Source of the DNA: Thiomonas bhubaneswarensis
GTDB taxonomy: Bacteria; Pseudomonadota; Gammaproteobacteria; Burkholderiales; Burkholderiaceae_C
Reading direction: 5' to 3'
Assembly: GCF_001418255.1 (NCBI RefSeq)
Contig: NZ_LIPV01000002.1
Span: 124,001 to 188,000, forward strand
Length of the DNA stretch: 64,000 nt
Shown in pieces: positions 1 through 64,000 of the stretch. Positions within the stretch are counted from its first letter, which is position 1; the number at the start of each line of letters is the position of its first letter. The notes beneath the pieces are model-generated. The model was not told the DNA's origin and did not search any database. It was given only the letters and a program-made list of their open reading frames with translations. The position numbers and the translations under genes are program-made.

Positions 1-731
1 GCCCCTCGGCACTCGGCGTGAAACAGTTCGGAGCCCGCTGGGCCGAGGGCCTCGCCGCCTACCGCGGCAGCGGGCGCGAGCATGCCCGCGTGGCGCTTCG
101 CGCACAGTTCCCCACTGTGCTGGCCATGTTGGGCGAGCCGACATTCGACACGCTGGCCGCTCGGCACTGGCTTGCGCGCCCGCCTCGCAGGGGCGATCTC
201 GCCTGGGTTGGCGAAGACTTCGCAGATACCCTGGCTGAGCAGCGAGATCTGCAAGCCTGGCCCTGGCTGGCCGACAGCGCACGGCTGGATTGGGCGCTGT
301 GGAACGTGCTCCACGCTCGGCCCGCGGCGCTGAGGGCGGACGATCTGCAACGCCTGGCCTGTGAGCCGCCGCAGCGTCTGCGCCTGCGCCTGGCGCCCGG
401 CACGCGTCTCGTAGCGTCGCGCTGGCCCATCGTCAGCCTGTGGCGGCTGCACCGCGCCGAAGCGCCCGATGTCGTCGCTTGTCGCGACGCGCTGCAAGGT
501 ATGGGCGAGATCGCCTGGGTCTGGCGCGAGGGTTGGCAAGCTCGGGCCGAGGTCTGCGCTGCGGATACCCAGCAATGGCTGCTGGCCTTGCAACAAGCGC
601 CCACGCTGGAACACGCGCTGCAAGCCATCGATGACGGCGATTTCGATCCTGCTGCCTGGCTGCAACAGGCCGTCCGGCATGGCTGGATCGACACCGTCGA
701 GCCGGTTTCGGCAACCCCTTCCATCCCCTGA
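1..731 (+). CDS. HvfC/BufC-like (DUF2063) protein, 5' end outside window
   Basis: The frame is open from the window edge, with a GTG at 18, and ends at 731. The segment around residues 12-35, which reads GLAAYRGSGREHARVALRAQ, resembles the N-terminal helical domain of the DUF2063 family (HvfC/BufC). That family partners with a DUF692 multinuclear iron oxidase (MNIO, HvfB/BufB) in modifying cysteines of a small secreted peptide. Family members usually start roughly 15-25 residues before this motif, so the true start is probably upstream of the window. A DoxX gene follows 27 bp downstream, which is a usual neighbour of such clusters. The assignment rests on the motif and the neighbour. The peptide and MNIO genes would be to the left and cannot be seen. 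Confidence 0.65.
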   Translation, partial: PSALGVKQFGARWAEGLAAYRGSGREHARVALRAQFPTVLAMLGEPTFDTLAARHWLARPPRRGDLAWVGEDFADTLAEQRDLQAWPWLADSARLDWALWNVLHARPAALRADDLQRLACEPPQRLRLRLAPGTRLVASRWPIVSLWRLHRAEAPDVVACRDALQGMGEIAWVWREGWQARAEVCAADTQQWLLALQQAPTLEHALQAIDDGDFDPAAWLQQAVRHGWIDTVEPVSATPSIP

Positions 732-758
732 CTTCACGACCGACACAAGGAGACTTCC

Positions 759-1235
759 ATGACCACGCTCACCGCCCCGCAGCGCCTGCGCTGCACCCTG
801 CCCATGCGCCGCGCCTGGGGCAGGATCATCAACCTGCTCGACGGGTTGCAGGCCCCCGCGCTGCTTGCGGCCAGGCTGTATGTGTCATACGTCTTTTTCA
901 ACTCGGGCCTGCAGAGCTTGCGCGACTGGTCGGGCACGGTGTGGCTGTACGAAAACGAGTTCCACGTTGCGTTGCTGCCTCCGCACGTCGCCGCGGTGGC
1001 CGGTACGGCCGGCGAACTGCTGCTGCCGCCGTTGCTGGCGCTGGGCCTGTTCGGCCGCTTTGGCGCGCTCGGGCTGTTTGTCGTCAACGCCGTGGCGCTG
1101 CTGTCCTACATGTACGCCTTGCAACCTCCAGCGATCCTCATGCACGTCATCTGGGGCATCCTCATCGCTGTGGCGGCGCTGTGGGGGCCGGGCAAGTGGT
1201 CGGTGGACCATCTTCTGTCGCGGCGCCGAACCTAG
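759..1235 (+). CDS. DoxX family membrane protein
   Basis: A 158-residue integral membrane protein with about four hydrophobic segments (roughly residues 32-52, 75-97, 103-122 and 124-145). It has the DoxX-type features ARLYVSYVFFNSGLQSLRDW and a Gly/Leu-rich central pair. DoxX proteins are small quinone-linked or accessory inner-membrane proteins. They are commonly the last gene of bufferin and related MNIO clusters, where their biochemical role is unclear. AGGAGA precedes the ATG closely. The gene probably shares a transcript with the upstream HvfC/BufC-like gene. A palindrome at 1289-1308 follows it. Confidence 0.8.
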   Translation: MTTLTAPQRLRCTLPMRRAWGRIINLLDGLQAPALLAARLYVSYVFFNSGLQSLRDWSGTVWLYENEFHVALLPPHVAAVAGTAGELLLPPLLALGLFGRFGALGLFVVNAVALLSYMYALQPPAILMHVIWGILIAVAALWGPGKWSVDHLLSRRRT

Positions 1236-1288
1236 GGCCTGTTGCGTTTAGCAAAGTTTTAGCAAGTCATGATGAAACTTTAAGTAAC

Positions 1289-1308
1289 AAAAGAACGGTC
1301 GTTCTTTT
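1289..1308. promoter_or_regulatory. Near-perfect palindrome, operator or terminator candidate
   Basis: Two 9-bp arms, AAAAGAACG and CGTTCTTTT, flank a GT spacer. The site lies 53 bp after doxX and 62 bp before the cytochrome c start. The AACGGTCGTT core looks like a dimeric repressor operator of TetR type. The terminal T run could equally make it a weak terminator for the doxX transcript, although a two-base loop is sterically poor for a hairpin. No TetR gene is adjacent. Confidence 0.4.
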
Positions 1309-1370
1309 ATCGTTCTTCCCATGCCGGACGCGCATTGCGGCGGTCGGTTGCAACCAGGGAGAACATCATC

Positions 1371-1889
1371 ATGAGCAGTTCGTTGTTTCGTGCCGCGGCG
1401 GTAGGCATCGCTTGCGGATTGTGGATGTCGGCAGGGGCGGCATCGGCCGCAGAAAACGGTCGCGTGTCGCCGCAGGGCAGCCCGGATGGCCCGGCGCGCG
1501 GCATGTATCTGCTGCGTATCACGGGATGCAATGACTGCCACACCCCAGGCTATGCCGAAAGCGGTGGCAGCACGCCGGGTTCGGCTTGGCTGACCGGCAA
1601 CCCGGTGGGATTCAGCGGCCCCTGGGGTACGACTTACGCCGCCAACCTGCGGCTGGCCCTGGCCCGGATGAGCGAGGCGCAATGGCTGCAGCGGGCGCGT
1701 CAGCCGATGCGGCCACCGATGCCCTGGTTCGCCTTGCGCGACATGTCGGACGACGATCTTCGCGCCATTTTGGCCGCAGTACGCCAGCTCGGCCCCGCAG
1801 GGCAGGCGGCCCCGGCGTTCGTTCCTCCCGATCAACACGCGCAAGGTCTGGTCATTCACTTCGTGCCGCAGCCTGCGGCGGCGCGGTGA
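1371..1889 (+). CDS. Secreted mono-haem cytochrome c-like protein
   Basis: A 172-residue protein with an N-terminal signal peptide (hydrophobic residues 7-24, cleavage likely near ASAA-EN) and one haem c site, Cys53-Asn-Asp-Cys56-His57. A downstream PPMPW segment offers a plausible sixth-ligand methionine. It should be a periplasmic electron carrier or a c-type subunit. The partner is unknown. The ATG at 1371 was chosen over an in-frame codon at 1335 because AGGGAGA lies 8 bases upstream and the signal peptide starts there. It is followed by a small unknown gene and a hemerythrin-like gene, a plausible O2/NO or redox grouping. Confidence 0.8.
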   Translation: MSSSLFRAAAVGIACGLWMSAGAASAAENGRVSPQGSPDGPARGMYLLRITGCNDCHTPGYAESGGSTPGSAWLTGNPVGFSGPWGTTYAANLRLALARMSEAQWLQRARQPMRPPMPWFALRDMSDDDLRAILAAVRQLGPAGQAAPAFVPPDQHAQGLVIHFVPQPAAAR

Positions 1890-1910
1890 TGCCTTACCGG
1901 GAGAATCGCC

Positions 1911-2174
1911 ATGCTTAGGGAAGAGCATCAGACCCGATCAGCCCCAGCCGAACTTCAGCGCATGATGGAGCGGTTTCAAACCCTGCCGATCAGCGCGCGC
2001 TGCGGCAACGCCGAGGCATTGCTGCGCGCCGCGCCAGAGGCCGAGCGCGTTGCATGGCTCGACGCCTTGCGAGCGCATCTGCATCCGCAGGCGCTGGACA
2101 TGCTGCTGGACCGGCTGCATCCGCTGCCCGGTCTGCCATCCGCGTTGTCTGCAAATTGCCAGAGCGCCCGGTAG
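1911..2174 (+). CDS. Small hypothetical protein
   Basis: An 87-residue frame starting at an ATG with GGGAGA upstream, 21 bp after the cytochrome c stop. It is predicted soluble and helical, with no signal peptide or membrane segment. It has an alternating Leu/Ala/Arg pattern (AEALLRAAPEAERVAWLDAL, then ALDMLLDRLHPLPGLP). I do not recognise a family. Position and ribosome binding site suggest translation in an operon with its neighbours. It could be a short adaptor or could be non-functional. Confidence 0.5.
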   Translation: MLREEHQTRSAPAELQRMMERFQTLPISARCGNAEALLRAAPEAERVAWLDALRAHLHPQALDMLLDRLHPLPGLPSALSANCQSAR

Positions 2175-2258
2175 CCAACCTTCAAGACCCCACACCTGCG
2201 GCGGCGCAGCAAGGCCGCAGGGTGTCATTGCCTTGCTGCGAACTTTCGAGGATTTGTC

Positions 2259-2996
2259 ATGTTTGCATTTGAAGCCACGCCCGATCTCCTGATCCACGCC
2301 CGCCAGTCGCTGGTGCGCCCCGACCTCTACCGCCCCATCCACAAGGCGCTGCGCGCGTCGATGGCCGAGGTGATGGTCGCGCTGGGCCATCTCGATCTGG
2401 ACGACACCGACGCCTTTGACCACACCCTGTTGCGTACGCAGCGCCTGCTCGATCACCTCGCTGCACATGTCGAGCATGAGAACACCTTTCTCCATCCCGC
2501 CATAGCCCGCGCCGCGCCTGATGCGGCGACGCACACCGCCGGGGAGCACGACGCGCATGCAGCCGACATTGCCGCGTTGCGTGAGCGGCTACAGGAGCTG
2601 AAAGACGCCTGCGGGCAGCGGGAGCGCCGCGCGCTGGCGCTGTGCCTTTACCGCGAGTTCGCCGCTTTCGTCGGCCGCAATCTGGTGCACATGCACGAGG
2701 AGGAGAGCGTCAACACGGCGGCCTTGTGGGCTGCGCACAGCGACGCCGAACTGCACGCCCTGCATGAGCGCCTAGTGGCGCATGTCGATCCGCAAATCCT
2801 CGCCGAGCTGCAGCCGTGGATGGTGCGCGCTCTCGATCCCGCGGAGCTTGCCGATCTGTATGCCGGTCTGCGCGCGTCGCTGCCGCCAGCCGCTTACGCC
2901 GCCGCGCTGGAACTGGCCCGGGCCGAACTCGAAGGTGAGCGCCATGCCGCGCTGGTGCGGGCGCTGATGGCGCCTGACCTCGCGCTGGCCGCGTGA
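2259..2996 (+). CDS. Hemerythrin HHE-domain protein
   Basis: A 245-residue soluble protein with a hemerythrin-type cation-binding pattern. His28 lies in YRPIHKALR, then come His70-Val-Glu-His73-Glu74, a central HDAHAADI, and HMHEEES near residue 145. These are typical ligands for a di-iron centre in a four-helix bundle that binds O2 or responds to NO or iron. The C-terminal third (residues 165-245) is a helical extension rich in Leu/Ala of unknown role. The neighbouring cytochrome c suggests oxygen or redox handling. The specific function is inferred only at family level. Confidence 0.75.
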   Translation: MFAFEATPDLLIHARQSLVRPDLYRPIHKALRASMAEVMVALGHLDLDDTDAFDHTLLRTQRLLDHLAAHVEHENTFLHPAIARAAPDAATHTAGEHDAHAADIAALRERLQELKDACGQRERRALALCLYREFAAFVGRNLVHMHEEESVNTAALWAAHSDAELHALHERLVAHVDPQILAELQPWMVRALDPAELADLYAGLRASLPPAAYAAALELARAELEGERHAALVRALMAPDLALAA

Positions 2997-3009
2997 GCGC
3001 AAGGTGGTT

Positions 3010-4965
3010 TCAGTCTGAGCCGGGTGTCTCGACCAGCCGCAGCGGCCGTTGCACGACCAGGCGGAAACGGCCGCGACCGGTCTTCTCCAGCAGCACACCA
3101 CGCTGCTGCTCGGCAAGGCGGCGGTCGAGCAGGATGAGACGGGCTTCGAGGTTGTCGGTCAGGTCGGGCAGGCCAAGCGCGGAGTCGAGGCGAAGCTCCT
3201 TGTTGCTGAAGGCGGTGCGGCCTTGACGCACATAGTCGCGCACCAGTCGCATGAAAATGGCACCGGCCACGCCTTTGATGAGATAGTGCTCGTCGAGAAA
3301 CACGCTGTCGTTGGCGGCGAAGTGGCGCACCATCAGTGGCGCGGCGTCTCGCGGTGGCGTGGGTGCAGCGCTGGCTCCGGGCTCGGCGGGATCGTCTGCC
3401 TGCGCCAGAAGTAAAACGATGGCCTGGCCGAGCTGCTGGGCGAGGACGACCAGAGTGTCCTCGTCGGCTGCGTCGAAGCGCAGGTTGCGCGTGCTCTCGA
3501 CGAACAGCACGCCGAGCAGCCGCCCGCTCTGGCAGATGGGCACGGCGAGCTGGCTGTGCGGCTGCGGCAGGCCGGGCAACGGAATTTCGGTTTCCAGGGC
3601 ATGGCGTTCGGCGTCGCCCAGTTCCGCGCGTATGGCCTGGCTGTAGGCCGAGTCCTGGGTGTAGTAGCCGATGCGGATGGGAGTGCGCTGCTGCCCGGCC
3701 ACTCCGATCACGCCCTGGCCGAGGGCGATTTCGGCGCCCACGCCGCTGTCGGCGTAGCCGCGGCTGGCCACGGCGTAGAGCGCGCTGCGGGCGGGGTCGA
3801 GCAGCAGCACCATGCTGTGCTGCATGTCCAGATGCTGCGCCAGATCGTCGAGCACGGTCTGGGTCAGCTCTGACAGATCGCCTGCGTTTTGCAGCCGTGC
3901 GCCCATGCGACGCAGCGCCTCCAGCCGACAGCAGGGAGGGTCCTCGACCACAAGCACCATGCCGGGCACGGGGTCGATACGGCGCACGCGGTACACATCC
4001 GCGCCGAGCAGGCGGAACACCCGCGCCATGCCGCTGTGCGAGGCGATGCCCGCCAGCCGCGCCTTCATCGCCTCGAACAGCGGCCCCTCGCTTTCGGTGC
4101 GCAGATAGTGCAGGGCCAGACGAAAGCTCTGGCCGGTGTCGGGGTGTATCAACAGCACCGACACCCGTGGGTTGGCCAGCACGTTTTCGCGCGTCTTGTT
4201 GAAGAACTGGAAGGTCAGCGCCACGTGATCGGCGTCGACATACTCCACCTGCGAGACATAGGTCACGTTGGGGGTGCCATCGGGCGCGCAAGAAGCCACG
4301 GCGGCCGGAATGATGCCCTCCAGACAGGCACGGATGGCGGCGAGGCTCACCGGGCGGCTGCGGCGTTCGGGCCGCAGGGTCGCGTTGCTTTGCCGTGCGG
4401 CGAAATCGTGCTCGAGCCGAGCGGGCAGATCGATGGCCGACGACGGGTCGGCGCGAGGTGCGGCCTGCGCACTGGTCAGGGGCTGGCCCGCGCGTGGACC
4501 GGGAGTCTGCTCGAACGACGCGTTCGGCCGAACCACGATGCGCAGGTCGGCGTCTTCAGGCGAGCCCAGCGCGGCGCGCAGCAACGCGCCCTGATGCGGG
4601 CCCATCAACAGCTCCACGTCGGCGACGAAGGCCTGTTGCGAGCGCGCGATGAAGGCACGGTCTTGTGCCGTCAGCGGCCTCAATTCCGCCGTGGCAGCCT
4701 TGATCTGCAGGGTGCGATGCGTGCTCGGGCGGGTGAACGCCACCGCGATGGGCGCACCGCCACGCAGATGGTCGAGCAGCGGCTGCGCTTTCTCCGCCAC
4801 GACGAACAGCTCCACCACCGCGCCGCCCTCGCTGACCCGGCAGGCCAGCGCCCGGCCCACGCTGGGCTCGCCGTCTGCTGCCGAGGCGAGGATGATGGAC
4901 AGCCCGCTCTGCAGGAAGCGCGCGGTTTCCTCGGACAGATGCAGCGGCATGGCGGCGTCGGGCAT
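3010..4965 (-). CDS. Tandem PNPOx-like/GAF fusion protein
   Basis: A 651-residue multidomain protein. Two split-barrel flavin-binding domains of pyridoxamine-oxidase type are visible, at about residues 5-130 and 210-350. The second contains PNVTYVSQVEYVDADHVALT and FFNKTRENVLANPRVSVLL. A GAF domain follows (about 375-530, including VGAEIALGQGVIGVAGQQ and SQLAVPICQSGRLLGVLFVE). The C-terminal part (about 565-651) looks like a small winged-helix or DNA-binding region (FSNKELRLDSALGLPDLTDN). It is probably a cytoplasmic sensor-type protein. A GTG at 5019 is the longest start; the ATG at 4965 is preferred, but neither has a good ribosome binding site. It is divergent from the acyl-AMP ligase operon. 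Confidence 0.65.
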   Translation of the reverse strand: MPDAAMPLHLSEETARFLQSGLSIILASAADGEPSVGRALACRVSEGGAVVELFVVAEKAQPLLDHLRGGAPIAVAFTRPSTHRTLQIKAATAELRPLTAQDRAFIARSQQAFVADVELLMGPHQGALLRAALGSPEDADLRIVVRPNASFEQTPGPRAGQPLTSAQAAPRADPSSAIDLPARLEHDFAARQSNATLRPERRSRPVSLAAIRACLEGIIPAAVASCAPDGTPNVTYVSQVEYVDADHVALTFQFFNKTRENVLANPRVSVLLIHPDTGQSFRLALHYLRTESEGPLFEAMKARLAGIASHSGMARVFRLLGADVYRVRRIDPVPGMVLVVEDPPCCRLEALRRMGARLQNAGDLSELTQTVLDDLAQHLDMQHSMVLLLDPARSALYAVASRGYADSGVGAEIALGQGVIGVAGQQRTPIRIGYYTQDSAYSQAIRAELGDAERHALETEIPLPGLPQPHSQLAVPICQSGRLLGVLFVESTRNLRFDAADEDTLVVLAQQLGQAIVLLLAQADDPAEPGASAAPTPPRDAAPLMVRHFAANDSVFLDEHYLIKGVAGAIFMRLVRDYVRQGRTAFSNKELRLDSALGLPDLTDNLEARLILLDRRLAEQQRGVLLEKTGRGRFRLVVQRPLRLVETPGSD

Positions 4966-5105
4966 GATGGCTACTGGGCGGGGATCGATTCGCGGCAAGA
5001 TAGGCTGGCATCGCCGCACTGTAAAGAAGAAGTCGCTGCCAAACCCTCTGCCAATGCACAGGCTGCGTCGCGGGGCGCCAAGGCCTGGCTGTTTTGCTGC
5101 GCACG

Positions 5106-5130
5106 GCCGGGGCTTGGGGCAAGCCCCGGC
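5106..5130. repeat. Strong hairpin in divergent intergenic region
   Basis: Perfect 10-bp arms GCCGGGGCTT and AAGCCCCGGC are separated by a GGGGC loop. The element lies in the 310-bp region between the divergent PNPOx/GAF gene (start 4965) and the acyl-AMP ligase gene (start 5276). There is no following U tract, so it is more likely a regulatory or repeat hairpin than a terminator. Nothing else convincing is seen in 4966-5275. Confidence 0.5.
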
Positions 5131-5275
5131 TCGCGTCGCATCTGGTTTCTTTGGCGAGCCTTAAGCCGCTGCACTTTCCTGGCCGACTTCGATCCAACCC
5201 AGAGTAAGGCTGCACATGGCCCTGCAGCAATGCCCCTCACGCCCACGGAGCGAGTCGAGGCAATGGGAGTTGGAC

Positions 5276-8271
<2,996 letters not shown>

Positions 8272-8275
<4 letters not shown>

Positions 8276-8691
8276 CCAACGCCATGACCTCCCCAGACTC
8301 CAGCGCAAACGACGCCAGCAACATCGACCTGCAGGCCGCGTGGATACGCCGCTCCAGCGCTGACATCCAGGCCTTTGTCGAGGGCCTGGCGGCGCGTCTG
8401 GAAGGCGACCTGCCGGGACAGGTGGATGTGGTGCGCAAGCGTGACGGTCTGTTCGCCAAGACCAGCCATGTCCAGAGCATCACCGTGCGCACCGAAGAGT
8501 TTCATTACCTGCTCGAAAGACAGCCCTCCGGGGTGCGCACGCAGCGCGCCCGGGTGGTGGGCGGGGTCATTCTCAAGCGCGACGAACTGAGTCTGGCTGG
8601 CTGGATGGAAAGCCTGCTCGCCGCGCTGTTCTCGCAGTCCGGAGAACTGCAGCGCGCCAGCCAGTCGCTGCATGATTTTTTGATGAACTGA
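8272..8691 (+). CDS. Conserved-looking hypothetical, coupled to acyl-AMP ligase
   Basis: A 139-residue soluble protein whose ATG overlaps the stop of the acyl-AMP ligase fusion in an ATGA, indicating translational coupling. It has no signal or membrane segment. The central part, about residues 40-115 (VRKRDGLFAKTSHVQSITVR, then a Leu-rich ARVVGGVILKRDELSL), reads as alternating beta strands. The tail (WMESLLAALFSQSGELQRAS) is an amphipathic helix that may contact membrane or a partner. I do not recognise the family. Its coupling to a lipid-activating enzyme and nearness to a PspA homologue suggest an accessory of that pathway. Confidence 0.7.
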
Positions 8692-8703
8692 GAGGTGCAG
8701 GCC

Positions 8704-9714
8704 ATGTCACTCTGGAATACCTTGAAGCAGCGCGTCGAAGGGGTGGCGCAGGATGCGCGGCACGCCGTGGACGGCCTGACCTCGACCGCCTACACCTTGG
8801 CTGCGCCGCGCGCGCTGACCGCCGAGGAGCTGGCGCGGCAACAAGCCTGGGCCGACGCCCTGCCCAACGGCGACCTGCCCGATTTCGTCAAGACGCGCCT
8901 TGCTGCCACGTCGCGGCGCGAACTGCCCTGGATCAGTACCGCGACCCCGGCCGAAATGCTTGCGCAGCGCAGTCACGGCATCGAACCGGTGGGCATGGTC
9001 AATGGCAATTGCTGGTATCACTTCGGCTACTCGTGGTCCGATGGCCATTACGACGGCTGGCATCAGGCCCTCGACCGCCTGAGGCTGGAAGCGGCGTTGC
9101 TGGGCGCCAATGCGGTGGTGGACGTGAAGCTGCAGGCACACCCAGGGCGCGAGCCGACCGAACTGGACTTCTCCCTGACCGGCACGGCGGTGCGCATCCG
9201 CGGACTCCCGCCGTCGAACGATCCTGCCGTGGCCACGGTCTCGGCGCTGCACTTCGTGCGTCTGCTCGACGATGGCGCAGTGCCGGTGGGCATTGCCATT
9301 GGCGCGCACTTCGACTGGTATCTGCCGCGAGGCGCAGTCTATGGCGCGGGGTTCGGCATGATGAACAGTGCGCCGTTCGGTGCCTCGGCGCAATCGGCGT
9401 ATCAGGCCGGGGCGTTGTGGACCAATGCCGAGCTGCGCGAACTCTCTGCATTCCAGCAGCATGTGCGCCTGAGCGCCATCGAGCACTTGCGCAGCGATGG
9501 CCAGCGCCTGAACGCCTCGGTGCTGGCGCATACCGAATACAGCGAACTCAGCCGCGAGGACGGCGACGGCGGCGAACCGCCGCGTTTCCAGTGCCGCTAT
9601 ATCGCCCTCGGTACGGCTGTGGCCTACGAGCGCGAGCGCCCGCTGCGCTCGCGCGTCAGCCCCTCCTTCAGTCTGGCCGACCGCCAGCTCGAAGCCCCTT
9701 GCGCACAACCCTAG
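8704..9714 (+). CDS. Tandem YbjQ-like domain protein (first)
   Basis: A 336-residue soluble protein with two domains resembling the YbjQ/putative heavy-metal-binding fold. The first (about residues 75-170) has GNCWYHFGY, then LLGANAVVDVKLQ and a terminal FSLTGTAVRI strand. The second (about 175-325) has GAHFDWYL where the Cys-x-Tyr-His motif is expected, then FQCRYIALGTAVAYER. YbjQ-type domains form pentameric small beta rings in known structures. Their ligand is uncertain and metal binding is only a family label. The ATG at 8704 has AGAGGT upstream, 12 bp after the preceding stop. It is paralogous to the next gene. Confidence 0.7.
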   Translation: MSLWNTLKQRVEGVAQDARHAVDGLTSTAYTLAAPRALTAEELARQQAWADALPNGDLPDFVKTRLAATSRRELPWISTATPAEMLAQRSHGIEPVGMVNGNCWYHFGYSWSDGHYDGWHQALDRLRLEAALLGANAVVDVKLQAHPGREPTELDFSLTGTAVRIRGLPPSNDPAVATVSALHFVRLLDDGAVPVGIAIGAHFDWYLPRGAVYGAGFGMMNSAPFGASAQSAYQAGALWTNAELRELSAFQQHVRLSAIEHLRSDGQRLNASVLAHTEYSELSREDGDGGEPPRFQCRYIALGTAVAYERERPLRSRVSPSFSLADRQLEAPCAQP

Positions 9715-9722
9715 GAATCCCC

Positions 9723-10592
9723 ATGAACGATATGACCTCGCCCCCGCAGGCCGCCGTGCCCGCCCCCGCAACGCAGGCCGCCGAGCAGCTTGCGCCCCAC
9801 GCCGTCGAACGCCTCAAGGGTCTGCGTGCCCAAGGCAGCCACGAAGGCATTTTCACCTCAGACCTGTCGGTCAACGAATTCGTCATGGTGCGCCAGGCCG
9901 GGTTCGAACCCTTGGGGCTGGTGGTCGGCTCCTGCGTCTATCACCTCGGCATTCAGTACGGCCAGTGGTCCACCAGCATGGAAATGGACGTGCTGTCGCA
10001 GGCCATGTATCAAGCGCGCGAGCTGGCCATGAGCCGCATGGAACAGGAGGCCATTCTGCTGCGCGCCGACGGCGTGGTCGGCTTGCGCCTGGAGGTCAAG
10101 CGCATGGAATGGGACAAGGACATCCTGGAGTTCATGGCCATCGGCACGGCCATTGCCCACCGCACCGGCGACCCCGGATTCAAGGGCGTGGGCGGCAAGC
10201 CCTTCACCTCCGATCTGTCCGGACAGGACTTCTGGATGCTGCTCAAGTCAGGCTACCGGCCGATGGAAATGGTCATGGGCTCGTGCGTCTATCACGTTGC
10301 CCACCAGGGCGCGCTGCGCTCGCTGGGCAATATCGGCAGCAACGTGGAACTGGCGCAGTTCACCCAGGCCATGTACGACGCCCGCGAGCTGGCGATGGAG
10401 CGCATGCAGCACGAAGCCGCCGCCGCGCAGGCCGACGGCATCACCGGGGTGCAGTTGCACGAGGGCTCGCACAACTGGCAGCCGCATGTCATCGAGTTCT
10501 TCGCCGTCGGCACTGCGGTGAAGGCCATGGAGCAGGCCGACGCACTGGTCGATGCACTCGCTCCGCAACTCGTCATTCCGGTCAACGACTGA
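9723..10592 (+). CDS. Tandem YbjQ-like domain protein (second)
   Basis: A 289-residue soluble protein with two clearly related YbjQ-like repeats, at about residues 40-145 and 155-275. Each begins FTSDLS, contains GSCVYH, then a long helix (YQARELAMSRMEQEA / YDARELAMERMQHEA), an ADG(V/I)xG strand and an EF(M/F)A(I/V)GTA ending. The close internal repeat shows duplication within the gene. It starts 8 bp after the preceding paralogue, so the pair is surely co-transcribed. The invariant Cys and His in GSCVYH are candidate ligands. Function is unknown. The neighbouring PspA homologue suggests membrane stress. Confidence 0.75.
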   Translation: MNDMTSPPQAAVPAPATQAAEQLAPHAVERLKGLRAQGSHEGIFTSDLSVNEFVMVRQAGFEPLGLVVGSCVYHLGIQYGQWSTSMEMDVLSQAMYQARELAMSRMEQEAILLRADGVVGLRLEVKRMEWDKDILEFMAIGTAIAHRTGDPGFKGVGGKPFTSDLSGQDFWMLLKSGYRPMEMVMGSCVYHVAHQGALRSLGNIGSNVELAQFTQAMYDARELAMERMQHEAAAAQADGITGVQLHEGSHNWQPHVIEFFAVGTAVKAMEQADALVDALAPQLVIPVND

Positions 10593-10658
10593 AAGCGCAT
10601 CGGCCCGAAGCACTCAATCCCAGTCCTGCCTCCCTGTGCAATCCTGAAGGAGAACCTT

Positions 10659-11363
10659 ATGTCCATGCTCAAACATGCCGCTGAAATTCTTGAAGCGCGA
10701 GTCAACACCTTTCTCAACCATGCCGACGATCCGTCGCAGACGCTCGATCTGTCCTACGAAAAAATGATCACCACCCTGCAGGACACCAAGCAGCATCTGG
10801 CCGACGTGATCACCGAGCGCATTTCGCTGGAAAACCAGATCACCGCAGCACGGCACGATGCCGACAAGGCCGAGGCCGACGCCCGCATGGCGCTGCAAGC
10901 GCAGCGCGAGGACTTGGCGCGCGCCGCCTTGGGCGAAAAGCAGGCCGCGCAGCAGAAAATCGACAGCCTGCAACAGTCACACGACAACATTGCGGCCCAG
11001 GCCGAAAAGCTCACCGCCTATGAGAGCAAGCTACAGGACCGCATCGAGCAATTCCGCACGCAGAAAGAGGTGATGAAGTCGCAGATGGCAGCCGCGAGCG
11101 CCGAGGTCGGCGTGTCTGAATCGCTCTCGGGTCTGGGCACCGGTCTGGCCGACGCCGGCGACGCCATGCGCCGCGCACAGGACAAGACGGCGCAGATGCA
11201 GGCCAAGGCCGAAGCCATGGAAGGCATGACTGAGGCCGGCATTCTGAGCGACCCGCTCGACGCGCGCGACAGCACCGAGAAGGAGCTCGACAAGCTGCGC
11301 AGCAGCACCGGAGTGGACGCCGATCTGGCCCGGCTGAAGTCCGAGATGGCGAACGCCAAATAA
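10659..11363 (+). CDS. PspA/IM30 family membrane-stress protein
   Basis: A 234-residue, almost wholly coiled-coil protein of PspA/IM30 type, with the characteristic N-terminal region (ILEARVNTFLNHADDPSQTL, then LSYEKMITTLQD). The length fits the family (about 220-250). PspA proteins are ESCRT-III-like and assemble on the inner membrane to stabilise it after damage. AAGGAGA lies 5 bases before the ATG. It ends the run begun by the acyl-AMP ligase fusion, 66 bp after the second YbjQ-like gene. No pspF, pspB or pspC is nearby, so regulation is not the enterobacterial scheme. Confidence 0.85.
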   Translation: MSMLKHAAEILEARVNTFLNHADDPSQTLDLSYEKMITTLQDTKQHLADVITERISLENQITAARHDADKAEADARMALQAQREDLARAALGEKQAAQQKIDSLQQSHDNIAAQAEKLTAYESKLQDRIEQFRTQKEVMKSQMAAASAEVGVSESLSGLGTGLADAGDAMRRAQDKTAQMQAKAEAMEGMTEAGILSDPLDARDSTEKELDKLRSSTGVDADLARLKSEMANAK

Positions 11364-11497
11364 GGGCGCGTGGCGCGCAGGGCCGATCGGCGCCCCCATC
11401 CGCGCCAGCCTAGCCTGCCCATCACGCCACTCCTGCGTGCACCGGGCGTTTGCGGCATACTGCGCCGCAGAAAGATCCACAAAACCAGGAGACACGC

Positions 11498-12097
11498 ATG
11501 CAGTCCACCCTACTCGCCACGCTGCGCATGGCCTTCGTCGCAGCCCTTGGTGCCAGCTTCATCGGCCTGTCCCCACTCGCCCATGCACAGCCGACCCAAA
11601 GCCAAAACCCCGACGCCGTGAAGGTGTTGGCCGAGATGGGCAAGGCCACCGTCATCACCCAGGGCAAGGGTCCGCGAGTGCTCAATGTTTTCATCGACGC
11701 CAACTGCCCTTACTGCCACGAACTGTTCATCGCCCTGCAGGGGAAGGCGGGCAAGGACGGGTTGCAGGTGCGGTGGGTGCCGGTGGCCGTGCTCGCGCCC
11801 AGCAGCGTGACCAAGGGCGCGGCCATCCTGCAGGCCAAGGATCGCCTGGCCGCGCTGCGCGACAACGAGCTGAACTACGGCAAAGGCCCCACAGGGCAGG
11901 GCGGCGGCATCACCCCTGCCACGCATGTGCTGCCTGCCACCAGTGCCATACTCAACGCCAACAACGCCTTGCTCGACGCCACCAGGTCGCCCGGGGTGCC
12001 GACCCTGCTCTACCGCGACAAGCAGGGCCAGGCCATGCTGGTGGTCGGCCCGCCCGATGCGCAGCAGCTCAAGGACATCCTCGCCAGTGTGAAATAA
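11498..12097 (+). CDS. DsbG/DsbC-like periplasmic thioredoxin-fold protein (CPYC)
   Basis: A 199-residue protein with a signal peptide (residues 1-29, ending PLAHAQ). Its thioredoxin-like domain carries CPYC in FIDANCPYCHELF, and a cis-Pro loop is seen at SPGVPTLLY. DsbG/DsbC-type proteins reduce or isomerise disulfides or protect sulfenylated cysteines in the periplasm. The N-terminal dimerisation domain of classic DsbC is absent or very short. The ATG at 11498 has AGGAG upstream. Two paralogues are within 4 kb, at 12111-12728 (opposite strand) and 15091-15681. Confidence 0.8.
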   Translation: MQSTLLATLRMAFVAALGASFIGLSPLAHAQPTQSQNPDAVKVLAEMGKATVITQGKGPRVLNVFIDANCPYCHELFIALQGKAGKDGLQVRWVPVAVLAPSSVTKGAAILQAKDRLAALRDNELNYGKGPTGQGGGITPATHVLPATSAILNANNALLDATRSPGVPTLLYRDKQGQAMLVVGPPDAQQLKDILASVK

Positions 12098-12110
12098 GAA
12101 TGCGCGACTT

Positions 12111-12728
12111 TTAGCGCGCGCTGCGCAACACGATCGCCAGGGTGTTGTCGGGCAGCAGACCGTTGATCAGGTGGGCCCGGCCGTTTGCGGTGCGATAGAG
12201 CATGACGGGAAAACTGTCCAACCCGGCGCTGTGCATCAGCGCGGCGTTGACTTGCAACTTGTGCCGCACCGCCGCGCCGGGGTGAGCGAGGGGCCGGATG
12301 CCGCCGCCCGGAATCTCGCTGAAGTCCCAGTCGTTTTCGTTATGGCGAAACGCGGCCAGCGGGTCGGGCGCGGCAAGGATGGCTGCGGCCTTGCCCGGGC
12401 TGCTGGCATGCAGGGTGCCGACGATGATCCAGCGCAGTTGCAGGCCATCACGGCCGACCACCGAACGTGTCGCCAGATACAGCTTGTGCGAAAACGGGCA
12501 GTTCGGGTCGACGAACACATAGACGATGCGCGGGCCGTTGCCTTCGGCCACCCAACTCGCCTGGCCGATGCGCGCCCACAGCCTGGCGGCGCGCGCCGCA
12601 TCGGGGTTTGCCGCCCAATCGTCCTCGGCCGCCGCGGCAGCACGCGCCATGACCCCATGCAGCGCAGCGACGAGCGCGACCCAGCGCAACACTCGGCGCC
12701 GCGATGGCAATGGGCAGTCGGTCGGCAT
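12111..12728 (-). CDS. DsbG-like protein with altered active site (CPFS)
   Basis: A 205-residue paralogue of the neighbouring DsbG-like proteins. It aligns through YVFVDPNCPFSHKLYLATRS and a cis-Pro region FPVMLYRT, but the second active-site cysteine is Ser (CPFS). That precludes a normal intramolecular dithiol and would trap mixed disulfides or bind substrates. The N-terminus (SRRRVLRWVALVAALHG) is a Tat-like or Sec signal. GGAAGA upstream favours the ATG at 12728 over 12746. It converges on the CPYC paralogue with only 13 bp between stops. Confidence 0.75.
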   Translation of the reverse strand: MPTDCPLPSRRRVLRWVALVAALHGVMARAAAAAEDDWAANPDAARAARLWARIGQASWVAEGNGPRIVYVFVDPNCPFSHKLYLATRSVVGRDGLQLRWIIVGTLHASSPGKAAAILAAPDPLAAFRHNENDWDFSEIPGGGIRPLAHPGAAVRHKLQVNAALMHSAGLDSFPVMLYRTANGRAHLINGLLPDNTLAIVLRSAR

Positions 12729-12814
12729 GGACGTTCTTCCAGACATGCCCGACGTTAGGCAGCCTCATGCGCCGTGTAAACCGCGCTTACCCTCAGAGAC
12801 CCAGCTTGCGCGCG

Positions 12815-12839
12815 AAAAAAACCCGGCCGCGGCCGGGTT
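12815..12839 (-). terminator. Rho-independent terminator of the TehA-like gene
   Basis: Read on the minus strand, a 20-nt palindrome (AACCCGGCC-GC-GGCCGGGTT) is followed by a run of T. It lies 23 bp after the stop of the TehA/SLAC1-family gene and before the CPFS DsbG-like gene, separating the two minus-strand genes. Confidence 0.8.
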
Positions 12840-12861
12840 CGAGGTCGAGCGTGAGCCTGCC

Positions 12862-13857
12862 TTACTCGGGGATGAACACCTTGCCCGCCGCAATGGCCTT
12901 GAGGGTGAGCACCACCAGCAGGGCGATCAGCGCCGTGGTTAGCGCCAGCAGCGCGCCTCCCAGGCCCATGAGGAAGCCGCTGCCGATCTTGCTGCCCATG
13001 GTGAGCGAGGCAATGGTGATGGCCGCCATCGGGAAGGAATAGGCCCACCACGACATGAAGAACGGCACCTTGCGGAACTGGGGCAGTTGGTAGAACAGCA
13101 GGAAGGTGGTGAACAGCGCGACGTAGAACAGCACCCGCGCGAAGTTGTCCACCACGCCGCCGTCGAGCGCCAGGTAGGAGAGAAAGCCCACGGCTGGCGG
13201 CGCGATCAGGATGAACAGCGTCGGCAGCAGCTTGGCGGGCACCGGCGGATGAAAGAAAAAGCGATTCATCATCACCGTCAGCAGCACGATCCAGAACACC
13301 AGGCCGACGCTGAAAAAGAACCACGAGATCTCGGGCGAGCCATGCGTCATGCCGGCAATCGGCACCAGGATGTTGCCCACCACCGGGATGAACCACGCCG
13401 GGGTGGAATGTTGAATCTGGTAGTGCGTGTGGTGAATCCACGAGGACATGATGACCAGGGTGAACACCAGATGCAGCGCCACGCCGCCCCACCACAGCGC
13501 CCACGACAGCCCGGGCTGCACATGCAGCAAGGCGATGGACAGCAGGATCGCGCTGATGGAAATGGCCGGAAAGAAGCTGATGCGCACCGGGTGATTGAAC
13601 TCGGCGACGAACTCACCCGGATAGCGCGCCACCTTGGCCGCATAGCCCAGCAGCAACAGCACGAACAGCGCCAGCGCCGCATAGCTCAGCCCAATGCCCA
13701 CGCCGTGCGGCATGGAAAGCACCTGCGCTGATTTGTGCCAGGCGATGGCCAGGCCCGTGGTGCCCATGATGGTGGCGAACAGGGTGATGGGAAAGTGCGC
13801 CAGCCAGCTGCTGGCGTGCGCCGGTTCGGCGGCTTGGGGGGATGGAGCTGTGGACAT
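12862..13857 (-). CDS. TehA/SLAC1 family anion transporter
   Basis: A 331-residue inner-membrane protein with about ten hydrophobic helices and the family's hallmark N-terminal segment (SSWLAHFPITLFATIMGTTG). A later YQLPQFRKVPFFMSWWAYSF corresponds to the pore-helix region of SLAC1/TehA. The family comprises anion channels and exporters historically named for tellurite resistance. The physiological substrate here is unknown. The ATG at 13857 was chosen over a TTG at 13866. It has its own terminator at 12815-12839 and is divergent from pdxH with a 165-bp gap. Confidence 0.85.
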   Translation of the reverse strand: MSTAPSPQAAEPAHASSWLAHFPITLFATIMGTTGLAIAWHKSAQVLSMPHGVGIGLSYAALALFVLLLLGYAAKVARYPGEFVAEFNHPVRISFFPAISISAILLSIALLHVQPGLSWALWWGGVALHLVFTLVIMSSWIHHTHYQIQHSTPAWFIPVVGNILVPIAGMTHGSPEISWFFFSVGLVFWIVLLTVMMNRFFFHPPVPAKLLPTLFILIAPPAVGFLSYLALDGGVVDNFARVLFYVALFTTFLLFYQLPQFRKVPFFMSWWAYSFPMAAITIASLTMGSKIGSGFLMGLGGALLALTTALIALLVVLTLKAIAAGKVFIPE

Positions 13858-14022
13858 GGCGTGCAAAAATAGTTGAGAAAAACGGTACGGAATTGTGGGG
13901 GCTTGCGCCTGCTCGGTTATTGATCTGACGCAATATTGAAAAATTTTGATACATGATTGTGACCATGGTCACGCTCGATCTCTTCCAAGCCTGCCTTCCC
14001 GGGTGCTTTTTATACTGCCGAC

Positions 14023-14661
14023 ATGAAATCACTGGCCGATTTGCGCAAGGACTATGCCCGCGCCGAGCTCGACGAAGCCCACGCCGACATCGATCCCCTC
14101 AAACAGTTCGAGCATTGGCTGCAGCAGGCGATCGAAGCCGAAGTGCCCGAGCCCAACGCCATGACCGTGGCCACCGTGGGCGAGAGCGGTCGACCGTCCA
14201 GCCGTGTGGTGCTGATCAAGCAGGTCGATGCCCGCGGCATCGTCTGGTACACCAACTATGCCAGCCGCAAGGGACGGGAACTTGCGGCCAACCCGTTTGC
14301 GGCGCTGCAGTTTCACTGGGTGGAGCTCGAACGCGTGGTGCGCATCGAAGGCAGGGTGGAGAAGGTCAGCGAGGCCGAGTCTGACGCCTACTTCGCTAGC
14401 CGACCGCTGGCTTCGCGCATCGGTGCCTGGGCTTCCCCGCAGAGTGAACCCATCGAGAGTCGCGGCACCCTGCTCAAGCGCGCCGCCGAGTTCGGCCTGC
14501 GCTATGGCATCCACCCGCCGCGTCCGCCGCATTGGGGTGGGTACCGACTGGTGCCGGACTACTGGGAATTCTGGCAAGGCCGCCCTTCGCGCCTGCACGA
14601 CCGCCTGGCCTATGCCTTGCAGCCGGATGGGGCCTGGGCACGCAAGCGACTGGCGCCTTGA
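14023..14661 (+). CDS. pdxH: Pyridoxamine 5'-phosphate oxidase
   Basis: A 212-residue FMN enzyme that oxidises pyridoxamine/pyridoxine 5'-phosphate to pyridoxal 5'-phosphate in vitamin B6 salvage and synthesis. Full-length family features are present: [20 protein letters not shown] near the N-terminus, [23 protein letters not shown] in the FMN region, [14 protein letters not shown], and a C-terminal [16 protein letters not shown] with RLHDRL. It is cytoplasmic. It stands as a single gene between the divergent TehA gene and a convergent hypothetical. Confidence 0.95.
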
Positions 14662-14665
14662 GACC

Positions 14666-15013
14666 TCAAGCCTCAAGCAGTTGTAGCGTGGCGGCGCCGT
14701 CCGAACGGCGGATGGCAATGCGCAGTTCGACATACTCGGGCAGTTCGCTCATCGGTGTCGGATCGGCCTCGCAGGCGCAACCGGGGTCGATGCTGAAATA
14801 GCTCAGCCCCGCCTTCACCCACAAGCCATCGTCCTGCTCGCCGCGCTGCAACACCAGCAGGGCAACATCGTCGGTCAAGGCGTGGCTGCCACGCCTCATG
14901 CCTTGTTGCAGCGGCCTGTGCAGGGCGTCGGCCTGCCGCAGTTCGGCCAGCAGCACGGCGCCGAAATCGGGCCGCGACCAGGCGTTGCAGGTTTCAGGTA
15001 GGGTCAGGGTCAT
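14666..15013 (-). CDS. Hypothetical protein
   Basis: A 115-residue soluble protein that I do not recognise. It has no signal peptide or membrane segment. It is acidic, with a central beta-like region (DDVALLVLQRGEQDDGLWVK), a CEADP segment containing two cysteines, and a terminal strand ELRIAIRRSDGAATLQLLE. It converges on pdxH with a 4-bp gap between stops and is divergent from the CPFC DsbG-like gene. Codon use matches its neighbours, which supports coding. Confidence 0.6.
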   Translation of the reverse strand: MTLTLPETCNAWSRPDFGAVLLAELRQADALHRPLQQGMRRGSHALTDDVALLVLQRGEQDDGLWVKAGLSYFSIDPGCACEADPTPMSELPEYVELRIAIRRSDGAATLQLLEA

Positions 15014-15090
15014 CGCAATCCATCATGCCGAAGGCCTTGTTCTGCGGCATTATTCAAACCCTGATTCACGATCACAATAGGGAGACCCGC

Positions 15091-15681
15091 ATGGCTTCAC
15101 ATCCGTCCCCGCATCGTCGTCAAGTGCTTCGCTCCGCCGCTGCGCTGGCCTGTCTTGCCGCCTGGCCGGGGGTCCAGGCGCAGAGCGCCCGGCAGGCCGA
15201 GGGCGTGCTGGCGAACATCGGCAAGGCCACCACCATCGTCGAAGGCAAGGGCGCACGCTCGCTCTACATCTTTTTCGATCCGAACTGTCCGTTCTGCCAC
15301 GAGCTGTACAAAAAACTGCGCCCCTTGGTGGGCAAGACCGATGTGCAGTTTCGCTGGATTCCGCTGGGCCTGCTCACCGCCAGCAGCCTGCCCAAGGCTG
15401 CGGCCATCCTGCAGGCCAGCGACCCGCTTCAGGCGTTTTACAAAAACGAAAACGACTACGACTTCGCCGCCAACGGCCAGCCCGGCGGGGGCATTGAACC
15501 TGCGCAGTCCATCAGCCCCAAGGTGCGCGCCGAACTGGCGGCCAATCTGGCGCTTTACAACAGCGAAAAGCTGTTCGGCGTGCCGGTCATTCTCTGGCGC
15601 AAGGCCGATGGACGCGCCGACATGATGATCGGCGTGCCTTCGGAGGCGCAGATCCAGATCATGCTGAAGGAGGCGCAGTAG
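15091..15681 (+). CDS. DsbG-like periplasmic thioredoxin-fold protein (CPFC)
   Basis: A 196-residue paralogue of the two DsbG-like proteins upstream, with an intact CPFC in FFDPNCPFCHELY and a cis-Pro loop FGVPVILWRK. The N-terminus HRRQVLRSAAALACLAAWPG has a twin-arginine look and ends with a signal cleavage near QAQ. AGGGAGA precedes the ATG at 15091. The 5' context (GGAGAC-CGC-ATG) is almost the same as that of the CPYC paralogue, consistent with recent duplication. Its last 23 bp overlap the convergent HPP-CBS gene. Confidence 0.8.
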   Translation: MASHPSPHRRQVLRSAAALACLAAWPGVQAQSARQAEGVLANIGKATTIVEGKGARSLYIFFDPNCPFCHELYKKLRPLVGKTDVQFRWIPLGLLTASSLPKAAAILQASDPLQAFYKNENDYDFAANGQPGGGIEPAQSISPKVRAELAANLALYNSEKLFGVPVILWRKADGRADMMIGVPSEAQIQIMLKEAQ

Positions 15682-16744
15682 GGTTTGCCTGCGGGGTGCG
15701 ATGCAGCGCCCGCATCACGTCGCTCTGGGTGATCATGCCCACCAGCCGCGCCGAGGCATCGATGACCGGCAGGTGATGATGGCCGCTGCTGGCGAAAAGC
15801 GGAATCAGTTCGGAGAGATGCCGCGTCTGCGAGACGACCCGCACCTGGCGCGTCATGCGCGCGGCCACGGGCGTGGAAGATTCCAGCATGGCGCTCGGGG
15901 CACCCTCGGGGTTCAGGCGCAGGTCGGCGGCGGTGACGATGCCGACGACCTGTCGATGCCGGTCGATCACCGGCAGGGCCTTGATGCCGTGTTCGATCAG
16001 ACGGTCCTGAGCCTCGGCCACGCTTTCGTCGGGACGGGCCACCTGCACCTCGCGCTGCATGATGTCGGCGCAGCTCACGGCGTCCAGGCGCTGGCGGTAG
16101 GCCTGGGTCTGCGCTTCTTCGAGCAGATTGCGCAGCGTCGTCCGATCGATGTCGAGCACTTCGCCGTAGCGTGTCACCGCCGCGTCGATAGCGCTGGACA
16201 GATCGTCGGTGTTGGGCAGCATGGCCTCGGCTGCTTCGGGCGGTGCGGGATGCGGACGCCGCGTGGCGGCATGCCAGAGCCACGCTGCGGCCACGAGCAG
16301 GGCCGAATTGAGCGCCACGGGCATGAGGGCGAAGCGCCAGTCGGTGGTGTGCGTCAGCACCGCCAGCAAGGCGGCTGCGCCACCCGGAGGATGCAGGCAG
16401 CGGGCCTGCAACATCAGGGCAATGGCCGCGCCGACCGCCACCCCGGCCGCGATCCAGGTCGGGCCGATCCACGCCGCGCAGACGATGCCCATCAGCGTGC
16501 CCAGCGTGTTGCCGCCAATGACCGACCACGGCCGCCCCAGTGGACTGCTGGGCAAGGCGAACACGATCACCGCACTGGCCCCGATGGGGGCGACCAGCCA
16601 GACGGCTTGCGTCCACCCCGTGCCGGTTTCGGCGAAGTGGCTCAGCAGCCCGACGGCGGCCAAGCCCAGCACCGCGCCCGCCGAGACGCGCACCCACTCG
16701 ACCCAGCCCACACGAGGGCTGCCGGCAGCCTGAGCCCCGCTCAT
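15659..16744 (-). CDS. HPP-family membrane protein with two CBS domains
   Basis: A 361-residue protein. The N-terminal half (about residues 20-165) has hydrophobic helices with the family motif LHPPGGAAAL and NTLGTLMG. HPP proteins of other organisms are linked to nitrite transport, but bacterial substrates are mostly unknown. The C-terminal half has two CBS modules (about 225-280 and 290-345; VGIVTAADL and VGMITQSDV mark their ends), which usually bind adenine nucleotides. The ATG at 16744 overlaps the msrA stop in ATGA, so it is translationally coupled as second gene of a pair. Confidence 0.75.
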   Translation of the reverse strand: MSGAQAAGSPRVGWVEWVRVSAGAVLGLAAVGLLSHFAETGTGWTQAVWLVAPIGASAVIVFALPSSPLGRPWSVIGGNTLGTLMGIVCAAWIGPTWIAAGVAVGAAIALMLQARCLHPPGGAAALLAVLTHTTDWRFALMPVALNSALLVAAAWLWHAATRRPHPAPPEAAEAMLPNTDDLSSAIDAAVTRYGEVLDIDRTTLRNLLEEAQTQAYRQRLDAVSCADIMQREVQVARPDESVAEAQDRLIEHGIKALPVIDRHRQVVGIVTAADLRLNPEGAPSAMLESSTPVAARMTRQVRVVSQTRHLSELIPLFASSGHHHLPVIDASARLVGMITQSDVMRALHRTPQANPTAPPSA

Positions 16745-17304
16745 GCCTGCGAACGCAGCAGCGTGGCGTACTTTCGACGCAGCTTGTCCACCTTGGGCGC
16801 GATGACCGCGGCGCAATAGCCCTGATAAGGATGATGGGCGAAATAGTCCTGATGTTCGGCTTCAGCGGGGCTGTAGTTGGATTCAGGCGCGATTTCGGTC
16901 ACGATCGGGTCGGCGAACAGCGCCTGATCGCGCAGTCGCTGCACGTAGGCGCGCACGGCGGTGAGCTGGGCCTCGTCGTGGGTGTAGATGCCGGAGCGGT
17001 ATTGCGTGCCGACGTCGTTGCCCTGACGGTTCAGGGTGGTGGGGTCGTGCATGGCGAAGAACACGTCGAGGATGGTTTCCAGACTGATCACGTCGGGGTC
17101 GAAGTCGATGCGCACGACCTCGGCGTGGCCAGTCTGGCCGGTGCAGATCTCGCGGTAGCTGGGGCGCAGCGTGGTGCCGTTGCTGTAGCCGCATTCCACG
17201 CGCAGCACGCCGCGAAGCGGACGGTACGCAGCGTCGAGGCACCAGAAGCATCCCCCCGCGAGGGTGATGCGCTGAGGTAACGAGGGCAGGGTAAAGGTCG
17301 ACAT
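16741..17304 (-). CDS. msrA: Peptide methionine-S-sulfoxide reductase
   Basis: A 187-residue MsrA that reduces methionine-S-sulfoxide in proteins. The active-site motif GCFWCLDAAY places the catalytic Cys at 19. Other family segments are present: GYSNGTTLRPSYREICTGQTGHAE, DPTTLNRQGNDVGTQYRSGI and YQGYC. The usual motif is GCFWxxE; here the acid is Asp24 rather than Glu, a conservative but unusual change. The ATG at 17304 fits family length better than a start at 17400. It is followed by an overlapping HPP-CBS gene and divergent from a copper chaperone gene. Confidence 0.9.
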   Translation of the reverse strand: MSTFTLPSLPQRITLAGGCFWCLDAAYRPLRGVLRVECGYSNGTTLRPSYREICTGQTGHAEVVRIDFDPDVISLETILDVFFAMHDPTTLNRQGNDVGTQYRSGIYTHDEAQLTAVRAYVQRLRDQALFADPIVTEIAPESNYSPAEAEHQDYFAHHPYQGYCAAVIAPKVDKLRRKYATLLRSQA

Positions 17305-17444
17305 GGAGCGGCAAGGGTGAGTGCGGCAATTTGCCGCGGTACGGGTATTGTCGATGGCTGACAGAATGCACGCTTTTTCTGTGGCGATTTTCGCCGACAA
17401 TCGGCAGCGGCGTATGCGCCGTTTGCACTTACAGGAGAACCTCG

Positions 17445-17963
17445 ATGACGATCCGCATGTTGACCCGCCGACAGGCTCTGGCGATGGCCTCCGCTGTCTT
17501 GATGCTGAACTTTGCGCCCGTGGCGCTGGCGCAGAAAGCGGGCGCCATCGAAGTGACGCAGGCCCAGGCGCTGCCCTCGATACCCGGCGCTCGCAACGGC
17601 GGCGGCTTTCTCACCCTCGTCAACCACGGCAAGGCCGATGACAAGATTGTTGCTGCGTCCTCGCCGGTCTGTGGTCATGTGGAGCTGCACACCATGAGCA
17701 TGGAAAACAACGTGATGCGCATGCGTGAGGTGGAACACATTCCGCTGCCCGCAGGCCAGACGCTGCGCATGCAGCCGGGCTCGGGCTACCACCTCATGTT
17801 CATGGACCTCAAGGCTCCGTTGAAAGTGGGAGAAACCGTCCCCGTGACGATCAAGTTCGCGTCCGGCGGGCAGATGGACGTGCAACTCAAGGTGGAACCG
17901 CGGGACAAGATTGCTGGCGGCGCACCCATGCCGGGCAAGGGCATGCAGGGTGGCATGCACTGA
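17445..17963 (+). CDS. PCu(A)C-family periplasmic copper chaperone
   Basis: A 172-residue secreted protein with an RR-containing signal (MLTRRQALAMASAVLMLNF, ending ALAQ) and a PCuAC domain. The Cu(I)-binding pattern is seen as VELHTMSMENNVMRMREV and GYHLMFMDLK, i.e. H(x)nM and HxM. A His/Met tail (GMQGGMH) adds extra candidate ligands. Such proteins deliver copper to cytochrome oxidase Cu-A sites in the periplasm. The ATG at 17445 has AGGAGA upstream. The frame extends to 17331 but without a credible start. Confidence 0.85.
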   Translation: MTIRMLTRRQALAMASAVLMLNFAPVALAQKAGAIEVTQAQALPSIPGARNGGGFLTLVNHGKADDKIVAASSPVCGHVELHTMSMENNVMRMREVEHIPLPAGQTLRMQPGSGYHLMFMDLKAPLKVGETVPVTIKFASGGQMDVQLKVEPRDKIAGGAPMPGKGMQGGMH

Positions 17964-17981
17964 AGGGCTGCGAAATTGAGA

Positions 17982-18188
17982 CGGGCCGCAACCGAAAGGT
18001 GTGCGGCCCGGGAGTCCGACAGTCGGGTTTGCTGCCGCCTGTCAAGCTCATGCAGGGATGCATGAGGGGGGTCTTGCAACAGTGCGGGTTCGGCCCGCTC
18101 TGTTTGCCGAAGCAGCTGCACTGCAACGACGCCTTAAAGGTACGCCCCGCACTTCGGCGTCGTCAAGATCAAACATGACTTGATCTTG
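17982..18188. repeat. Cluster of four hairpins downstream of copper chaperone
   Basis: Within the 282-bp gap between pcuC-like and ubiD stops lie four separate inverted repeats. At 17982-18010, arms CGGGCCGCA/TGCGGCCCG enclose ACC-GAAA-GGT. At 18047-18066, CTCATGCA-GGGA-TGCATGAG. At 18078-18104, AACAG-t-GCGGG-ttcgg-CCCGC-t-CTGTT. At 18164-18188, CAAGATCAA-7 nt-TTGATCTTG. None is followed by a clear U tract. They may be terminators between the convergent genes, processing sites or an unannotated structured RNA. Confidence 0.5.
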
Positions 18189-18245
18189 GGGGTATGGTCG
18201 AACTCGCGCGGTGAACATGGCGCAAGGCCTTGAAAACGCCCCGTT

Positions 18246-19799
18246 TCACCGCGTGCCCGGCTGGGCCGAAAGGGTATCGATCAGGGCCTGCATGCGTGCG
18301 TTCACCGTCTCATCAGGCACGATGGCCCGACCCCATTCGCGCTGCGTCTCGCCGGGCCATTTGTGGGTGGCGTCCAGGCCCATCTTGCCGCCCAGGCCGG
18401 ACTGCGGCGAGGCGAAATCGAGATAGTCGATCGGGGTGTTGCCAACCAGCAGCGTGTCGCGCACCGGGTCCATGCGGGTGGTGATGGCCCAGATCACGTC
18501 AGGCCATGAGCGGATGTCCACATCCTCGTCGGTGACGACGATGAACTTGGTGTAGAGGAACTGCCGCAGAAAACCCCAGATGCCGAACATCACCCGCTTG
18601 GCGTGTCCGGCATAGGCCTTGCGGATGGACACCACGGCGAGCCGGTAGCTGCACCCTTCGGGCGGCAGGTAAAAATCGACGATCTCCGGGTATTGCTTCT
18701 GCAGGATGGGAACGAACACCTCGTTGAGCGCTACGCCGAGTACGGCCGGTTCGTCGGGCGGCTTGCCGGTGTAGGTGGAGTGGTAGATGGGCTGCTCGCG
18801 GTGGGTGATGCGCTCGACTTCGAACACCGGAAACCAGTCCTGCTCGTTGTAATACCCGGTGTGATCGCCGAATGGCCCTTCGAGCGCGTGCAGGTAGCCG
18901 TTTTTCTCCATCAGCGGCACCCCGGTCTCGCTCTCGCCGCGCCAGCCTGCCTCGGCGGGTGGCAGATGGCCTTCGAGCACGATTTCAGAGGTGGCCGGAA
19001 CCTGCAGGTCGAGACCGATGGCGCGCGCCACTTCGGTGCGCGAACCGCGAAGCAGGCCGGCGAACTGGTACTCGCTCAAGGTATCGGGTACGGGTGTGAC
19101 CGCGCCCAGCGTGGTTGCCGGGTCGGCCCCCAGCGCGACGGCCACCGGAAAGGGCCGCCCAGGATGGGCCAGGGCGAACTCGCGGAAATCGAGGGCGCCT
19201 CCCCGGTGTGCCAGCCAGCGCATGATGAGCTGGCGCCTGCCGATGCGCTGCTGGCGATAGATGCCCAGGTTCTGCCGTTTGCGGGGCCGAGGCACGTCTT
19301 GAGGGCCGCGCGTGATCACCAGTCCCCAGGTGAGCAGCGGCGCCACGTCGCCTGGCCAGCAGGTCTGTATCGGCAGCCGGTTCAAGTCCACATCGTCGCC
19401 TTCCAGCACGACCTGCTGGCACACAGGCCGCGATACCGTGCTCGGACGCATGTCCCAGACGGCCTTGACCAGATGCATCAGCTCGCCTGCGTCCTTGAGG
19501 CCTTTGGGCGGCTCGGGCTCCTTGAGGCGGGCGAGCACTTCGCCGATGCGGCGCAGTTCGCCGAGATCGTTCACGCCCATGCCCATGGCCACGCGCTGGG
19601 GGGTGCCGAACAGATTGCCCAGCACTGGCATGGCATAGCCCGTCGGTCGCTCGAACAGCACCGCCGGTCCGCCCCCCCTGAGCAGGGCGTCGCAGACCGT
19701 AGTCATTTCGAGGTGGGGAGAGACGGACTCAGTCGTGCGACGCAAGAGGGAAAGCGTCTCCAGTTGGGACAGAAAATCGCGTAGATCCCGGTATTTCAT
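18246..19799 (-). CDS. ubiD: UbiD family 3-polyprenyl-4-hydroxybenzoate decarboxylase
   Basis: A 517-residue full-length UbiD, the prenylated-FMN-dependent decarboxylase of ubiquinone biosynthesis. It opens [14 protein letters not shown], and has [40 protein letters not shown] (cofactor region) and [11 protein letters not shown] with the catalytic-region acidic residues. It is cytoplasmic or peripheral to the membrane. It needs a UbiX flavin prenyltransferase, which is not in this window. It stands alone on the minus strand and converges on the copper chaperone gene across the hairpin-rich gap. Confidence 0.95.
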
Positions 19800-20105
19800 A
19801 TAACCAATAGAAGTGAAAAAGAAGACCTTATGCGTTGACCAGGAATAACGACATTCCTAAAATTCGATCCGTGTTTGCCCTAATACGTCTGCAAGTCAGA
19901 CCGGCAACACACTCGCCCCGAAACACGCCTTGCCGCAAACGACCCATGGATGGGTTTCGGCAATTCGATGCAGTCCCTTGTGAAGATTGCATCTTAGGCT
20001 GATGGGCTCCCCTGGTGAGCCTGTGTTGTCGGATCTGTGCCCTTGGAAACTGGCGCTGACTGTCTTCTGACACTCGCCCGTTCCGCTCAGACACAGGAGT
20101 GTTCC
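19800..20105. other. 306-bp intergenic region without a gene
   Basis: This is the divergent space between ubiD and a lytic transglycosylase gene. It is less GC-rich next to ubiD, as expected for promoters in both directions. A short inverted repeat GGAAT-AACGAC-ATTCC lies near 19842-19857. I see no RNA gene, tRNA or convincing operator. No ORF here has a ribosome binding site and coding character. Confidence 0.5.
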
Positions 20106-20972
20106 ATGTTGAACGCCATGCAATCTTCTCTGCCGCGCGCACGTCGGCTGGTGGGAGGTTTTTGGGAATTGGCCCACCAGACCTTGATGATGGTGGGCTT
20201 GTTTGTGGTGGCCGGTGGCGCGTATCTGTACTTCCAGCCCCAGGCGATGAGCACGCTCGACCGCGGTCTCACGCAATGGGTCATGGCGCGCAAGGCGGCA
20301 GGCGACGAGTTGCAGGCTCTGGCGCAAAAGCCGACCGAGGCGCTGCTTCCGGCGGCTCAGGCGGCTCCCTTGCCGACCGAAGTGGGCCCCGCACTGACGC
20401 CGCAACAGCGCACCGTCTCGAACTGGCTGGCACGGCGCTACAGCATCGCGCCCACCGCCATGTCGCAGCTCGTCAGTGCCGCCTACACCGTGGGCAAACA
20501 GGAGAGGCTCGATCCCCTGCTGCTCTTGGCCGTGATGGCGGTGGAATCGAGTTTCAACCCCTATGCCGCCAGCGGAGCCGGCGCGACCGGTCTCATGCAG
20601 GTGATGGCTGGTGTCCACCGTGACAAATTCGCGCGCTTCGGGGGGCCGCAGGCCAGCATTGACCCTCTGGTCAACGTGCGGGTGGGTGCCGTGGTGCTCA
20701 AGGATGCGATCAGCCGCGGGGGTTCGGTGCGTGTTGGGCTGCGCTATTACGTTGGCGCCACGACCGATGCGAACGAAGGCGGCTATGCCGACAAAGTGTT
20801 GGCCGAGCAGGCGCAGCTCGAACGCGTGGCTGGGGTGCAGCCCAAGGCTGCGGCGCCGATGACAGCCAGCGCGGGTCACGGCGCGATGACGCAGAAGGCC
20901 GCGGCTACCGCCAAATCGACCGTGGCAACCGAGCCATCGACCGCTGCGCAAAAGCACGCATCACTCACCTGA
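20106..20972 (+). CDS. Lytic transglycosylase (SLT domain), membrane-anchored
   Basis: A 288-residue protein with one N-terminal membrane segment (about residues 24-42, TLMMVGLFVVAGGAYLYFQ) and an SLT-type lysozyme-like domain at about 115-230. The catalytic Glu lies in LLAVMAVESSFNPYAASGAG, followed by GLMQVM. Such enzymes cleave peptidoglycan glycan strands to anhydromuropeptides. The C-terminal 55 residues are low-complexity Ala/Thr/Lys, perhaps periplasmic linker. AGGAG lies 6 bases before the ATG. The region just downstream carries the glyA leader hairpin. Confidence 0.85.
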   Translation: MLNAMQSSLPRARRLVGGFWELAHQTLMMVGLFVVAGGAYLYFQPQAMSTLDRGLTQWVMARKAAGDELQALAQKPTEALLPAAQAAPLPTEVGPALTPQQRTVSNWLARRYSIAPTAMSQLVSAAYTVGKQERLDPLLLLAVMAVESSFNPYAASGAGATGLMQVMAGVHRDKFARFGGPQASIDPLVNVRVGAVVLKDAISRGGSVRVGLRYYVGATTDANEGGYADKVLAEQAQLERVAGVQPKAAAPMTASAGHGAMTQKAAATAKSTVATEPSTAAQKHASLT

Positions 20973-21076
20973 AGTGCCGCCAACTCGCTAACATATAGGC
21001 TGCACGACTGGCGATAGAGACCTGCGACATGCGTGGTCTCGAGGTGGGACGAACCACCGGGGAGTGCTGGATTTCG

Positions 21077-21117
21077 AGCGCAGTGTTTCACTTTGCAGAA
21101 GAGTGAAACACCGCGCT
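21077..21117. promoter_or_regulatory. Long hairpin upstream of glyA
   Basis: Sixteen-base arms, AGCGCAGTGTTTCACT and AGTGAAACACCGCGCT, pair with a single mismatch around a 9-nt loop. The element lies 111 bp before the glyA ATG and 104 bp after the transglycosylase stop. No U tract follows, so an intrinsic terminator is less likely than a leader structure or processing site. I looked for a glycine riboswitch fold and did not see one. Confidence 0.55.
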
Positions 21118-21227
21118 AGCCGTTCGCCTGGGCCAGCGCCATCGCTGTCTATGATCGTCATCAGCCCAGGCTTGCGCGCTTCTGCGTTGAATGAAGCGGC
21201 GCGGGCCGTCAATTGGACCTTCTTTCC

Positions 21228-22475
21228 ATGTTCGACCGCACCAAGACCATCGCCCAGATCGACCCCGAACTGTGGGCCGCCATCCAATCCGAGAACCAGC
21301 GCCAGCAAGATCACATCGAGCTGATCGCCTCGGAAAACTACACCTCGCCCGCCGTCATGCAGGCGCAGGGTTCGCAGCTCACCAACAAGTACGCCGAAGG
21401 CTATCCCGGCAAGCGTTATTACGGCGGTTGCGAGTTTGTCGACATCGCCGAGCAGCTCGCCATCGACCGCGTCAAGCAGCTCTTCGGCGCCGAAGCCGCC
21501 AATGTGCAGCCCAACAGCGGCTCGCAGGCCAATCAGGGCGTGTTCTTCGCCTTGCTCAACCCGGGCGACACCATCATGGGCATGAGCCTGGCCGAAGGCG
21601 GCCACCTCACCCACGGCATGCCGCTGAACATGAGCGGCAAGTGGTTCAAGGTGGTGAGCTATGGCCTGAACGCGCAGGAAGAGATCGATTACGACGCCAT
21701 GGAACGCCTGGCGCACGAGCACAAGCCCAAACTGATCATCGCCGGGGCCAGCGCCTACAGCCTGCGCATCGACTTCGAGCGCTTCGCCCGTGTGGCCAAG
21801 GACATCGGGGCTTACTTCATGGTGGACATGGCGCATTACGCAGGGCTGATCGCGGCCGGCGTCTATCCCAACCCGGTGCCGCATGCCGACGTGGTGACCA
21901 CCACCACCCACAAAAGCCTGCGCGGCCCGCGCGGCGGCGTGATTCTGATGAAGGAGCAGCACGCCAAGGCGATCAACAGCGCCATCTTCCCGGGCATCCA
22001 GGGCGGGCCGCTGATGCATGTCATCGCAGGCAAGGCGGTGGCCTTCAAGGAGGCGCTCGCGCCCGAGTTCAAGGCTTACCAGCAACAGGTGGTGGTCAAT
22101 GCCCGCGTGATGGCCGAAACCCTGCAGGCGCGCGGCCTGCGCATCGTCAGCGGGCGCACCGAATCGCATGTCATGCTGGTCGATCTGCGCGCCAAGCACA
22201 TTACCGGCAAGGAGGCCGAACGCGTTCTGGGCGAAGCGCATCTCACGGTGAACAAGAACGCCATTCCGAACGACCCGGAAAAACCTTTTGTCACCTCAGG
22301 CATCCGCGTCGGCTCACCGGCCATGACCACGCGCGGCTTCAAGGAAGCCGAGGCCGCCAAGACCGCGAACCTGATCGCCGATGTGCTGGACAACCCACAA
22401 GATGCGGCCACCCTGGAGCGGGTGCGCGCCGAGGTCAAGAAGCTGACCGACGCCTTCCGGGTCTATTCCGTCTGA
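21228..22475 (+). CDS. glyA: Serine hydroxymethyltransferase
   Basis: A 415-residue PLP enzyme that interconverts serine and glycine with tetrahydrofolate, the main source of one-carbon units. It is highly conserved throughout: [50 protein letters not shown], and the PLP lysine in [16 protein letters not shown]. The ATG at 21228 ([16 protein letters not shown]) aligns with family N-termini; a TTG at 21213 is the longer alternative. The 3' end overlaps a convergent GNAT gene by 13 bp. nrdR, a common betaproteobacterial follower, is absent. Confidence 0.97.
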
Positions 22476-23200
22476 CCGCCGGGCGCTCGCCCCAGGGCGG
22501 CAACAGTGAGTGCCGACAGGCGCTCACGCTGCCGCCCTTTTTCATCGAAGTTTGCCGGGGCCAGCCAGCGCAGGAAGGCAGCGCGGAGGGCTGGCCATTC
22601 GCCGTCGATGATGCTGAACCACGCGGTGTCGCGGTTGCGACCTTTCACCACGGTCGCCTGACGAAAGATGCCCTCGAACTGAAAGCCAAGGCGCTGGGCT
22701 GCGCTGCGCGAAGCCGCGTTCAGGGCGTTGCATTTCCATTCGAGTCGGCGGTAGCCCAGCGCAAACGCCTGATCCATCAGCAGGAACAGCGCCTCGGTTG
22801 CCGCGGGCTGGCGCTGCAGCAGCGGCGAGAAATAGAGGTGCCCGATCTCGATGCTCCCTGCCGATGGTGTGATGCGCAGGTAGCTGGCCAGCCCGACCGC
22901 ACGCCCGGTGCGCGCATCGACAATAGCGAAGAACATCGGGTCCGGGCCCAGGCAGTTGTCCTTCATCCAGACCCGATAGTCCTGTTCCGACGCGAAAGGA
23001 CCGTAGGGAAGGTAAGTCCAGCCCTCACCTTGGCTGTCCAAGGCCTGCGCTGCGTACAGATCGGCACTGTGACGGGTGGGGTCAGCGGGTTCCAGCTTGC
23101 AGAAACGGCCTTCGATAGCGGTGTGGTCGGGCAGACGGGGCGGGTGCCAGACCGGAACGGGCTGACCCAGCGGAGCCGTGGATAGCTCAGAGGATGGCAT
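22463..23200 (-). CDS. GNAT family N-acetyltransferase (RimJ/RimL-like)
   Basis: A 245-residue cytoplasmic protein of the larger GNAT class. It has [19 protein letters not shown] near the start, [21 protein letters not shown] and a long central helix, and an acetyl-CoA-loop region around [18 protein letters not shown]. The subfamily resembles RimJ/RimL-type N-terminal protein acetyltransferases, but the substrate cannot be told. The ATG at 23200 lacks a strong ribosome binding site. It converges on and slightly overlaps glyA. Confidence 0.85.
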
Positions 23201-23398
23201 GGGCGTCGGGTGCTGAAACTGCCATTGTCAGGCATGCATGCTCGGTTCTGCCCGGGAGCACGTTAGCGGTTGATCCTACCGGGGGCTAAACCCCGCACGG
23301 GAAGGCACGGGCAGACCTCGGTCGTTGATGTGCGTCAACACGGCTCGCAAGCAAAGGATTGCAATGCAAGCGTTGACACGAAGCCGAAGGAACTTGCC

Positions 23399-23872
23399 AT
23401 GCAAACGCCCGCACTGCTGCATGATTTGCAAAGCCGCACCCTCCTATCCGCTCTTGATGTCGAACAGCTGAAACGGCTGCTTGCTCATGCACGCAAGGTG
23501 CAACTCGCGCCTGATGGCGTGCTCTTTCTTCAGGATCAGGCGGCAGACTCCTTCTATGTGGTGCTGGAAGGCCGCGTGAAAATCTGCGTGCCTGCCATCA
23601 ACGGCCCGGGTATCGAGGTGCAGACCCTGGAGCCCTGGGATGTGATCGGCTGGTCTTGGCTGATTCCGCCCTACTGCTGGGCGTTCGAGGCCAAGGCGCT
23701 CACCCCGGTCAGGCTGTTGCTTTTCGACGGCAAAGCCATTCTGCAGGAGTGCGAGCAAGACCCTGCACTTGGCTACGCGCTGATGAAAATCTTCGCCACG
23801 CTGATGTCCAAGCGCCTGCGTGCGGCGCGGCTGCGCATGATGGAATCGTGGGCGCCTCCGGGCTGGGCGTGA
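23399..23872 (+). CDS. Cyclic nucleotide-binding domain protein
   Basis: A 157-residue protein consisting essentially of one CRP-like cyclic nucleotide-binding domain (FLQDQAADSFYVVLEGRVKI, then the beta roll to about residue 120) plus a C-terminal helix (ALMKIFATLMSKRLRAARLR). No helix-turn-helix follows, so it is not a CRP/FNR-type transcription factor by itself. The family is often a stand-alone sensor module. AAGG lies about 9 bases before the ATG at 23399; the frame extends to 23270 but that start is not credible. The ligand is unknown. Confidence 0.75.
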   Translation: MQTPALLHDLQSRTLLSALDVEQLKRLLAHARKVQLAPDGVLFLQDQAADSFYVVLEGRVKICVPAINGPGIEVQTLEPWDVIGWSWLIPPYCWAFEAKALTPVRLLLFDGKAILQECEQDPALGYALMKIFATLMSKRLRAARLRMMESWAPPGWA

Positions 23873-23881
23873 CCCCACCCT

Positions 23882-24526
23882 TTAAGGCCGTGAAAGACGC
23901 AGCAGGCCCAGTCCGAAAGCGCAAAACACCGAGCCCGACAGCCTCTGGGGCCAGCCTGAGGCGAACCAGCCGTTCAAGCGTTTGCGCGCCAACACGGCTA
24001 GGCCCGCGTATGTGCTCAGCGCCAGCAGCGAAATCGCCATGAACGTCAGCGTCAACGCGACATACTGCGGCACCAGCGGGCGTGAGACGTTCAGGAACTG
24101 CGGAAACAAGGCGGCGATGAAGGCAATCGCCTTGGGATTGGTCACTGCCACAGTCAGACCTTTGACATAGAGCCCCCGTGGCCTCTGCGCAGGCTCAGGC
24201 TGCCGAGCCACCTCGGCCGACGCGGATGCCGCCCGCTTCGGCGCGTTGCGCCATTGCTGTACCCCGAGCCAGACGAGGTAGGCGGCGCCCATCAGTTTGA
24301 CCGCAGTGAAGGCCAGATCGGAGGATTGCAGGATCGCGTTGAGCCCCAATGCGCTCAACGTGGCGAGTAGCAAAAGGCCTGAGATATTGCCCAGGGACGA
24401 CCAGATCGCATGCCGCCAGCCCAGGTTCATGGCGTTGTGAATGGAAAGCATCACCGCCGGCCCAGGCGTGAACGAAGCGGCCAGCGCAAAGCTGATGAAC
24501 ATCAGATAAGTCGTCAAGGAGGGCAT
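23882..24526 (-). CDS. LysE/RhtB family exporter
   Basis: A 214-residue inner-membrane protein with about six hydrophobic segments and the family signature SFTPGPAVMLSIHNAMNLG near the N-terminus. The C-terminal half has VTNPKAIAFIAALFPQF, typical of LysE/RhtB amino-acid exporters. It exports amino acids or derivatives; the substrate is unknown. The ATG at 24526 fits family N-termini. It lies 52 bp downstream of the tRNA gene on the same strand. Confidence 0.9.
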   Translation of the reverse strand: MPSLTTYLMFISFALAASFTPGPAVMLSIHNAMNLGWRHAIWSSLGNISGLLLLATLSALGLNAILQSSDLAFTAVKLMGAAYLVWLGVQQWRNAPKRAASASAEVARQPEPAQRPRGLYVKGLTVAVTNPKAIAFIAALFPQFLNVSRPLVPQYVALTLTFMAISLLALSTYAGLAVLARKRLNGWFASGWPQRLSGSVFCAFGLGLLRLSRP

Positions 24527-24577
24527 GACCGTGGCGAAAGAAGCGGAGCTGCGCTTCTTCGTGCATTCGTGGAGTTT

Positions 24578-24654
24578 TGGTAGGCCGTGTTGGACTTGAA
24601 CCAACGACCAAAGGATTATGAGTCCTCTGCTCTAACCAACTGAGCTAACGGCCC
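24578..24654 (-). tRNA. tRNA with CAU anticodon (Met or Ile2)
   Basis: A full 77-nt cloverleaf with encoded CCA. The 5' end reads GGGCCGUUAGCUCAGUUGGU, the anticodon loop is CUCAUAA, and the T arm is GUUGGUUCAAGUCCAAC. Position 1-72 is a G-U pair. CAU can belong to elongator Met or to lysidine-modified Ile2. The T-arm and variable region resemble Ile2 of other proteobacteria, but identity cannot be settled by eye. It is not the initiator (no mispaired C1). Confidence 0.9.
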
Positions 24655-24756
24655 GATTTGCGCGCCGCGCAGGGCTGCAAAAAAAGCCCACATCTTAGCG
24701 GGCGTCGAGTAGGCAAGGGGGCGAGCGAGGCCGGCCCAATACCCGCGCGTCATGGG

Positions 24757-24775
24757 GTGATTGACAATCATTCGC
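24757..24775. promoter_or_regulatory. Fur-box candidate upstream of bfd
   Basis: The 19-bp site GTGATTGACAATCATTCGC matches the GATAATGATAATCATTATC consensus at 13 of 19 positions, including the core ACAATCATT. It lies 50 bp before the bfd ATG in an AT-rich stretch. Fur control of bacterioferritin-associated ferredoxin is common in proteobacteria, so the site is plausible but unproven. Confidence 0.55.
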
Positions 24776-24824
24776 AACAATAAGATGATGCGACTTATTC
24801 GTATTTTCTGGAGACTGTTCCGCC

Positions 24825-25043
24825 ATGTTCGTCTGCATTTGCAACAATGTCACCGATGGTCAGATTCGTCAGGCCATGCGGGAGCATGATCTATGCAGCC
24901 TGCGCGAGGTGAGGGAGCATCTGGGCGTCGGGGCGCAATGCGGTCGCTGCGCGCGGTGCGCCAGGCAGGTGATCGCCGGTGAGCTCGAGCGGCGGGCGCA
25001 GGTCGAACTTCGGCACAGTGTGCCGATTGCCGTGGCGGCTTGA
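24825..25043 (+). CDS. bfd: Bacterioferritin-associated ferredoxin
   Basis: A 72-residue BFD-like [2Fe-2S] protein with Cys4, Cys6, Cys39 and Cys42 in the family arrangement (VCICNNVTDGQIRQA, then GAQCGRCARCARQV). Bfd reduces the haem of bacterioferritin to release stored iron. The Fur-box candidate just upstream would derepress it under iron starvation. The bfr gene follows 150 bp downstream on the same strand. Length and spacing match the family. Confidence 0.92.
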   Translation: MFVCICNNVTDGQIRQAMREHDLCSLREVREHLGVGAQCGRCARCARQVIAGELERRAQVELRHSVPIAVAA

Positions 25044-25193
25044 GCGTGGCGCTGCTGCCTGGCCTTCCGGCAAGATCAGGCCATTCACTTTTTTCGATAT
25101 CGGTACGGCGTGGCACTGCTACGCTCGGCGCATGCCATGCCGTGAAACCCCGTTGACGGTGCCACAGCCTGTTCAACCCATCTGGAGACGCCC

Positions 25194-25676
25194 ATGAAAG
25201 GTGACGCCAAGGTCATTCAATATCTGAACAAGGCGCTGAAAGTCGAGCTCACTGCCATCAACCAGTATTTTTTGCACGCCCGCATGTATCAGAACTGGGG
25301 TCTGAAAGATCTGGGTGAGCATGAGTACAAGGAGTCCATCGAGGAGATGGGGCATGCCGACAAGTTGATCAAGCGCATTCTGTTCCTTGACGGACTGCCC
25401 AATCTGCAGGATCTCGACAAGCTGCGCATTGGCGAAGAGGTGCCGGAGTGCTTGGAGTGCGATCTTAAACTCGAGGAGCATGGTCGTGCGCTCTATGTCG
25501 AAGCCATTGCCTATTGCGAGTCGGTGCGGGATTTCGTGTCCCGCGACATTCTCACCGACATCCTCGATGACACCGAGGAGCACATCGACTACCTGGAAAC
25601 GCAGATCAAGCTGTGCAAGAACATGGGTTTGCAGAATTATCTGCAGACCGCGGCGGGCGAGATCGGCGGCGACTGA
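25194..25676 (+). CDS. bfr: Bacterioferritin
   Basis: A 160-residue haem-containing ferritin that oxidises and stores iron in a 24-mer. Ferroxidase ligands are visible at Glu18, Glu51 and His54, with later ones in LEEHG and [11 protein letters not shown]. Met52, the haem axial ligand, is present. CTGGAGA precedes the ATG. Together with bfd it forms an iron storage and release pair. Confidence 0.95.
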
Positions 25677-25788
25677 AGCGCGCGTTTCGTGCCGCAAGCG
25701 TGGCAGGCTGCGTCTTATGACGACTTGACCGCTGCCGCCTGCTCCGGGTGACAATGACCTCTCCTTCCACCTCGTCACCGGTACGCTC

Positions 25789-26691
25789 ATGCACAACCTC
25801 GACTCCCTCAACCGTTTTGCCATTCCCGGTCAACTGGCTTTCCGCGCCCATCCGACCGGCCTGATCTTCGCCGAGATCGACAACGCCGACGGGCAGGCCA
25901 GTGTCTGTCTGCAGGGCGCGCATCTCACGAGTTTTCGGCCCAAGGCTCAGCCGGAGCCGGTGGTGTGGGTGTCGGAGGTGGCGCGGTATCTGCCGGGAAA
26001 GTCCATTCGCGGCGGGGTGCCGGTTTGCTGGCCGTGGTTTGGCGCGCATCCGAGCGAAAGTCAGTTTCCGGCGCACGGCTTCGCGCGTACCGTGCCGTGG
26101 GCGGTGACCGACAGCGGTGCGTCCAATGGCGTGACCCATCTGACCCTGCAGCTGCAGACCTCGGAGGCCACGCGGGCCCAGTGGCCACACGACACGCCGG
26201 TGACCCTGCACATTCAGGTGTCGGACGTGCTGGAGATGGCGCTGACCACGCAAAACGCCTCCGGGCTGACCCTGCCTCTGAGCGAGGCGCTGCACACCTA
26301 CTTCCAGGTCGGCGACATCGCCGAGGTCGAGCTGCACGGGCTGGACGGCTGTGCCTTTCTCGACAAGACCGACAACTTCGCACGCAAGCACCAGACGGGC
26401 GCGCTGCGCTTTGGCGGCGAGACTGATCGGGTGTATGTGGATACGACTGCCGAGTGCGTCATCCATGATCCCCTTCTGCAGCGCAAGCTGCGCATTGCCA
26501 AGCAGGGGTCGGCTTCCACCGTCGTCTGGACGCCTTGGGAACAGAAGGCTGCCGCCATGGGCGATTTCACCGCGCAGGGCTGGCGCAACATGCTGTGCGT
26601 GGAATCGGCTAACGCCGCAGACAATGCCCTGAGTCTGGCGCCCGGCGCGATGCAGACTTTGCGGGTGCGCTACAGCGCCGAGGCGCTGTGA
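25789..26691 (+). CDS. D-hexose-6-phosphate mutarotase (YeaD-like)
   Basis: A 300-residue aldose-1-epimerase-like protein of the hexose-6-phosphate type, with QGAHLTSFRPKAQPEPVVWV, IRGGVPVCWPWFG (substrate-phosphate region), AHGFARTVPW with the catalytic His, and ALHTYFQVGDI. It catalyses interconversion of alpha and beta hexose 6-phosphates in the cytoplasm. It is a single gene between bfr and a convergent GMC oxidoreductase gene. Confidence 0.88.
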   Translation: MHNLDSLNRFAIPGQLAFRAHPTGLIFAEIDNADGQASVCLQGAHLTSFRPKAQPEPVVWVSEVARYLPGKSIRGGVPVCWPWFGAHPSESQFPAHGFARTVPWAVTDSGASNGVTHLTLQLQTSEATRAQWPHDTPVTLHIQVSDVLEMALTTQNASGLTLPLSEALHTYFQVGDIAEVELHGLDGCAFLDKTDNFARKHQTGALRFGGETDRVYVDTTAECVIHDPLLQRKLRIAKQGSASTVVWTPWEQKAAAMGDFTAQGWRNMLCVESANAADNALSLAPGAMQTLRVRYSAEAL

Positions 26692-26737
26692 ACGGCCGCT
26701 GAAGTCGTTGCATCGGCGGCCGCGGGATTGCGCGCAG

Positions 26738-28417
26738 TTACCCCTTGGCCGCTGCGCGAATCCAGCGGGCGGCCTTCTCGGCGATCATCAGCGTCGGGCT
26801 GTTGATGTTGCCGCTGGGAATGAGGGGCATCACCCCGGCGTCGACCACACGCAGCCCGGTCACCACGCCGCCGCGGCCGTCGCGAAGGCGCAGCCGCGTA
26901 TCCACGACCGCATTGGCGTCGTCGGCGCGGCCCATGGCTGTTGTACCTGCTGGGTGGAAGATGGTGGTGGCAATGTCTCCGGCCAGGCGGGCGAGTTCGG
27001 CGTCGGTCTGAAACTGCGTGCCTGGCTTGAACTCCTCCGGCGCGTAGCGCGCCAGCGCAGGTTGCGCCACGATGCGGCGGGTGAGTCGCAGGCTGTCGGC
27101 CGCCACCTGGCGATCTTCGTCGGTGCTGAGGTAGTGCGGTGCGATGGCCGGGGCGTCGATGAAGCGCGGGCTCTTGATGTGTACTGTGCCTCGGCTGCTC
27201 GGGTTGAGATTGCAGACGCTCGCGGTGAAGGCGTCAAAGCCGTGCAGCGGTTCGCCAAAGGCCTCCAGGCTGAGGGGCTGAACGTGGTACTGAATGTTGG
27301 GGTGCTCGTACTGCGCGCTGCTGCGGGTGAACACGCCGAGCTGGCTTGGGGCCATGCTCATCGGGCCGGTGCGCTTGAGGGCATATTCGAGCCCGATCAT
27401 CGCCTTGCCCCAGATCGAGGCCGCCCGGGTGTTGAGCGTGCGGGTGCCCTTCACCTTGAACACCGCACGGATCTGCAGATGATCCTGCAGGTTGGCACCC
27501 ACACCGGGCAGGTCGATCAGGGGTTTGATGCCGTGTTGCTGCAGCAGCGCGGCAGGCCCCACGCCCGACAGCTGCAGGATTTGCGGCGACCCGATGGCAC
27601 CGGCGCTCAGCAACACCTCTCGGGTGGCTCGCACGGTGAGCATCTCATTGCCGGTCCAGACCTCGACGCCGATGCAGCGTTGGCTGCCGTCTGGCTCCTT
27701 GTCGAACAACAGGCGGGTGACGTGGGCTCCGTTCCAGAGCTCGAAGTTCTTGCGCCCGTAGCAGGTCGGGCGAAGAAACGCCTTCGCCGTGTTCCAGCGC
27801 CAGCCGCCTTTCTGATTGACCTCGAAGTAGCTCACGCCCTCGTTGCTGCCACGGTTGAAGTCGTCGGTAGCGGGAATGCCGGCCTGCTGGGCTGCCTGGG
27901 CGAAGGCATCGAGGATGTCCCAGCGCAGGCGTTGCTTTTCCACCCGCCATTCGCCGCCATGGCCATGCAGCGCGGCGAAGGACGGGTCGTTCGCGCGGTC
28001 GGCACCGACATCGCGGCGCCAGTGGTCTTCATGGGCGATGAAATCGGGCAGACAGGCGTCCCAGCGCCATTCATCGTCGCCGGTGAGGGCGGCCCAGGCG
28101 TCGTAGTCACGCGCCTGGCCACGCATGTAGATCATGCCGTTGATACTGCTGCATCCGCCAAGTACCTTGCCGCGCGGGTAGCGCAGGGTGCGGCCGTTGA
28201 GCCCGGGGTCGGATTCAGTCTGGAAGAGCCAGTCGGTGCGCGGGTTGCCGATGCAGTACAGGTAGCCCACCGGAATGTGGATCCAGTGGTAGTCGTCCTT
28301 GCGCCCGGCCTCGATCAGCAGCACGCGTTTGTCGGCATCCGCACTCAGGCGGTTGGCCAGCAGGCTGCCCGCGGTGCCCGCGCCGATGATGATGTAGTCG
28401 AAAGTGGAGTCGCTCAT
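26738..28417 (-). CDS. GMC family FAD-dependent alcohol oxidoreductase
   Basis: A 559-residue glucose-methanol-choline oxidoreductase. The N-terminal FAD fold reads DYIIIGAGTAGSLLANRLS, followed by the first GMC signature KVLGGCSSINGMIYMRGQA and the second (LLSAGAIGSPQILQLSGVGP). The C-terminus has the catalytic FHPAGTTAMG His and the NSPTLMIAE Asn region. It resembles choline dehydrogenase (BetA), but no betB or betI is present, so the alcohol is uncertain. It lies 42 bp after mmsA on the same strand, so the pair probably oxidises an alcohol onward through a semialdehyde. Confidence 0.85.
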   Translation of the reverse strand: MSDSTFDYIIIGAGTAGSLLANRLSADADKRVLLIEAGRKDDYHWIHIPVGYLYCIGNPRTDWLFQTESDPGLNGRTLRYPRGKVLGGCSSINGMIYMRGQARDYDAWAALTGDDEWRWDACLPDFIAHEDHWRRDVGADRANDPSFAALHGHGGEWRVEKQRLRWDILDAFAQAAQQAGIPATDDFNRGSNEGVSYFEVNQKGGWRWNTAKAFLRPTCYGRKNFELWNGAHVTRLLFDKEPDGSQRCIGVEVWTGNEMLTVRATREVLLSAGAIGSPQILQLSGVGPAALLQQHGIKPLIDLPGVGANLQDHLQIRAVFKVKGTRTLNTRAASIWGKAMIGLEYALKRTGPMSMAPSQLGVFTRSSAQYEHPNIQYHVQPLSLEAFGEPLHGFDAFTASVCNLNPSSRGTVHIKSPRFIDAPAIAPHYLSTDEDRQVAADSLRLTRRIVAQPALARYAPEEFKPGTQFQTDAELARLAGDIATTIFHPAGTTAMGRADDANAVVDTRLRLRDGRGGVVTGLRVVDAGVMPLIPSGNINSPTLMIAEKAARWIRAAAKG

Positions 28418-28459
28418 GGTGGGGGCATGATGACACGACTCGCGTTCGTTAACGGCTTC

Positions 28460-29980
<1,521 letters not shown>

Positions 29981-30067
29981 GGTCGAGTCTCCTGTGAACG
30001 GCAATAAAAAGTATCCGTCGAGTCTAGGAGGCGTGCGGACGTTTGAACAGCGATCTAAACTGACAAC

Positions 30068-30089
30068 ATTGTTCTGAAAAGCGAACAAT
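30068..30089. promoter_or_regulatory. Inverted repeat, LysR operator candidate
   Basis: ATTGTTC and GAACAAT flank an 8-bp spacer, 19 bp before the LysR ATG and about 90 bp from the mmsA start. LysR regulators commonly bind such an imperfect T-N11-A-type dyad between themselves and a divergent target. The site therefore suggests control of mmsA and the GMC gene by the neighbouring regulator. Confidence 0.5.
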
Positions 30090-30108
30090 CCAACTTCAGG
30101 AGAACACG

Positions 30109-31050
30109 ATGTCGCTGCCACCTGCCACGCGGAACGATCTGCTCTGGCAACAGGTGCACTGGCTGGGTAGCATTGCCACACATGGCAGCGTGACCGCCGC
30201 CGCGCAACACCTCGGAGTCTCCAAGGCCGCCGTCAGCCAGCAGCTTGCCGCGCTGGAGCGCCGCATCGGGGTGCCCTTGGTGCGCCGGACCACGCGCACC
30301 CTGCGTCTGACCGAGGCCGGCCAGCGCCTCGTCGACGAGACGGCCCCGGCTTTTGCCCAGATCGTGCGCAGCGTGGGCGCGGTACACGATCTGGCCGATA
30401 CACCGCGCGGGTTGGTGCGCGTTACCGCCCCGGTAGCGCTGGGACGGCAGCATATGGCGCCGCATATTCTGAGTTTCCTGCGCCGCTATCCCGACATTCA
30501 GGTCGAACTCGACCTGTCGGACCGGCTGACCAATCTGCCGCAGGAAGGCTTCGATCTGGCCGTGCGGCACGTCGCCGCGCCGCCTCAGAGTCATGTCGCC
30601 TGGAAGCTGTGCGAAACCCGTTCCGTGCTGGTGGCGAGCTCTGCCTACTTGCGTCGGCACGGCGAGCCCGGGCATCCCGACGATCTCGTGCGGCATGCCT
30701 GCCTGACCTATCTGCGCCCGGGCGCCGCTGTCTGGATGTTCGAACGCCCTGATCCCGATCTGCCCGAACCCGAGCGCGTGCGCGTAACCGTGCAGGGGCC
30801 CCTGAGGGCCAACACCAGCGAGGTGCTGCGCGAGGCCGCGCGCGCCGGACTGGGCATCGCCCTGACGCCCGACTTCAGCCTCGATCCGGGCGGTCGGCCC
30901 TCCACGCTGCGGGTGGTCTTGCCGCAATGGCGGGCCGTGGGCTTCTTCGGTCAGGCCATCTACGCCATTCGACCCTGGAGCCCCGGCACGCCGCGCGCGG
31001 TTCAGCTTCTGGTCGAGCACCTGCGTGCGTCGCTGGCGCAAGGTTTCTGA
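30109..31050 (+). CDS. LysR family transcriptional regulator
   Basis: A 313-residue LysR regulator. The N-terminal winged helix-turn-helix is [20 protein letters not shown] followed by [20 protein letters not shown]. The C-terminal effector domain (about residues 95-305) has [20 protein letters not shown] and [14 protein letters not shown]. It resembles the small-ligand sensing subgroup often found next to catabolic genes. CAGGAGA precedes the ATG. It is divergent from mmsA and probably regulates that operon. Confidence 0.9.
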
Positions 31051-31144
31051 CAACACGGTAAGTACAAACATCGTTGCGATGCGATCATGGGCGCACTTGG
31101 TCAACGATCTGGTGGCGCTTGAACGGCGGGTAGGAGACGACAAG

Positions 31145-31927
31145 ATGGAAACTCAACAATGGGCCGTGGTCACCGGGGCTTCCGGCGGCATAGGCCGAGA
31201 CATTGCACGCGAACTGGCGGCTCGCGGCCACAACCTGATCCTGACCGCGCGGGATGAAGCGAAACTGCAGGCTCTCGCGACCGAGCTGACGGCCACCCAC
31301 GGCGTGAATGCCCTGTGCATGCCCGTCGATCTGGGCGCGACCGACGGGCCCGAGAGGCTGGTGGCGAGCATCGCCGCAGCAGGTGTCTCGCCCAGCGTGC
31401 TGGTCAACAACGCGGGGTATGGCGTTTACGGGCCGCTGGCCCAGGCGGACGTGCCCCAGACCCAGGGCATGATCGATCTCAACATCAGCGCGCTCACGCG
31501 CCTGACAATGCGCCTCCTGCCCGATCTGCTGCGCAATGGGCGCGGGCATATTCTCAACGTGGCCAGCACCGCCGCGTTTCAACCCGGGCCAGGCATGGCG
31601 GTGTATTTCGCGTCCAAGGCTTATGTGCTGTCATTCAGCGAGGCGCTGGACGCCGAGTTGCGGCCGCAAGGCGTTCGGGTCACGGCGCTTTGTCCAGGGG
31701 CCACGCTCACCGACTTCGGCACCCGGGCGAAGGGGGAGCGATCGGCGTTGTTTCGGGGTCGTCTTGCCACCTCGGAAGCCGTGGCGCGCTTCGGCGTGCA
31801 GGCCATGGAGCGGGGACAGCGCGTGGCGGTTCATGGTCTCTACAACCGATTTCTGGCCATCGGCGTGAAGTTCACCCCACGGCACTTGGCGACCGCATTG
31901 GCCGGCTGGAAAATCCGCGCGGTCTGA
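31145..31927 (+). CDS. Short-chain dehydrogenase/reductase
   Basis: A 260-residue SDR with the cofactor glycine motif TGASGGIGRDIA, NNAG in LVNNAGYGVYG, and the catalytic Ser and YFASK in the expected order (IVNVAS-type strand before Tyr-x-x-x-Lys). The group resembles DltE/YqjQ-like classical SDRs. Substrate is unknown. AGGAGA precedes the ATG at 31145; the longer frame from 31025 overlaps the LysR gene and is less likely. It could share a transcript with lysR. Confidence 0.85.
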   Translation: METQQWAVVTGASGGIGRDIARELAARGHNLILTARDEAKLQALATELTATHGVNALCMPVDLGATDGPERLVASIAAAGVSPSVLVNNAGYGVYGPLAQADVPQTQGMIDLNISALTRLTMRLLPDLLRNGRGHILNVASTAAFQPGPGMAVYFASKAYVLSFSEALDAELRPQGVRVTALCPGATLTDFGTRAKGERSALFRGRLATSEAVARFGVQAMERGQRVAVHGLYNRFLAIGVKFTPRHLATALAGWKIRAV

Positions 31928-31946
31928 CGGTGCCCTCAAGTAAAAA

Positions 31947-32723
31947 TCAGGCTGCCGTGAGGTGCCCGCAGACGGGGCATGCCGGGTTGCGTTGCAGGGT
32001 GACGGTCTGGAACTCGGCGTCCAGCGCATCGATCAGCAGCAGCCTGCCGCGCAGGGTGTTGCCCGCTTGGCTCAGAATCTTCAGCGCTTCGACGGCCTGC
32101 AAGCTGCCCACGAGGCCGACCAGCGGAGCGAGCACGCCCATGGTGGCGCAATTCACCTCCTCGGCGGGGGCTTCCTCCGGGAACAGGCAGGCGTAGCAGG
32201 GGCCGCGTTCGCCCTGGGCGTCGGGTCGGGTATCGAACACGCTGACCTGACCCGCAAACCGCAGGGCAGCGCCGCTCACCAGGGGCACGCCGTGGGCCAC
32301 GCAGGCACGGTTGAGCGCGTGGCGGGTGGCGAAGTTGTCGCTGCAATCCAGCGCCACGTCGGCGGTGGCGACCAGCTCCCGCAGCCGGGTCGCGTCGGCC
32401 CGCTGCGCCAGCGTGTCGATCCGGATCTCGGGGTTGATCTGAAGCATTGCGGCGCGGGCCGATTCGACCTTGCGCTGGCCCACGCGTGCTTCGGTATGGG
32501 CGATCTGCCGCTGCAGATTGGTGAGATCGACCGTGTCGTCATCGATCAGGGTGATGCGACCGACGCCCGCGCTGGCCAGATAGAGCGCGGCCGGAGAGCC
32601 CAGACCGCCCGCGCCGAGGATGAGGGCATGGCTGGCACAGAGACGCTCCTGACCCTCGATGCCGACTTCGTCGAGCAGGATGTGCCGCGAATAACGCAGC
32701 AGTTGGCGGTCGTCGAGAGACAT
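31947..32723 (-). CDS. moeB: MoeB/ThiF family adenylyltransferase
   Basis: A 258-residue E1-like enzyme that adenylates the C-terminal Gly of a sulfur-carrier protein (MoaD or ThiS) in molybdopterin or thiamine synthesis. It has the ATP-binding GAGGLGSPAALYLASAG, the RQIAHTEARVGQRKVESA region and CxxC pairs for zinc (CYAC and CPVC). The symbol moeB is the customary name for this betaproteobacterial locus; a ThiF role cannot be excluded. It follows ctpA with a 43-bp gap. Confidence 0.88.
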   Translation of the reverse strand: MSLDDRQLLRYSRHILLDEVGIEGQERLCASHALILGAGGLGSPAALYLASAGVGRITLIDDDTVDLTNLQRQIAHTEARVGQRKVESARAAMLQINPEIRIDTLAQRADATRLRELVATADVALDCSDNFATRHALNRACVAHGVPLVSGAALRFAGQVSVFDTRPDAQGERGPCYACLFPEEAPAEEVNCATMGVLAPLVGLVGSLQAVEALKILSQAGNTLRGRLLLIDALDAEFQTVTLQRNPACPVCGHLTAA

Positions 32724-32766
32724 CGCGGCGTGCGCCTGTCGTTGACCGACGTGGCGGGTCGTGCTC

Positions 32767-34269
32767 TTACTTGGCCTTGTCCGCCCCGCTGGCTTCGGCC
32801 TTGGGGCTGCTGGCGGGGCTGGAAGCCGCCGCCGACTTCGCCTTGGCCGTCTGCGCCGGGTGCTTGGCGGTGATCACCGGTTTGCCTTCGAGGTAGTTCA
32901 GCGCCTGGGTGACCTGCCAGTCTTCCTTGCTGCCGTATTCGGGCAGTTTGGGCAGCTTGTTCGGGTTTTTCGCCAGCTCGGCTTCGAGCAGGCGGCGGGC
33001 CTCTTCCTGCTTGCGCACGTCTTCTTCGACACGCTTGTTGTCGGCGGCCTCGTTGCCGGTGCCGATCTGATTCTTGTAGTCGATCTCGCGCATGCGCAGG
33101 GCCGCGTAGGGGTCGCCGCTCTCCAGAGGATCGACCTCGTAGTTCGGGGTGATGCCCTTGCCCTGGATCGACTGCCCGTTGGGCGTGTAGTAGCGTGCGG
33201 TGGTGAGTTTGAGCGCGGTATCGGGGCCGAGCGGCAGCACCGTCTGCACCGAGCCCTTGCCGAAAGTCAGCGTGCCCATGACTACGGCGCGCTTGTAGTC
33301 CTGCAGCGCCCCGGTGACGATTTCCGAGGCCGATGCCGAGCCACCGTTGACCAGCACCACCAGCTTGACGGTCTTCACCGCGGCGGGTAGGGTGTCGAGC
33401 GGGTTGTCGCCCGGGTTGTTGAGGTAGTCGCTCGGGGTGTTGCGATAAGTGGCGTTGGCCTCGGGCATCTGGCCGCGGGTGGAGACGATGACGGCGTTGT
33501 CAGGCAGGAACACCGAGGCCACGCCCACGGCGCTTTCGAGCAAGCCGCCCGGATCGTTGCGCAGGTCGAGGATCAGACCCTTCATGTTCGGGTCTTCCTT
33601 GTACAGCGCGTCGATCTTGGCGACGAAGCTCTTGAGCGTGTCGGACTGGAACTGGGTGATGCGCACCCAGCCGTAGCCTGGGGCGATCATCTTGCCCTTG
33701 ACGCTCTGCACCTGAATCAGCTCGCGGGTGATGGTGAAGGTAAAGGTGCGGTTTTCCGCCTTGCGCAGCACGGTCAGCGTGACCTTGGTGCCAGGCTTGC
33801 CGCGCATGAGCTTGACCGCGTCGTTCAGGCTCAGGCCCTTCACCGCGGTGTTGTCGATGCGGGTGATCAGGTCACCGGCGTGAATGCCTGCACGGGCTGC
33901 GGGCGAGCCCTCGATGGGAGACACCACCTTGACCAGTCCGTCCTCGGCGGCAATCTCGATGCCCACGCCGACGAACTTGCCGCTGGTGCTTTCCTTGAAA
34001 TCCTTGAAATCCTTCTTGTCGAGGTATTCCGAATGCGGATCGAGGTTGTTGACCATGCCATTGATGGCATTTTCCACCAGCTTCTTGCCGTCGACCGGCT
34101 CGAAAAAGTCGGCTTTGATCAGGCCGTAAACCGCCGCGAACTGTTGCAGTTCCTCCAGCGGGATCGGCGACGCGGTGTTGCGCGCCAGCGCCTGAACTTG
34201 CAGGGTGGCCATGATGCCCGTAATGGCACCAACGACAACCCAGGCTGCGACTCGGAATTTACTGGCCAT
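32767..34269 (-). CDS. ctpA: S41 family C-terminal processing protease
   Basis: A 500-residue periplasmic protease with an N-terminal signal or anchor (about residues 8-30). A PDZ domain follows at about 90-175 (FVGVGIEIAAEDGLVKVVSP and AGIHAGDLITRID). The S41 catalytic domain has the Ser in VNGGSASASEIV and the Lys in TFGKGSVQ. It cleaves proteins at C-terminal nonpolar residues, with roles in envelope maintenance. The C-terminal 60 residues are Lys/Ala/Ser-rich low complexity. It lies between gpmA and moeB, a usual Burkholderiales order. Confidence 0.93.
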   Translation of the reverse strand: MASKFRVAAWVVVGAITGIMATLQVQALARNTASPIPLEELQQFAAVYGLIKADFFEPVDGKKLVENAINGMVNNLDPHSEYLDKKDFKDFKESTSGKFVGVGIEIAAEDGLVKVVSPIEGSPAARAGIHAGDLITRIDNTAVKGLSLNDAVKLMRGKPGTKVTLTVLRKAENRTFTFTITRELIQVQSVKGKMIAPGYGWVRITQFQSDTLKSFVAKIDALYKEDPNMKGLILDLRNDPGGLLESAVGVASVFLPDNAVIVSTRGQMPEANATYRNTPSDYLNNPGDNPLDTLPAAVKTVKLVVLVNGGSASASEIVTGALQDYKRAVVMGTLTFGKGSVQTVLPLGPDTALKLTTARYYTPNGQSIQGKGITPNYEVDPLESGDPYAALRMREIDYKNQIGTGNEAADNKRVEEDVRKQEEARRLLEAELAKNPNKLPKLPEYGSKEDWQVTQALNYLEGKPVITAKHPAQTAKAKSAAASSPASSPKAEASGADKAK

Positions 34270-34411
34270 GGTGGGTCAAGCGGAGTATCTGCGAAGAGCG
34301 GGCAGTATAGGGGTTGCGCCCCCGGCGCGGCGCGGCCACCCCGCATTCCACGGGTGGCCTGCGGGAAAGGCTATTGGGGCGAAGTCGGCAGCTTCGTCAG
34401 CGAGGCCGCAA

Positions 34412-35119
34412 TCAGACTTTGTTACCCGCCGCGTCCAGGTAATAGCGCTGCAAAGGCTTGAGATCGGCGTCGAGCTCGTACACCAGCGGAATGCCGTTGG
34501 GAATGTTCAGCCCGGTGATGTCCTGGTCGGAGATGTTTTCCAGGTACTTCATGATGGCGCGCATGGAATTGCCGTGCGAGACCACCAGCGTGCGCTTGCC
34601 CGCCTTGATGGCCGGCGCCAGCGATTCGTGCCAGAACGGCAGCACCCGAGCGATCGTGTCCTTCAGGCACTCGGTCAGTGGCAGTTCCTCGGGCTTGAGT
34701 CGGGCATAGCGGGGATCGGCAGCCAGTTCCCGGCGGTGGCTCTCGTCGAGCGGCGGCGGCGGAATGTCGTAACTGCGGCGCCAGATGTGCACCTGCTCGT
34801 CGCCGTACTTGGCGGCGGTTTCCGCCTTGTTCAACCCCTGGAGGGCGCCGTAGTGACGCTCGTTGAGGCGCCAGGTGTGCACGACGGGCAGCCACATGGC
34901 GTCGAGTTCGTCCAGGGTCAGCCACAGGGTGCGCACCGCGCGCTTGAGCACGGAGGTGTAGGTCAGATCGAAGCCGTAGCCCAGTTCCTTGAGCAGTCGC
35001 CCGGCGGCGCGGGCTTCCCGAATGCCTTGCTCGGTCAGATCGACGTCGGTCCAGCCGGTAAAGCGGTTTTGCTGGTTCCAGGTGGATTCACCGTGGCGCA
35101 GCATGACGAGTTTGTACAT
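34412..35119 (-). CDS. gpmA: 2,3-bisphosphoglycerate-dependent phosphoglycerate mutase
   Basis: A 235-residue dPGM that interconverts 3- and 2-phosphoglycerate in glycolysis. It has the phosphohistidine RHGES near residue 9, [13 protein letters not shown], and the second catalytic His in [11 protein letters not shown], plus [13 protein letters not shown]. The ATG at 35119 aligns with the family N-terminus. It is divergent from the rhodanese-grxC-secB group with a 170-bp gap and upstream of ctpA. Confidence 0.96.
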
Positions 35120-35289
35120 GGGAGTCTCGGAGTGCAAATAGCGAAGAAGTGAAACAATGCGACTTCTTTCGATATCTTAGCCCACATGCGGCGCATCGCT
35201 GCACTGCAGCAAATGGCCTGCGGATAACCACACATCAGTCAATGCGGATTTGATTTTTTAGAATTTCGACCTCTCTGGGAGATAGTGAA

Positions 35290-35700
35290 GTGCAGTTCAT
35301 CATCGAAAACTGGGCTCTCGTGCTGATTGCTCTGACCTCCGGCGGCATGCTGCTGTGGAGTTCCTACGGCGGCAGTTCGGGATCGGACGGCGTCAGCGCG
35401 GCGCAGGCGGTGCTCAAGGTCAACCGCGAAAAGGGCGTGATGATTGACGTCTGCGAGCCCAACGAGTTTCAGGCCGGTCACGCCGTGGGCAGCAAGAGCA
35501 TTCCGCTGGGTCAGCTCGACAAGCGTCTGAACGACCTGCCGAAAGACAAGAACACGCCTGTGCTGGTGATGTGCGCTTCGGGCATGCGTGCCAAACGCGC
35601 CGCAGCGCAACTGCGCAAGCAGGGCTTCGTGAACGCCGCCGCGGTCTCTGGCGGCATGCGTGCCTGGCGTGAGGCCGGACTGCCCGTCGAGAAAGGATGA
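35290..35700 (+). CDS. Membrane-anchored rhodanese-like sulfurtransferase
   Basis: A 136-residue protein with an N-terminal membrane helix (IIENWALVLIALTSGGMLLW) followed by a rhodanese domain. The active-site Cys lies in VMCASGMRAKRA. It resembles YibN, which precedes grxC and secB in proteobacteria. It transfers sulfane sulfur at the inner membrane surface. Start is GTG with GGGAG upstream. It is followed 7 bp later by grxC. Confidence 0.9.
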   Translation: MQFIIENWALVLIALTSGGMLLWSSYGGSSGSDGVSAAQAVLKVNREKGVMIDVCEPNEFQAGHAVGSKSIPLGQLDKRLNDLPKDKNTPVLVMCASGMRAKRAAAQLRKQGFVNAAAVSGGMRAWREAGLPVEKG

Positions 35701-35707
35701 GCGTCGA

Positions 35708-35971
35708 ATGAACAAGGTTCGCATGTACACCTCCGCAGTCTGTCCTTACTGCATCCGCGCCAAGGCGCTGTTGCAGAAGCGCGGCGTTGCGGAGATCGAG
35801 GAGATCCGCATCGATCTCGACCCTGGCCAGCGCCAGCACATGATGGCGGCGACCGGCCGCCGCACGGTGCCGCAGATTTTCATCGGCGACACCCATGTGG
35901 GCGGCTGCGACGACCTCTATGCCCTCGATGCCCGTGGCGGCCTGATGCCGCTGCTGCGCGAAGCGGCCTGA
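35708..35971 (+). CDS. grxC: Glutaredoxin 3
   Basis: An 87-residue glutaredoxin with the dithiol CPYC in SAVCPYCIRAKALL and the cis-Pro TVPQIFIGDTHVGGCDDLY region that binds glutathione. It reduces protein disulfides and mixed disulfides in the cytoplasm using glutathione. It sits between the rhodanese gene and secB, its conventional position. The downstream gap contains two hairpins and a terminator. Confidence 0.95.
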   Translation: MNKVRMYTSAVCPYCIRAKALLQKRGVAEIEEIRIDLDPGQRQHMMAATGRRTVPQIFIGDTHVGGCDDLYALDARGGLMPLLREAA

Positions 35972-36000
35972 AACCTTCTCGGTCGGTGGATGGGTTTGAC

Positions 36001-36022
36001 AGGCCCGTCACCCAGCGGGCCT
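36001..36022. repeat. Hairpin between grxC and secB
   Basis: Perfect 7-bp arms AGGCCCG and CGGGCCT with an 8-nt loop. It shares the CACCCAGCGGGC string with the terminator 45 bp downstream. It overlaps a TTGACA-like box at 35996-36001 and a TAGAAT box at 36022-36027, so it may lie within a secB promoter. Confidence 0.45.
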
Positions 36023-36045
36023 AGAATCCTCCAAAATGAACTTGT

Positions 36046-36068
36046 GCCCGCACCCAGCGGGCTTTTTT
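36046..36068 (+). terminator. Rho-independent terminator/attenuator before secB
   Basis: GCCCGC-ACCCA-GCGGGC is followed by six T, a compact intrinsic terminator on the plus strand. It lies between grxC and secB, only 17 bp from the secB ATG. It may stop upstream transcription or attenuate secB. Confidence 0.75.
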
Positions 36069-36084
36069 CCATGGAGAAGTTTTG

Positions 36085-36564
36085 ATGAGCGCCACCCCCG
36101 AGAACTCCCAATCGGCCGACCCGGTCTTCATGCTGCAGCGCTGCTACTTGAAAGACCTGTCGCTGGAGCAGCCCAATTCGCCGCAGATCCTGCTCGAGCA
36201 GCAACAACCGAATGTGGACGTGCAGATGAGCGTGGAGGCGCATCCCGTTGTCGAGGGTCTGTTCGAGATTACCGTGGCCGCCACCATCACCGCGCGCATG
36301 CAGGATCGCGTGCTGTTTCTGGTGGAAGGCAAGCAGGCCGGCATTTTCGAACTGCGCAACATCCCGCAGGAACATGCCGACATGCTGCTGGGCATCGCCT
36401 GCCCGCAGACCGTCTATCCCTATCTGCGCGCCAATCTGGCCGACGCCATCACCCGCGCGGGCTTCCCTCCGGTGCATCTGGCGGAAATCAACTTCCAGGC
36501 CATGTACGAGCAGCAACAGGCGCAGCAGCAAGCCGCCAACGACGCCCCCGGCCAGTTGAACTGA
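36085..36564 (+). CDS. secB: Protein-export chaperone SecB
   Basis: A 159-residue SecB, the tetrameric chaperone that keeps preproteins unfolded and delivers them to SecA. Family features are [51 protein letters not shown] and the C-terminal [14 protein letters not shown]. The ATG at 36085 has GGAGA upstream; TTG at 36082 is an alternative. The gpsA gene follows directly, the usual order. Confidence 0.95.
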
Positions 36565-36579
36565 TTCGTGCCGTCACTC

Positions 36580-37623
36580 ATGGCGCAGCCTTCGACCTGC
36601 TCCATCGGTGTGCTGGGCGCCGGTGCCTGGGGCACGGGCATCGCCTGCCAGATCGCGGCGCATCAGCCGGTTGTGCTGTGGGGCCGTGATGCCGAGTTGA
36701 TGCGGCAGTTGCAGGGCACCCGCATCAACGCCGCCTATCTTCCCGAAGTGACCTTGCCGGAGGCTCTGAGCGTCAGCGCCGATCTCGATGCCACGCTGCG
36801 CCACGCTGCGGGTCCGCAAGGGCTGCTGCTGCTGGCGGTGCCGGTCTCCGCGCTTCGGAGCACGGCTCAGGCGGTGCGGATTTTCAATGCCGACAAACCT
36901 CTTGGCGCTCGCGTGCAGCGCCTGGTGTGGCTGTGCAAGGGTTTCGAGCAGGGCAGCGGACTGTTGCCGCATGCGGTGATTGATGCGGTGTTCGCCGGCA
37001 TGGATGCGCCCCCGGCGACGGGTGCGTTGTCCGGCCCGAGTTTTGCGCTGGAAGTAGCTCGCGGCCTGCCGGTCGCGCTATCCCTCGCCAGTGCCGACGC
37101 CGCGCTGCGCCAGTCCGCCGTGGCGGCCCTGCATCATGGCGCCATGCGCATCTACGCCACGCCCGACGTGATCGGCGTGGAGGTGGGCGGCGCGGTGAAG
37201 AACGTGCTGGCCATCGCCACCGGGGTTAGCGACGGCATGGGTCTGGGCCACAACGCCCGTGCCGCGCTCATCACCCGGGGTCTGGCTGAAATCTCGCGCC
37301 TCGGCGTGGCGCTGGGCGGTCAGGCCGATACCTTCATGGGCCTGAGCGGCCTGGGCGACCTGGTGCTCACCGCCACGGGCGATCTGTCGCGCAACCGCCG
37401 CGTGGGGCTGGCGCTGGCGCAGGGGCAGAAGCTCGAACGCATCGTCGCCACCCTGGGCCATGTGGCCGAAGGCGTGCATACCGCGCAGACCGCGTTGCAA
37501 CTCGCGCGGGCGCATCGTGTGTCCATGCCCATCACCGAGGCGGTGAGCCGACTGCTCGACGGCAAGCTCAGCCCGCGCGAGGCGCTCGAAGGGCTGCTGC
37601 AGCGCCAGCCGCGCGGCGAGTGA
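36580..37623 (+). CDS. gpsA: Glycerol-3-phosphate dehydrogenase [NAD(P)+]
   Basis: A 347-residue enzyme that makes sn-glycerol 3-phosphate from dihydroxyacetone phosphate for phospholipid synthesis. It shows the nucleotide-binding [36 protein letters not shown] and the catalytic Lys in [13 protein letters not shown], with [16 protein letters not shown]. The ATG at 36580 or a GTG at 36568 may start it; neither has a clear ribosome binding site, suggesting coupling to secB. The pth gene follows with 25 bp between. Confidence 0.94.
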
Positions 37624-37648
37624 ACAGTCTGGGTTCAAGGATGCATTC

Positions 37649-38254
37649 ATGATCCAACTGCTCGTCGGCCTGGGCAACCCTGGCCCGGAACACGCGCTCG
37701 ACCGTCACAACGCCGGGTTCTGGTTCATCGATCAGGTCGCCACCGCAGTCGGGGTCAGCCTCAAGCCCGAGCGCGGATTCTTCGGTGATGTCGCGCGGCT
37801 GCGTCTGCACGGCCACGAACTCTGGCTGCTCCAACCCAGCACCTACATGAACCGCTCGGGCCAGTCCGTCGGTGCCTTCGCCCGCTTCTACAAAATCGCG
37901 CCTGAGAACATTCTGGTGGCGCACGACGAACTCGACCTGCCGCCGGGCCAGGCCAAGCTCAAGCTCGGCGGCGGCCACGCCGGGCACAACGGCCTGCGCG
38001 ACCTCATCGCTCATCTGGGCACGCCTAACTTCTGGCGGCTGCGTCTGGGCATTGGTCATCCGGGTGATCGGGCGGCCGTGGTCGGTTTCGTGCTGGGCAA
38101 GCCGCCGCAGAGCGAGCTCAAGCTGATCGAGCAGGCCATGGAGCAATCGCAGGCGGTGCTGCCGCAACTGCTCAAGGGCGAATTCGAGGCCGCGATGATG
38201 CAGCTCCATCGCGGCAACCGCGCGGGCGGTCAAGCTGCCAAGGCAGGGGCATAG
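37649..38254 (+). CDS. pth: Peptidyl-tRNA hydrolase
   Basis: A 201-residue Pth that releases peptides from stalled peptidyl-tRNA. It carries [12 protein letters not shown] with Asn10, His20 in DRHNAGFWF, the [11 protein letters not shown] loop, and HDELDLPPG, followed by [15 protein letters not shown]. Position 15, usually Tyr in this family, is His here. The C-terminus extends slightly beyond the family core in an Ala/Gly-rich tail. It is directly followed by a small DUF4124-like gene. Confidence 0.96.
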
Positions 38255-38256
38255 CG

Positions 38257-38682
38257 ATGCGCTGCGCCGTGTCGCTTGCTTGCACCGCCCTGCTGGGTGT
38301 GGCGACGGCGGGCCTTGCCGTGGCGCAGACCGCTGGGCCACAGGCCAAGCCGATCTGGCGCTGCGGCAACAGCTATTCGCACCAGCCCTGCGATGACGGG
38401 CATGCCGTGAGCGCGCAAGACCCGCGCACCCCGCAGCAGCGCCAGCAGGCCGAGGAACAGCAGCACCGACTCAGTGCCCTGCTGGCAGAGCGCGACGCAC
38501 AACGTGCCGAGCAGCAGGCGCAACAACGCAAGGAAGCTGCCGCGATGCAGCGGGCTCAGCTCAAGGCCCTGCGCGCCCAGCACCGGGCCGCGAAAAAGGC
38601 CAGGGCGGCGCAGACCTCGCGCAAGAAACGCCAGATCAAGCCCGCGCCGCAGCGCAAGGTGGTGGTGCCGCAGCAGCCTTAG
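38257..38682 (+). CDS. DUF4124-like secreted protein
   Basis: A 141-residue protein with a signal peptide (residues 1-23, ending AVAQ). A short domain with two cysteines follows (WRCGNSYSHQPCDDG), as in DUF4124 proteins. The remainder (about residues 55-141) is a charged Gln/Arg/Lys/Ala helix, likely coiled coil. It begins 3 bp after pth. Function is unknown. The family is common in betaproteobacteria and predicted periplasmic. Confidence 0.75.
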   Translation: MRCAVSLACTALLGVATAGLAVAQTAGPQAKPIWRCGNSYSHQPCDDGHAVSAQDPRTPQQRQQAEEQQHRLSALLAERDAQRAEQQAQQRKEAAAMQRAQLKALRAQHRAAKKARAAQTSRKKRQIKPAPQRKVVVPQQP

Positions 38683-38722
38683 CAGCCCGCGATTCTCAAG
38701 TCCGCGGGCTGGCAAGGGTGGG

Positions 38723-38986
38723 TCAGGACGCGGGCGCCTTGGCCGTGGTGAGCTGACGATACTTGTCCATCAGTTGTTCCCGGCTCTCCACGCGGTCGGG
38801 ACGCACGGGGATGCAGCTCACCGGGCAGACCTGCACGCACTGCGGTGTGTCGAAATGGCCCACGCATTCGGTGCAGCGGTCGGGGTCGATCTCATAGATT
38901 TCGGGGCCCATGAAAATGGCCTCGTTCGGGCATTCGGGCTCGCACACATCGCAGTTGATGCAGTCGTCGGTGATCCACAGGGCCAT
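38723..38986 (-). CDS. YfhL-type 2[4Fe-4S] ferredoxin
   Basis: An 87-residue ferredoxin with two cysteine clusters, CINCDVCEPECPNEA and CTECVGHFDTPQCVQVCPV, in the YfhL/Allochromatium arrangement, with extra residues between the last cysteines. It is a cytoplasmic low-potential electron carrier. It is 10 bp downstream of coaD on the minus strand, the usual Burkholderiales neighbour. Confidence 0.93.
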   Translation of the reverse strand: MALWITDDCINCDVCEPECPNEAIFMGPEIYEIDPDRCTECVGHFDTPQCVQVCPVSCIPVRPDRVESREQLMDKYRQLTTAKAPAS

Positions 38987-38995
38987 GATGGGTCT

Positions 38996-40175
<1,180 letters not shown>

Positions 40176-40244
40176 GGGCAGGTAAATTGTAGGGAGGCAT
40201 TGCTTGTCTACGTTCCGTTATCTCCCTCGTTCGATCGGCCGTCC

Positions 40245-41321
40245 ATGTTCCGCTTTTTTAAACGCAAGTCCGCTCCAGAAACTGTCGCTCCCGATGTCGC
40301 ACCTGATGCGACGCCTGTGGCCGGGACGGGGCCTGCGCCGGTTCAGTCCCCGGTGCCCGCGTCGTCTTTGGCGGACACCGATACCTCGGCGCAGGCCGTG
40401 GAGGTGGTAGAGGAAGCGCCCGCCTCCGGCTGGTTCACCCGCCTGAAGTCGGGTCTGCGCAAGACCGGTGCCGGATTGACCGGGCTTTTCGGCGGCAGCA
40501 AGATCGACGAAGCGCTTTATGAGGAACTCGAATCCGCCCTCATCATGGCCGATGCCGGCATGCCGGCCACCACTGCCTTGCTGGCCGATCTGCGCAGGCG
40601 GGTGAAGGCGGCGCGCGCCGAAACCCCGCAGCAGGTGCGCGGTCTGCTCGCCGACGCCCTGGCCGATCTGCTCGGCCCGCTGCAGAAGCCGCTGGACATC
40701 GGCCGCACCAGGCCCACCGTGTTGATGATGGTGGGCGTCAACGGTGCGGGCAAGACCACGACCATCGGCAAGCTCACCCAGCATCTGCTGGGCGCCGGGG
40801 AAAAAGTGCTGCTGGCTGCAGGCGACACCTTCCGCGCCGCGGCGCGCGAACAACTGCTCGCCTGGGGGCAGCGCAATGCGGTGCAGGTGATCGCGCAGGA
40901 AGGTGGCGATCCCGCCGCCGTGGCGTTCGACGCGGTGAGCGCGGGCAAGGCGAGGGAGATGGACGTGGTCATCGTCGACACCGCCGGGCGGCTGCCCACC
41001 CAGCTGCACCTGATGGAGGAGCTGAAAAAGGTCAAGCGTGTGGTCGCCAAGGCGATGGACGGCGCGCCGCACGAAATCCTATTGGTCATCGACGCCAACA
41101 ACGGCCAGAACGCCCTGGCGCAGGTGCGCGCCTTCGACGATGCCCTCGGCCTCACCGGGCTGGTCATCACCAAGCTCGACGGCAGCGCCAAGGGCGGGGT
41201 GATCGCCGCCATCGCCCGCGAGCGCCCGGTGCCGGTGTATTTCATCGGCGTGGGCGAAGGTCTGGAGGATCTGCAGACCTTCGATGCCCGCGCGTTTGCG
41301 CGCGCGCTGGTCGGCGAGTGA
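40245..41321 (+). CDS. ftsY: Signal recognition particle receptor FtsY
   Basis: A 358-residue SRP GTPase receptor that docks SRP-ribosome complexes at the membrane. An N-terminal acidic/Pro-Ala linker (about residues 10-60) precedes the N domain (GWFTRLKSGLRKTGAGLTGL) and the GTPase domain with GVNGAGKTTTIGKL, DTAGRLPTQLHLMEEL and TKLDGSAKGG. The ATG at 40245 opens with MFRFFKRK, a typical membrane-affine start. Divergent from rsmD. Confidence 0.96.
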   Translation: MFRFFKRKSAPETVAPDVAPDATPVAGTGPAPVQSPVPASSLADTDTSAQAVEVVEEAPASGWFTRLKSGLRKTGAGLTGLFGGSKIDEALYEELESALIMADAGMPATTALLADLRRRVKAARAETPQQVRGLLADALADLLGPLQKPLDIGRTRPTVLMMVGVNGAGKTTTIGKLTQHLLGAGEKVLLAAGDTFRAAAREQLLAWGQRNAVQVIAQEGGDPAAVAFDAVSAGKAREMDVVIVDTAGRLPTQLHLMEELKKVKRVVAKAMDGAPHEILLVIDANNGQNALAQVRAFDDALGLTGLVITKLDGSAKGGVIAAIARERPVPVYFIGVGEGLEDLQTFDARAFARALVGE

Positions 41322-41334
41322 CGCCGGGCGCGCT

Positions 41335-41973
41335 TCAGCGTGGCTTGGCGGGCAGGGTACGGGCCATCGCGTCTGCCAGAGCATTTTCGCCGCGCTTGCG
41401 CAAGGCGTCGACAGCGCCTTCGCGGTCGGGCAGGTCGCGGTTCTGGCTCAGCTTGGCCTTGCCTTCGAGCCGGGTGAGGGAGATTTCGATGCCGACGATG
41501 GCCCGCAGCATGGCATCGATGTAGGCAGGATCGGAGTCGCCCATTTTCCAGGGGCGGGGTTCGTGCGCCTCATGGGTGCGCGTCAGCCGGGCCACCACTC
41601 CCCGCACGAAACGTTCGTCGTCGTGCACCGTGAGGTGGCCATGGGCATGCACAGTCTCGTAGTTCCAGGTGGGTACCTGCCGATGCGTTTGGTGTTTGCT
41701 CGGATACCAGTTCGGCGAAATGTAACCCTCGGCTCCGCGGAAGACGACCAGCACCTCGGCACCGCTGCTGCATTGCTGCCAGACGGGATTGGCGCGGGCC
41801 ACATGGCCGACGAGCCGCCCCGGGCCGCCGGGTGTCGCGTCGAACTCGAACGGGATGTGATGCGCATCGAGACCTTCGGCGGTCTGGACGACCAGAACGC
41901 CCAGAGGATGTGCGTGGAGTATGCGGTGCAGTTCCTCGGTCTGCGTGACGGCGAAGTGAGAGGGCAGATACAT
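41335..41973 (-). CDS. PaiB-like FMN-binding protein
   Basis: A 212-residue protein of the PaiB family (MYLPSHFAVTQTEELHRILH, FRGAEGYISPNWYPSKHQTHRQVPTWNY and GIEISLTRLEGKAKLSQNR). The family has a flavin split barrel. In Bacillus, PaiB is linked to repression of protease and sporulation genes, but the role here is unknown. The ATG at 41973 has a GAAAGG site upstream. It lies between convergent ftsY and chrA, on the chrA strand. Confidence 0.88.
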   Translation of the reverse strand: MYLPSHFAVTQTEELHRILHAHPLGVLVVQTAEGLDAHHIPFEFDATPGGPGRLVGHVARANPVWQQCSSGAEVLVVFRGAEGYISPNWYPSKHQTHRQVPTWNYETVHAHGHLTVHDDERFVRGVVARLTRTHEAHEPRPWKMGDSDPAYIDAMLRAIVGIEISLTRLEGKAKLSQNRDLPDREGAVDALRKRGENALADAMARTLPAKPR

Positions 41974-42042
41974 GGCGTCGCCTTTCGATGGGGGCACGAC
42001 GAAGGGGTTGGGCCGCCCGCGACGGTCAGGAGCGAATCTACG

Positions 42043-43248
42043 TCAGCTCGCGCCCAGCATGCCGGCAATCACCGCGCCGCCGATCACCACAGCCCACGGT
42101 GGAGTCTTCCAGAATTGCAGCAACAGCAGCGCGGCCAGGGCCAGGGCGAAATCGCGCGGCGTGTGGATGGCCGCAGTCCACACCGGATCGTAGAAGGCCG
42201 CCAGCAACAGGCCGACGACCGCGGCATTGATGCCCATGAGCGCGCTGCGCAAGGCGGGGCGCCCGCGTAGCGCATGCCACAGAGGCAAGGCGCCCAGCAC
42301 GAGCAGAAAGCTGGGCAGGAAGATGGCCAACAGCGCCACGGTCGCACCCAGCCAGCCCCCCGGTCCCTGGGCCGACACCGCACCGAGAAACGCGGCAAAG
42401 GTGAACAGCGGCCCGGGCACCGCCTGCACGGCGCCATAGCCCGCGAGAAAGGTGGCGTTATCCATGCCGCCGGGCACCACCTGGGCCTGCAGCAGGGGCA
42501 GCACCACATGGCCGCCGCCGAACACCAGCGCCCCGGCTCGGTAGAAGTCAGCCAACAGCGTCAACCATGGCCACTGCGCCCAGGCCGCCAGAATCGGCAG
42601 CCCGAGCAGCAGCGCGACAAACGCTGCGAGCAGCCCCCAGGCGTGGCGATGGCGCAGCGCCAGGGGCAGCGGCGGGTGCACGGCTTCCAGCGGCGCATGA
42701 AGCAGCCATCGCCCCACCACCGCGCCGAGCGCGATGACCGCGAGCTGCCCGCTCACCCCGGGCACCAGGGCCGCCAGCACGGCAGCGGCCACGGCCAGAC
42801 TCGCGCGCGTGCGGTCGGGGCAGAGGCTGCGGCCCATGCCCCACAGGGCCTGCGCCACCACGGCCACGGCGACCAGCTTGAGGCCGTGCAGCCAGGCACC
42901 GTGCGTCAGCCCGGCGACGTGGGTCAGCAGCAGGGCGAACAGCGTCATGGCCAGCGCCGAGGGCAGGGTGAAGCCCAGCCAGGCGGCGAGGGCGCCGGAC
43001 ACACCGCCGCGCATCAGCCCCAGACCGATGCCCACCTGCGAACTCGCCGGGCCGGGCAGAAACTGGCACAGCGCCACCAGATCGCCATAGACCTGCGCCG
43101 AAACCCAGCCGCGCCGCTCGACGAACTCGCGGCGGAAGTAGTCCAGATGCGCGATCGGGCCACCAAAGGCGGTCAGGCCCAGCCGCAGAAAGGCCGCGAA
43201 AATGGCGCCAGGGCGATCCGTCAGGGGAGGTGTCGTCGCGTTGGACAT
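42043..43248 (-). CDS. chrA: Chromate transporter ChrA
   Basis: A 401-residue inner-membrane protein with two tandem CHR domains, N-terminal FLRLGLTAFGGPIAHLDYFR ... CQFLPGPASSQVGIGLG, and a second FYRAGALVFGGGHVVLPLLQ ... YGAVQAVPGPLFTFAAFLG. ChrA exports chromate by proton antiport in characterised bacteria. The ATG at 43248 is divergent from the cupredoxin gene with a 70-bp gap. No chrB regulator is adjacent. Confidence 0.92.
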   Translation of the reverse strand: MSNATTPPLTDRPGAIFAAFLRLGLTAFGGPIAHLDYFRREFVERRGWVSAQVYGDLVALCQFLPGPASSQVGIGLGLMRGGVSGALAAWLGFTLPSALAMTLFALLLTHVAGLTHGAWLHGLKLVAVAVVAQALWGMGRSLCPDRTRASLAVAAAVLAALVPGVSGQLAVIALGAVVGRWLLHAPLEAVHPPLPLALRHRHAWGLLAAFVALLLGLPILAAWAQWPWLTLLADFYRAGALVFGGGHVVLPLLQAQVVPGGMDNATFLAGYGAVQAVPGPLFTFAAFLGAVSAQGPGGWLGATVALLAIFLPSFLLVLGALPLWHALRGRPALRSALMGINAAVVGLLLAAFYDPVWTAAIHTPRDFALALAALLLLQFWKTPPWAVVIGGAVIAGMLGAS

Positions 43249-43318
43249 GAGGGTTATCGAGCTACCCGGTCGAGCGCGACATATTCTATGGATAGGGCAT
43301 GTCAAAGAGGAGATCGAC

Positions 43319-43627
43319 ATGCGCCGATTTGCCAGCTTCACCCTCGTCCTGCTCTTGCTGCCCGCAAGCGTCTTCGCGGCGTCCGTGCAGGTTCAGATCA
43401 AGGGCATGAACTTCCACCCCGACGCGCTGACCGTGGCGCCGGGCACCACGGTGACCTGGACCAACGACGACAGCTTCGCCCACACCACCACCAGCGACAC
43501 CAAGCTGTGGGACTCGGGCCTGCTGCAACCCGGAAAGAGCTTCAGCCACACCTTCGACAAACCCGGCAGCTATCCCTACCACTGCGCGGTGCACACCTTC
43601 ATGACCGGGACGGTGACGGTGAAGTGA
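43319..43627 (+). CDS. Cupredoxin, amicyanin/plastocyanin-like
   Basis: A 102-residue secreted blue-copper protein. The signal peptide is residues 1-20 and the copper ligands are visible as His55 (FAHTTTSD), Cys89, His92 and Met95 (YHCAVHTFM). The short spacing between Cys, His and Met is amicyanin-like. It would carry electrons in the periplasm. AGAGGAGA lies upstream of the ATG. The last 29 bp overlap the convergent MFS gene. Confidence 0.9.
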   Translation: MRRFASFTLVLLLLPASVFAASVQVQIKGMNFHPDALTVAPGTTVTWTNDDSFAHTTTSDTKLWDSGLLQPGKSFSHTFDKPGSYPYHCAVHTFMTGTVTVK

Positions 43628-44975
43628 AGCGGGGATGGGTTTCGTGCGCGCGCAGCAACACCCACAGGCCTGAGGCCAGCAGCAGCACGGCGGTGAACCA
43701 GAATGTCGGGGCGATCAGTCCGGCAGCCTGGGCGACGCCGCCCAGCACCAGTGCGCCCAGGGCGTAGCCGGTGTCGCGCCAGTAGCGGTAGGTGCCCAGC
43801 GAGGAGCTGCGCCAGTTCGGGTGCGAGATGTCGGCCACGGCGGCGATGAGGTTGGGGTAGAGCAGCGCCATGCCCACGCCCATCACCGCGGCGGCGGCCA
43901 GCCAGGCGGCTGTGCCTGTGACCAGGAAAACCGAGGCCACGCCCAGTGCCAGCAGCCACAACCCGGCGACGATGGGGGGCTTGCGGCCGATGCGGTCCGA
44001 CAGCGGCCCGGTCCACAACTGCGAGGCGCCCCAGGTCAGACCATAGACCCCGGTGACCCAGCCGATGTCCACCACGCTCAGGCCGTGGCCGTGCAGATAG
44101 AGCGGAAACAGCACCCACAGCAGGGTATCGGCCACCTTGTTGGCCACCCCGGCCTGGCACAGCGCTGAGAACGTGGCGTGGCCGAAAGAGACGAAGGCGA
44201 ACACCTGCAACGAGGTCGGATGCGCGGGCAGCCCTTGCGCGAACATGGGCTTGACGCCCTGGTGCCTGCCATCGGCGTGCCGCCTGCTTTCCGCCTGCGC
44301 CCAGGGCAGGGTTTCGCGCACGAACAACAGCGCGGTTCCGAGTCCAGCGGCAATCACCAGCAGGGCGAACCCCAACAGGGCAGGGCGCGGGCCGACAAGC
44401 TGCGCCAAGTAGCCGGTTGCGATGCCTGCCAGCCCCACCGCGGCATAGCCCGCGAACTCGTTGATGCCGGTGGCAAGTCCCCGTTGCTCGGCGCGGGTGA
44501 TGTCCACCTTGCTGGTCACGGTCATGCTCCAGGCGAATCCCTGATTCACGCCGAGAAACAGGTTGGCCACCACCACCCACCACCAGTTGGGCGCGAAATA
44601 GATCAGCAGCGGGATGGGAATGGCCGCCAGCCAGCCCATCACCAGCACCGGCTTGCGTCCGATGCGCTCGGACAGCCGCCCGGCGACGAAATTGAGCGCG
44701 CCTTTGACCAGCCCGAACGAGATGACGAAGGCCATCAGGTAGAGGAAGGACGACTTGGGCACGCCGAAATCCTGCGCAGCTACCACCGGCAGCACAATGC
44801 GCTCCATGCCGATGATCAGGCCGACGAAGCCCACCTGCACCGCCTGCCAGATGAACTGGTGCAGGTTGATGCGGATGCCTTGCAGATGCTGGGTTGACGT
44901 CGCCTCGGCATCGGGTTGACCACCGTCGATCGGGGCGGAGGGCGCGTGGCGCATGATGAGCTTTCTACGCGTCAT
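43599..44975 (-). CDS. MFS transporter
   Basis: A 458-residue transporter with 12 hydrophobic segments split by a hydrophilic loop (about residues 215-245). MFS signatures include GRLSERIGRKPVLVMGW after TM2 and GPLSDRIGRKPPIVAG in the second half. The substrate is unknown. GGAGCAGG precedes the ATG at 44975. The start overlaps the end of the ArsR-rhodanese gene by 11 bp, so the two are translationally coupled. The regulator's sulfur/metal-related partner suggests a sulfur compound or metal-linked substrate. Confidence 0.85.
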   Translation of the reverse strand: MTRRKLIMRHAPSAPIDGGQPDAEATSTQHLQGIRINLHQFIWQAVQVGFVGLIIGMERIVLPVVAAQDFGVPKSSFLYLMAFVISFGLVKGALNFVAGRLSERIGRKPVLVMGWLAAIPIPLLIYFAPNWWWVVVANLFLGVNQGFAWSMTVTSKVDITRAEQRGLATGINEFAGYAAVGLAGIATGYLAQLVGPRPALLGFALLVIAAGLGTALLFVRETLPWAQAESRRHADGRHQGVKPMFAQGLPAHPTSLQVFAFVSFGHATFSALCQAGVANKVADTLLWVLFPLYLHGHGLSVVDIGWVTGVYGLTWGASQLWTGPLSDRIGRKPPIVAGLWLLALGVASVFLVTGTAAWLAAAAVMGVGMALLYPNLIAAVADISHPNWRSSSLGTYRYWRDTGYALGALVLGGVAQAAGLIAPTFWFTAVLLLASGLWVLLRAHETHPRFTSPSPSRS

Positions 44976-45633
44976 CCTGCTCCAGCGGCAACCCCGCAGC
45001 TTGCCATTCCGGCACGCCCTCGGCTACCTTGCTGGCGCGAAAGCCATGTTGCAGCAACAGCTTCACCGCGGCGTCGGACATGACGCAGAACGGCCCGCGG
45101 CAATAGGCGACGATGTCCTTGCCGCGGGGCAGCTCGCTCAGACGCGCCTGCAGCTCGGCCAGCGGCAGAGACCGCGCCCCGGGCAGATGCGCGGTGCGGT
45201 ATTCGGCCTCCGGGCGCACGTCGATGAGGACCGCGTCGCCCTTGCTCACCTTGTCCAGCAGGGTCTGGCTGCTCTCCAGCGTCAGGCGCTCGGGTCCCGC
45301 AAACAGCCGCTGCATCACCATCTGCAGATCGGCCACATGCGCCTCGGCCACGCTGCGCAGCGCCACCCAGAGCGCGGCCACGTCGGCGCCGCTGAGGCGG
45401 TAAAGACGCTTCTTGCCCTCTTGCCGCACCTGCACCAGTTGCGCGCCTCTGAGCACGCGCAGATGGGCGCTGGCGAGTTTCATGTCGATGGCGGCTTCAC
45501 GCGCCAGCGCCTCCACCGGCTTCTCGCCCTGGGCCAGGATTTCGAGCAGTTCGAGCCGCTTGGGGCTGGAGACGGCAGCGCCGATGCGGGCAACCTGCTG
45601 GTACAGATGATTCTTCAGTTCGCGGGATTCCAT
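44965..45633 (-). CDS. ArsR-type regulator fused to rhodanese domain
   Basis: A 222-residue fusion. The N-terminal ArsR-like winged helix (about residues 15-95) has SPKRLELLEILAQGEKPVEA and MKLASAHLRVLRGAQLVQV. A rhodanese domain follows (about 115-215) with the active Cys in VAYCRGPFCVMS. It probably regulates in response to sulfur or thiol signals, with the rhodanese Cys as a sensor or sulfurtransferase. It is upstream of and overlaps the MFS gene, and a 10-bp palindrome lies just before its start. Confidence 0.85.
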   Translation of the reverse strand: MESRELKNHLYQQVARIGAAVSSPKRLELLEILAQGEKPVEALAREAAIDMKLASAHLRVLRGAQLVQVRQEGKKRLYRLSGADVAALWVALRSVAEAHVADLQMVMQRLFAGPERLTLESSQTLLDKVSKGDAVLIDVRPEAEYRTAHLPGARSLPLAELQARLSELPRGKDIVAYCRGPFCVMSDAAVKLLLQHGFRASKVAEGVPEWQAAGLPLEQDDA

Positions 45634-45647
45634 GAAACACACTCTAA

Positions 45648-45657
45648 CGAACGTTCG
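45648..45657. promoter_or_regulatory. Palindrome upstream of ArsR-rhodanese gene
   Basis: CGAACGTTCG, a perfect 10-bp dyad, lies 15 bp before the ATG of the regulator, within a wider TAACGAACGTTCGAATG. Its position is where an autoregulatory ArsR operator would lie. Confidence 0.45.
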
Positions 45658-45776
45658 AATGTTTGTCGATCAGAGATTGTTCCGGCGGGCACGGCGTTGC
45701 GGGTTTGTCCGCTGCGGAAAGCGCACAGGCGCTCCTACCATCCATCCATGCGCATGCACCCCATTCCAGTCTCGTC

Positions 45777-46754
45777 ATGACCTATCCCCACCAGGCCGAA
45801 GTGGCCGCCCTGCGCGCGCAGCTCGCCACCGACATCGTCGGCCAGACGGCGCTGCTCGACCGTCTGGTCATCGGCCTGCTCACCGGAGGGCATCTGCTGC
45901 TCGAAGGTCTGCCCGGGCTGGCCAAGACTACCGCGGTCAAGGCGCTCGCCAGCCGAGTGCACGCCGGTTTCCAGCGCGTGCAGTTCACTCCCGATCTGCT
46001 GCCGGGCGATCTCACCGGCACCGAGGTCTTCAACCCGGGCGACGGCTCGGTGCGCTTCGTGCGCGGGCCGCTGTTTCACGACATCGTGCTGGCCGACGAG
46101 ATCAACCGCGCCCCGGCCAAGGTGCAGTCGGCGCTGCTCGAAGCCATGCAGGAGCGGCAGATCACCGTGGGCGGCGTGAGCTATCCGCTGCCGCCGCTGT
46201 TCCTGGTGCTGGCCACGCAGAATCCGCTGGAGCAGGCCGGCACCTATGCCCTGCCCGAGGCGCAGCTCGACCGCTTTCTGCTGCATGTGCGTCTCGACTA
46301 CCCCGCAGCCGACGAGGAGCTGCGCATCCTGCAGATGCACCTTCAGGCCAGCGACCCGGCGCGCCAGCTCGCCGCCCGCGACCAGGCGCAGACGATGGAC
46401 ATTGCCGCGGTGCTGGCGGCGCGGCAGGAGGTGTTGCAGGTGCATGTGGCCGAGAGCCTGCAGCGCGCCATCGTCGAACTCGTGCGAATCACCCGCGCGC
46501 CCGAGCAGCGGGTGCCGGGTCTGGCGGGCGTGGTGGCGGCCGGGGCGTCGCCGCGTGCGGTGCTGGCGCTGGCGCACGCGGCGCGCGGCATGGCCTACCT
46601 GCGCGGGCGCGACTTCGTGTTGCCCGACGACGTCATCGCCCTGGCGCCCGACGTGCTGCGTCACCGCATCGTGCTGTCGTTGGAGGCGGGGCTGCGCGAT
46701 GTCACTGCCGACAGCCTGATCGCCGAGCTGCTGGCGGCGATGGTATGGCCCTGA
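45777..46754 (+). CDS. MoxR family AAA ATPase
   Basis: A 325-residue AAA+ ATPase with Walker A LEGLPGLAKTTAVKAL, Walker B VLADEINRAPAKVQSALLEAM and the MoxR-type sensor region ATQNPLEQAGTYALPEAQLDRF. MoxR proteins act as chaperones for VWA-domain partners. It leads a chain of overlapping genes (DUF58, DUF4381, two VWA proteins, BatD), the standard Bat-type context, which explains its likely role. Confidence 0.93.
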   Translation: MTYPHQAEVAALRAQLATDIVGQTALLDRLVIGLLTGGHLLLEGLPGLAKTTAVKALASRVHAGFQRVQFTPDLLPGDLTGTEVFNPGDGSVRFVRGPLFHDIVLADEINRAPAKVQSALLEAMQERQITVGGVSYPLPPLFLVLATQNPLEQAGTYALPEAQLDRFLLHVRLDYPAADEELRILQMHLQASDPARQLAARDQAQTMDIAAVLAARQEVLQVHVAESLQRAIVELVRITRAPEQRVPGLAGVVAAGASPRAVLALAHAARGMAYLRGRDFVLPDDVIALAPDVLRHRIVLSLEAGLRDVTADSLIAELLAAMVWP

Positions 46755-46770
46755 CGCGCGTTTGAGGGTC

Positions 46771-47760
46771 ATGCCGATCTTGCCCCGGCTCTGGGCTGTT
46801 CAAAGCGCGTTCGCCGCAGCGCGGCCGCGGCCCTTGCTGCAGGCGGACGATGCCGCCGGGCTCATCGCCCTCGCAGCGGCGCAGCGCATGGCCCAGCCCC
46901 CTCGGCCGGTGGCCAGACAGTCGGCGGGCGAGGCGCCCTCGAGCTGGAAAGGGCGCGGGCTCGACTATGCCGAGAGCCGCGTCTATCAGCCCGGCGACGA
47001 TCTGCGCGACCTGCACTGGCGGCTGCTCGCCCGCACCGGGCGGCCCTATGTCAGGGTGCATCATGAGGAACAGGCCACCGCCTTGCATCTGCTGCTCGAT
47101 CTGCGGCCGGGCATGGTGTTCGGCACGCGCAGCCGCACCAAGGCCGAACAGGCGGCGCGCATGCTGCTGCTGGCGGCCTCGGCGTATGCGCTGGCGGCAG
47201 AAGGCGCCAGCGGCGAGGTGAGCCTGGGCATCTGGCGCGATACGGTGCACGCCACCGAGCTTGGTCGTGGGCGATCCGCGCTGCAGCAGCTTGCGCGCAG
47301 GCTGCAGACCGAGACCATCGAGCCGCCGCACGCGGAAGCCGCGCCTTCACCCATACCCGCGGGCGTCGAGGGCTGGGTGGGCCATGTGCTGCGCCGCCTG
47401 CCCTCCGGGGCGCGGGTGGTGCTGGCCAGCGACGGCGCGGGTTGGGACACGCCCGAATCCGACGCCGCACTGTGGGCGCTGTGCAGCCGAGCCGAAGTGC
47501 TGCTGCTCGAGGTGCGCGATCCGGTCGAGGCCGCACTGCCGCCGGGGCTGGAATCGGGTGCGGTCGAATTTCTCGACCTGGCGCAGCGGCAGACGGGGCG
47601 TCTGCAGGGCGACGCCAGGGCGCAGTTTGCCGAGCGCGCTGGACGACGCCACGAGGCCCGTCTGGCCCGGTGGCGCTCGCGCGGCCTGCGCTGCATCGCC
47701 GCAGGCGTGGAGCAGTCCGACGCCACCGTGCTGCAGCGCCTGCGTGCGCTGGGGGAGTGA
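46771..47760 (+). CDS. DUF58 domain protein
   Basis: A 329-residue protein with the DUF58 core at about residues 60-110 (GLDYAESRVYQPGDDLRDLH followed by WRLLARTGRPYVRVHHEE). The C-terminal part has a VWA-like ring of alternating strands (ARVVLASDGAGWDTPESDAA). No long membrane segment is obvious. It is the second gene of the MoxR/VWA operon; its stop overlaps the next start (TGATG). Family members are thought to partner MoxR and VWA proteins. Confidence 0.88.
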   Translation: MPILPRLWAVQSAFAAARPRPLLQADDAAGLIALAAAQRMAQPPRPVARQSAGEAPSSWKGRGLDYAESRVYQPGDDLRDLHWRLLARTGRPYVRVHHEEQATALHLLLDLRPGMVFGTRSRTKAEQAARMLLLAASAYALAAEGASGEVSLGIWRDTVHATELGRGRSALQQLARRLQTETIEPPHAEAAPSPIPAGVEGWVGHVLRRLPSGARVVLASDGAGWDTPESDAALWALCSRAEVLLLEVRDPVEAALPPGLESGAVEFLDLAQRQTGRLQGDARAQFAERAGRRHEARLARWRSRGLRCIAAGVEQSDATVLQRLRALGE

Positions 47761-48224
47761 TGGATCGCCTCGCGGCGCTGGCCGACATTCTTCCGCCGCC
47801 GCCCCCGGCGCCCCTGCCGCCGCTGCCGTGGTGGCAGATGCCGTGGGTCGCGTGGTCGCTGCTGGCGGTGCTGCTGCTCCTCGCCTGGGCGCTGCTGGCC
47901 TGGCGTCGCGGCAAGCGCTGGAGGCAGCTTTGCGCCCGGGCCCGCGCCGCGCAGGGCGATGGCGTGCCCACCGCGTCGGCGGCTGTGGAACTCGCCACTA
48001 GCGTGCGGCGGTGCTGGCCCGAGGCCGGGTGGCCGCAGACGCTGCGCGCGAACTTCGACGCCCTGCGCTTTGCACCCCGGCCCGATCCTGTCCTGTTGCG
48101 CGTTGTCGCGCGGGGCGTGCAGACGGCGGCTGCGCGTGCGGCGCGGGCGGCCTGGTGGTCGCGCGCATCCGCGCAGCGCCGGTTCGTGCAGACGCTGCGC
48201 GACCTCACGCCGGAGTCGACATGA
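47760..48224 (+). CDS. DUF4381 family protein
   Basis: A 154-residue membrane protein with a Pro-rich N-terminus (DILPPPPPAPLPPLPWW), one membrane helix (about residues 30-48) and a cytoplasmic basic domain, matching DUF4381 proteins that occur between DUF58 and VWA genes. The start overlaps the DUF58 stop. Function is unknown, presumably structural within the complex. Confidence 0.8.
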   Translation: MDRLAALADILPPPPPAPLPPLPWWQMPWVAWSLLAVLLLLAWALLAWRRGKRWRQLCARARAAQGDGVPTASAAVELATSVRRCWPEAGWPQTLRANFDALRFAPRPDPVLLRVVARGVQTAAARAARAAWWSRASAQRRFVQTLRDLTPEST

Positions 48225-49255
48225 ACCTGCACTCCGGCGCATCGCTCGTCGCCTGGCTGGGCGAACTGGTGTGGGCGCAGCCGCTGGCCTTCGCGCTGCT
48301 GCCCCTGGCCTTGCTGCCGCTGGCTGCGGCATGGCGCGGGCGCGTGCAGACCGAACCGACCGGGTTGCGATGGTTGCATCCCGATCTGCATGGCTTGTTG
48401 CTGGCCCGTCCGCCTGCACGCAGGGCGCTGGGGGCACCGCTGCTGCGCGCGCTGGCCGTCGTGGCGCTGGTGCTGGCGCTGGCGCAGCCGCAGCGGCTGG
48501 GGGCGTGGATCGCTGCCGCGCCCGAGGGCCGCGACATCGTGGTGCTGCTCGACACCTCGCTCACCATGGGCCTGCACGACGTGCAGTGGAACGGCAAACC
48601 CGCCAGCCGCCTCGCGGTGGCACAGCGCGTGTTTGCCGATTTCGCCGAGGCGCGCCGGGGCGATCGCTTCGCCCTCGTCGCCTTCGGCAGTCACGCGGCG
48701 ACGCTCTTGCCGCCGACCTTCGACGCCCGCGCCGCCGGTCAGATGGCGGGCCTGCTCGCCGTGGGACAGCTAGGGGATAACACCGCGCTGGGCGACGCCA
48801 TCGCCCTGGCGCTGCGCCAAGTGCGCCGCGATGCCGCGCAGCGCCTGCGGCCCATCATCATCCTCTACACCGACGGGGGGCAGAGCAACACCGGGCAGAT
48901 CAGCCCGGCCGATGCCGTAGCGCTGGCGCAGCATCTCGGCGTGCGCATCTACACCGTGGAAGTCGGCAGCACGCCCGATGCGGGCCAGCCCTACACCGTG
49001 CCGGCCTACGCCGGGCCGCAGCCCGATCTGCGCCTCATCGCCCAGGCCACGGGCGGGCGCTTTTACTTCGCCGCCAGCGCCGGGGCGCAGCAGGCGGCCG
49101 TGCGCGACATCGGCGCGCTCAACCCCCGGCTGCACCCCCCGCCCACCCGGCGCGCGGTGCAACCGCTCTACATCTGGCCGCTGCTGTTGGGCGTGGTGCT
49201 GATGTTGCTCGCCGAAGCCACACCTGGGGGTGGGTTCAGAAGGGGCGGGCGATGA
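48221..49255 (+). CDS. VWA domain membrane protein (BatA-like)
   Basis: A 344-residue protein with N-terminal membrane helices (about residues 20-40 and 73-92) and one near the C-terminus (about 310-328), around a VWA domain. The MIDAS is seen as LLDTSLTMG (DxSxT) with TDGG downstream, so metal-dependent binding is expected. The ATG overlaps the DUF4381 stop in ATGA. It should act with MoxR and its partners at the inner membrane; the partner ligand is unknown. Confidence 0.87.
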   Translation: MNLHSGASLVAWLGELVWAQPLAFALLPLALLPLAAAWRGRVQTEPTGLRWLHPDLHGLLLARPPARRALGAPLLRALAVVALVLALAQPQRLGAWIAAAPEGRDIVVLLDTSLTMGLHDVQWNGKPASRLAVAQRVFADFAEARRGDRFALVAFGSHAATLLPPTFDARAAGQMAGLLAVGQLGDNTALGDAIALALRQVRRDAAQRLRPIIILYTDGGQSNTGQISPADAVALAQHLGVRIYTVEVGSTPDAGQPYTVPAYAGPQPDLRLIAQATGGRFYFAASAGAQQAAVRDIGALNPRLHPPPTRRAVQPLYIWPLLLGVVLMLLAEATPGGGFRRGGR

Positions 49256-51036
49256 CGTCCTGGGACGCGCTTTGGACCCAGCCGTGGTTCTGGTCGCGGC
49301 CCTGGGCCTTGCTCCTGCTGCTCGTGCCGCTGGGGCTGGCCGCATGGCGGCTTCGCAGCGCGCGTGCCGAGCGCCATGTGGCGCTGCGCTGGGCCGACGC
49401 CGAGCTGCTGCCGTTCGCCACCGCGCAGCCTCCCGCCCGTGCCGTCTGGGGCCGTCTGTTGCGCGACACCCTGATGTGGACGCTGCTTGCGCTCGCCGCC
49501 GCAGGCCCGCGCCAGCCACTGACCGACGCCGCCGGCGCCGCAGGGCCGCACCGCATCGCCGTGATGGTGCTGATGGATGCGAGCGCCGCAGCCAGCGCCG
49601 CGCCCGCCGACGCCACGCTCTCGCCGCTGGAGCAGCAGCGCCTGCTGCTGGCCGCGCTGTGGCCCGAGCTGAGCGGCGAGCGCCTCGGGCTCATCGCCTA
49701 CGGCGCCTCCCGGCCTGGCGCAGCGATGGCTGTGGCGCAATTGCTGCCGCCGACCAACGACCCGGCGCTCTTCAACCACGCCGCCGATCAGGCGCGGCCG
49801 CAGATTCTGGCGGTGGACGGCGCAGGCGCCGCGCTGCCGGGTCTGCTCGACCTCGCGCGCCAGCGCCTGCGGCAGCAGGCCGAAGGCGAGCCCGGAGCCC
49901 TGCTGCTCATGGCTGGCCCAGGGCTGGCGCTGCCGTCCGATCTCGACGGGGCCGCGCTTGGCCGCGCCCTGCGCGCTGCGCATCTGCCGCTCTACGGCCT
50001 GGCGCTGCCCGGCCTGTCTGCCGAGGCCGCGTCCGTGCTGCGCGCCGTGGCGCAGACGAGTGGCGGCGAGTGGGATGCCGTGGCAGCGGGGCAGACTGGC
50101 ACCGCGGCGTGGCAGCGCCTGTACGCGCAGGGCATGGCGCGTCTGCCCGCTAGCCCGGCGGCAGCGTCGGCCGTCACCGCCTGGCGCGAGCTGTACGGGC
50201 TGTTCCTGCTGCCCGCGCTGGTCGTGCTGCTAGTGTCGGCGTGGCCGCGCCCTCGGGCCATGCCCGCGTTGCTGCTCGCCGCCTTGTTCTTGGGCGCGAG
50301 CCTCACCCATGCACCGTCGGCTCGCGCCGCCGAGCCATTGCCGCAACGTCGCGCCGAACACGCGGCCTGGTCGGCCTGGCAGCAGGGCCGCTACGCCGAG
50401 GCGCAGCAGCGCTATGCCGCGCTGCCGGGCTACGCCGCACGCATGGGTGAGGGCGCGGCGGCCTATCGGCTGGGGCACTATCAGGTGGCGGCGCAGGCGT
50501 TTCATCGCGCCCTGCTGCTGGCCGACACGCCGGGGCAGCGGTTCGCGGCCTTCTACGACCTGGGCAATGCCACCCTGCATCTGCCCGGCCGATCGCTCGA
50601 AGCCGTGCAGGCTTTCGACGCGGCGCTGCGTCTGCGCCCGAATGACGCCCAGGCGCAGCGCAATGCCCGGCTCGCTCGGCGCGTGTATGAGACCGAGCAC
50701 CCGCCGAGCTATCTCGTGGGCATCGCCAAGCGCGCCCCGCCCAGCCATCAGTCGCGCTTCGGCCAGCAGACCTCCGACACCCCGTCGCAGCTCAAACATC
50801 ATCCGCGCGCGCAGGCTTCGGCCCCGTTGCAGCAGGGCGCGGCGCTGTCTGCCCAAGGGCATCTGAGCGCCCCGACTGGCGCGAGCGCAGCCGTGGCGCA
50901 AGCCGCGTGGCAACCGCCCGCGCTCGACTGGGCCGGCATGGACAAACGGGTGCAACTGCTCCTCGATGCCCGCGCCGAACTGCTGGCGCAACGCGCCGCG
51001 CTCGACACCCGCGCGGCTGCAGGAGCTGCGCCATGA
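49252..51036 (+). CDS. VWA-TPR fusion membrane protein (BatB/BatC-like)
   Basis: A 594-residue protein. N-terminal membrane helices flank a VWA domain (about residues 95-280). Its MIDAS is degenerate (LMDASAAAS, lacking the second Ser/Thr). A membrane segment at about 320-355 is followed by TPR-like repeats (AAWSAWQQGRYAEAQQRYAA, then AYRLGHYQVAAQAFHRALLL and LRLRPNDAQAQRNARLARRV), and a Gln/Ala-rich tail. It appears to be a fusion of separate BatB and BatC proteins. Start overlaps the previous stop; its own stop overlaps batD. Confidence 0.85.
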   Translation: MTSWDALWTQPWFWSRPWALLLLLVPLGLAAWRLRSARAERHVALRWADAELLPFATAQPPARAVWGRLLRDTLMWTLLALAAAGPRQPLTDAAGAAGPHRIAVMVLMDASAAASAAPADATLSPLEQQRLLLAALWPELSGERLGLIAYGASRPGAAMAVAQLLPPTNDPALFNHAADQARPQILAVDGAGAALPGLLDLARQRLRQQAEGEPGALLLMAGPGLALPSDLDGAALGRALRAAHLPLYGLALPGLSAEAASVLRAVAQTSGGEWDAVAAGQTGTAAWQRLYAQGMARLPASPAAASAVTAWRELYGLFLLPALVVLLVSAWPRPRAMPALLLAALFLGASLTHAPSARAAEPLPQRRAEHAAWSAWQQGRYAEAQQRYAALPGYAARMGEGAAAYRLGHYQVAAQAFHRALLLADTPGQRFAAFYDLGNATLHLPGRSLEAVQAFDAALRLRPNDAQAQRNARLARRVYETEHPPSYLVGIAKRAPPSHQSRFGQQTSDTPSQLKHHPRAQASAPLQQGAALSAQGHLSAPTGASAAVAQAAWQPPALDWAGMDKRVQLLLDARAELLAQRAALDTRAAAGAAP

Positions 51037-52487
51037 TGCGCTGGCTGCTTGCCGCCACCGGGCTTTTGCTTTCGGCTTTCACCGCATGCGCGGCAGCGCA
51101 GGGCACTCTGACCTGCAGGGTGGACAGCGCCACACCCGTGCTCGGCCACCCGCTGACCTGGACGCTCACCGCCCGCGACACGGCTCAGTCCCTACCTGAC
51201 ATCACCGCCGCCAGCCTGCGCCCCGACTGGCTGCTCACCGAGCAGCAGGGCGCCAGCGGCAGCGACGCCGCGGGGCATCGCGAGCAGAGCGCCGTGCTCA
51301 CCCTCATCCCCCTGCGCAGCGGGCGGCTGACCCTGCCCGAGATGAGCGCAGGCAGCGCCCGCTGCCCGGCGCAGACCGTGGAGGTGGCGCCCGCCGCCGC
51401 GGGCGAGGCGCCGCTGCAATGGCGCACGCAGATGCAACCCGCCCGTCCCTACGCGCTGCAGCCGCTGCGGGTCGAGCTATGGGTCATCGGCGCGGGCAAT
51501 CTGGTGTGGAACACGCCGCCCGCGCGCAGCGCCCAGGCCAGGCTGGTGCCGCTGGACCAGACCACGCGCACCGAAGTCATCGATGGCACCGCCCAGCTCG
51601 TGCAGGTCTTTGCCTGGCAGGTGCTGCCGCTGCAGGCCGGGGCAGTGACGGTGGATTTCGGTCTGGTGCGCGCGCATGCCTTCGGCCAGTTGCGGGTGTA
51701 CGAGCCGCCGCCGCTGCAGTTCGACGCACGGGCGCTGCCGCAATGGTGGCCGACCGACGGCCTGATCGGCGCGCCGCAGCTTGAGGTGGTGCAGGCCTCG
51801 ACCGCGCTGCGGCTGGGCCAGACCGGCGTGTGGCGGCTGCGGCTGTCGTCGCCCGGCATCGACCGCGCCCAGGTCTTGCGCGTAGCGAATGCCTGGAGCG
51901 CGGCGCTGCCGCCTGCCTTCGGCGCGGCGGGCGTCGAAGCGCACCGCGCGGGCGACGGCGCCGACGGCAGCGACGATGCGTGGGACATCGACCTCTATCT
52001 GCGACCACCGTCCGCCGGGCGGCTGCAGGCCCCGGCGCTGCGGCTGGACTATTTCGATCCGCGCACGGCATTGCCCGCCACCGCCCACTGGCAGCCCCCG
52101 GCTTTGCTGGTGGACGATCCGCGCCCGCGGCATCTGGCCATCGGCCTGCTGGGTGGGGCGGGCGTGCTCGGTCTGCTGTTCGGTCTGCGTGCGGCGGCAT
52201 GTCTGGCGTGTCGCGCGCATCGCCGCCGTGCCGCCCTGCGCGCCGTGGCGCAGGCCGACACCCCGGAGGCGCTGCTGCGCGCCTGGCTGGCCGTGAAGGT
52301 CTCTGCCACCTCCGCGCCAACGCTGCAAGCATGGCTGCACGAGGCAGGCGTGCCCGAAGCGCATGCCCTGCGCCGCCATGCCGAGCGCCTGCAGCGCATG
52401 CTCTACCTCGCCCCGCTGGACGCATCGCAGGCCGACCTCGCCGCACTGGCCGCCGCCGTGCATGATGAACTGCGCCAGCGCCGCTGA
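51033..52487 (+). CDS. BatD-like protein
   Basis: A 484-residue protein with an N-terminal signal (residues 1-22), a long beta-rich periplasmic part (about 25-360) and one membrane helix (HLAIGLLGGAGVLGLLFGLR) followed by a cytoplasmic helical tail (about 400-484). This matches the BatD/DUF7939 class that ends Bat operons and is proposed to act in envelope stress or aerotolerance. The ATG overlaps the previous stop (ATGA). Function is inferred from operon position and topology. Confidence 0.83.
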   Translation: MMRWLLAATGLLLSAFTACAAAQGTLTCRVDSATPVLGHPLTWTLTARDTAQSLPDITAASLRPDWLLTEQQGASGSDAAGHREQSAVLTLIPLRSGRLTLPEMSAGSARCPAQTVEVAPAAAGEAPLQWRTQMQPARPYALQPLRVELWVIGAGNLVWNTPPARSAQARLVPLDQTTRTEVIDGTAQLVQVFAWQVLPLQAGAVTVDFGLVRAHAFGQLRVYEPPPLQFDARALPQWWPTDGLIGAPQLEVVQASTALRLGQTGVWRLRLSSPGIDRAQVLRVANAWSAALPPAFGAAGVEAHRAGDGADGSDDAWDIDLYLRPPSAGRLQAPALRLDYFDPRTALPATAHWQPPALLVDDPRPRHLAIGLLGGAGVLGLLFGLRAAACLACRAHRRRAALRAVAQADTPEALLRAWLAVKVSATSAPTLQAWLHEAGVPEAHALRRHAERLQRMLYLAPLDASQADLAALAAAVHDELRQRR

Positions 52488-52588
52488 TGCGCATGCCCCG
52501 CGCGGTCGCGATCCATGCAATCGCGGGGGAGACCGGTCGGCGGAAAGGTTCACAATCGGCCCATCCAGTAAAGACCGAAGGAGCCGCC

Positions 52589-52891
52589 ATGAAAACCTGG
52601 ACCTCCGTGCTGGCCGGTGCCACTCTCTGCGTGGCCGCACTCGCCGTGCTACCCGCGCAGGCGCAGAGCGCATCCAGCCGTGCCGAAGACGCGATGGATC
52701 AGATCCTGTTCGACTTCGATGCGAGCGACTATGTGAGCTATCGGGTGGTGAACTTCGGCTACCTCGAAATCACCTTTCCCAGCAACACTCCGCGCGATGT
52801 GGCCAGGCGCATTCTCGATGCCGCCCGGCACAGCCCCGACATCAGCGGCATACGCGAAAACTTCGGCGGCGCGGCCTGTTCGCGGTTTTAG
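52589..52891 (+). CDS. Small secreted hypothetical protein
   Basis: A 100-residue protein with a signal peptide (residues 1-25, ending PAQAQS). The mature part has DFDASDYVSYRVVNFGYLEI and SNTPRDVARRILDAARHSPD. I do not recognise the family. AAGGAG lies upstream of the ATG at 52589; the frame extends to 52487 and would then overlap batD, but the ribosome binding site and signal argue for the later start. A single Cys near the C-terminus is present. Confidence 0.7.
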   Translation: MKTWTSVLAGATLCVAALAVLPAQAQSASSRAEDAMDQILFDFDASDYVSYRVVNFGYLEITFPSNTPRDVARRILDAARHSPDISGIRENFGGAACSRF

Positions 52892-52911
52892 AAGCCCGCC
52901 GTGGCGCGGCT

Positions 52912-53196
52912 TTACAGCACCACTTTCACCATCGGATGACTGGTGAGCGCGCGGTACAGATCGTCGAGCTGGGCGCGGCTGGTGGCGCGGATGGTGCAGG
53001 TGCAGCTCAGGTAGTTGCGGCCGCTGGAGGGCCGAAGCTCCATGGTGGCCGGGTCGAAGTCGGGGGCGTGCAGCAGCACCACGGCGGCTATCGCGTCGGC
53101 GAAGCCATCGACATTGGCGCCCATGATCTTGATGGGAAAGTCGCTCGGATATTGGATGAGGCTTTCATCGCCGGGCGCGGTGGAGATCGGGTTCAT
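52912..53196 (-). CDS. DUF493 (YbeD) family protein
   Basis: A 94-residue small protein of the YbeD/DUF493 family (LIQYPSDFPIKIMGANVDGF, GRNYLSCTCTIRATSRAQLD, LYRALTSHPMVKVVL). The fold is a ferredoxin-like alpha-beta domain. Its role is uncertain; in many proteobacteria it lies next to lipoate genes, but those are not in this window. It is cytoplasmic. Confidence 0.85.
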   Translation of the reverse strand: MNPISTAPGDESLIQYPSDFPIKIMGANVDGFADAIAAVVLLHAPDFDPATMELRPSSGRNYLSCTCTIRATSRAQLDDLYRALTSHPMVKVVL

Positions 53197-53264
53197 GGTG
53201 ACGGTGAAATGGGGGGACGGGGCGTGAGAGCCATTATCCGGCGTTCAGAGCGGTCCCGCCCCAG

Positions 53265-53321
53265 CCCTCCCCAGCAGTGGGGAGGGAGTAAAACAAGCGC
53301 CTCCCCCAGCAGTGGGGGAGG
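53265..53321. repeat. Two tandem G/C-rich hairpin repeats
   Basis: CCCTCCCC-AGCAGT-GGGGAGGG at 53265-53286 and CCTCCCCC-AGCAGT-GGGGGAGG at 53300-53321 share the same loop. They look like two copies of an intergenic palindromic repeat. A related hairpin with a different loop occurs at 58665-58684. They lie between the DUF493 and slyX genes. Confidence 0.6.
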
Positions 53322-53359
53322 CTGGGAGGGGGATCGACGTTCGCTCGGGCGAGCTTGAC

Positions 53360-53575
53360 TCAATAATGCGGCGGCAGTTCGTCGAACAGGCTGCGCGGGG
53401 CCGAAGGCGCGTCGGCCGGACGCTGGCGGCGGAGTTCTTCCAACTCGCGCCGCAGCCAGTCGATCTGTTGCTGCTGCTGCGCGACCAGCATGTTGAGGGC
53501 TTCGAGCAGGTCTTCGGCGTAGCCGAATTTCTCTTCCAGGCGGGTGAGCCGGTCGTCGGTGTTGGGGTCTTGCAT
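53360..53575 (-). CDS. slyX: SlyX homologue
   Basis: A 71-residue coiled-coil protein with RLTRLEEKFGYAEDLLEALN and a terminal SLFDELPPHY, matching the SlyX family. Its function is unknown. It lies 16 bp downstream of the DMT transporter gene in transcription order? It actually precedes it in coordinates and shares its strand; SlyX is read after the transporter. Confidence 0.85.
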   Translation of the reverse strand: MQDPNTDDRLTRLEEKFGYAEDLLEALNMLVAQQQQQIDWLRRELEELRRQRPADAPSAPRSLFDELPPHY

Positions 53576-53590
53576 GGGCTTGGCTACGAC

Positions 53591-54646
53591 TCAGCCATGA
53601 CCGTGCCGGTGATGAATGTCGGGCACATGCGCATGGGTGTGGGTCAGGGCGGCGTGGTGGTGCGGGTGAGTGTGCGGCTCACGGCCGTCCCAGGGGAAAT
53701 CGTGGGTGTGCTGGTGATGCGCGTCGTGGCGGTGGCGGTGGGCATGATCCATCGGCTCGTGGGTGTGGGCGTGAACGTGGCGCTCGCGCACATGCAGCCA
53801 CACGCCCAGCGCCATCAGCGCGGCGGCCAGCCAGAAGGCAGGCGCGGGCCATTGCGGCCAGATGGCCAGAGCGATCAACACGCCGAACAGCGGTGCCACG
53901 GAAAAGTAGGCCCCGGTGCGTGCGGTGCCCAGGTTGCGCAGCGCCACGACGAACAGCGCCAGACTCAGGCCGTAGCCGACAAAGCCCACGGACATGGCAG
54001 CGGCCACGGTTGCCGTCGGCGGCAGCGATGCCCCCGCGCCCAGCGCCGCCGCGGTGTTCACGGCCCCGGCCAGCGCACCCTTGAGTCCGGCGATGAGCAA
54101 GGCGTCGTGGGTAGCGACTTTGCGCGTCAGGTTGTTGTCGATGGCCCAGGCCAGACAGGCGGCCGCCACCAGCCCGGCCCCGGCCGAAAACGCCAGCCCG
54201 GCTCCGGGCGTCCAGGCCAGCAGCAGCCCTCCTGCCACGATGGCAGCCATGCCCAGCACGATGCTGCGGTCGGCGTTTTCACGGAACACCACCCAGGCCA
54301 GCAGCGCGGTGAACACCCCCTCCAGATTGAGCAGCAGCGCGGCGCTGGCCGCATCGAGCCGCTGCAGGCCGAACATCAGCAGCACCGGGCCTGCCACGCC
54401 GCCCGCGGCAATCGCCCCGAGCAGCCAGGGCAGATCGGCCCGCGGAATGCGCACATCCGGCACGGCTGCTCCTGCGCGCAACTTGCGCAGCACCATCAGC
54501 AGCGCCAGACCCGCGCCGCTGCCCAGATAGAGCAGCCCTGCGAGCAGTTGCGGCGGCATGTCGCCCAGCAGCAGTTTGGCCAGCGGCGTGCTGGCGCCGA
54601 ACAGCAGCGCGGCGGCAAGGGCGGGGGCGGCGGAGCGCAGGTTCAT
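53591..54646 (-). CDS. DMT/EamA transporter with His-rich tail
   Basis: A 351-residue drug/metabolite transporter with ten predicted helices in two EamA repeats (FGASTPLAKLLLGDMPPQL and ENADRSIVLGMAAIVAGGL). Beyond the last helix (about residue 290) lies a tail of about 60 residues packed with His (HVHAHTHEP, HAHRHRHDAHHQHTH, HTHPHHH). It suggests metal binding or metal-regulated transport. EamA substrates vary; this one is unknown. The upstream frame to 55882 is not part of the gene. Start at 54646 was chosen from the EamA N-terminus. Confidence 0.82.
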   Translation of the reverse strand: MNLRSAAPALAAALLFGASTPLAKLLLGDMPPQLLAGLLYLGSGAGLALLMVLRKLRAGAAVPDVRIPRADLPWLLGAIAAGGVAGPVLLMFGLQRLDAASAALLLNLEGVFTALLAWVVFRENADRSIVLGMAAIVAGGLLLAWTPGAGLAFSAGAGLVAAACLAWAIDNNLTRKVATHDALLIAGLKGALAGAVNTAAALGAGASLPPTATVAAAMSVGFVGYGLSLALFVVALRNLGTARTGAYFSVAPLFGVLIALAIWPQWPAPAFWLAAALMALGVWLHVRERHVHAHTHEPMDHAHRHRHDAHHQHTHDFPWDGREPHTHPHHHAALTHTHAHVPDIHHRHGHG

Positions 54647-54708
54647 GGTGGGTGACGGAGCGCGGACATGCTGCGAAGGTGCCATTGTCGCGCGCCGCCC
54701 GAGAGTCC

Positions 54709-55101
54709 TCACTGAACCCTGTCGATGCGCGTCACCACATCGGTGCCATCTTGCTGCTGCACGGTGAAGCGCACCTTGTCGCCCACCTTGAGGCCGTCGA
54801 TCAGCTTGGGGTCGGCCAGGCGGTAATTCATGGTCATGGCGCCCATGCCCAGGCTGGGGATGGGGCCGTGGCGCAGGGTGATCTTGCCGCTGGCGGGGTC
54901 GATTTTGCGCACTTCGCCATTCGCCTGCGCCTGCTGCGTGGCGGCGCCCGAGGCGGCGGGCATCTGCATCATCTGCATGTGCTGCGCCATGCCATCCGGC
55001 GTGGAATGGTCGTGGTCGGCGTGGCTTTGCGCGGCCAGCGCCGGGGCGGTTAGGGCGAGGGCGAGTGCGAGGGTAGTGAGGGGTTTGCGGACGGTGTTCA
55101 T
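54709..55101 (-). CDS. CusF-like periplasmic copper-binding protein
   Basis: A 130-residue protein with a signal peptide (residues 1-24), a His/Met-rich segment (HADHDHSTPDGMAQHMQMMQM, partly) and a CusF-type OB fold. Candidate Cu(I) ligands are His78, Met86, Met89 and Met91 (MGAMTMNY). In E. coli CusF a Trp next to the ligands caps copper; here that position is Met. AGGAGA lies upstream. It is the last gene of the copper module. Confidence 0.8.
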   Translation of the reverse strand: MNTVRKPLTTLALALALTAPALAAQSHADHDHSTPDGMAQHMQMMQMPAASGAATQQAQANGEVRKIDPASGKITLRHGPIPSLGMGAMTMNYRLADPKLIDGLKVGDKVRFTVQQQDGTDVVTRIDRVQ

Positions 55102-55155
55102 GCGGTTCTCCTGGTGAGGTGGGTGGGAAAGACAAATGGGGCGAACGGGGGCGCT

Positions 55156-56562
55156 TCAATGCCCATGCAGGTGCGTCGGCTTCTGCACCTGCAGCACCCG
55201 CGCCCCGGCCTCGGCTGCGGGCTTGGGCGCATGCGGGTCGCGCGGCGCGGCGGGGGCGGTGTCGGTCGGCACGGTGTGGGCCTGGGTGCCGGAGGGCATG
55301 GCGTACCAGCCGAAGGCGTCGAGGCCGGCCCAGGCGAGCTGTTCGGTGGAGGCCGCAGGCAGCTTGTCGCGCACCTTGAGCACGCTGAACATGCCGCCCA
55401 TTTCCACCGAGCCGTAGGGGCCGCGGCCGGTCATCATCGGCAGGGTGTTGTCGGGCAGGGGCATGTCCATCTCGGCCATCTCCGCCATGCCGCTGGAACC
55501 CATGGCCATATAGTCGGGCAGCAGCTTTTGCAGCGCCGGGGTGAGGTCGTCCTGCTGCACGCCGATCATGGTGGGCACGCTGTGGCCCATGGCGTTCATG
55601 GTGTGGTGCGACTTGTGGCAGTGAAAGGCCCAGTCGCCGGGGTTGTCGGCGATGAACTCGATGGCGCGCATCTGTCCCACGGCAATGTCCACCGTCACCT
55701 CGGGCCAGCGCGCCGTCCTGGGCACCCAGCCGCCGTCGGTGCCCGCGACCTCGAACACATGGCCGTGCAGGTGGATGGGGTGGTTGGTCATGGTCAGGTT
55801 GCCCATGCGGATGCGCACGCGCTCGCCGGTGCGCGCCACCAGCGGGGCGATGCCGGGGAAGGCGCGGCTGTTCCACGTCCACAGGTTGAAGTCGAGCATG
55901 GTGTTCACCTTCGGCACGCTCGAACCAGGGTCGATGTCGTAGGCGTTGATGAGAAAGGCGTAGTCGCGGTGGACAGCCATCTGCCGCGGGTTCCTGGGGT
56001 GGACGATGAACAGCCCCATCGCCCCCATGGCCATCTGCACCATTTCATCGGCATGGGGGTGGTACATGAAGGTGCCGCTGTTGTGCAGCACGAATTCATA
56101 CACGAAGGTCTGGCCGGGTTTGATCTGCGGCTGCGTCAGGCCGCCCACGCCGTCCATGCCGTTGGGCAGGATGAGGCCGTGCCAGTGCACCGTGGTGTGC
56201 TCGGGCAGCTTGTTGGTGACGAACAGGCGTACGCGGTCGCCCTCCACCGCCTCGATGGTGGGGCCGGGGCTCGATCCGTTATAGCCCCACAGCCGGGCGA
56301 TCATGCCGGGGGCGATCTCGCGCTCCACCGGCTCGGCCACGAGGTGGAATTCCTTGACGCCGTTCTTCATGCGAAACGGCAGGCTCCAGCCGTTGAGGGT
56401 GACGACGGGGTTGTAGGGTCGGCCGCTGCCGGGGTGCAGCGGCGGTGCGGTGTCGGCGCTGTCGTGGTGGTGAGGCTCGGGTGCGGTGGCCAGGGCGTTG
56501 CGACTGGCGGCGCCTGCGGCGAGCAGCCCGGCGGCGGCGAGAAAGTTGCGGCGGGTATTCAT
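55156..56562 (-). CDS. Multicopper oxidase (CopA-type)
   Basis: A 468-residue secreted oxidase. The N-terminus has a Tat signal (RRNFLAAAGLLAAG). All four copper-ligand motifs are present: HWHG at 126-129, HPH at 168-170, HPIHLHGH at 261-268, and HCHKSHH at 314-320. It presumably oxidises Cu(I) in the periplasm. A second N-terminal copper segment of the longer PcoA type is absent, and a Met-rich segment (MAEMAEMDMPLPD) lies near the C-terminus. It lies between the outer-membrane factor and CusF-like genes, a copper-resistance operon. Confidence 0.88.
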   Translation of the reverse strand: MNTRRNFLAAAGLLAAGAASRNALATAPEPHHHDSADTAPPLHPGSGRPYNPVVTLNGWSLPFRMKNGVKEFHLVAEPVEREIAPGMIARLWGYNGSSPGPTIEAVEGDRVRLFVTNKLPEHTTVHWHGLILPNGMDGVGGLTQPQIKPGQTFVYEFVLHNSGTFMYHPHADEMVQMAMGAMGLFIVHPRNPRQMAVHRDYAFLINAYDIDPGSSVPKVNTMLDFNLWTWNSRAFPGIAPLVARTGERVRIRMGNLTMTNHPIHLHGHVFEVAGTDGGWVPRTARWPEVTVDIAVGQMRAIEFIADNPGDWAFHCHKSHHTMNAMGHSVPTMIGVQQDDLTPALQKLLPDYMAMGSSGMAEMAEMDMPLPDNTLPMMTGRGPYGSVEMGGMFSVLKVRDKLPAASTEQLAWAGLDAFGWYAMPSGTQAHTVPTDTAPAAPRDPHAPKPAAEAGARVLQVQKPTHLHGH

Positions 56563-56588
56563 GGGAGGGTCTCGAAGGGAGGCGGCGC

Positions 56589-58031
56589 TCAATGGCCGGA
56601 GGATGCTGAAGGGGAGTTGACGGCGGGCGTGTCGATGGATGCGCCGGGGCTGACGTCCACGCCGAGCTGCGCGGCCTGCCAGGCGGCGTCGGCCAGCCAG
56701 TAGTCGCGCTGCGCGGCGATGGCGGCGCGCACCGCCTGCGCCTGGGTCTGCGCCGCGGCCACCAGCTCGAAGGTGCCGATGAGCATGCCGTTGTAGCGAA
56801 GCTGGCTCTCGTCGAGGACGGTCTGCGCCAGCGGCACGACCTTGCTGCGGCCGAGTCGCTCCTGCTGCCAGGCGCTGCGGCGCTGGGCGTCGGCTTCGCG
56901 CAGTTGCGAGGCGGCGCGCTGCGCGGTGGCGAGCAGCCGGTTGCGCGCGGCCAGCATCTGGTTGTCGGCCGCGCTGCGGATGGCGTCGCCCAGGTTGAAC
57001 AGTGGCAAGGGCAGGCTCAGGTCGAAGCCGTTTTGCGGCGGCGCGTCGCTCAAGGTCTTGCGCACGCCGCCCAAGTCCACATGCTCGACCAGACTGGTGC
57101 CGCGAGCGAGCCCTGCGGCCTGGGCCTGCGCGTCGAGTTCGGCGCGGGCGAGTTGCACGTCCAGACGATGATCGAGCGCGGCCTGCAGCATGGGGCCGTC
57201 CTCCGAGGGGGGCTGCGGCGGTACGGTCGGCAGTTGCGTCGGCAGCCTCAAGGCCGCGGCCTGCGCGTCCGAAAGACCCAGCGCGCGCACCAGCGCTTCG
57301 CGGCTCTGGCTGGCGGCGAGCACCGCGCGCTGCAGCCGCAATTCGCTGTCGGCGGCGAACAGACCTTGCCGCGCAGCGTCGAGTTTGGTGAAGTTGCCCG
57401 CAGCCTGCAGGCGCTCGGCCAGCGTGGCGGTGGCCTGGGCGGCGCCCACCACATCGCGGTCGTAAGCGGTGGTCTGCTGCGCCGCCACGGCCTGCACCCA
57501 CGCCATGCGCGCCTGCGCGGCGGTGCGCAGCACCTCGCGGGCCAGGGCGAGTTCGAGCTGCTTCTGTCGGGCGTGGTTCAGGCGCGAACGCGTGGGCAGG
57601 GTGAGCAGGTCGAGCAGGCCGATGCTCAGGCTGCGGGTGATTTCCACGCCTCCGCCACCAATGAGCAGGCGCTCAAAGCCGAACACTGGATTGGTCAGCC
57701 GGGCGCTCTGAGTGGACGCGGCGGAATCGGCCTGCGCCTGCGCGATCAGCGCCTGCAGCGCGGGGCTGCCCAGCAGGGCGGCGCTCACGGCGTCGTCGGC
57801 GCTCAGGGGCTTAGCCAGCAGCGCGTCGATCTGCTGCCGCGCCGACTGGCGCTGCGCCTCATCGTGCAGCAGTTGCACCGGCTGGCCGGTGTGGGGTTGG
57901 GCGATGGCATTGGCCGCTTGCAGCGACTGCCGGGTTTGCAGCGGGGCGCAGGCGGCCAGCAGCGCGCAAGCCGCCAGCGCACTCAGCCGCAACGCCCGCG
58001 GCCGCATGGGCACTTGGGGTGGGTTCAACAT
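56589..58031 (-). CDS. TolC-like outer-membrane factor lipoprotein
   Basis: A 480-residue outer-membrane efflux protein with a lipobox (LLAAC, Cys28) following a hydrophobic signal, and two related halves of TolC type. Long amphipathic helices are visible (TRSRLNHARQKQLELALARE, AADNQMLAARNRLLATAQRA). It would form the outer-membrane channel for periplasmic export. No RND or membrane-fusion partner is in the window, which is odd. GAGGTG precedes the ATG at 58031. It is between the small Cys/His-rich gene and the multicopper oxidase gene. Confidence 0.85.
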   Translation of the reverse strand: MLNPPQVPMRPRALRLSALAACALLAACAPLQTRQSLQAANAIAQPHTGQPVQLLHDEAQRQSARQQIDALLAKPLSADDAVSAALLGSPALQALIAQAQADSAASTQSARLTNPVFGFERLLIGGGGVEITRSLSIGLLDLLTLPTRSRLNHARQKQLELALAREVLRTAAQARMAWVQAVAAQQTTAYDRDVVGAAQATATLAERLQAAGNFTKLDAARQGLFAADSELRLQRAVLAASQSREALVRALGLSDAQAAALRLPTQLPTVPPQPPSEDGPMLQAALDHRLDVQLARAELDAQAQAAGLARGTSLVEHVDLGGVRKTLSDAPPQNGFDLSLPLPLFNLGDAIRSAADNQMLAARNRLLATAQRAASQLREADAQRRSAWQQERLGRSKVVPLAQTVLDESQLRYNGMLIGTFELVAAAQTQAQAVRAAIAAQRDYWLADAAWQAAQLGVDVSPGASIDTPAVNSPSASSGH

Positions 58032-58124
58032 GAAAAGACACCTCGATCGAGCCGCAAACCGTTGCGGCGACACGATATGCGGCGCAGCCGCAAGGGCCGC
58101 GCCGCGACGCAGACGTGACGAGGG

Positions 58125-58511
58125 TCAGGTTCTGGGCGGGCGCTGCAGGGTTTGCAGCTCTGCGCTGTGCCAGGCCGTGTTGGCCGCAGCAGGGCAGGGG
58201 TGCTGCGCGGCGTGGGCCACGAGCAGTTCGAACGCCGAGGGCTGGGCCACGGCGAGGTGGCAGATCACGCAGTGCTGGTGGTCATGCGCCGTGGGGTCGA
58301 TGTCGCCAGAAGCGCCATGGTCGGATGCGATCTGCTCATGGCAGCCCGTCATCGTCGCCATGTGCGCCGCGGCCATGCCATCCATCTGCAAGGCATGCAC
58401 GGCCTCCCCGCGCATGGCGCAGCCGTCCGCCGTCATGCTCGCCTGCGCCCAGCCGCGCAACGGCAGCAGCACCAGCAGCAGAATGAGAACAGGGCGCAGG
58501 AACAGTGACAT
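58125..58511 (-). CDS. Small secreted Cys/His-rich protein of copper module
   Basis: A 128-residue protein with a hydrophobic N-terminus (FLRPVLILLLVLLPLRGWAQ), then Met/His-rich sequence (MDGMAAAHMATMTGCHEQ) and HDHQHCVICHLA, i.e. a CxxCH with surrounding His. It resembles DUF2946-like proteins near copper genes. The CxxCH could bind metal or, less likely, haem. It is the first gene of the copper module. Function is unknown. Confidence 0.7.
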   Translation of the reverse strand: MSLFLRPVLILLLVLLPLRGWAQASMTADGCAMRGEAVHALQMDGMAAAHMATMTGCHEQIASDHGASGDIDPTAHDHQHCVICHLAVAQPSAFELLVAHAAQHPCPAAANTAWHSAELQTLQRPPRT

Positions 58512-58664
58512 GATGGCCAATAGTGTATCCCGTTGCAACACACGGCGATGCCCCGTCGCGCCGCAAGGGCTTCGCGAAGCGAGACCTGCCCCCGCCTATT
58601 GATCCGTCATGGAGAAGGATGAACCGGTCATGGGCCCCGCCCTGCAAGGGCCTTCCCCTCCCAG

Positions 58665-58684
58665 CTCCCCCATGCGGTGGGGAG
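58665..58684. repeat. G/C-rich hairpin, third member of repeat family
   Basis: CTCCCC and GGGGAG flank CATGCGGT, within the 241-bp gap between the small copper-module gene and the MmeI-like gene. Outer flanks (CCCCTCCCAG, CTGGGGAG) continue the symmetry imperfectly. It resembles the two hairpins at 53265-53321. Nothing else is seen in the gap. Confidence 0.5.
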
Positions 58685-58752
58685 GTCTGGGGAGCGTTTG
58701 AGAGGCGCACCCTCGAGCGCCCGCGCTCTGTCCCAAACTCTTCCTCGAAGAG

Positions 58753-61700
58753 TCATCCCCGCCAGCCCGCCCCTTCGCGGCGGGCGCGGCCCAGGGCTTC
58801 GAGGGTGTCGAGGATGCGGGGCAAGCTCTTTTTCCACGGGCCGCGGCCTTTGAAGCGGGTGGCGATGTCGCTCTCGCCCAGCGGTTGGGGGCTGGCTGCG
58901 AGCAGGTCGGCCATGGCGCGCATCTGCTCGGGCAGGGTGGCGGGCCAGGGCTGGGCGGCAGGCTCGGCGCTGGATGCTACGAAGCTAGACCTGACCCCAT
59001 CCAACCCTTCCAGCCGGACTTGTGACGGCTGGGTGGTGGCGGTCTGCGGGTTCTGCAACGCCGGGCGCAGCCAGCGCACGGTGCCTGCGGCTTCTTCGGC
59101 GGCGCGGGCGTGGTTGAGGGCGAGCAGGCGGGTGAGCAGTTCGGTGCGGGTGGCGGCATCGGTGTCGCCCGCGGCGAGGTCGGCCCAGCCGTAGGCGGCG
59201 AGGACTGCGGCGTCGAGTTCGGCGTGCAGTTCGGCCAGCACGGCGACCAGGCCGAGCTGGTGCACGGCGCGCTCCTTGGCGGTGAGGGGGCGGCCTGCGC
59301 GCAGGGCGTCGAGCACGTTGTAGAGCGCGGTGAGGGTGAGGGCGTCGGGGTGGGCGGCGAGCACGCGCTTGCGGTGGGCGTCGATGGCTTCGGCCCGTTC
59401 GGCGATGCGCTGGCGCAGCGCGGGGGTGAGGCCGGTGTCGGCGTCGGGGAAGGGGAAGGTTTCGAAGCAGCGGGTTTTGACATAGACCGGATCGTTGCCG
59501 ACGCCGAGTCGGCTGCCCGTCGCCAGCGCCCATTCGACGTGCAGGCGGCTGGAGAGCGCGCCGAGGTAAAAGGCGTCGTCGAGGGCGATGGCGATGAGTT
59601 TGTTGTCGGGCAGGATGGCGACGTCAAGGAACTGGAAGGTGCGGTGCTTGGCGGTTTCGACGGTGGCAATGAAGCGCGGCAGACCGGCGAGTTGTTTGCG
59701 CAGTTTGGGATTGGTTTCACCGAAAAGCCACCATTTTTCGCGCCGACCAGCGCGGTTGTTCTGCTCGCGCTCGGGCTTCACTCGTTCGAGCAGCCATTGA
59801 TAGACGGCTGGGTAGCGGCTGCGCACCTGCTCGGCGTCGAGGCCGAAGAGGTCGATGACGAGCACGCCGCGCGGGGTGTCGGTGAGGTCGCGGCCGTTGC
59901 GGTAGGGGCGGATGCGCTGCTCCAGTCCCGGCTCGCGGCCCAGCCCGAGCGCGGCGGCCTGCTCGGGGGTGACGATGAAGCCAGACCCGAACAGTTGCAC
60001 GCCGCGGTTGCTCAAGCCGAGGTCAGCCTCCAGAGGGCGCGCCGACAGCAGGTTCGGTCCCACGGTCAGATCGGCATGAATCAGCCCGGTGTGCTCGCGC
60101 AGTTGCACCTGCATTTCGCCGTGCTCGCCGGGCACTTCGGCGGTGACGGTTTGCAGCCGCCCTGCGCCCGCGCCGGGGGCGGCCACGGTCATGGCGATGC
60201 GCACGGCGGCGCCGCTGGCGCTGTCCACCCAGGGGTGATCGGGAATGGCGTCAACGAGGTGTAAACCGTCTTGCAAGGCGCTTTGCACCACGCGGCGGTT
60301 GAAGGTCTGGCGCAGGCTGTTGGTGGTGATGAAGCCGAAGCGCCGGGCCTCGCCTGCGGCAACCTTGCGCGCGGCGGCGTGCCACCAGAACATGACGAAG
60401 TCGGCGCTGTCGGGCACCTCGGGCCAGACGGCGCGCAGCGCGTCCACATAGCCGTCGCCCAGGGCGCCGCGCATGGCGGCGGCGCCGATGAAGGGCGGGT
60501 TGCCGACGATGAACTCGGCCTGCGGCCAGTCGGCGCGGCGGGGCTGGTCGTAGGCCCATTGCGGCACTTGCGCGGCGGGGTCGGGCACGGGCTCGCCGGT
60601 AGCGGGGTGGGGGATGAAGCTGCGACCGTCCCAGCGGGTGCGCAACTGGCCGCGTTCGTCGAGCAGGGGGCGCTGGCTGGCCCAGGCGAGCACGGCGTCG
60701 CGGCAGACGATGTTGCCCCAGTCGTGCACCACGGGCTCGGCCACGGCGCGGTTGCCGCGGGTGCGGATGTGCCATTGCAGGTAGCCGATCCACAGCACGA
60801 GTTCGGCCAGGGCGGCGGCGCGGGCGTTGACTTCGATGCCGAGCAGTTGGCGCGGGGTGACGGTTTCGCCTTCGAGCGCGAGGCTGTCCTGCGTTTGCCC
60901 GAGGGCGGCGAGCTGGTTGAGCACTTCGCCTTCGAGGCGCTTCAAGTGCTCCAGGGTGACGTAGAGGAAGTTGCCGCTGCCGCAGGCGGGGTCGAGCACG
61001 CGCAGGGTGCACAGGCGGTGGTGAAAGCGGCGCAGTTCGGCGCGGGCGGCTTCCATTTTGGCTTCGCGCGCGCGGCCTTCGAGCTCGGCGGCTTCGTGCG
61101 CGAGCAGCAGCGCGGCGGCCTGGGCGTCGGCCCATTCGGCGCGCAGCGGCTCCATCACGGTGGGCAGCACCAGACGCTCGACGTAGGCGCGCGGGGTGTA
61201 GTGCGCGCCGAGGGCGTGGCGCTCGGCGGGGTCGAGGGCGCGCTCGAGCAGGGTGCCGAAGATGGCGGGCTCGACTTCGCGCCAGTTGGCGCGCGCGGCG
61301 GCCAGCAGCAAGTCCACCTGCTCGCGGGTGAGGGGCAGGGAGTAGGCGTCGTCGCTGGCGCCCTTGAACAGCTTGCCGTTGAAGCGCAGCACGGTCTGCG
61401 CCAGGGCGACGGAAAAGCCGCCGCGGTCCATGTCGGCCCACAGCGCGGCGAGCATGCGCTGGAGTGTGGCGGGGTCGTCGCAGTACTGGCGCAGCAGGCG
61501 GGCGAAGCTGCCTTCGCCGTCGGCACGGGGCAGCAGTTCCACGTCTTCGGCAAACATGGAGAACAGGCAGCGGGTGAGGTAGGCGGCAACGTGCTGCGGG
61601 GCGTGGCCGCTGGCTTCGAGGCTGCGGGCCAGCTCGGCCAGCCGGGCCGCAACCTCGCGGGTGACGCGGGCGCTGGCGCGGGCGGGGTCGAGCGAGAGCG

Positions 61701-62265
61701 GGTCGAGCCAGATGCGGCGCAGGGTGGCGCGCACCTCGGCGCGGGCGAGGTCGGCCAGAGCAATGCGGTGGCTGCGCGGATCGGGGAACGGGGTGTAGGT
61801 GGCGCCGCTGCGGGTGAACTCGGCATAGACCTCGATGAGCTGGCCGACATCGACCACAAGCAGGAAGGGCGGGCGCCCGGCGGCGGCAAGCTCGGCAGGT
61901 TCGAGCGCGCGGGCGTAGCCCTCGGCCTGGGCGCGGGCGCGCAGCAGGGCGTCGTCGAAGCGGCGGGTGTCGCTGGCGGCGCGCAGTTTCTTGGCTTCGA
62001 GCACGAAGCAGCCGCGCCGGTAGCAGTCGATGCGGCCGGGGCTGCTGCTGCCGTCGCCGTGACGAAAGGTGACGGGGCGCTCGAACATGTAGTCCTGCTC
62101 GGGCGTGGGGTGCGGCAAGGGCACGTCGAGCAGTTCGCACAGCTCGCGCACGAAGCTCTGCGCGGTGGAAAGCTCGGAGGCGGCGACGCCGCTCCAGCGG
62201 GCGATAAAGGCGGCGGCGCGGGCGTCGTCGGGATGGGCAGCGGCGGCGGTGGGCGGGGCGATCAT
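58753..62265 (-). CDS. MmeI-like single-chain restriction-methylation enzyme
   Basis: A 1170-residue protein. The N-terminal nuclease motif is Asp80-x9-Glu90-x-Lys92 ([16 protein letters not shown]), of PD-(D/E)xK type. The central N6-adenine methyltransferase has [12 protein letters not shown] at about 422-436 and IVGNPPFIG at about 584-594. Residues about 700-950 would hold the target-recognition region. This is the type IIL arrangement of MmeI (about 920 residues), longer here at the C-terminus. It would methylate and cut at the same specificity. It is a lone gene with no separate specificity or protector protein. A 24-nt repeat copy lies in its 3' part. Confidence 0.85.
58975..58998. repeat. 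Copy of rpoH-upstream repeat arm inside MmeI-like gene
   Basis: The 24 bases TGCTACGAAGCTAGACCTGA + CCCC are identical to 24 bases of the right arm of the palindrome at 62822-62883. In the reading frame they encode GVRSSFVAS near residues 1090-1098. No partner arm is nearby, so it is a half-element. Confidence 0.85.
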
Positions 62266-62380
62266 GGTGTGATGGTAGAGGCGGCGAGGGCGGCGTAGTC
62301 CGGGGCAAGGAACAACTTGTCACAGCAAGCCGAGGCGTGGGTGAACACAATATGGACATTGACCTCGCGCCCTTTCGTTC

Positions 62381-62836
62381 ATGCCAATCCACTCCTTGAA
62401 ACGCTTTGCCCCTCTTTTTCTGGCCCTGGCGCTGATTTCGGGCGTCGCGCAGGCGGCCACGCTCGAGCAGGCGTCGGCGCTGCTGGATGCCGGTCATTTG
62501 ACGCAGGCCGATCATGCGCTGGCGCAGGTGCTGGCAGACCAGCCGCATTCGGCTTCGGCCCACTATCTGGAAGCGCGGCTGCTGGCGGTCGAGGGCAAAT
62601 GGCCGCTTGCCGAGAAGGAACTGGAACTGGCGAAGCGGCTCGATCCCACCTTGAGCTTCGCACCCGCGGCGCAGTCGCAGGCGCTGGCCAACGAGGTGCT
62701 CAAACACCAGTGGAAGAACCCGGCCGGCTTTGCTGGCTACGGGCAGGCCGCGCTTGCGGCGCTGTTCGTGCTGATTTCGGGCTACCTGGTTGTCGGGGTG
62801 GTGCGCAACAAGCGTCGGCCTGGGGGTCAGGTCTAG
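62381..62836 (+). CDS. TPR-like secreted/membrane protein
   Basis: A 151-residue protein with a signal peptide (residues 1-25), TPR-like helices (ASALLDAGHLTQADHALAQV, ARLLAVEGKWPLAEKELELA) and a C-terminal membrane helix (about 124-143, ALAALFVLISGYLVVGVV). The final codons (GGQV) run into the left arm of the palindromic repeat at 62822, so the repeat appears to provide the current C-terminus. Function is unknown. Confidence 0.75.
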   Translation: MPIHSLKRFAPLFLALALISGVAQAATLEQASALLDAGHLTQADHALAQVLADQPHSASAHYLEARLLAVEGKWPLAEKELELAKRLDPTLSFAPAAQSQALANEVLKHQWKNPAGFAGYGQAALAALFVLISGYLVVGVVRNKRRPGGQV

Positions 62837-62883
62837 CTTCGTAGCATGGAGGGCATGGTGCTACGAAGCTAGACCTGACCCCC
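62822..62883. repeat. 25-bp perfect inverted repeat before rpoH
   Basis: Left arm at 62822-62846 and right arm at 62859-62883 are perfectly complementary (core GTCAGGTCTAGCTTCGTAGC), with a 12-nt loop TGGAGGGCATGG. The left arm covers the last 15 bases of the TPR gene. The right arm ends 19 bp before the CIRCE element. There is no U tract. It may be a mobile REP-like element or act as a terminator for the TPR gene. Confidence 0.9.
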
Positions 62884-62902
62884 ACCCGGGAACTTTCCGC
62901 CC

Positions 62903-62929
62903 TTAGCACTCTCTACTCGTGAGTGCTAA
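62903..62929. promoter_or_regulatory. CIRCE element (HrcA operator) upstream of rpoH
   Basis: TTAGCACTC-9 nt-GAGTGCTAA matches the CIRCE consensus perfectly in both arms and spacer length. It lies 28 bp before the rpoH ATG. CIRCE is bound by the HrcA repressor, so sigma-32 synthesis is probably under HrcA control here. No hrcA gene is in the window. Confidence 0.95.
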
Positions 62930-62957
62930 TATCGGCACGAACAGGAGGATTCCATCG

Positions 62958-63866
62958 ATGACCCACACCCCGTCAGCCGCACTTGCCCTGCGCCCGGCCC
63001 AGGTCGATGGCGCGTTTCCGCTCGCCCTGCCCAGCCTGGGCAATCTGGATGCCTACATCAGTGCCGTTAATCGCATGCCCATGCTCAGCGCGGAGGAAGA
63101 GGCGCGTCTGGCGCGCACCTGGCGCGAGCAGGGTGACAAGGACGCGGCGGGCAAGCTGGTGCTGTCGCACCTGCGGCTGGTGGTGTCCACGGCGCGGCAA
63201 TATCTGGGCTACGGCCTGCCGCATGCCGACCTGATTCAAGAGGGCAATATCGGTCTGATGAAGGCGGTCAAGCGCTTTGACCCCGAGCACGGCGTGCGGC
63301 TGGTGAGCTATGCGCTGCACTGGATCAAGGCCGAGATTCACGAATACATCCTGCGCAACTGGCGGCTGGTGAAGGTGGCCACGACCAAGGCGCAGCGCAA
63401 GCTGTTTTTCAACCTGCGCTCGATGAAGACGGCCAATGCCGGCATGAACGAGGCGCAGATTGACGAGATGGCGCAGGCGCTGTCGGTCAAGCGCGAAGAC
63501 GTGATCGAGATGGAAAGCCGCATGGGCGGCGCCGACATCGCGCTCGATCCCACTGTGGAAGATGGCGAGGAGAACTACGCGCCCATCGCCTACCTGGCCG
63601 ACACGACTCAAGAGCCGGTGGCCGTGCTCGAAGCGCGCAGCCACGACCGGCTGCAGGTCGAAGGGCTGGAGAGCGCGCTCGAACTGCTCGACCCGCGCAG
63701 CCGCGCCATCGTGGAGCAGCGCTGGCTTCAGGTGGCCGACGACGGCAGCGGCGGCAAGACCCTGCACGAACTGGCCGCCGAGTACGGCGTGTCGGCCGAG
63801 CGCATCCGCCAGATCGAGGTGGCAGCGATGAAGAAGATGCGCAAGGCGCTGGCCGAGTTTGCGTGA
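62958..63866 (+). CDS. rpoH: RNA polymerase sigma-32 factor
   Basis: A 302-residue heat-shock sigma factor. Region 2 is seen as LSHLRLVVSTARQYLGYGLP and QEGNIGLMKAVKRFDPEHGV, followed by the RpoH box (QRKLFFNLRSMK). Region 4 ends with LHELAAEYGVSAERIRQIEV. It directs RNA polymerase to heat-shock promoters. AGGAGGA lies upstream of the ATG at 62958; the CIRCE element precedes it. An intrinsic terminator follows the stop. Confidence 0.97.
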   Translation: MTHTPSAALALRPAQVDGAFPLALPSLGNLDAYISAVNRMPMLSAEEEARLARTWREQGDKDAAGKLVLSHLRLVVSTARQYLGYGLPHADLIQEGNIGLMKAVKRFDPEHGVRLVSYALHWIKAEIHEYILRNWRLVKVATTKAQRKLFFNLRSMKTANAGMNEAQIDEMAQALSVKREDVIEMESRMGGADIALDPTVEDGEENYAPIAYLADTTQEPVAVLEARSHDRLQVEGLESALELLDPRSRAIVEQRWLQVADDGSGGKTLHELAAEYGVSAERIRQIEVAAMKKMRKALAEFA

Positions 63867-63888
63867 TCGCGTCTTTCAGCGAAAAATG

Positions 63889-63916
63889 AAAAAGCCCGTC
63901 CAAGACGGGCTTTTTT
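63889..63916 (+). terminator. Rho-independent terminator of rpoH
   Basis: GCCCGTC-CAA-GACGGGC is followed by six T and preceded by A5, a compact intrinsic terminator 23 bp after the rpoH stop. The A tract means it could also work from the opposite strand. After it, 63917-64000 shows no gene. Confidence 0.9.
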
Positions 63917-64000
63917 GTTGAGCACGGTACGGGACGGTGACGCCCGCGCTCGAGGCAATTTATCCCAAATTGTCCATTAGGCGGCGCTTCGCGCCTGCAC

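Follow-up and report, generated by a model that had tools for sequence, protein, structure and literature searches.

Repeat copies in an MmeI-like gene and upstream of rpoH

The window analysed here is a stretch of 64,000 nucleotides from Thiomonas bhubaneswarensis. Toward its end lie a large MmeI-like restriction-modification gene, a gene for a TPR protein and rpoH, and copies of one short repeat are found within and between these genes (Table 1).

Table 1. Repeat copies and the genes around them, in window coordinates
Feature	Position	Strand	Remarks
MmeI-like type II restriction-modification gene	58753..62265	-	1170 aa; MmeI_N/MmeI_hel/MmeI_Mtase/MmeI_TRD; hosts the single copy
Single repeat copy	58975..58998	+	minus-strand in-frame reading GVRSSFVA in the MmeI-like gene
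TPR protein gene	62381..62836	+	last codons and stop (GQV*) supplied by the left arm
Terminal inverted repeat, left copy	62821..62846	-	GGGGTCAGGTCTAGCTTCGTAGCA and flanking match; also 3' end of the TPR gene
Spacer within the dimer (copies paired head to head)	62847..62858	.	12 nt
Terminal inverted repeat, right copy	62859..62884	+	TGCTACGAAGCTAGACCTGACCCC
rpoH (sigma-32), downstream of the dimer	62958..63866	+	TIGR02392, 401 bits

The 24-mer TGCTACGAAGCTAGACCTGACCCC was found exactly (24/24) at 62859-62882 and again inside the MmeI-like coding sequence, where it is read in frame, as an earlier sequence-only reading of this DNA had claimed. Just upstream of rpoH it is one arm of a palindrome. 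That reading had placed perfect 25-bp arms at 62822-62883; the palindrome is present, and its 100% complementary arms are slightly longer, 26 bp each. The left arm forms the final codons of the TPR gene, also as described before. When folded as single-stranded DNA, the dimer gave a hairpin of -33.4 kcal/mol (z -12.4), and no shuffled sequence folded equally well. The dimer thus shows the two inverted units, short spacer and single hairpin that define a REPIN. Other dimers had spacers of 2 to 16 nt. A single 24-mer folded weakly (-1.4 to -1.6 kcal/mol), which we count against the explanation favoured below. No copies of the dimer were found on plasmids, and no known RNA family was found in the region.

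At 62903-62929, after the palindrome and before rpoH, lies a CIRCE-like operator that is perfect (TTAGCACTC-N9-GAGTGCTAA), and a version of it is also located upstream of rpoH in several relatives. A literature search that combined CIRCE with rpoH, HrcA and betaproteobacteria had no hits.

Dispersal of the repeat and its copies within genes

Identity over 24 nt had been judged very unlikely to arise by chance, and this was borne out by counting the repeat in this genome and its relatives. The genome of the window (G000; 3.2 Mb, 100% complete) contained 11 copies with up to 3 mismatches, against 0 for the reversed control, and a search with the 13-mer core added one further copy. Exact and near-exact copies were spread over several contigs, with identical ones on C3 and C4. 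The repeat was present in 12 of 13 Thiomonas genomes, one of which had 24 copies. It is therefore a dispersed repeat and not a sequence confined to this locus. A degenerate version matched many other Beta- and Gammaproteobacteria.

These counts bear on the origin of the MmeI-like gene's copy. Instead of transposition, recent recombination or gene conversion with the rpoH-side dimer 3.9 kb away had been suggested, and the two window copies are indeed identical over 24 nt. The identity, however, ends within about a base of the 24-mer, and the identical copies on C3 and C4 mean that a donor at 3.9 kb is not required. Because copies are scattered over several contigs, recombination is not needed, and we regard it as very unlikely. 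For the dimer itself, the comparison was made at the rpoH loci of 12 relatives, where matches to the window end at either side of the palindrome; in those relatives' sequences that were read directly, no palindrome was found at this locus. The dimer is therefore, as far as these alignments tell, lineage-specific and not a conserved regulator of rpoH. Selection could still have maintained it as a hairpin with a regulatory role, a transcription boundary or mRNA stabiliser that insulates rpoH from the TPR gene: the fold is very stable, it sits exactly between the two genes and 18 bp before the CIRCE-like operator, and REPs that follow a gene can function at the RNA level (PMC3733652). We consider such selection improbable, given that the dimer is unmatched in the 12 relatives and has no T-run for an intrinsic terminator. 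An effect of the dimer on transcripts in this strain is possible. No nucleotide-exact empty site was recovered at the rpoH locus or at two further loci of this genome (L012 and L013); flanks were found, and the intergenic or linker sequences were too diverged.

In the MmeI-like protein, GVRSSFVA, followed by S, lies near residue 1090 of 1170. The 24-mer amounts to eight codons and is free of stops in three of six frames. The closest homologue (in G001; 90% identical over the N-terminal part and 81% over the C-terminal part) carries an unrelated linker at this position, so the GVRSSFVAS residues are not shared with it. A second in-frame case was found in an RlmL-type methyltransferase gene (THUMP and UPF0020 domains). 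In G000, G003, G010 and G011, the N-terminal linker of this gene contains a dimer of 50 nt; the dimer is decayed in G002 and absent in G001 and G008. Since intragenic REPs in linkers have already been published (PMC3733652 and PMC6006769), in-frame linker insertion is not new as a phenomenon. Rickettsia palindromic elements and intragenic REPs (PMC3733652) are likewise palindromic repeats that are translated in frame within proteins and tolerated. The Thiomonas repeat differs from these in sequence, and it is linked to a transposase whose gene lies between copies of that repeat. For annotation, the family explains short lineage-specific peptides in MmeI-like and RlmL-type enzymes.

Several other arrangements around repeat copies were observed. 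A different MmeI-like gene in G008 (L132:3541-3890) has a cluster of three copies in its C-terminal part, beyond a premature in-frame stop, and apparently encodes an enzyme in decay. An HNH endonuclease gene (PF01844) of G000 lies between two inverted copies with the CCCC ends inward (L013:4513-5569). DNA matching the flanks of this gene lies between two copies in a like arrangement in G010 (L104:1422-2277), and segments matching the HNH-locus DNA were found elsewhere in the genus, which hints at a separate mobile HNH element. At L012:4464-4529 (G000:C4:28463-28528), just past a repeat and its duplication, 66 bp repeat, with 98% identity, an internal piece of an amidohydrolase gene located about 2.2 kb downstream, as if captured as filler DNA. 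A GC-rich stretch at 58560-58700 of the window (CTATTGATCCG...GGTCATGGGC...GCAAGGGCCTT...) is similar to DNA that follows the TPR gene in G002, and probably represents a further intergenic repeat dispersed in the genus.

A transposase bracketed by the repeat in relatives

In G008, an 849-bp gene was found between inverted copies of the repeat with the GGGG ends outward. It encodes a REP-associated tyrosine transposase (RAYT) of 282 aa, matching NF047646 (REP_Tyr_transpos equivalog) with 84.5 bits at a cut-off of 80, Pfam Y1_Tnp with 44.7 bits and, at the C-terminus, HTH_28. The motifs NHYH (HUH) and YVVLNP (Y-x-x-LNP) are readable in the protein. An intact RAYT gene occurs once each in G003, G005, G008, G010 and G012 (homologues of 79-100% identity), each time beside inverted repeat copies, and in G002 only N-terminal and C-terminal remnants are left beside the repeat copy. 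The repeat overlaps the stop codon of the RAYT gene (GCATGCTATGAAG). In four genomes and in G002, it also supplies the start codon and first residues (MKLDLTP or MKPDLTP) of the gene that follows.

No RAYT gene was found when G000 was searched, and the gene next to RAYT was not detected there in a search run without a positive control. The transposase that the sequence-only reading had proposed looking for thus exists in five relatives, bracketed by inverted copies, and is absent from the genome that carries the window. We conclude that this genome lost its RAYT gene and kept the repeats as singles and head-to-head dimers. Because the transposase is missing, present mobility of the repeat here is unlikely.

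RAYT-like genes flanked by terminal inverted repeats (TIRs) that share GGGGWSAS have been called TIRtrons, and some TIRs form dispersed families with dimers and clusters (Di Nocera et al. 2013, PMC3733652). Most such enzymes, with HTH tails, were placed in subclass 2.1, where no REP-like structures were found (Quentin et al. 2018, PMC6006769). The Thiomonas repeat is like these systems: its GGGGTCAG fits GGGGWSAS, inverted copies flank a Y1 transposase in relatives although not in G000, the enzyme has HUH, Y-x-x-LNP and a C-terminal HTH, and copies are dispersed as singles, dimers or clusters. In a GTAG REP, each unit is a short hairpin with GT[AG]G at its foot, whereas in the Thiomonas dimer GTAG is on the loop side. 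As the repeat fits GGGGWSAS and has a RAYT, and does not fit the definition of a GTAG REP, it represents a new family within the known TIR/TIRtron type, with assignment to subclass 2.1 based on motifs and domains. The proposal of a mobile REP-like element was therefore right in kind, the repeat being dispersed and bracketing a RAYT in relatives; more precisely, the unit is a GGGGWSAS TIR of the TIRYT/TIRtron type and no GTAG-footed REP, and its own genome has no transposase. Taken as a whole, the window copies are very probably non-autonomous members of a dispersed TIR family of a TIRYT-type RAYT (HUH/Y1), like TnpA-Y1 subclass 2.1.

The Thiomonas family differs from the TIRtrons in its in-frame intragenic copies and in the polarised flank duplications described below; neither the family nor such duplications are mentioned in the available text of PMC3733652 and PMC6006769. 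For subclass 2.1, Quentin et al. (PMC6006769) found no REP-like sequences, unlike here, where a repeat is present. With the GTAG REPs and REPINs of RAYT groups 2 and 3 (E. coli, Pseudomonas and Stenotrophomonas) the family shares a short repeat associated with a transposase, head-to-head pairs, many non-autonomous copies and a C^T boundary. In contrast to them, it has no GTAG foot at the hairpin base, its single unit does not fold, and it occurs in about 10 copies per genome, not hundreds. A literature search with GGGGTCAG and transposase gave nothing relevant.

Two other candidates were rejected. Regularly spaced palindromes in relatives had looked like an integron-like cassette array, which was discarded because the bracketed gene is the RAYT and each palindrome is a pair of RAYT repeats. 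The second candidate was a hairpin (TAGCA...TGCTA) as a general feature of the DNA preceding single copies; it was present at about 17 of 181, mostly with one fixed spacing and apparently at RAYT 5' ends, and so is not general. A cassette-like array was observed beside the transposase gene of G008 (L088:5900-9000), in which several small genes, to the eye apparently toxin-antitoxin modules, are each followed shortly past the stop codon by a repeat copy in the same orientation.

Tandem duplications at the CCCC end

Thiomonas and other taxa together provided 256 distinct copies, of which 46 have a direct duplication of the CCCC tip and its flank. The mirrored end gave 3/256, as did each of the shifted controls (3/256 and 3/256); identical flanks were merged in this set, but some copies are orthologous and not all are independent, so these counts are not convertible to a probability. 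An independent strict count gave the same polarity, with 19/92 against 0/92 in Thiomonas and 31/164 against 1/164 in other taxa. Examples, on the CCCC side only, are L012:4398-4440, L088:7278 and 8124, L094:6502, L196:1556 and L193:6268. The duplicated unit is TGACCCC plus mostly 6-11 nt of flank (37 of 46). The duplicated tip was 7 nt long in 27 of 46 cases, which places the left edge at AGACC^TGACCCC, that is, at C^T. At TGACCCC sites away from the repeat, a duplication was seen at 2 of 104, both in one array. By eye, no flank duplications were found at eight loci of GGGG-TIR RAYTs from other genera. At the orthologous 3' end of the RAYT gene, the duplication is present in G008 and in none of G012, G003, G010 and G002; comparison of these junctions therefore suggests that it most likely arose after insertion.

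We propose tentatively, as something possible and short of probable, that the one-sided duplications are scars of RAYT nicking at resident repeats, and hence a genomic record of RAYT activity and of the cut position on the chromosome. The main rival is ordinary replication slippage at the C-rich tip without involvement of the transposase, a serious possibility that falls not far short of an even chance. Short tandem duplications are a usual product of slippage, some loci have irregular repeats and filler bases, and in L166 a TGACCCC array lies away from any recognised copy. Against slippage stand the scarcity of duplications at TGACCCC outside the repeat, the right edge at 6-11 nt into the flank in most cases, and the left edge, which falls mostly exactly at C^T, the dinucleotide cut by the TnpA-REP enzymes of E. 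coli and Stenotrophomonas (PMC8266576).

As for the spread of the repeat, we infer that the transposase acted on single-stranded DNA, for instance the lagging-strand template, where a dimer would fold into a long hairpin. Cutting would have taken place at C^T, with the repeat then being joined to other sites. Copies would persist between genes and in disordered protein linkers, since a unit of eight codons without stops in half of the frames can survive there. Repeated C^T nicking of resident copies, followed by slipped repair, could have generated the short tandem duplications on the CCCC side only.

How RAYTs spread REPs and TIRs has been described as unresolved (PMC8266576). In the Thiomonas family, a transposase can be assigned, many copies can be compared, the loss of the transposase is clear and in-frame insertion into protein linkers recurs. 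The interest of the element itself is modest, and that of the polarised scar is higher: the scar is testable in vitro and may bear on how RAYTs act.

Follow-up and report, generated by a model that had tools for sequence, protein, structure and literature searches.

The rpoH locus and its control region

The window (the whole stretch of DNA analysed, 64,000 nucleotides) carries rpoH, which encodes sigma-32. Its product scores 401 bits against the rpoH_proteo equivalog model TIGR02392 (cut-off 323.1), contains the Pfam sigma-70 regions 1.2, 2 and 4, and comes from the single gene of the genome that lies above this cut-off. The nearest named relatives of this rpoH belong to the Burkholderiales, for example Roseateles, Comamonas, Ramlibacter and Paraburkholderia. 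On the 3' side of the gene, at 63890-63919, an inverted repeat (AAGCCCGTC/GACGGGCTT) is followed by T's and by eye resembles an intrinsic terminator. The gene directly upstream encodes a TPR protein, and two genes upstream, on the reverse strand (58753-62265), a 1170-aa protein has all four MmeI domains (N-terminal, helicase spacer, methyltransferase and target recognition), the composition of a type IIG restriction-modification enzyme. The features of the control region are collected in Table 1.

Table 1. Features at the rpoH locus, in positions of the window
Feature	Position	Strand	Remarks
TPR protein gene, 151 aa, upstream of rpoH	62381..62836	+	final codons and stop inside the palindrome
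Perfect palindromic repeat, 26-bp stem, 64 nt	62821..62884	.	stops 4 nt short of the predicted sigma-E -35
Predicted -35, sigma-E (RpoE) type, GGAACTT	62889..62895	+	7/7 to consensus; same place in 13/13 genus genomes
CIRCE, predicted HrcA operator	62903..62929	.	9-nt arms, 9-nt loop, perfect consensus; conserved before rpoH
Candidate -35 of a primary-sigma promoter, TTAGCA	62903..62908	+	left CIRCE arm; 4/6 to TTGACA; 18-nt spacer; weak
Predicted -10, sigma-E type, TCTAC	62912..62916	+	16 nt after the -35, inside the CIRCE loop
Predicted extended -10, primary sigma, TGC-TAATAT	62924..62932	+	right CIRCE arm plus TAT
Shine-Dalgarno of rpoH, AGGAGG	62943..62948	+	from the sequence
rpoH (sigma-32), 302 aa	62958..63866	+	ATG at 62958; TIGR02392 and NF005143 over cut-off

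A consensus search of the window found a perfect CIRCE, TTAGCACTC-TCTACTCGT-GAGTGCTAA, with 0 mismatches and 28 nt before the rpoH start, where the original prediction had placed it. No second match turns up in the window when as many as 3 mismatches are allowed; of 100 dinucleotide shuffles of the window, none contained a CIRCE. The interval 62903-62957 consists of the CIRCE and the leader, its last base standing just before the rpoH start codon. Across the whole assembly (3.2 Mb, 23 contigs) there are two CIRCE sites at ≤3 mismatches, one before groES and one before rpoH. The original prediction was to be given up if the genome had no hrcA; one copy was found, encoding 339 aa (TIGR00331, 299 bits, cut-off 197.2). 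An RpoE orthologue is also encoded (TIGR02939, 272.6 bits, cut-off 236.15). By eye, no sigma-32 promoter for rpoH itself was seen near the CIRCE in the window. At groESL of this genome, which has the same kind of operator as rpoH, a sigma-32 type promoter (CTTGAAA...TATAA) precedes the CIRCE.

The CIRCE of rpoH across relatives, and its co-occurrence with hrcA

Within the genus, a CIRCE lies upstream of rpoH in 13/13 genomes. A set of 80 loci of rpoH relatives has it in 78 at ≤2 mismatches, the exceptions being one locus that ends at a contig edge (L077) and one without a CIRCE (L081). For the order we examined 69 of the 147 rows besides our own (29 loci given and 40 chosen, about one per family), and 65 of these 69 have a CIRCE before rpoH, 61 of them at ≤2 mismatches. 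In the wider class, sampled mostly at one genome per family, the count is 89/108 loci examined (≤3 mismatches), a set that excludes our own genome and G084 and from which 21 of 131 rpoH rows, nearly all of them the most divergent, were left out. Judged by this distribution of sequences, the arrangement is an old and widespread one, ordinary for the group to which this genome belongs; conservation across genus, order and class rules out that the CIRCE is a recent acquisition or peculiar to this genome. One locus of genome G193 (L399) has two tandem CIRCE-like sites before rpoH, the first of them imperfect.

We compared all 22 genomes lacking a CIRCE at rpoH with 26 of those that have one, the second rpoH copy of G215 being excluded. 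hrcA is present in 26/26 genomes with a CIRCE at rpoH vs 5/22 without (Fisher 6e-9, uncorrected for shared ancestry). The five genomes that encode hrcA and in which no CIRCE was found at rpoH count against the model that we favour below. With hrcA present here and the conserved CIRCE co-occurring with it, the proposed control of rpoH by HrcA, and through it the link to sigma-32, appears well supported.

The CIRCE-rpoH arrangement of this group was probably noticed earlier than in the present analysis. Permina and Gelfand surveyed the heat-shock regulons of beta-, gamma- and epsilon-proteobacteria in 2003, and their paper, to judge by its title, may well include the arrangement in these groups.

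In Geobacter sulfurreducens, as given in excerpts of a 2004 study, a perfect CIRCE has already been reported, as a prediction, before rpoH at -51 from the start codon (PMC545781). As in the genome studied here, groESL also belongs to the HrcA regulon in that organism; unlike here, where groES and rpoH alone carry the site, hrcA-grpE-dnaKJ has a CIRCE as well, and the excerpted account does not describe a promoter overlap of the CIRCE at rpoH (PMC545781).

A candidate primary-sigma promoter formed by the operator arms

An alignment of 79 rows (the window and 78 others) has almost no conservation upstream of the CIRCE; after the right arm, one base is skipped and then come A (96%) and T (100%). 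Among 245 pooled rpoH loci, from which any with >4 mismatches to CIRCE were excluded (>2 in the 80-locus set), AT follows the right arm in 206 and the T at +29 is kept in 235. In the groES set (34 sites, almost all of a single family), where the CIRCE follows a sigma-32 type promoter, 0/34 continue with AT; the right arm is followed by CAA, CAG, CAC, CGA or CGG in 34/34. Among the matches listed class-wide, in genomes with a located rpoH, 19 of 20 exact occurrences of CIRCE plus AT stand at rpoH. Contig 16 of G286 has an exact CIRCE followed by AT at 95824-95853, away from the located rpoH of that genome.

The mirror image, ATn before the CIRCE, is rare (4/156, and 4/89; class set), so the conserved AT/T is directional and no extended operator. 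A longer palindromic operator was ruled out for this reason and because AT is absent at groES. Membership of AT/T in the sigma-E promoter described below, or in the translation start, was likewise rejected, since both distances vary while AT/T stays with the CIRCE.

We infer that the conserved TGC-TAA-n-AT is the extended -10 of a primary-sigma promoter. In the window the pattern TGn-TAnnnT is matched by TGCTAATAT, and the left arm would provide a candidate -35. A two-hexamer sigma-70 scan (≥9/12 matches) of 62780-63000 reported nothing, which counts against this reading; an extended -10 form would dispense with a two-hexamer match. That the left arm drifts to TTGGCA was considered as evidence for the -35 and dropped, the groES set being almost wholly from one family and TTGGCA being common in distant families. 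The earlier concern that very little room was left for a promoter found no support: both predicted promoters lie over the operator and do not depend on room before the CIRCE.

A predicted sigma-E type promoter threaded through the operator

The second predicted promoter is of sigma-E type, its -10 falling within the CIRCE loop. The window has a single GGAACTT-N16-TC, with 0.17 occurrences expected by chance, which in a single window means little; the relatives appear to add weight. The fifth base of the window's TCTAC is C, whereas A is usual in relatives.

A sigma-E type -35 stands ≤45 nt before the CIRCE at 177/245 rpoH loci vs 55/733 control windows. The other 68/245 CIRCE loci have no such -35 within 45 nt, and they count against the model favoured below. 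At loci with the -35, TC follows 16 nt after it in 60/71 cases for the class, 38/50 for the order, 38/43 for the 80-locus set and 13/13 for the genus; TC at other spacings is seen in few cases, apart from those supplied by a CIRCE arm. With the -35 at -16/-17 from the CIRCE, A is found at +11 in 86/93 loci vs 31/152 others; at -14, TC is found at +9 in 20/20 vs 53/225; and at -12, TC is found at +11 in 27/28 vs 5/217. Where the -35 lies at -28 to -31 (Paraburkholderia, Cupriavidus), most printed rows have TCnAA just outside the CIRCE. Across relatives, the sigma-E -10 moves with the -35 and the 16-nt spacing is fixed. In the commonest register the TC comes from the CIRCE arm, leaving only the A at +11 independent.

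A strict rule, GGAACTT (5/7)-N15..17-TCnnA, matches 154/245 rpoH loci, 9/733 control windows and 0/34 groES sites. Only 2/13 genomes of the genus match this rule, and the window, with its TCTAC, does not, both points against the favoured model. With the loose -35 rule, 8/34 groES sites match, probably because the GAAAC of the sigma-32 -35 resembles a sigma-E -35; the groES set was set aside as an unclean control for this element. A strict match within 300 nt is present in only 2/17 hrcA-less genomes, so the sigma-E promoter was not simply retained after CIRCE loss, a further point against that model.

The P3 promoter of E. coli rpoH is a known RpoE (sigma-E) promoter, according to excerpts of a published account (PMC8103513). 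In E. coli K-12 the same detector finds TGAACTT-N16-TCTGA before rpoH, so that the 16-nt spacing of the elements in the window is that of P3. Unlike the genome studied here, E. coli gives no hrcA match and has no CIRCE before rpoH (best 8 mismatches). SigE of Bordetella bronchiseptica drives in vitro transcription from the promoter region of rpoH (fam), according to the excerpted text of that study, making fam a betaproteobacterial rpoH with an RpoE-like promoter; in the same text HrcA and CIRCE have 0 occurrences (PMC3490749). The main text of a paper on sigma-E in Burkholderia pseudomallei does not mention rpoH (PMC4175613), and another paper, in excerpt, names HrcA and rpoH only separately (PMC3224663). 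In the open-licence literature searched, we did not find in print a CIRCE overlapping these two rpoH promoters.

HrcA might instead act by roadblock or occlusion of the sigma-E promoter alone, with AT/T serving as initially transcribed sequence or as an HrcA contact made only at rpoH. The weakness of the primary-sigma -35 would fit such a scheme, as would the in vitro support in Bordetella for a sigma-E promoter of rpoH, known from excerpts (PMC3490749). Against it, AT/T is fixed relative to the CIRCE while the sigma-E register varies (-12 to -43); a sigma-E start would shift with that register, so AT/T is not tied to it. The lack of AT/T at the groES CIRCEs and the rarity of its mirror image (4/156) argue in the same direction. 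Genome G252 (L426), which lacks hrcA, also speaks against sigma-E alone, as an illustration only, being one genome: its CIRCE right arm is short of one base (GATGCTAAAAT) and the palindrome is broken, and yet its rpoH retains TTGGCA-N17-TGCTAAAAT despite the decayed CIRCE, together with TTGGCACTC and the sigma-E spacing, in TGAACTT-N16-TCTTA. We regard control through the sigma-E promoter alone as unlikely, and prefer two promoters beneath one operator.

A hairpin repeat beside the conserved block

The palindromic repeat of the original prediction is present; its end lies 19 positions ahead of the CIRCE, with 18 nt separating the two. Its 26-nt arms (62821-62846 and 62859-62884) are 100% complementary and enclose a 12-nt loop, with a DNA fold of -33.6 kcal/mol (z -10.9). 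The arm is a dispersed repeat with 11 sites in its own genome and matches in 12/13 genus genomes (≤2 mismatches), the copies occurring singly or as inverted pairs, and is perhaps a REP-like or MITE-like element. One copy, with 1 mismatch in 25 nt, lies at 58975-58999 on the reverse strand, near the end of the frame of the MmeI-like gene. At rpoH the hairpin is found in 1/13 genus genomes, here only.

The upstream region was compared, as had been proposed, with that of 12 congeners without the repeat at rpoH. All 12 align with the window from 62887-62889 onward (to 62960 in 10 of them), a starting point 2-4 nt beyond the hairpin, so that the core block is undisturbed. One congener, G008, matches the window as far as 62819 and resumes at 62887; in place of the hairpin it has about 110 nt that differ. 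It is also the only one of the 12 in which the TPR gene adjoins rpoH, its homologue matching residues 7-146 of the 151 only.

The best explanation is that the hairpin is a later, genome-specific repeat, which would have spared the predicted operator and promoters. The original prediction had raised the question of whether the repeat altered rpoH control. The core block is unchanged from a point just past the hairpin end at 62884; an effect through an upstream activating sequence or through TPR-gene read-through may exist. A stronger version, in which the hairpin rewired rpoH in this genome and made its control unlike that of the congeners, either because transcription from the TPR gene no longer reads through or because an activating element upstream was replaced, seems to us decidedly improbable. 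It has in its favour a perfect stem of such stability ending so near the predicted -35, and a repeat that is unique to this rpoH and replaces sequence relative to G008. It has against it the conservation of the block from 62887 onward, the lack of a T-run after the hairpin and a scan of 62780-63000 that found no terminator-like site. With the same two negative results, the hairpin as an intrinsic terminator was rejected as unproven.

The comparison with congeners also bears on the view that the CIRCE alone matters, the promoter-like sequences being by-products of the CIRCE and chance, and rpoH being transcribed from further upstream, for example with the TPR gene. In its favour, every CIRCE contains TGCTAA, chance alone would give 0.17 occurrences of GGAACTT-N16-TC per window, and the TPR gene stands beside rpoH in just G008 of the 12 congeners. 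The co-movement of -35 and -10, the comparison with control windows and the difference from groES sites oppose it, as does the upstream homology, which in 12/12 congeners begins at the predicted -35. We consider this view very improbable, and return to an operator that overlaps two promoters.

A model of rpoH control

Taken together as predictions from sequence, these features probably describe a three-input promoter, in which the rpoH control region responds to housekeeping transcription, envelope stress and HrcA, with the HrcA operator lying over two promoters. In other bacteria HrcA is kept active by free GroEL. In unstressed cells, HrcA on the CIRCE would cover both the weak primary-sigma promoter and the sigma-E promoter. 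Misfolded cytoplasmic protein would draw GroEL away and HrcA would release the CIRCE, leading to joint derepression of rpoH and groESL, the sole two CIRCE genes here. Envelope stress would bring additional transcription of rpoH by sigma-E (RpoE). The sigma-32 made would then act at the promoters of its regulon, among them the sigma-32 type promoter of groESL, and the new GroEL would re-arm HrcA, so that sigma-32 synthesis would be subject to feedback.

The textbook picture of sigma-32 control, mostly post-transcriptional and proteolytic, was drawn from E. coli, an organism without HrcA. For the Gammaproteobacteria with hrcA, including the former Betaproteobacteria, the ancestral rpoH region may have been a compact three-input element, its operator arms forming the housekeeping -35 and extended -10 and a sigma-E promoter with 16-nt spacing threaded through in several registers, and E. 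coli P3 may be what remained after loss of HrcA and CIRCE; we are evenly divided on this history. If the model is true, the operator is an unusual one whose own arms double as promoter elements. Most of the relatives examined would then also place sigma-32 synthesis under a GroEL-sensed repressor that acts over both promoters, and the groESL and rpoH circuits would share one thermostat. In this genome the arrangement is the ordinary one for its group, left intact by the hairpin.
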